Source: JADFSZ01 sp022560555 [NCBI: PVC group bacterium] (lineage in GTDB: Bacteria; GCA-001730085; JADFSZ01). From it: a DNA stretch of 11,202 nucleotides. The notes beneath the pieces are model-generated. The model saw only the letters and a program-made list of their open reading frames with translations. It searched no databases and was not told the origin of the DNA. The stretch lies in NCBI GenBank assembly GCA_022560555.1, contig JADFSZ010000041.1, positions 1 to 11,202 of the forward strand, given 5' to 3'. Shown one piece after another: positions 1 to 11,202 of this stretch. Numbering within the stretch: the first letter of the stretch is position 1; every line of letters begins with the position of its first letter. The position numbers were made by a program, and so were the translations under genes.

Positions 1-15
1 TTTTCTTTGCGCTTT

Positions 16-140
16 AACCGTTCACCGTTCACTGTTTACTGTTTACTGTTTTTAACCGTTTACCATTCACTGCTCACCGTTTACCGTTCACTGTTTACTG
101 TTTTTAACCGTTTACCGTTCACTGTTTACTGTTTACCGCC
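16..140. repeat. Degenerate heptamer array (YACYGTT)
   Basis: Seventeen copies of a 7-bp unit, consensus YACYGTT (AACCGTT, CACCGTT, CACTGTT, TACTGTT, TACCGTT), can be read in perfect phase. The phase is broken only twice, by an extra TTT at 51-53 and at 103-105. Each TTT is followed by AACCGTT, so the array falls into three blocks of 5, 7 and 5 units. The array ends one base before the stop codon of the Wzz-like gene, so that gene's mRNA would carry the complementary AACRGTR units as its 3' end. A related cluster lies at 3936-4043. The pattern is directly visible; the function is unknown. Confidence 0.9.
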
Positions 141-1706
141 TTAATGCGTTACCATCATAATAACCGGTATTGATAAAATCAAAATCACAACAAATGACGC
201 GAATGTCCAAATGTACTTTCGCCGATTACCCCGCTTTTCATGATAAAGATCCGCCTCGGTCTTGATTGCGGCAATCGATCCAAGAATGGGAATCTTTAAA
301 TGTTCGTTGGCATCCGTATACGATCTGAATGAATGATCCGAATATTCCGCGAGAATGATCAGTGCCCCCGACAAAAAGATTCCCATCGCGAGCCCAAGGA
401 GTCCGATCTTAACGCGATTGGGCTTAAAGGGGAATTGCGGAACACGCGGGGGTTCGATCCGATTGAACCGGATTCCCTGCTCGGCCAATTCAATCTGCTG
501 GCTCAATATCTTACTTTCAAGCTGCTTTTTCATGCTTTCATATGTAGTGAGACTGATTCTGTAGTTTCTTTCGTGATTGAAAAATTCCTGTTCAATTTCC
601 GGCATTTCCTGAATACGGCTCTGATAGCCATCAACCAGCCTTTTAATCTGATCACCGCGTGTTCTCATATTAGATAAATTCTGTTCTATCTCCTGTTTGT
701 TCAATTTGAGAGCCTGATAGATGGGATTGTTCTCTGATGTTTCATTGCTTGTGAGAAGGATCTCCTCTTTATCCAATTGCGTATAAATCGTTTCAATCGC
801 GCGCTTTGTCTCAATCACTTCGGGGTGTTTTTCCGTATACAGAAGAAGGAGATTGTTAAGATAGAGTCCCAGCTCATGCTTTTTAAGTTTAAGGTCCGCG
901 ATGACAGGATTGAGCGATTTGGTTGTTTCAGAAATCACAACCGGCTCTTCGCCCGAAAGCTGTCTGGTAATCATATCCAGTTCGCTTTCATCCTGCTCGA
1001 TCAGCATTTGAACCTGCATATAGGCCGATTGCGATTCAGAAAGTTTACTTATCATCGTTCCGCCCTGACCCGGAAGGTTTAGGAGATTTTCTTCTTTAAA
1101 TCTCCTCAGCTTCCTCTCAGCAAGCTCGAGTTCATCGCCTGAATCCCGAAGGCGCTTCTGCAAAAACCCGATGGTGGACTGATACATGGACTTTTGTTTT
1201 TCTAGGCTCATTTCAATATATCTTGTCGAAAGCTGATCCACGACTTTGTATACTTTATGCCGGTCTTCTCCCTCATACGTGATACGAATAACATCCATCC
1301 CCCGAACGGACGTTAAAATATTTGCACGAACACCTTCGATAATGTTTTCCTGCGCCGCGGCACTTTTTCCGGCTGAACGCAGCATATCGATATCGGGATG
1401 ATTGAGAACCACTGTCAGATTCGCATAGCTCAAGAGTTCTTCGCGGAATGTTTTGAGCAAGTCCTGAACAAATTTTCGTGATTTGTCCGCGGACCCGCGG
1501 TCCAGCGGGTTTAAGTCCTGAGACTTTTGCTCGATTTTGATAATCGTTGTTGCCCTGTACTTCTTGGGCATAAAAAAGCTTCCGATCATCGAAATGAGAA
1601 ACACGCTCAAAATGGGGATTACAATGAGATCCTTTCTTTTAAAAATGATCCTTACATAATCCTTGAGTGTGACCTTGTCTCTAAATTCATCAATAAAAGT
1701 GCTCAT
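141..1706 (-). CDS. Wzz/GumC-type polysaccharide co-polymerase (chain-length determinant)
   Basis: This 521-residue inner-membrane protein probably works with the Wza-like exporter encoded just before it to set chain length and pass polysaccharide through the periplasm. A first membrane segment lies at about residues 27-46, followed by a Wzz-type strand-rich domain (about 48-160). Long coiled-coil stretches follow (about 165-210, 225-250, 330-410), including the LLYTEKHPEV region typical of GumC/EpsF-like proteins. The proline-rich motif PPRVPQFPFKPN (419-430) leads into the second membrane segment (433-453), as is standard for the family. Unusually, a third hydrophobic segment (about 498-518) ends the protein. 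No tyrosine-kinase domain is present. The start lies 3 nt after the wza stop, with an AGGCAGGT ribosome site overlapping that stop. The family call is firm; the exact polymer is unknown. Confidence 0.9.
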   Translation of the reverse strand: MSTFIDEFRDKVTLKDYVRIIFKRKDLIVIPILSVFLISMIGSFFMPKKYRATTIIKIEQKSQDLNPLDRGSADKSRKFVQDLLKTFREELLSYANLTVVLNHPDIDMLRSAGKSAAAQENIIEGVRANILTSVRGMDVIRITYEGEDRHKVYKVVDQLSTRYIEMSLEKQKSMYQSTIGFLQKRLRDSGDELELAERKLRRFKEENLLNLPGQGGTMISKLSESQSAYMQVQMLIEQDESELDMITRQLSGEEPVVISETTKSLNPVIADLKLKKHELGLYLNNLLLLYTEKHPEVIETKRAIETIYTQLDKEEILLTSNETSENNPIYQALKLNKQEIEQNLSNMRTRGDQIKRLVDGYQSRIQEMPEIEQEFFNHERNYRISLTTYESMKKQLESKILSQQIELAEQGIRFNRIEPPRVPQFPFKPNRVKIGLLGLAMGIFLSGALIILAEYSDHSFRSYTDANEHLKIPILGSIAAIKTEADLYHEKRGNRRKYIWTFASFVVILILSIPVIMMVTH

Positions 1707-1709
1707 TAA

Positions 1710-2600
1710 TTACCTGCCTCTTCCCAAGCCTCCGGCCCCGCCCTTAAAGAGCTTCACGCCGTTAAATGACTTGATGACGTCTGTGATAGACTCAGCTGAT
1801 TGTCCCGGAGCCAGTATTTGTCCGAGATACTTGTTGAATGTTTTGGATATTGTCATAGGAACATAAACAACATCGTTTGGCTGTAGATAAAAATCGTATT
1901 TGAGATTTCCGCTAAAGAGAAGTTTGTTCACGTTGACGTGCTTGATATAGGGTTTAACGTCCGAAGGACGGATAATCGTGGCTCTCCAACTCGCGGCATC
2001 ATCCGTCAACAATCCGGCATCAACAAGCGCGTCTCTTAAGCTGATAATATTACCTTTCATTGGAATGCGGCCGGGAAACAAAACTTCGCCGAGCACATAG
2101 ATATACTTACTCCGATAAGCCGTAATCGCAACCGTCATCTCCACATCAATGATGTATTCTTTAAGCGCTTTTTCCAGGACAACAGCTATTTCTTGTTTCG
2201 TCATATCGATCACGCGAATTTCCCCTAAGAGAGGAATAAAAACAGCCCCCTCGGGAGAAACAACATACTCTCCGCTTAAGTCCTCATGCATGCGGACATG
2301 GAGTGAGATCACATCATCAACACCCAAGGTATACGGAATGGCTCCGGGCTCGAGCGCAATGCGTACGCCATTTTTATCTTTTGGAAAAGGGTTTTTGTCT
2401 GTAAAAAAATCCACGGCTAGTGCTTTTTCATGTCGTTTTCTCTTTACGACTTTAACTTCTTCAAATTCGCCGTCATTTGAAGACGCTGATGCAAACTGCA
2501 CTCCGCCGGAACCTTTTCTCAAGTCCCGTGCATACGCCGTCTGAGGAATGACAAACAGAGCGATAAGCAGACAAACACCTAAAATTTTCCAATTCTTCAT
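1710..2600 (-). CDS. Wza-like outer-membrane polysaccharide export protein
   Basis: Predicted periplasmic or outer-membrane export protein of 296 residues. The N-terminus (MKNWK, then a hydrophobic run to about residue 20, then AYA before RD) is a standard signal peptide; the cysteine at residue 10 is not in a good lipobox. Residues 87-160 are a polysaccharide export domain (YTLGVDDVISLHV, VSPEGAVFIPLLGEI). Residues 165-250 are an SLBB-type domain (YVLGEVLFPGRIP, then LQPNDVVYVP). The C-terminus ends in a Gly-rich GGAGGLGRGR tail and lacks the long helical tail of E. coli Wza. I chose the ATG at 2600 because AAGGAG lies 6 nt upstream; the adjacent ATG at 2603 would be only 3 nt away. A longer in-frame start at 2660 would run through a hairpin. 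It sits between the MerR-like regulator and the Wzz-like gene, presumably as one operon. Confidence 0.9.
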   Translation of the reverse strand: MKNWKILGVCLLIALFVIPQTAYARDLRKGSGGVQFASASSNDGEFEEVKVVKRKRHEKALAVDFFTDKNPFPKDKNGVRIALEPGAIPYTLGVDDVISLHVRMHEDLSGEYVVSPEGAVFIPLLGEIRVIDMTKQEIAVVLEKALKEYIIDVEMTVAITAYRSKYIYVLGEVLFPGRIPMKGNIISLRDALVDAGLLTDDAASWRATIIRPSDVKPYIKHVNVNKLLFSGNLKYDFYLQPNDVVYVPMTISKTFNKYLGQILAPGQSAESITDVIKSFNGVKLFKGGAGGLGRGR

Positions 2601-2604
2601 CATA

Positions 2605-2612
2605 ATCTCCTT
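2605..2612 (-). promoter_or_regulatory. Ribosome binding site deciding the wza-like start
   Basis: On the minus strand AAGGAG is followed by ATTATGATG. The 6-nt gap favours the second ATG (2600) and gives a protein that begins directly with a signal peptide. Confidence 0.7.
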
Positions 2613-2617
2613 CGATT

Positions 2618-2656
2618 TTTTGGATGGTAAATTTGACATAAGTTTACCAGCCAAAA
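2618..2656 (-). promoter_or_regulatory. Long stem-loop in the regulator/wza-like spacer
   Basis: Arms 2618-2631 (TTTTGGATGGTAAA) and 2643-2656 (TTTACCAGCCAAAA) pair over 13 of 14 positions around an 11-nt loop. It lies between the stop of the MerR-like gene and the ribosome site of the wza-like gene, only a few bases from the latter. No T-run follows on the minus strand, so it is not a standard terminator. It could be an mRNA processing or stability element, an attenuator or a palindromic operator. The loop holds TTTGACAT, whose complement ATGTCAAA resembles the direct-repeat unit upstream of the regulator. Confidence 0.6.
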
Positions 2657-2665
2657 GCAATTAAG

Positions 2666-2878
2666 TCAATTCGTCTCTCGAAGCACCTCAAAGTATTGTT
2701 GAATGGTTTTCGCGTCATCCGGCAAATACACGCGCCATCCGCGCCAGTCTCTTTTGGCTTTTTGGATCTTGCCTCTTTGTTCCCACCGCATGATGGTTCT
2801 GGGCGTGATACCAATCCGATCCGCAAGTTCTGTAATCGTTATTTTCAGCTTCTTATTATTCTTTCTTCTATTTGCCAT
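2666..2878 (-). CDS. Small MerR-type winged-helix DNA-binding protein (BldC-like size and layout)
   Basis: A 70-residue protein consisting almost only of a MerR-type DNA-binding domain. A basic N-terminal tail (NRRKNNKK) is followed by the helix-turn-helix ITELADRIGITPRTIMRWEQRG (about residues 14-36), then a wing rich in basic and aromatic residues (KRDWRGWRVY, 42-51) and a short helix. There is no coiled-coil dimerisation helix and no effector domain. This is the layout of Streptomyces BldC, which binds direct repeats cooperatively as head-to-tail monomers; that comparison rests on family knowledge. It is the first gene before the wza- and wzz-like genes, and an array of 10-bp direct repeats lies 53-122 nt upstream of its ATG. 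I infer that it regulates its own operon. The ribosome site is weak (AGG, about 10 nt upstream). Confidence 0.85.
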   Translation of the reverse strand: MANRRKNNKKLKITITELADRIGITPRTIMRWEQRGKIQKAKRDWRGWRVYLPDDAKTIQQYFEVLRETN

Positions 2879-2912
2879 TTCAAGCTACCTGAAAGTTCCG
2901 GATTTTCGATAT

Positions 2913-3000
2913 TGTCAAAGCGCTTTCGATTGTCATAGTCTGTCATAGCCTGTCATAGACTGTCATGGTTTGTCATAGCTTTTCAAGGAGTGTCATAGAC
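2913..3000. promoter_or_regulatory. Seven 10-bp direct repeats (TGTCATAG), probable operator array
   Basis: TGTCATAG-type units start at 2931, 2941, 2951, 2961 (TGTCATGG), 2971, 2981 (degenerate TTTCAAGG) and 2991, a spacing of exactly 10 bp. An extra unit, TGTCAAAG, lies out of phase at 2913. Ten base pairs is about one helical turn, so all sites face the same side of the DNA. The complement of the 2913 unit contains a perfect -35 hexamer (TTGACA), but I see no good -10 at 16-18 bp. A promoter needing help from a bound regulator is therefore possible. The array lies directly upstream of the MerR-like gene and is its most likely target. Confidence 0.75.
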
Positions 3001-3188
3001 ATGCATGTTTTGTGCCATCGAAAGAGACTGCCTTTTAAGTCTTTTACTTTCAAATACTTAAATTGCAATTTGATGTTTTAAAAAGCCGGAAGGGGAAGTT
3101 GTGAATACGAAACAAGAAATCCCGTATTTTCTGTAAAACTATATTTTACATATAGTTACATCATGTTGATTTATACGAACAAAAACAG
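3001..3188. other. AT-rich spacer with overlapping inverted repeats
   Basis: The gene-free stretch 2879-3188 (310 nt) holds the direct-repeat array and then this AT-rich part. Visible here are a perfect 12-bp palindrome AAATTGCAATTT (3060-3071) and two overlapping inverted repeats: TGTAAAActataTTTTACA (3132-3150) and AACTATA/TATAGTT (3137-3143 with 3151-3157). The two stems share bases and cannot form together. They lie about 30-55 nt after the truA stop and could be an operator or a weak transcription end. I see no gene and no clear T-run terminator. Confidence 0.5.
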
Positions 3189-3929
3189 TCATTTATAGTA
3201 GACCTTTTCGAGGCACAAGCCGGACGCCGGGACGGTATAACCGGCCAAATTCCGGTCACCGCTCTTGAGAACAGTCTCAATCGTGTCCAATGTAAGCTTG
3301 CCCCTGGAAAGCTCAATCAGGGTCCCCGTGAGAATACGAACCATGTTATGAAGAAATCCATCCGCTTCAAAAGTAAAAATCACATCATCACCGGCCTTCT
3401 TGATCGAAAGCCGATGAATGTTTCTCACAGAGTTTTCTTTAAGAGAGCTGATCTTGGAAAACGCGGAAAAATCGTTTTTCCCCTTAAGAATTTTAGCCCC
3501 CTTTTTCATGAGGGGAACATCCAGAGCAAAAGGATAAAAATACACAAAACGCTTTCTCATGGGACAACGGTAGCTGCGGTTGAATATGGTATACGTATAT
3601 CGCTTCTTCTTAGCTGCGTATTGGGCGTGAAATTCCAAAGGGGCTTTTTCGACTTTGGTGATCACAATATCTTTTGGCAAAATAGAATTGAGGGCCTTTT
3701 TGAGACTCTCCGTTGAAATACTTGATTTTGCCACCTTAAAATGCGCAACCTGACCGCGCGCGTGAACACCCGAATCGGTCCGGCCGGCTCCGCGGATCTT
3801 GACTATGTGCCCAAATATTTTATGGAGTTTTTTTTCAATAAGCTCCTGAATGGTTAATGCATTTTTCTGCTTTTGCCATCCGGCATAATTGGTGCCGTCA
3901 TATTCAATTGTGAGTTTGAAATTTTTCAT
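3189..3929 (-). CDS. truA: tRNA pseudouridine(38-40) synthase TruA
   Basis: Cytoplasmic enzyme that converts uridines 38-40 in the tRNA anticodon arm to pseudouridine. The 246-residue length is usual for TruA. The N-terminus KLTIEYDGTNYAGWQKQ (5-21) and the catalytic motif GRTDSGVHARGQVAHF (49-64), with Asp52 as nucleophile, are diagnostic. Further family motifs are NSILPKDI, FHAQYAAKKKRYTY and the C-terminal FLHNMVRILTGTLIELSRGK. The ATG is placed as in other TruA proteins, with a weak ribosome site (CAGAG). It is a housekeeping gene among glycan genes, 106 nt downstream of the hydrolase gene on the same strand. Heptamer-like repeats (CTGTAAA) begin 6 nt upstream of its start codon. Confidence 0.96.
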   Translation of the reverse strand: MKNFKLTIEYDGTNYAGWQKQKNALTIQELIEKKLHKIFGHIVKIRGAGRTDSGVHARGQVAHFKVAKSSISTESLKKALNSILPKDIVITKVEKAPLEFHAQYAAKKKRYTYTIFNRSYRCPMRKRFVYFYPFALDVPLMKKGAKILKGKNDFSAFSKISSLKENSVRNIHRLSIKKAGDDVIFTFEADGFLHNMVRILTGTLIELSRGKLTLDTIETVLKSGDRNLAGYTVPASGLCLEKVYYK

Positions 3930-3935
3930 GAGACT

Positions 3936-4043
3936 CTGTAAACAGTGATCTGTAAACTGTATAAAAAACCTTTAATGCCCTTACTTTTTCCTCAATATGT
4001 CGCCATTGACCCATTCACCGTTCACCGTTTACCGTTTACAGTG
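3936..4043. repeat. Second heptamer cluster, two halves in opposite orientation
   Basis: At 3936-3963 the units CTGTAAA, CAGTGAT, CTGTAAA, CTGTATA read in 7-nt phase, with the family oriented on the minus strand. At 4016-4043 CACCGTT, CACCGTT, TACCGTT, TACAGTG read on the plus strand. The two halves bracket about 50 nt of unrelated AT-rich sequence. CTGTAAAC (3936-3943 and 3950-3957) is the exact complement of GTTTACAG (4034-4041), so a long-range stem is possible. The right half runs into the last codons and the stop of the hydrolase gene. It belongs to the same family as the array at 16-140. Confidence 0.75.
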
Positions 4044-5010
4044 TTTGTCTGAACCACTCATCCACGACAGGAATAAACTCATCCGGATAATCAATCAAAA
4101 GCTGATGCTTGGCTCCGGGCATAACATAAAATTTCTTTTTTTCCATCGAAAGATAATCATAGAAATTTTTGCAGAATTTAGGAGAAATGATATTGTCCTT
4201 TTCCCCCACGGCTATCATGACGGGCGTCGTCATATTAGGGATTTTATTTTTTGGTTTATACTTAAATATTGTTCGATAGGATTTAAGGGAATACTTCCAG
4301 ACAACTCTAGGATCATCTTGCCGTCTTTTGAGGCTGTCCGCTTTGTAAAGTTCTTTCCAATTAACCGAGTTTCTGAGATTAATGAACATGTCCGGAAGAA
4401 ATCCGATGATGGGTCCGATGATGGGGATTTTTAAAATTCTTTGTTTCGTCATCGGGGCCGTTCTCGTGCTGTCAAATACATTATGACAAACAACACTCTT
4501 GATGCGGGTGTCTTCCAGTGCCGCGATAAACGCGACCTCCCCGCCCTGGCTTGTTCCTAAAATTCCGATCGGACCTGAGTAGCTCCTCTCGATCATGCTC
4601 ATCGTCATCGAAATGATTTCTAGAAACTCGGACATCGTAAAAACACCCCGGGGACCTTCGGAACGGCCGTGCCCGATAAAATCAATCGCGAAAACATTGT
4701 ATCCTAACCCGGAAAGTTTCCATTCAAAATACCGGTAAAGCCACCCATAAGACCCTGTCCCGGGAATAATCATGATATTGGGAGCGTTTTGGCTATGGAT
4801 ATAGGTATCAATATGAATTTTGAAAGGTTTTCTCTTCCGGTAGTACGTGAGAAAAACCGACTCTCTTTTAGCCTCAATCTGATCATGCTGAGCTTCTTCA
4901 CGGGAGGGCTTGATTGGCTGAGCCACGAGAGAAAACGAATAAAAGAAAAGAACCAATCCGATAACGAGGAAGGTAAGAATTGCTATTTTAAAAATAACGG
5001 TCATTGACAT
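4036..5010 (-). CDS. Membrane-anchored alpha/beta hydrolase (lysophospholipase/serine esterase-like)
   Basis: A 324-residue protein with an uncleaved hydrophobic anchor (about residues 5-29), so its catalytic domain probably faces the periplasm or sits on the inner membrane. The alpha/beta-hydrolase core is complete. It has an oxyanion-loop region at IIPGTGSYGW (81-90), FIGHGRSEGPRG (111-122), and the nucleophile elbow GTSQGG with Ser154. The likely acid is Asp272 (VGEKDNIIS), and His302 lies in GAKHQLLIDYP. The layout resembles monoacylglycerol-lipase and lysophospholipase-type enzymes, but the substrate cannot be told. A deacylase or esterase acting on lipid or on O-acyl groups of the surface glycan is possible. 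It lies 29 nt downstream of the SpsF-like gene, probably in one operon. Its stop codon falls inside heptamer repeats. Confidence 0.88.
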   Translation of the reverse strand: MSMTVIFKIAILTFLVIGLVLFFYSFSLVAQPIKPSREEAQHDQIEAKRESVFLTYYRKRKPFKIHIDTYIHSQNAPNIMIIPGTGSYGWLYRYFEWKLSGLGYNVFAIDFIGHGRSEGPRGVFTMSEFLEIISMTMSMIERSYSGPIGILGTSQGGEVAFIAALEDTRIKSVVCHNVFDSTRTAPMTKQRILKIPIIGPIIGFLPDMFINLRNSVNWKELYKADSLKRRQDDPRVVWKYSLKSYRTIFKYKPKNKIPNMTTPVMIAVGEKDNIISPKFCKNFYDYLSMEKKKFYVMPGAKHQLLIDYPDEFIPVVDEWFRQTL

Positions 5011-5039
5011 ACGCTATACCTATCCATTTAATCATGTTG

Positions 5040-5792
5040 TTATTCGCCCAGCTCTTTTTGACGGACGGTCTGATTGATGTTGCACACATCAGGGTGATCA
5101 TCTAAAAACCGGACAATCTGTTGGACTGATATCTCAATCGAATCATCAAAATGTGCATAAAGAGCACGCACAACGTCTAAATCCTCCTTAGTATCAACAC
5201 AAATACGGTAGTGCGGACGATTCAATGGAGGTTCGGCCACTATCTCATGCAGCTTGAACTGTTTAGGATGTTCGTAAATATAGGGTGTGACATGTTCTTT
5301 TTCGTATTGTTGTGTAGTATTTTGATGCGCCTTTTTGAGAGCGTTAAACGAAAAAATTTCTGTATCCAATCCCCTAGGATAACTTCGCGTCACATGGTTG
5401 CTCATATAATCATATTTTCCGGATTCAAATAGATTGATAAGGTTATCAACAATCTCCGGTGCGATCAAAGGACAGTCACCCGTAATCCGAATAATAGGAT
5501 TGGCGGCTACCTGTTTGGCCGCACAGTAATACCGGTCCAAAACATTTTCAAGGCTTCCTCGAAACACATCAATACCATGCTTGGCAGCCACATCCGCTAA
5601 CGCTGCGTCTTCTTGACCTTCCGGAATCGCCAAGACTATCCCCTTGAGTTTTACGGAGAGAGACAAGCGCCGGATAACCTTCTCAATAAGTATATCCGCT
5701 CCGATAGAACACATGATCTTATCCGGTAGACGATTCGAACTACGTCTCGCTTGTATAATGGCAATGGGATTCATTGAAAAGTCGATACTCAT
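5040..5792 (-). CDS. SpsF-like cytidylyltransferase (nucleotide-sugar activation)
   Basis: A 250-residue protein of the cytidylyltransferase/SpsF family, which transfers CMP to acidic sugars such as nonulosonic acids. The nucleotide-binding N-terminus reads AIIQARRSSNRLPDK (11-25). RITGDCPLIAPEIVD (102-116) supplies the metal-binding Asp, and YPRGLDTEIF (138-147) with CVDTKEDLDVV (198-208) is typical of SpsF proteins. Family members usually begin right before AIIQAR, so the ATG at 5774 (MNPIAIIQAR) may be the true start; neither start has a clear ribosome site. A good promoter lies just upstream (5819-5847). It is divergent from the NeuB operon, and with NeuB it suggests CMP activation of a nonulosonic acid. 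The sugar itself is not determined. Confidence 0.85.
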   Translation of the reverse strand: MSIDFSMNPIAIIQARRSSNRLPDKIMCSIGADILIEKVIRRLSLSVKLKGIVLAIPEGQEDAALADVAAKHGIDVFRGSLENVLDRYYCAAKQVAANPIIRITGDCPLIAPEIVDNLINLFESGKYDYMSNHVTRSYPRGLDTEIFSFNALKKAHQNTTQQYEKEHVTPYIYEHPKQFKLHEIVAEPPLNRPHYRICVDTKEDLDVVRALYAHFDDSIEISVQQIVRFLDDHPDVCNINQTVRQKELGE

Positions 5793-5818
5793 GAGTTTAA
5801 TTAAAATACAATCAAGCG

Positions 5819-5847
5819 ATTATAATAGATGCCATACCCCATGTCCA
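5819..5847 (-). promoter_or_regulatory. Sigma70-type promoter for the SpsF-like/hydrolase operon
   Basis: On the minus strand TGGACA (complement of 5842-5847) and a perfect TATAAT (complement of 5819-5824) are separated by 17 bp. Transcription would begin near 5812, about 20 nt before the first ATG. Confidence 0.65.
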
Positions 5848-5895
5848 CAGAATATATAATGCGCTGTAATTTATTATGTTATGAAGATAACCCCC

Positions 5896-5908
5896 GGGGC
5901 TCAGCCCC
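5896..5908. promoter_or_regulatory. GC-rich hairpin in the divergent promoter region
   Basis: GGGGC-TCA-GCCCC forms a tight hairpin and is preceded by CCCCC, in otherwise AT-rich DNA between the two divergent promoters. It could insulate the two units or bind a regulator. No T-run follows directly, so I do not call it a terminator. Confidence 0.4.
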
Positions 5909-5925
5909 CTTCGATGATTTTAGCC

Positions 5926-5953
5926 TTGATTAATTACAATCCCAAATTATACT
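5926..5953 (+). promoter_or_regulatory. Sigma70-type promoter of the NeuB operon, very short leader
   Basis: TTGATT (5926-5931) and TATACT (5948-5953) are 16 bp apart. The expected transcript start near 5960 leaves only about 12 nt before the ATG at 5972. That agrees with the lack of a Shine-Dalgarno sequence there. Confidence 0.6.
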
Positions 5954-5971
5954 GATAAGCTTAATACGCTT

Positions 5972-6853
5972 ATGGACATACTTATCACAGGCTCAACAGG
6001 GATGCTCGGGCAAGCCCTGATGAAGGAATCGCAACAAAGACACTTTCAGACAACTGGATTAGCGTCTAAAAACACGGATCTTAATATTGATATTACGGAC
6101 ACGGACATCCTTGTTAAAAAGCTCAAGGATATACGGCCCCAAGTGATCATTAACGCGGCGGCGATCGTCAGCCACAAACGCTGTGAAGAAAATCCGGAGC
6201 AAGCCACCAATACAAACGCTAAAGCCGTAAGTGTACTCGCAGAGATTGCCAAAGATATTGGGTGCTATTTTATACAAATTTCTACGGACCATTTTTTTAC
6301 CAATGATAAAGACCGCAAACACGATGAAGATCACCCGGTAACACTTCTTAATGAATATGCCCGTACGAAATACGAAGGAGAAAAGTTCGCATTAGAAAAT
6401 CCACAGGCTCTCGTTGTACGAACCAATATCGTTGGTTTTCGTAATTTCACCCCGCAGCAGCCTTCTTTTATCGAATGGATTATTATGAACAGAAAAAATC
6501 GTCAGCCTATAACACTTTTTGATGATTATTTTACCTCAAGTATCGATATTACGACATTCGTGTGTATTTTATTTGATCTCTTCAAGCAACGTCCCCATGG
6601 ACGGCTTAATATCGCGTCCCAACAAGTTTCAAGCAAAAAGGAATTTATCGAAGAGCTATGTCACGAATTTCAATTTGACTTGGATGGTGCCATCACAGGC
6701 AGTGTCAAGACACTACAGACCCCTATGCGCGCGGAAAGCTTGGGTCTTGATGTTAGTCAAGCAGAATCACTTTTGGGTTGCTCACTGCCTGATCGCCATC
6801 AAGTGATTGCCAATCTTCAAATAGAATATAAGGCACTTGGTTATGAACTATGA
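5972..6853 (+). CDS. RmlD-like NAD(P)-dependent sugar-nucleotide reductase (extended SDR)
   Basis: A 293-residue extended short-chain dehydrogenase of the RmlD (dTDP-4-dehydrorhamnose reductase) type. The Rossmann motif is ITGSTGMLGQALM (5-17). NIDITD (38-43) marks the D-I-D position after strand 3, and PQVIINAAA (56-64) fits the fold. The catalytic set is STD (104-106) and Tyr129-x3-Lys133 (YARTK). In RmlD relatives the enzyme reduces a 4-keto sugar nucleotide. No RmlA, B or C is visible here, so the substrate may differ and could be a nonulosonic acid precursor. It is the first gene of the operon, and its 3' end overlaps the NeuB-type gene by 11 nt. No ribosome site is visible; the mRNA leader seems very short. 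Confidence 0.87.
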   Translation: MDILITGSTGMLGQALMKESQQRHFQTTGLASKNTDLNIDITDTDILVKKLKDIRPQVIINAAAIVSHKRCEENPEQATNTNAKAVSVLAEIAKDIGCYFIQISTDHFFTNDKDRKHDEDHPVTLLNEYARTKYEGEKFALENPQALVVRTNIVGFRNFTPQQPSFIEWIIMNRKNRQPITLFDDYFTSSIDITTFVCILFDLFKQRPHGRLNIASQQVSSKKEFIEELCHEFQFDLDGAITGSVKTLQTPMRAESLGLDVSQAESLLGCSLPDRHQVIANLQIEYKALGYEL

Positions 6854-7922
6854 CACAAAATTCAGTATCGGAGAACACACTATCGCGTTAGATGCCCCCA
6901 GCTATTTTGTGGCAGATATCGCAGCTAATCATGATGGAAACCTTTCGCGAGCTAAAGATTTGATATGCCTCGCCAAAGAATCCGGAGCCAATGCGGTGAA
7001 ATTTCAGCATTTTCTTGCCGACAAAATTGTGAGTGATTACGGATTTAAACATTTAGGCCAAAAAATGAGCCACCAAAGCAAATGGAAAAAAAATGTTTAC
7101 GAAACTTACAAAGAATATGAATGTGATCGCACATGGACCGAAACCTTGGTCAAAACCGCCAAGGAAGCACATATCGACTTTTTATCGACACCTTATGACG
7201 ATGAAGCGGTCCGGATGCTCGAGCCCCATGTGTCAGCTTACAAAATCGGATCCGGTGATATTACCTGGACTGACTTTATAGCCAAAATCGCCAAACTGGG
7301 CAAGCCAGTGCTTCTGGCTACCGGCGCATCCTCGATGCAGGATGTCAAGCGAGCCGTCGAAACCATCTTGGCTAACAATCGCAAAATCTGTTTGATGCAG
7401 TGCAACACTAACTATACCGGATGTGGAGAGAATCTAAAATATATTAATCTCAATGTGCTTAAAACCTATGCCTATCAATATCCGGGCATGCTCCTTGGAC
7501 TGTCTGACCATACTCCCGGATACACCACAGTTTTAGGTGCCATTAGCCTGGGAGCCCGTATTATTGAAAAACATTTTACGGACGATGCTGGCCGAAAAGG
7601 TCCGGATCACATTTTTTCAATGACGCCGAAAACTTGGCAGGAAATGATCAACCGCAGCCGTGAACTTGAAGAATCTCTCGGCAACGGCCAAAAGATTATT
7701 GAAACTAACGAAGAGGATACCGTCATTGTGCAACGCCGGTGTTTGCGGCTAATCCGCGATATGAAAGCAGGTGAGGTTATCACACACAAAGACCTCGTTT
7801 CTCTTCGTCCGGCTCCGGAAGATTCTGTGGCGCCTTATGAACTGACAAATGTCATTGGAAAAAAAATATCATCCCCTAAAACAGCAGGTGATGCCCTGTA
7901 TTGGAAAGACATCAATGATTAG
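6843..7922 (+). CDS. NeuB/SpsE-type nonulosonic acid (sialic acid-like) synthase
   Basis: This enzyme condenses phosphoenolpyruvate with an N-acyl hexosamine to make a nine-carbon acidic sugar such as sialic, legionaminic or pseudaminic acid. The 359-residue protein has the TIM-barrel start YFVADIAANHDGNLSRAK (21-38) and KFQHF (53-57), then DFLSTPYDDEAV (112-123) and KIGSGDI (134-140). The metal-binding histidines are His223 (SDHTPGYTT) and His244 (EKHFTDD), 21 residues apart as in NeuB of Neisseria. A C-terminal SAF (antifreeze-like) domain follows (about 298-356). I prefer ATG 6843, 9 nt after AAGG, over the in-frame TTG at 6837. The gene overlaps the reductase gene and is followed at once by the GNAT gene. 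Which nonulosonic acid is made cannot be read from sequence alone. Confidence 0.92.
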   Translation: MNYDTKFSIGEHTIALDAPSYFVADIAANHDGNLSRAKDLICLAKESGANAVKFQHFLADKIVSDYGFKHLGQKMSHQSKWKKNVYETYKEYECDRTWTETLVKTAKEAHIDFLSTPYDDEAVRMLEPHVSAYKIGSGDITWTDFIAKIAKLGKPVLLATGASSMQDVKRAVETILANNRKICLMQCNTNYTGCGENLKYINLNVLKTYAYQYPGMLLGLSDHTPGYTTVLGAISLGARIIEKHFTDDAGRKGPDHIFSMTPKTWQEMINRSRELEESLGNGQKIIETNEEDTVIVQRRCLRLIRDMKAGEVITHKDLVSLRPAPEDSVAPYELTNVIGKKISSPKTAGDALYWKDIND

Positions 7923-7935
7923 AAAGGATGCCAAA

Positions 7936-8466
7936 ATGCTTGAAGGTAAACACGTACGCTTGCGCGCTGTTGAGAAAAAAGATCTCAAACAGCTGCTGGC
8001 CTGGCGTAACAAACCGGAGTTTCGTAAACATTTTCGCGAACATCGCGTGCTTTCCATGACCGAACAACAAAAGTGGTATGATAATTTTGTTATTAAAGAT
8101 GACAAAACAATTATGTTCGCCATTGAGGAGAAACGCGCTAAAAAGTTGATTGGATGCTGTGGACTTTGCCATATTAATTGGATCCAGCACAATGCGGATC
8201 TTTCTATTTATATCGGCAAAAACAATCATTATATTGATCTAAAATATGCGCCGGATGCCGCACACACACTCATAGATTATGCGTTCAACGTCTTGAATTT
8301 TCACCGTATGTGGACTGAGATCTATAGCTTTGATCACCGTAAAAAGAAATTTCTCAAAAAACTCGGCTTTTCATTGGATGGAAAACACCGCGAAACATAC
8401 TGGCACCTCAACAAGTGGCATGATTCTTATTTTTATGGACTCTTACGCCGTGAGTTTAATAAATGA
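7936..8466 (+). CDS. GNAT-family N-acetyltransferase (RimJ/PseH-like)
   Basis: A 176-residue GNAT protein: VRLRAVEKKDLKQLLAWRN (7-25) is the classic start of the RimJ/RimL and PseH groups. KKLIGCCGLCHINW (69-82) and AHTLIDYAFNVLNFHRMWTEIY (109-130) follow, with FLKKLGF (139-145) near the end. The acetyl-CoA pyrophosphate loop, normally R/Q-x-x-G-x-G/A, is not conserved (DLKYAPDAAH, 101-110), so activity is uncertain. The start at 7936 is set by AGAAAGGA with a 7-nt gap; an earlier ATG at 7915 overlaps the NeuB-type gene. Its position after NeuB suggests acetylation of an amino sugar on the nonulosonic acid route, as PseH does in the pseudaminic acid pathway. That role is inferred from context. 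Confidence 0.82.
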   Translation: MLEGKHVRLRAVEKKDLKQLLAWRNKPEFRKHFREHRVLSMTEQQKWYDNFVIKDDKTIMFAIEEKRAKKLIGCCGLCHINWIQHNADLSIYIGKNNHYIDLKYAPDAAHTLIDYAFNVLNFHRMWTEIYSFDHRKKKFLKKLGFSLDGKHRETYWHLNKWHDSYFYGLLRREFNK

Positions 8467-9581
8467 TTACGTGGAGCCGAAATACACCTTTTGAGGCTAC
8501 GGACACTCTGCAGGAGACATGGACGTACCATGAGGATGGTCATCAAAAATCTATTCCTGTTGAAATTTTCCTCGGAAAACCCATCGATATTGTTTCATTA
8601 AAAAAAGAAAATATAGAAGATTTTGCATCCAAGATTGATTCGATCAGCCAATCCCGTAAGAATCTGTATCAAGATACATCTCTCGAACATGTCATGGTTT
8701 GCCCTGTGTGTTCCTCATCAACCGATACGGCAACAAAGATTATTAAAATTTATGGAGCACAGTATTGCCGCTGCAACTATTGCACACATCACTTTGTTTT
8801 GGATCGATTGAGTCAAAAAGCGATTGAGGAATTTTATACTTCCAATCAAACATACCAAAGCACTTACGCTGATCCGGAAACACTCCAAAAGCGCCTGAAA
8901 GACATATCTCTTCCCAAAGCCCGCTGGACCATTGAACGTTTTGAGCATCTTGTCGGCCAAAAACCTAAAAAAATATTGGATGTCGGAACAGGCAGCGGTC
9001 ACTTTGTTCACGCGTGTCGCACATTAGGAATAGAAGCTGATGGATTGGAAATTAGCCAATCCGGCGTAAAATTTTGCAAAGATATTTTTGGAATCAAACT
9101 TATTCAAAAAGATTTTATCACAGAATGGGAGTCATTGGGTGACTACGACATCATCACATTTTGGGGTGTTATCGAGCATGTTCCTGGACCTGTAATAATG
9201 CTTAAAACCGCGGCTCAATTACTCGATAAAAAACCCTCCATGATCGTCACAGAAGTACCCCGTTGGGCCTGCTTTGGAACGGAAGTGCAAAAGCTGTTTC
9301 CCACATCCATTATCCGACACCTTGATCCTCTGGGTCATATTCAGATGTTTACAGATTCTTCGCTCGCGACCACATTTCTAAAGGGAGGGTTTGAACCTAA
9401 TGCCGCGTGGTATTTCGGAATGGATTATTATGAGCTCCTAGTACAAACAGCCCATCATCTTGGTGACAAGAATATTCTTGAGACAATGAAAAGTTATATC
9501 AATCCCATTCAAAATGCGCTTGATCATTCCCGCAGTGTTGACACCATCGTATTAGCCGGAACATCTACCCAAGCAGAATAA
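8463..9581 (+). CDS. Zinc-ribbon class I SAM-dependent methyltransferase
   Basis: A 372-residue protein with three parts. The N-terminal ~75 residues match no family I recognise. A zinc-ribbon-like segment has CPVC (80-83) and CRCNYC (102-107). A Rossmann methyltransferase domain carries the SAM motif DVGTGSGH (173-180), an acidic residue after strand 2 (GLEIS, 194-198) and the motif WGVIEHVPGP (234-243) common in glycan methyltransferases. Similar zinc-ribbon methyltransferases in sugar loci are C- or O-methyltransferases acting on nucleotide sugars or glycans; the substrate here is unknown. Its ATG overlaps the GNAT stop (ATGA, 8463-8466), so translation is probably coupled. It ends 3 nt from the stop of the convergent glycosyltransferase fragment. 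Confidence 0.87.
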   Translation: MITWSRNTPFEATDTLQETWTYHEDGHQKSIPVEIFLGKPIDIVSLKKENIEDFASKIDSISQSRKNLYQDTSLEHVMVCPVCSSSTDTATKIIKIYGAQYCRCNYCTHHFVLDRLSQKAIEEFYTSNQTYQSTYADPETLQKRLKDISLPKARWTIERFEHLVGQKPKKILDVGTGSGHFVHACRTLGIEADGLEISQSGVKFCKDIFGIKLIQKDFITEWESLGDYDIITFWGVIEHVPGPVIMLKTAAQLLDKKPSMIVTEVPRWACFGTEVQKLFPTSIIRHLDPLGHIQMFTDSSLATTFLKGGFEPNAAWYFGMDYYELLVQTAHHLGDKNILETMKSYINPIQNALDHSRSVDTIVLAGTSTQAE

Positions 9582-9584
9582 ATA

Positions 9585-9902
9585 TTATTGAATTGATTTA
9601 AGGAGTTCTTCGGAAAATTTTGGAGGATTTTTAAGTACCCCGATTGAGGCATAGTCTCTGAGAAATTCACGGGATCGATCATTCAATTGGCTCACAATGT
9701 TATCCTGATTAGAATTGAGTTGTCGCATACAGTCTTTTAATGAATCCACATTATGTGCTAAAAGAACGGCTCCTTGAGATATAAAAAAATTTTCTCGCAT
9801 ATCATCGTAAAGGTCAATCACAATCACCGGTTTTTGTAATATCATTGCCTCTAAAACAGCTGTCGATTCATAGGTCACAATAAAATCTGAGGCAAGAATC
9901 AT
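9585..9902 (-). pseudogene. C-terminal fragment of a GT-B-type glycosyltransferase-like protein
   Basis: About 105 residues resembling the end of a GT-B fold sugar transferase or epimerase. The core SDFIVTYESTAVLEAMILQKPVIVIDLYDD is the nucleotide-sugar-binding helix region seen in surface-carbohydrate transferases of this fold. A helical tail (to KSIQ) follows. The whole N-terminal domain is missing. Beyond about 9882 the DNA matches the 3' end of a GIY-YIG gene on the other strand. An in-frame ATG exists at 9929, but the residues it adds (MFCGGFSLF) are antisense of that gene, so I do not treat it as a real start. The fragment is either a gene cut by an insertion or the result of a chimeric contig. 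The exact family is uncertain. Confidence 0.7.
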
Positions 9903-9947
9903 AAAAAGTGAGAAGCCGCCACAAAACAAACAGGGTAAGTGACTTAA
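9882..9947. repeat. Direct repeat, copy 1 (copy 2 at 11136-11201)
   Basis: A 66-bp direct repeat, ungapped, with 59 matches, offset by 1254 bp. Copy 2 ends one base before the end of the window. Both copies include the near-palindrome TAAGTGACTTA, which overlaps the stop codon. Confidence 0.9.
9883..9942 (+). pseudogene. Remnant 3' end of a GIY-YIG nuclease gene
   Basis: Read on the plus strand, 9883-9942 encodes KSEARIIKSEKPPQNKQGK and a stop, nearly the same as the last residues of the intact GIY-YIG protein ending at 11196 (KSEARIIKSQKPPQNIKGK). The DNA match (9882-9947 against 11136-11201) has 7 differences in 66 positions and no gaps. Four of the seven changes are silent in this reading frame, which shows that the copy derives from a coding gene that diverged under selection. 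Upstream the frame runs into a stop (TAG at 9871) within glycosyltransferase sequence, so the rest of the gene is absent. Confidence 0.8.
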
Positions 9948-10090
9948 CGGATACTTATTGAAGGCAACATGGGAATAAAGGCGACCGGCAACGAGCGCCG
10001 AGAGTGACGCGGTTCTATTCGACCAGCCTGTACTTCTCGCACCGCTCGCGCAGGTCTCATGTCATCGTCGCACGATGATAAATGCCTTTA
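9948..10090. other. GC-richer gene-free spacer with hairpins
   Basis: No coding sequence is recognisable. Two overlapping perfect hairpins occur at its right end: TCATCGT-CGC-ACGATGA (10062-10078) and TGATAAA-TGCC-TTTATCA (10076-10093). The second spans the stop codon of the small minus-strand ORF and may end its transcript, though no T-run follows. Base composition is richer in G+C than the glycan genes to the left. Confidence 0.5.
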
Positions 10091-10294
10091 TCAGCCCATG
10101 ATGACGTGGCGGCGATAACGGTTGCGCGACTGCTTCATGGATTTCTCGTTGAATTCGCGGTCAAGCTTGAGAATGCGTTTGCGGCGCTTTCTCGCGCGCT
10201 TTGCCGAGATGTCTTCGAGCAGCAAAATCCAAAGCGGTATCAGAAAAATATTGTCGTGAGCCTGGCGGTTAAATGTTTCGGTCAGTAAGGCCAT
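10091..10294 (-). CDS. Small basic hypothetical protein
   Basis: A 67-residue ORF supported mainly by an excellent ribosome site: AAGGAG 6 nt before the ATG at 10294. A hydrophobic stretch (IFLIPLWILLLEDI, about 16-29) is followed by a strongly basic part (KRARKRRKRILKLDR, then KQSRNRYRRH). I recognise no family. It could be a small membrane or nucleic-acid-binding peptide. The opposite strand is open over almost the same span (10082-10288) but has no ribosome site as good as this one, so I prefer the minus frame. It lies in a G+C-rich stretch (33 of 60 bases at 10081-10140) between the GIY-YIG remnant and the intact GIY-YIG unit. Confidence 0.45.
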   Translation of the reverse strand: MALLTETFNRQAHDNIFLIPLWILLLEDISAKRARKRRKRILKLDREFNEKSMKQSRNRYRRHVIMG

Positions 10295-10317
10295 GATTTT
10301 CTCCTTGTCTTTTCAGA

Positions 10318-10505
10318 CCCGGTCTATCCGGGCCTTTCTAAGCCTGAGAAATGCATGTCCCGTGGCGGCTGCATCCGTCCTATTAGACGGACCGTAACGT
10401 AGAGTAGGAGGCTTGCCCTTGCAGCCCGCAGGAGAGGGATGTGCCAGTTTTGAGGTTTGAAAGGCCTGATAGGCAGAATGAAAAGTTAGAGGAAAAATCT
10501 AACTT
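10318..10505. other. Hairpin-rich intergenic segment, possible structured RNA
   Basis: Three perfect stem-loops lie in this gene-free stretch: CCCGG-TCTAT-CCGGG (10318-10332), TCCGTC-CTATTA-GACGGA (10374-10391) and AAGTTAGA-GGAAAAA-TCTAACTT (10483-10505). The first could act as a transcription stop in the plus direction or as part of the leader of the small minus-strand gene. The stretch also contains G-rich purine tracts (GTAGGAGG, CAGGAGAGGG). No coding sequence, tRNA or known riboswitch is recognisable. Confidence 0.35.
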
Positions 10506-10558
10506 CTCTGCGATAATGACCGCTTGGCACAACGGATATATGCGTCTGAGGAGAAGAA

Positions 10559-10828
10559 ATGTTTTATCACATGAATCTTGCCGGCAAAGAATTACACAAA
10601 TTCGAGGATAATGAATTTGAAATAGTTGTTTATCGAGCAGAGGAAGATGGGCATTTGAGAGGGTATATTTCATCAGGCGGGTTTAGTGACCGCATAGCTG
10701 AAATATCCGGAGAAATAGCAAGTGATATGAAAACTGTGTCAGGAAATGACCCAGTGGCCGCGCTCATAGACAACATAAAGACTGAAATCAATGCTGGTAA
10801 GTTTCGTTTGCAAAGAAACACAAAATAA
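10559..10828 (+). CDS. Unknown 89-residue protein upstream of the GIY-YIG gene
   Basis: An 89-residue soluble, mixed-charge protein that I do not recognise. GAGGAG 5 nt before the ATG makes translation likely. The N-terminal half looks strand-rich (FEIVVYRAEEDGHLRGYISSGGF, with no membrane segment or signal peptide). The C-terminal half looks helical (DPVAALIDNIKTEINAGKF). It lies 74 nt upstream of the GIY-YIG gene on the same strand, so the two may be co-transcribed. A partner or inhibitor of the nuclease is one possibility, but nothing in the sequence shows it directly. Base composition returns here to the lower G+C of the genome. Confidence 0.6.
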   Translation: MFYHMNLAGKELHKFEDNEFEIVVYRAEEDGHLRGYISSGGFSDRIAEISGEIASDMKTVSGNDPVAALIDNIKTEINAGKFRLQRNTK

Positions 10829-10902
10829 GGCACTTCAGCTCTGACACTTCGATCTGCTGTGTACCGGTTAATTGAAACATTAGAAGTCAAAAGGAGAGAA
10901 TT

Positions 10903-11196
10903 ATGGTCGGAAAAAAAAGTGGAAGTTTCGATAAAAAGGGAATCGAGGGTCTCGCAAAGGACAAACCCGTCGTATACAAGATCGAAGATAATAAAGGAAA
11001 AAATCTGTATACAGGCGTTGCTAAAAGAGGGCGAGTGGAGGCTCGGATAAAGGAACATTTACCAGGTGCGGCAGACCCTGTGCGGGGTGGTGCGAAAGTA
11101 AAAATACAGCAAAAGCCGAGTATTGATAAGGCCAAAAAATCTGAAGCTAGAATCATAAAGAGTCAGAAGCCACCACAAAACATAAAGGGTAAGTGA
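10903..11196 (+). CDS. Small stand-alone GIY-YIG nuclease-family protein
   Basis: A 97-residue protein made of a single GIY-YIG-like fold. The first signature strand reads VYKIED (24-29, in place of GIY) and the second YTG (36-38, in place of YIG). The rest follows the family: VAKRGRVEARIKEHL (39-53) with candidate Arg48 and His52, the catalytic-type Glu81 in SEARII, and the C-terminal Asn93 in PPQN. A strong ribosome site (AAAAGGAG, 6 nt before the ATG) supports the start. Such small proteins are found in repair, homing and restriction settings; the role here is unknown. A diverged remnant of a second copy lies at 9883-9942, so the family is repeated in this genome. The gene ends only 6 nt before the window end. 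Confidence 0.8.
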   Translation: MVGKKSGSFDKKGIEGLAKDKPVVYKIEDNKGKNLYTGVAKRGRVEARIKEHLPGAADPVRGGAKVKIQQKPSIDKAKKSEARIIKSQKPPQNIKGK

Positions 11197-11201
11197 CTTA
11201 A
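11136..11201. repeat. Direct repeat, copy 2 (copy 1 at 9882-9947)
   Basis: This is the 3' end of the intact GIY-YIG gene plus 5 nt, matching copy 1 at 59 of 66 positions. The window stops one base later, as expected if assembly broke at a multi-copy sequence. Confidence 0.9.
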
Positions 11202-11202
11202 G

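What the first reader, a model, noticed from the sequence alone, without database searches (positions are those of the whole stretch)
2666..3000. BldC-like mini-MerR regulator facing a seven-unit, 10-bp-phased direct-repeat operator
A 70-residue protein that is only a MerR-type DNA-binding domain lies next to TGTCATAG repeats spaced exactly 10 bp apart (2931 to 2991), upstream of the polysaccharide export genes. Classical MerR proteins bind one palindrome as dimers. A domain without dimer helix plus same-face direct repeats matches the filament-type binding known for Streptomyces BldC. A BldC-like switch controlling surface polysaccharide in a diderm candidate phylum would be a new setting. 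The repeats and the protein layout are seen; the binding is inferred.
Basis: partly seen in the sequence, partly recalled or inferred. Interest (0 to 1): 0.72.

Follow-up and report, generated by a model that had tools for sequence, protein, structure and literature searches.

The report
BldC-like regulator with ten-base repeats
A tiny DNA-binding protein heads a slime-export operon and sits beside seven ten-base DNA repeats; relatives show the same kind of repeats at its own promoter and at genes for exosortase-sorted surface proteins, so it probably forms a protein chain on DNA that coordinates the bacterial coat.

Summary
In detail: a 70-residue winged-helix MerR protein (2666-2878, -) and seven units at exactly 10-bp spacing (2931-2998), six with intact TGTCAT. 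The array is the operator of the protein's own operon (mini-MerR, wza, wzz).

(2) The arrangement recurs: of 84 wza-linked relatives 36 have 10-bp-phased GACA units and 54 a sigma-54 site; of 32 not wza-linked, 0 and 2. GACA pairs lie 10 bp apart 60 times, never 9 or 11. The relatives' unit TAGGACATAC matches the window's TATGACAGAC. (3) Relatives carry the array, reversed, two bases before a -35-like ATTGA: 53 matches in 25 of 384 genomes (control 3); 23 next genes end in a PEP-CTERM motif (background 0 of 148). The window's genome has RpoN, an exosortase, PrsT and a PrsR-like activator.

Best reading: a BldC-like, head-to-tail, direct-repeat regulator in the sigma-54/exosortase circuit, limiting its own operon and, in relatives, activating exosortase substrates. 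Binding, chain form and sign are inferred. It fails NCBI's BldC model cut-off: works like BldC, not a proven member.

The parts
2666..2878 (-). mini-MerR (70 aa, wHTH only), first gene of the operon
2931..2998 (-). seven-unit, 10-bp-phased direct-repeat operator; in gene direction CTATGACA / TATGACAGAC; units at 2931, 2941, 2951, 2961, 2971, 2981 (degenerate), 2991
3003..3017 (-). sigma-54-type promoter TGGCAC-N5-ATGC; the only 0-mismatch hit of TGGCAY-N5-WTGC in the window; start site expected about 12 bases further on, in the first repeat (rule of thumb, recalled)
1710..2603 (-). Wza-type polysaccharide export protein (Poly_export); best NCBIfam model TIGR03027 XrtA/PEP-CTERM export, 84.2 bits, below cut-off 180
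141..1706 (-). Wzz-type chain-length determinant; TIGR03007 XrtA system, 278.7 bits against cut-off 278.85
3189..3929 (-). tRNA pseudouridine synthase (truA-like), upstream neighbour

Best explanation
The 70-residue protein is a BldC-like mini-MerR that binds 10-bp direct repeats head to tail, one monomer per helical turn, on one face of the DNA. The window's array is the operator of its own operon. RNA polymerase with sigma-54, probably driven by the genome's PrsR-like activator, starts the regulator-wza-wzz operon from 3017-3003. The protein then coats about +1 to +60 and limits its own operon (negative feedback by occlusion or roadblock). In relatives the same kind of protein coats reversed arrays that end two bases before the -35 of sigma-70 promoters and there activates genes for exosortase-sorted (PEP-CTERM) surface proteins, linking polysaccharide export to the proteins of the coat. 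Shown: the array, the promoter motifs, their recurrence, phase and target genes. Inferred: that this protein is the binder, the chain form, and the sign of each effect.
For: Counts include the window. Period 10 is the best tandem period in 41.4 of 117 upstream regions (ties shared) against a mean of 7.5 (max 13.7) in 20 shuffled sets and 11.8 of 113 further upstream. GACA pairs: 60 at 10, 37 at 20, 23 at 30, none at 9 or 11 (56, 33, 20 without the window). At least two exact GACA in a 10-phased chain in 37 of 117, mononucleotide shuffles 0.45; all 37 are wza-linked, 37 of 85, against 0 of 32 not linked. Sigma-54 pattern in 48 of 83 RDW-class promoters, 0 of 83 on the other strand. Array start keeps one helical phase to the -12 element, R 0.70, n 25, p about 5e-6. 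Target pattern: 53 matches in 25 of 384 genomes, control 3; 23 of the 25 have the mini-MerR against 161 of 384, P 9e-8; 23 next genes with a PEP motif, background 0 of 148; 10 of 10 tested pass TIGR02595. Own genome: rpoN, exosortase, PrsT, PrsR-like. BldC precedent: 9-bp repeats, optimised site with CGGAC, activator and repressor (PMC5859096, PMC6428758).
Against: No binding data. 48 of 84 wza-linked relatives lack two exact units at their own promoter. In the window's own genome no convincing array was found outside the operon: of four other 1-mismatch hits, three lie in or over ORFs and the fourth (C205) is 107 bp before a long membrane-protein ORF; the exosortase contig has no 10-bp GACA pair. 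The antisense control for chains is not empty (15 of 117). G358 has target matches but no mini-MerR at E 1e-10. By a recalled alignment BldC's Arg22 is not conserved, and NCBI's BldC model is far from met.
Confidence: 0.74

Rival explanations
1. The array is bound by another regulator, for example the sigma-54 activator (PrsR-like), and the mini-MerR next to it is incidental.
For: Arrays sit by sigma-54 promoters and a PrsR-like activator is in the genome; G358 has target matches without a detected mini-MerR.
Against: In 25 of 26 loci with both features the array lies downstream of the -12 element, unlike usual enhancer sites (recalled); arrays also abut sigma-70-like promoters, five of them found without selecting for that; 23 of 25 array genomes hold the mini-MerR; other mini-MerR lineages have their own different 9- or 10-bp repeats.
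Confidence: 0.13
2. The repeat is a neutral tandem duplication.
For: Heptamer tandem repeats lie nearby (17-138, 4014-4039).
Against: Core conserved, spacers free; same unit, spacing and place in many species.
Confidence: 0.03
3. The mini-MerR activates its own operon instead of limiting it, by bending DNA or helping the sigma-54 complex.
For: BldC both activates and represses (PMC6428758); fixed phase to the -12 element.
Against: The array covers the expected start site and early transcript, a repressive place.
Confidence: 0.3
4. Relatives use the mini-MerR on target arrays, but the window's species uses it only on its own operon.
For: No convincing other array in G000 at the stringency used.
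Against: The genome is incomplete (91.5 %) and degenerate arrays would be missed.
Confidence: 0.45

Closest known systems
BldC of Streptomyces (PMC5859096; PMC6428758)
   Same: about 70-residue MerR wHTH without coiled coil; phased direct repeats of varying number; the optimised whiI site repeats AATTCGGAC and shares GGAC with TAGGACATAC; activator and repressor
   Different: 10-bp instead of 9-bp spacing; repeats regular enough to find by pattern; sits in a sigma-54/exosortase circuit in Omnitrophota-like bacteria; fails NCBI's BldC model cut-off; Arg22 of the BldC interface not conserved (recalled alignment)
PrsK/PrsR/PrsT control of PEP-CTERM genes in Proteobacteria (PMC1569441)
   Same: sigma-54-type promoter, PrsR-like activator, PrsT and exosortase in the window's genome; exopolysaccharide genes
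   Different: there the PEP-CTERM genes themselves mostly carry the sigma-54 site; here a set of them in relatives carries sigma-70-like promoters with an array, a possible second tier not seen in the passages read
Classical MerR regulators (CueR, CadR, CarH) and CvkR
   Same: winged-HTH fold
   Different: classical MerR proteins dimerise and bind palindromes (PMC5859096), CvkR is a homodimer (PMC9938897, passages); this protein ends after the wHTH and faces direct repeats

Membership tests
BldC family | small MerR-type wHTH protein without coiled-coil or effector domain | tested here: met
   70 aa, PF00376, model of a lone wHTH
BldC family | NCBIfam NF033787 HTH_BldC above its cut-off | tested here: not met
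   19.2 bits, cut-off 77
BldC family | phased direct-repeat sites of variable number | tested here: met
   7 units in the window; at least 2 exact units in 37 of 117 loci, window included; spacing 10 instead of 9
BldC family | Arg30-Trp31, hydrophobic Phe21/Val23/Leu43, Glu16-Arg22 contact | tested here: inconclusive
   Residue roles from PMC5859096. By an alignment to the recalled BldC sequence R31-W32, I22, I24, W45 and E17 fit, Arg22 is G23; Arg at the Arg30 place varies in A2
BldC family | head-to-tail cooperative multimer on DNA | not testable with these tools
   no protein-DNA complex prediction available
Classical MerR family | C-terminal dimerisation coiled coil | tested here: not met
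   protein ends at residue 70 after one helix following the wing
XrtA/PEP-CTERM exopolysaccharide system | XrtA-type chain-length determinant | tested here: inconclusive
   TIGR03007 278.7 bits, cut-off 278.85
XrtA/PEP-CTERM exopolysaccharide system | exosortase and PrsT in the genome | tested here: met
   TIGR02602 156.8 (cut-off 105.55), TIGR02917 400.8 (cut-off 312.2) on G000:C170
XrtA/PEP-CTERM exopolysaccharide system | PrsR above its cut-off | tested here: not met
   TIGR02915 414 bits, cut-off 502.6; second-best model for this activator after AtoC
Sigma-54 promoter | GG(-24)/GC(-12), TGGCAY-N5-WTGC, and rpoN in the genome | tested here: met
   0 mismatches at 3003-3017 (with 1 mismatch allowed, 3 hits against 2.67 by chance), rpoN TIGR02395 434 bits, recurrence in 48 of 83 RDW-class loci

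The most novel reading that the evidence does not exclude
A two-tier circuit for bacterial coats: a sigma-54 activator (PrsR-like) switches on the polysaccharide-export operon, whose first product is a BldC-like chain-forming protein that limits this operon and, through reversed arrays joined to sigma-70 promoters, switches on the exosortase-sorted surface proteins. It would be a missing regulator of PEP-CTERM genes outside Proteobacteria and a BldC-type regulon readable directly from DNA sequence.
Probability: 0.6. Interest if true: 0.86.

Novelty: new variant of a known kind. Interest (0 to 1): 0.76.

Why it matters
The 2006 paper on PEP-CTERM (PMC1569441, passages) says that many PEP-CTERM genes within and outside Proteobacteria have upstream regions outside its sigma-54 class and that further regulators remain to be found. 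Here a small regulator, its operator and a concrete target list can be read from sequence in many uncultured species. It also offers a sequence-specific example of BldC-type direct-repeat recognition; the BldC authors wrote that BldC sites cannot be predicted bioinformatically (PMC6428758). Number of units, 10-bp spacing, orientation and joining to -35 or -12 elements become testable rules.

Tried and rejected
Neutral tandem repeat: rejected. A genome-wide TGTCATAG regulon in the window's own genome: not found; the G000:C130 hit upstream of a NusG-like gene runs over the end of an ORF and was dropped. A one-residue longer wing as the reason for 10 instead of 9 bp: dropped, as wings of equal length go with both spacings. 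My early reading that relatives carry the motif in the other orientation at their own promoters (notes) was wrong: the register TATGACAGAC / TAGGACATAC is the same. Structure search does not single out BldC: RacA, HiNmlR, CarH and CadR score as well or better; BldC was not among the 50 rows of the second look, which excludes nothing. A Pfam scan of array-target products failed and was not repeated there. Rows dropped: L005-L033 (weaker first hits, many classical MerR; seen) and the copies L097, L099 were not in the counted set; of 136 loci 17 duplicates; of 119 two with short or N-filled upstream DNA; L104, whose array lies upstream of the sigma-54 site, from the phase test. One of the 53 target matches (G432:C121) is that species' own-promoter array read from the other strand, so 22 of 24 genomes with outside matches hold the mini-MerR. 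L181/L182, L121/L128 and L156/L169 (one genome) are close, so the phase p is optimistic. One search crashed after printing the spacing counts; the rest was redone. One gene counted as cut off (L256) is whole in L281 and not PEP. Literature: (open-licence PMC only) listed, by title and start of abstract, no paper on this regulator in exosortase or Omnitrophota systems; one search showed 10 of 2,223. PMC5859096: sections 9, 10, 13 and passages; PMC1569441, PMC6428758, PMC9938897: passages only; the others as listings.

Full report
What is there. The window lies in a 1.66-Mb draft genome (G000, 91.5 % complete) of a phylum for which one other genome was searched. On the minus strand an operon runs mini-MerR (2878-2666), Wza-type exporter (2603-1710), Wzz-type chain-length protein (1706-141). 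The last is 0.15 bits below the cut-off of the XrtA-system model TIGR03007. Upstream, 53-120 bp before the start codon, seven units repeat at exactly 10 bp (2931-2998). In gene direction the sequence reads TGGCAC-AAAAC-ATGC-ATGT-CTATGACA..., a sigma-54-type promoter at 3017-3003 followed after four bases by the array. With one mismatch allowed, such a pattern is not unusual in 11 kb (3 found, 2.67 expected); the hit here is the only one without mismatch. Its weight comes from recurrence.

Recurrence of the array. From the fetched loci L050-L186 and the window I took 136 genes, 119 non-redundant, 117 with usable upstream DNA. Period 10 was the best tandem period in 41.4 of 117 (ties shared), against 7.5 on average (max 13.7) in 20 shuffled sets and 11.8 of 113 in DNA further upstream. 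Pairs of GACA lie 10 bp apart 60 times, 20 bp 37 times, 30 bp 23 times, and never 9 or 11; without the window 56, 33, 20. At least two exact GACA in a 10-bp chain: 37 of 117; mononucleotide shuffles 0.45; far upstream 4 of 113; antisense 15 of 117. All 37 are followed by a wza homologue: 37 of 85 wza-linked, 0 of 32 others; without the window 36 of 84. The longest chains are those of the window and of L177, six exact units of seven each. The consensus of 99 units from relatives is TAGGACATAC; the window's TATGACAGAC agrees in 8 of 10 bases. Mini-MerR genes of other lineages have other units with the same logic, for example CTATGAAA at 9 bp and TTTAATAA at 10 bp (G088), ATACTT at 9 bp (L051/L076), TATAG at 9 bp (G055/L069).

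Sigma-54. TGGCAY-N5-WTGC occurs within 300 bp upstream of 48 of 83 RDW-class genes, 3 of 27 of the mixed class and 0 of 8 of the RDPMS class; antisense 0 in all; shuffles at most 0.2. A slightly looser pattern gives 55 of 85 wza-linked and 2 of 32 others. Both features occur in 26 loci; in 25 the array lies downstream and its start keeps one helical phase to the -12 element (mean 8.5 modulo 10, R 0.70, p about 5e-6). rpoN is found in 24 of 27 genomes searched, including G000, not in G001, G524, G474. In G355, G409, G428, G325 and G410 an rpoN hit lies on the same contig within about 1.5 kb of the mini-MerR, in the opposite direction.

Targets elsewhere. Three KGACA units (up to 1 mismatch) in 36 genomes returned many own promoters, but also reversed arrays before genes for proteins ending in a PEP motif (L219, L221, L233, L235, L236, and L220 where it is joined to a sugar transferase). 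Of the 18 regions, five arrays (L219, L221, L222, L223, L235) end exactly two bases before ATTGA although that had not been selected; three of these five precede PEP-motif genes. The combined pattern TGTC-N6-TGTC-N6-TGTC-NN-ATTGA, up to 1 mismatch, gave 53 matches in 25 of 384 genomes, reversed-pattern control 3. 23 of the 25 genomes hold the mini-MerR (161 of 384 overall, P 9e-8). Next genes: 23 with a PEP motif in the last 45 residues, 7 cut off by the end of the fetched DNA, 1 without ORF (the own-promoter array of G432), 22 others, among them PocR/AraC-like regulators and a protein resembling TIGR04073 (exosortase-associated) below cut-off. Background: 0 of 148 complete ORFs of at least 150 aa, any frame, in loci L067-L186; this is a rough yardstick. 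Ten of the 23 were tested and all ten pass TIGR02595. The promoters look sigma-70-like: TTGACA is 6/6 in 24 and 5/6 in 16 of 53 (TTGA is largely forced by the pattern), and a -10 with at least 4 of 6 bases, best of spacers 14-19, in 50 of 53.

Two architectures. Of 35 genomes with the own-promoter array, 4 also matched the target pattern (one of them, G432, through its own-promoter array); of 47 wza-linked genomes without it, 15 did (Fisher P 0.036). So a number of relatives without an array beside wza have arrays elsewhere, but 32 showed none at this stringency.

Exosortase link. PF09721 in 80 genomes that I chose: 23 of 25 with target matches (G358 and G498, without mini-MerR, among the 23), 18 of 26 with own-promoter arrays, 5 of 26 without mini-MerR (3 of them weak), G000 yes, G001 and G145 no. 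On G000:C170 lie an exosortase, PrsT, a sensor kinase, a PrsR-like sigma-54 activator (414 bits, cut-off 502.6) and a sugar transferase with a PEP motif at its start. No 10-bp GACA pair was found on that contig.

Mechanism. BldC monomers bind 9-bp repeats head to tail, with an AT-rich minor-groove element and a C-G pair read by Arg30 (PMC5859096); the optimised site is CAATTCGGACAATTCGGACA. The family unit has the same make-up, an AT-rich part and GGAC, with one more base per turn. I therefore infer one monomer per 10-bp unit on one face. The array over the expected start site suggests limitation of the own operon; the array joined to the -35 suggests activation. Neither sign is shown.

Membership. 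By fold and size it is a lone MerR wHTH, but structure matches do not prefer BldC and NCBI's BldC model is far below cut-off. I file it as working like BldC.

Noticed in passing
window 17-138 and 4014-4039: Heptamer tandem repeats (ACCGTTT and variants); period-7 arrays also appear upstream of some relatives (L109, L111).
   Followed up: no
L102, L103, L109, L119, L144, L163, L168, L183, L186: The mini-MerR shares one open frame (325-353 aa) with the Wza-like exporter. In L183 the HTH runs straight into a hydrophobic segment, which could give a membrane-tethered regulator; six keep an ATG at the joint.
   Followed up: partly
G355:C153, G409:C39, G428:C19, G325:C60, G410:C60: An rpoN hit lies divergently beside the mini-MerR operon; G409 and G410 have another rpoN hit elsewhere.
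   Followed up: partly
L220 (G291:C2) and L292:9060-9791 (G000:C170): PEP-CTERM-like segment joined to an exopolysaccharide sugar transferase, in a relative and in the window's own genome.
   Followed up: partly
L080 (G158:C32): Six ACATA units at 5-bp spacing right before a mini-MerR gene of the RDPMS type.
   Followed up: no
G358: Two target-type matches, but no mini-MerR at E 1e-10; incomplete genome or another binder.
   Followed up: no
L242, L256, L245, L269: PocR/AraC-like regulators follow target arrays in four genomes (G417, G327, G335, G394): L242 and L256 by NCBIfam, L245 and L269 only by look-alike sequence.
   Followed up: partly
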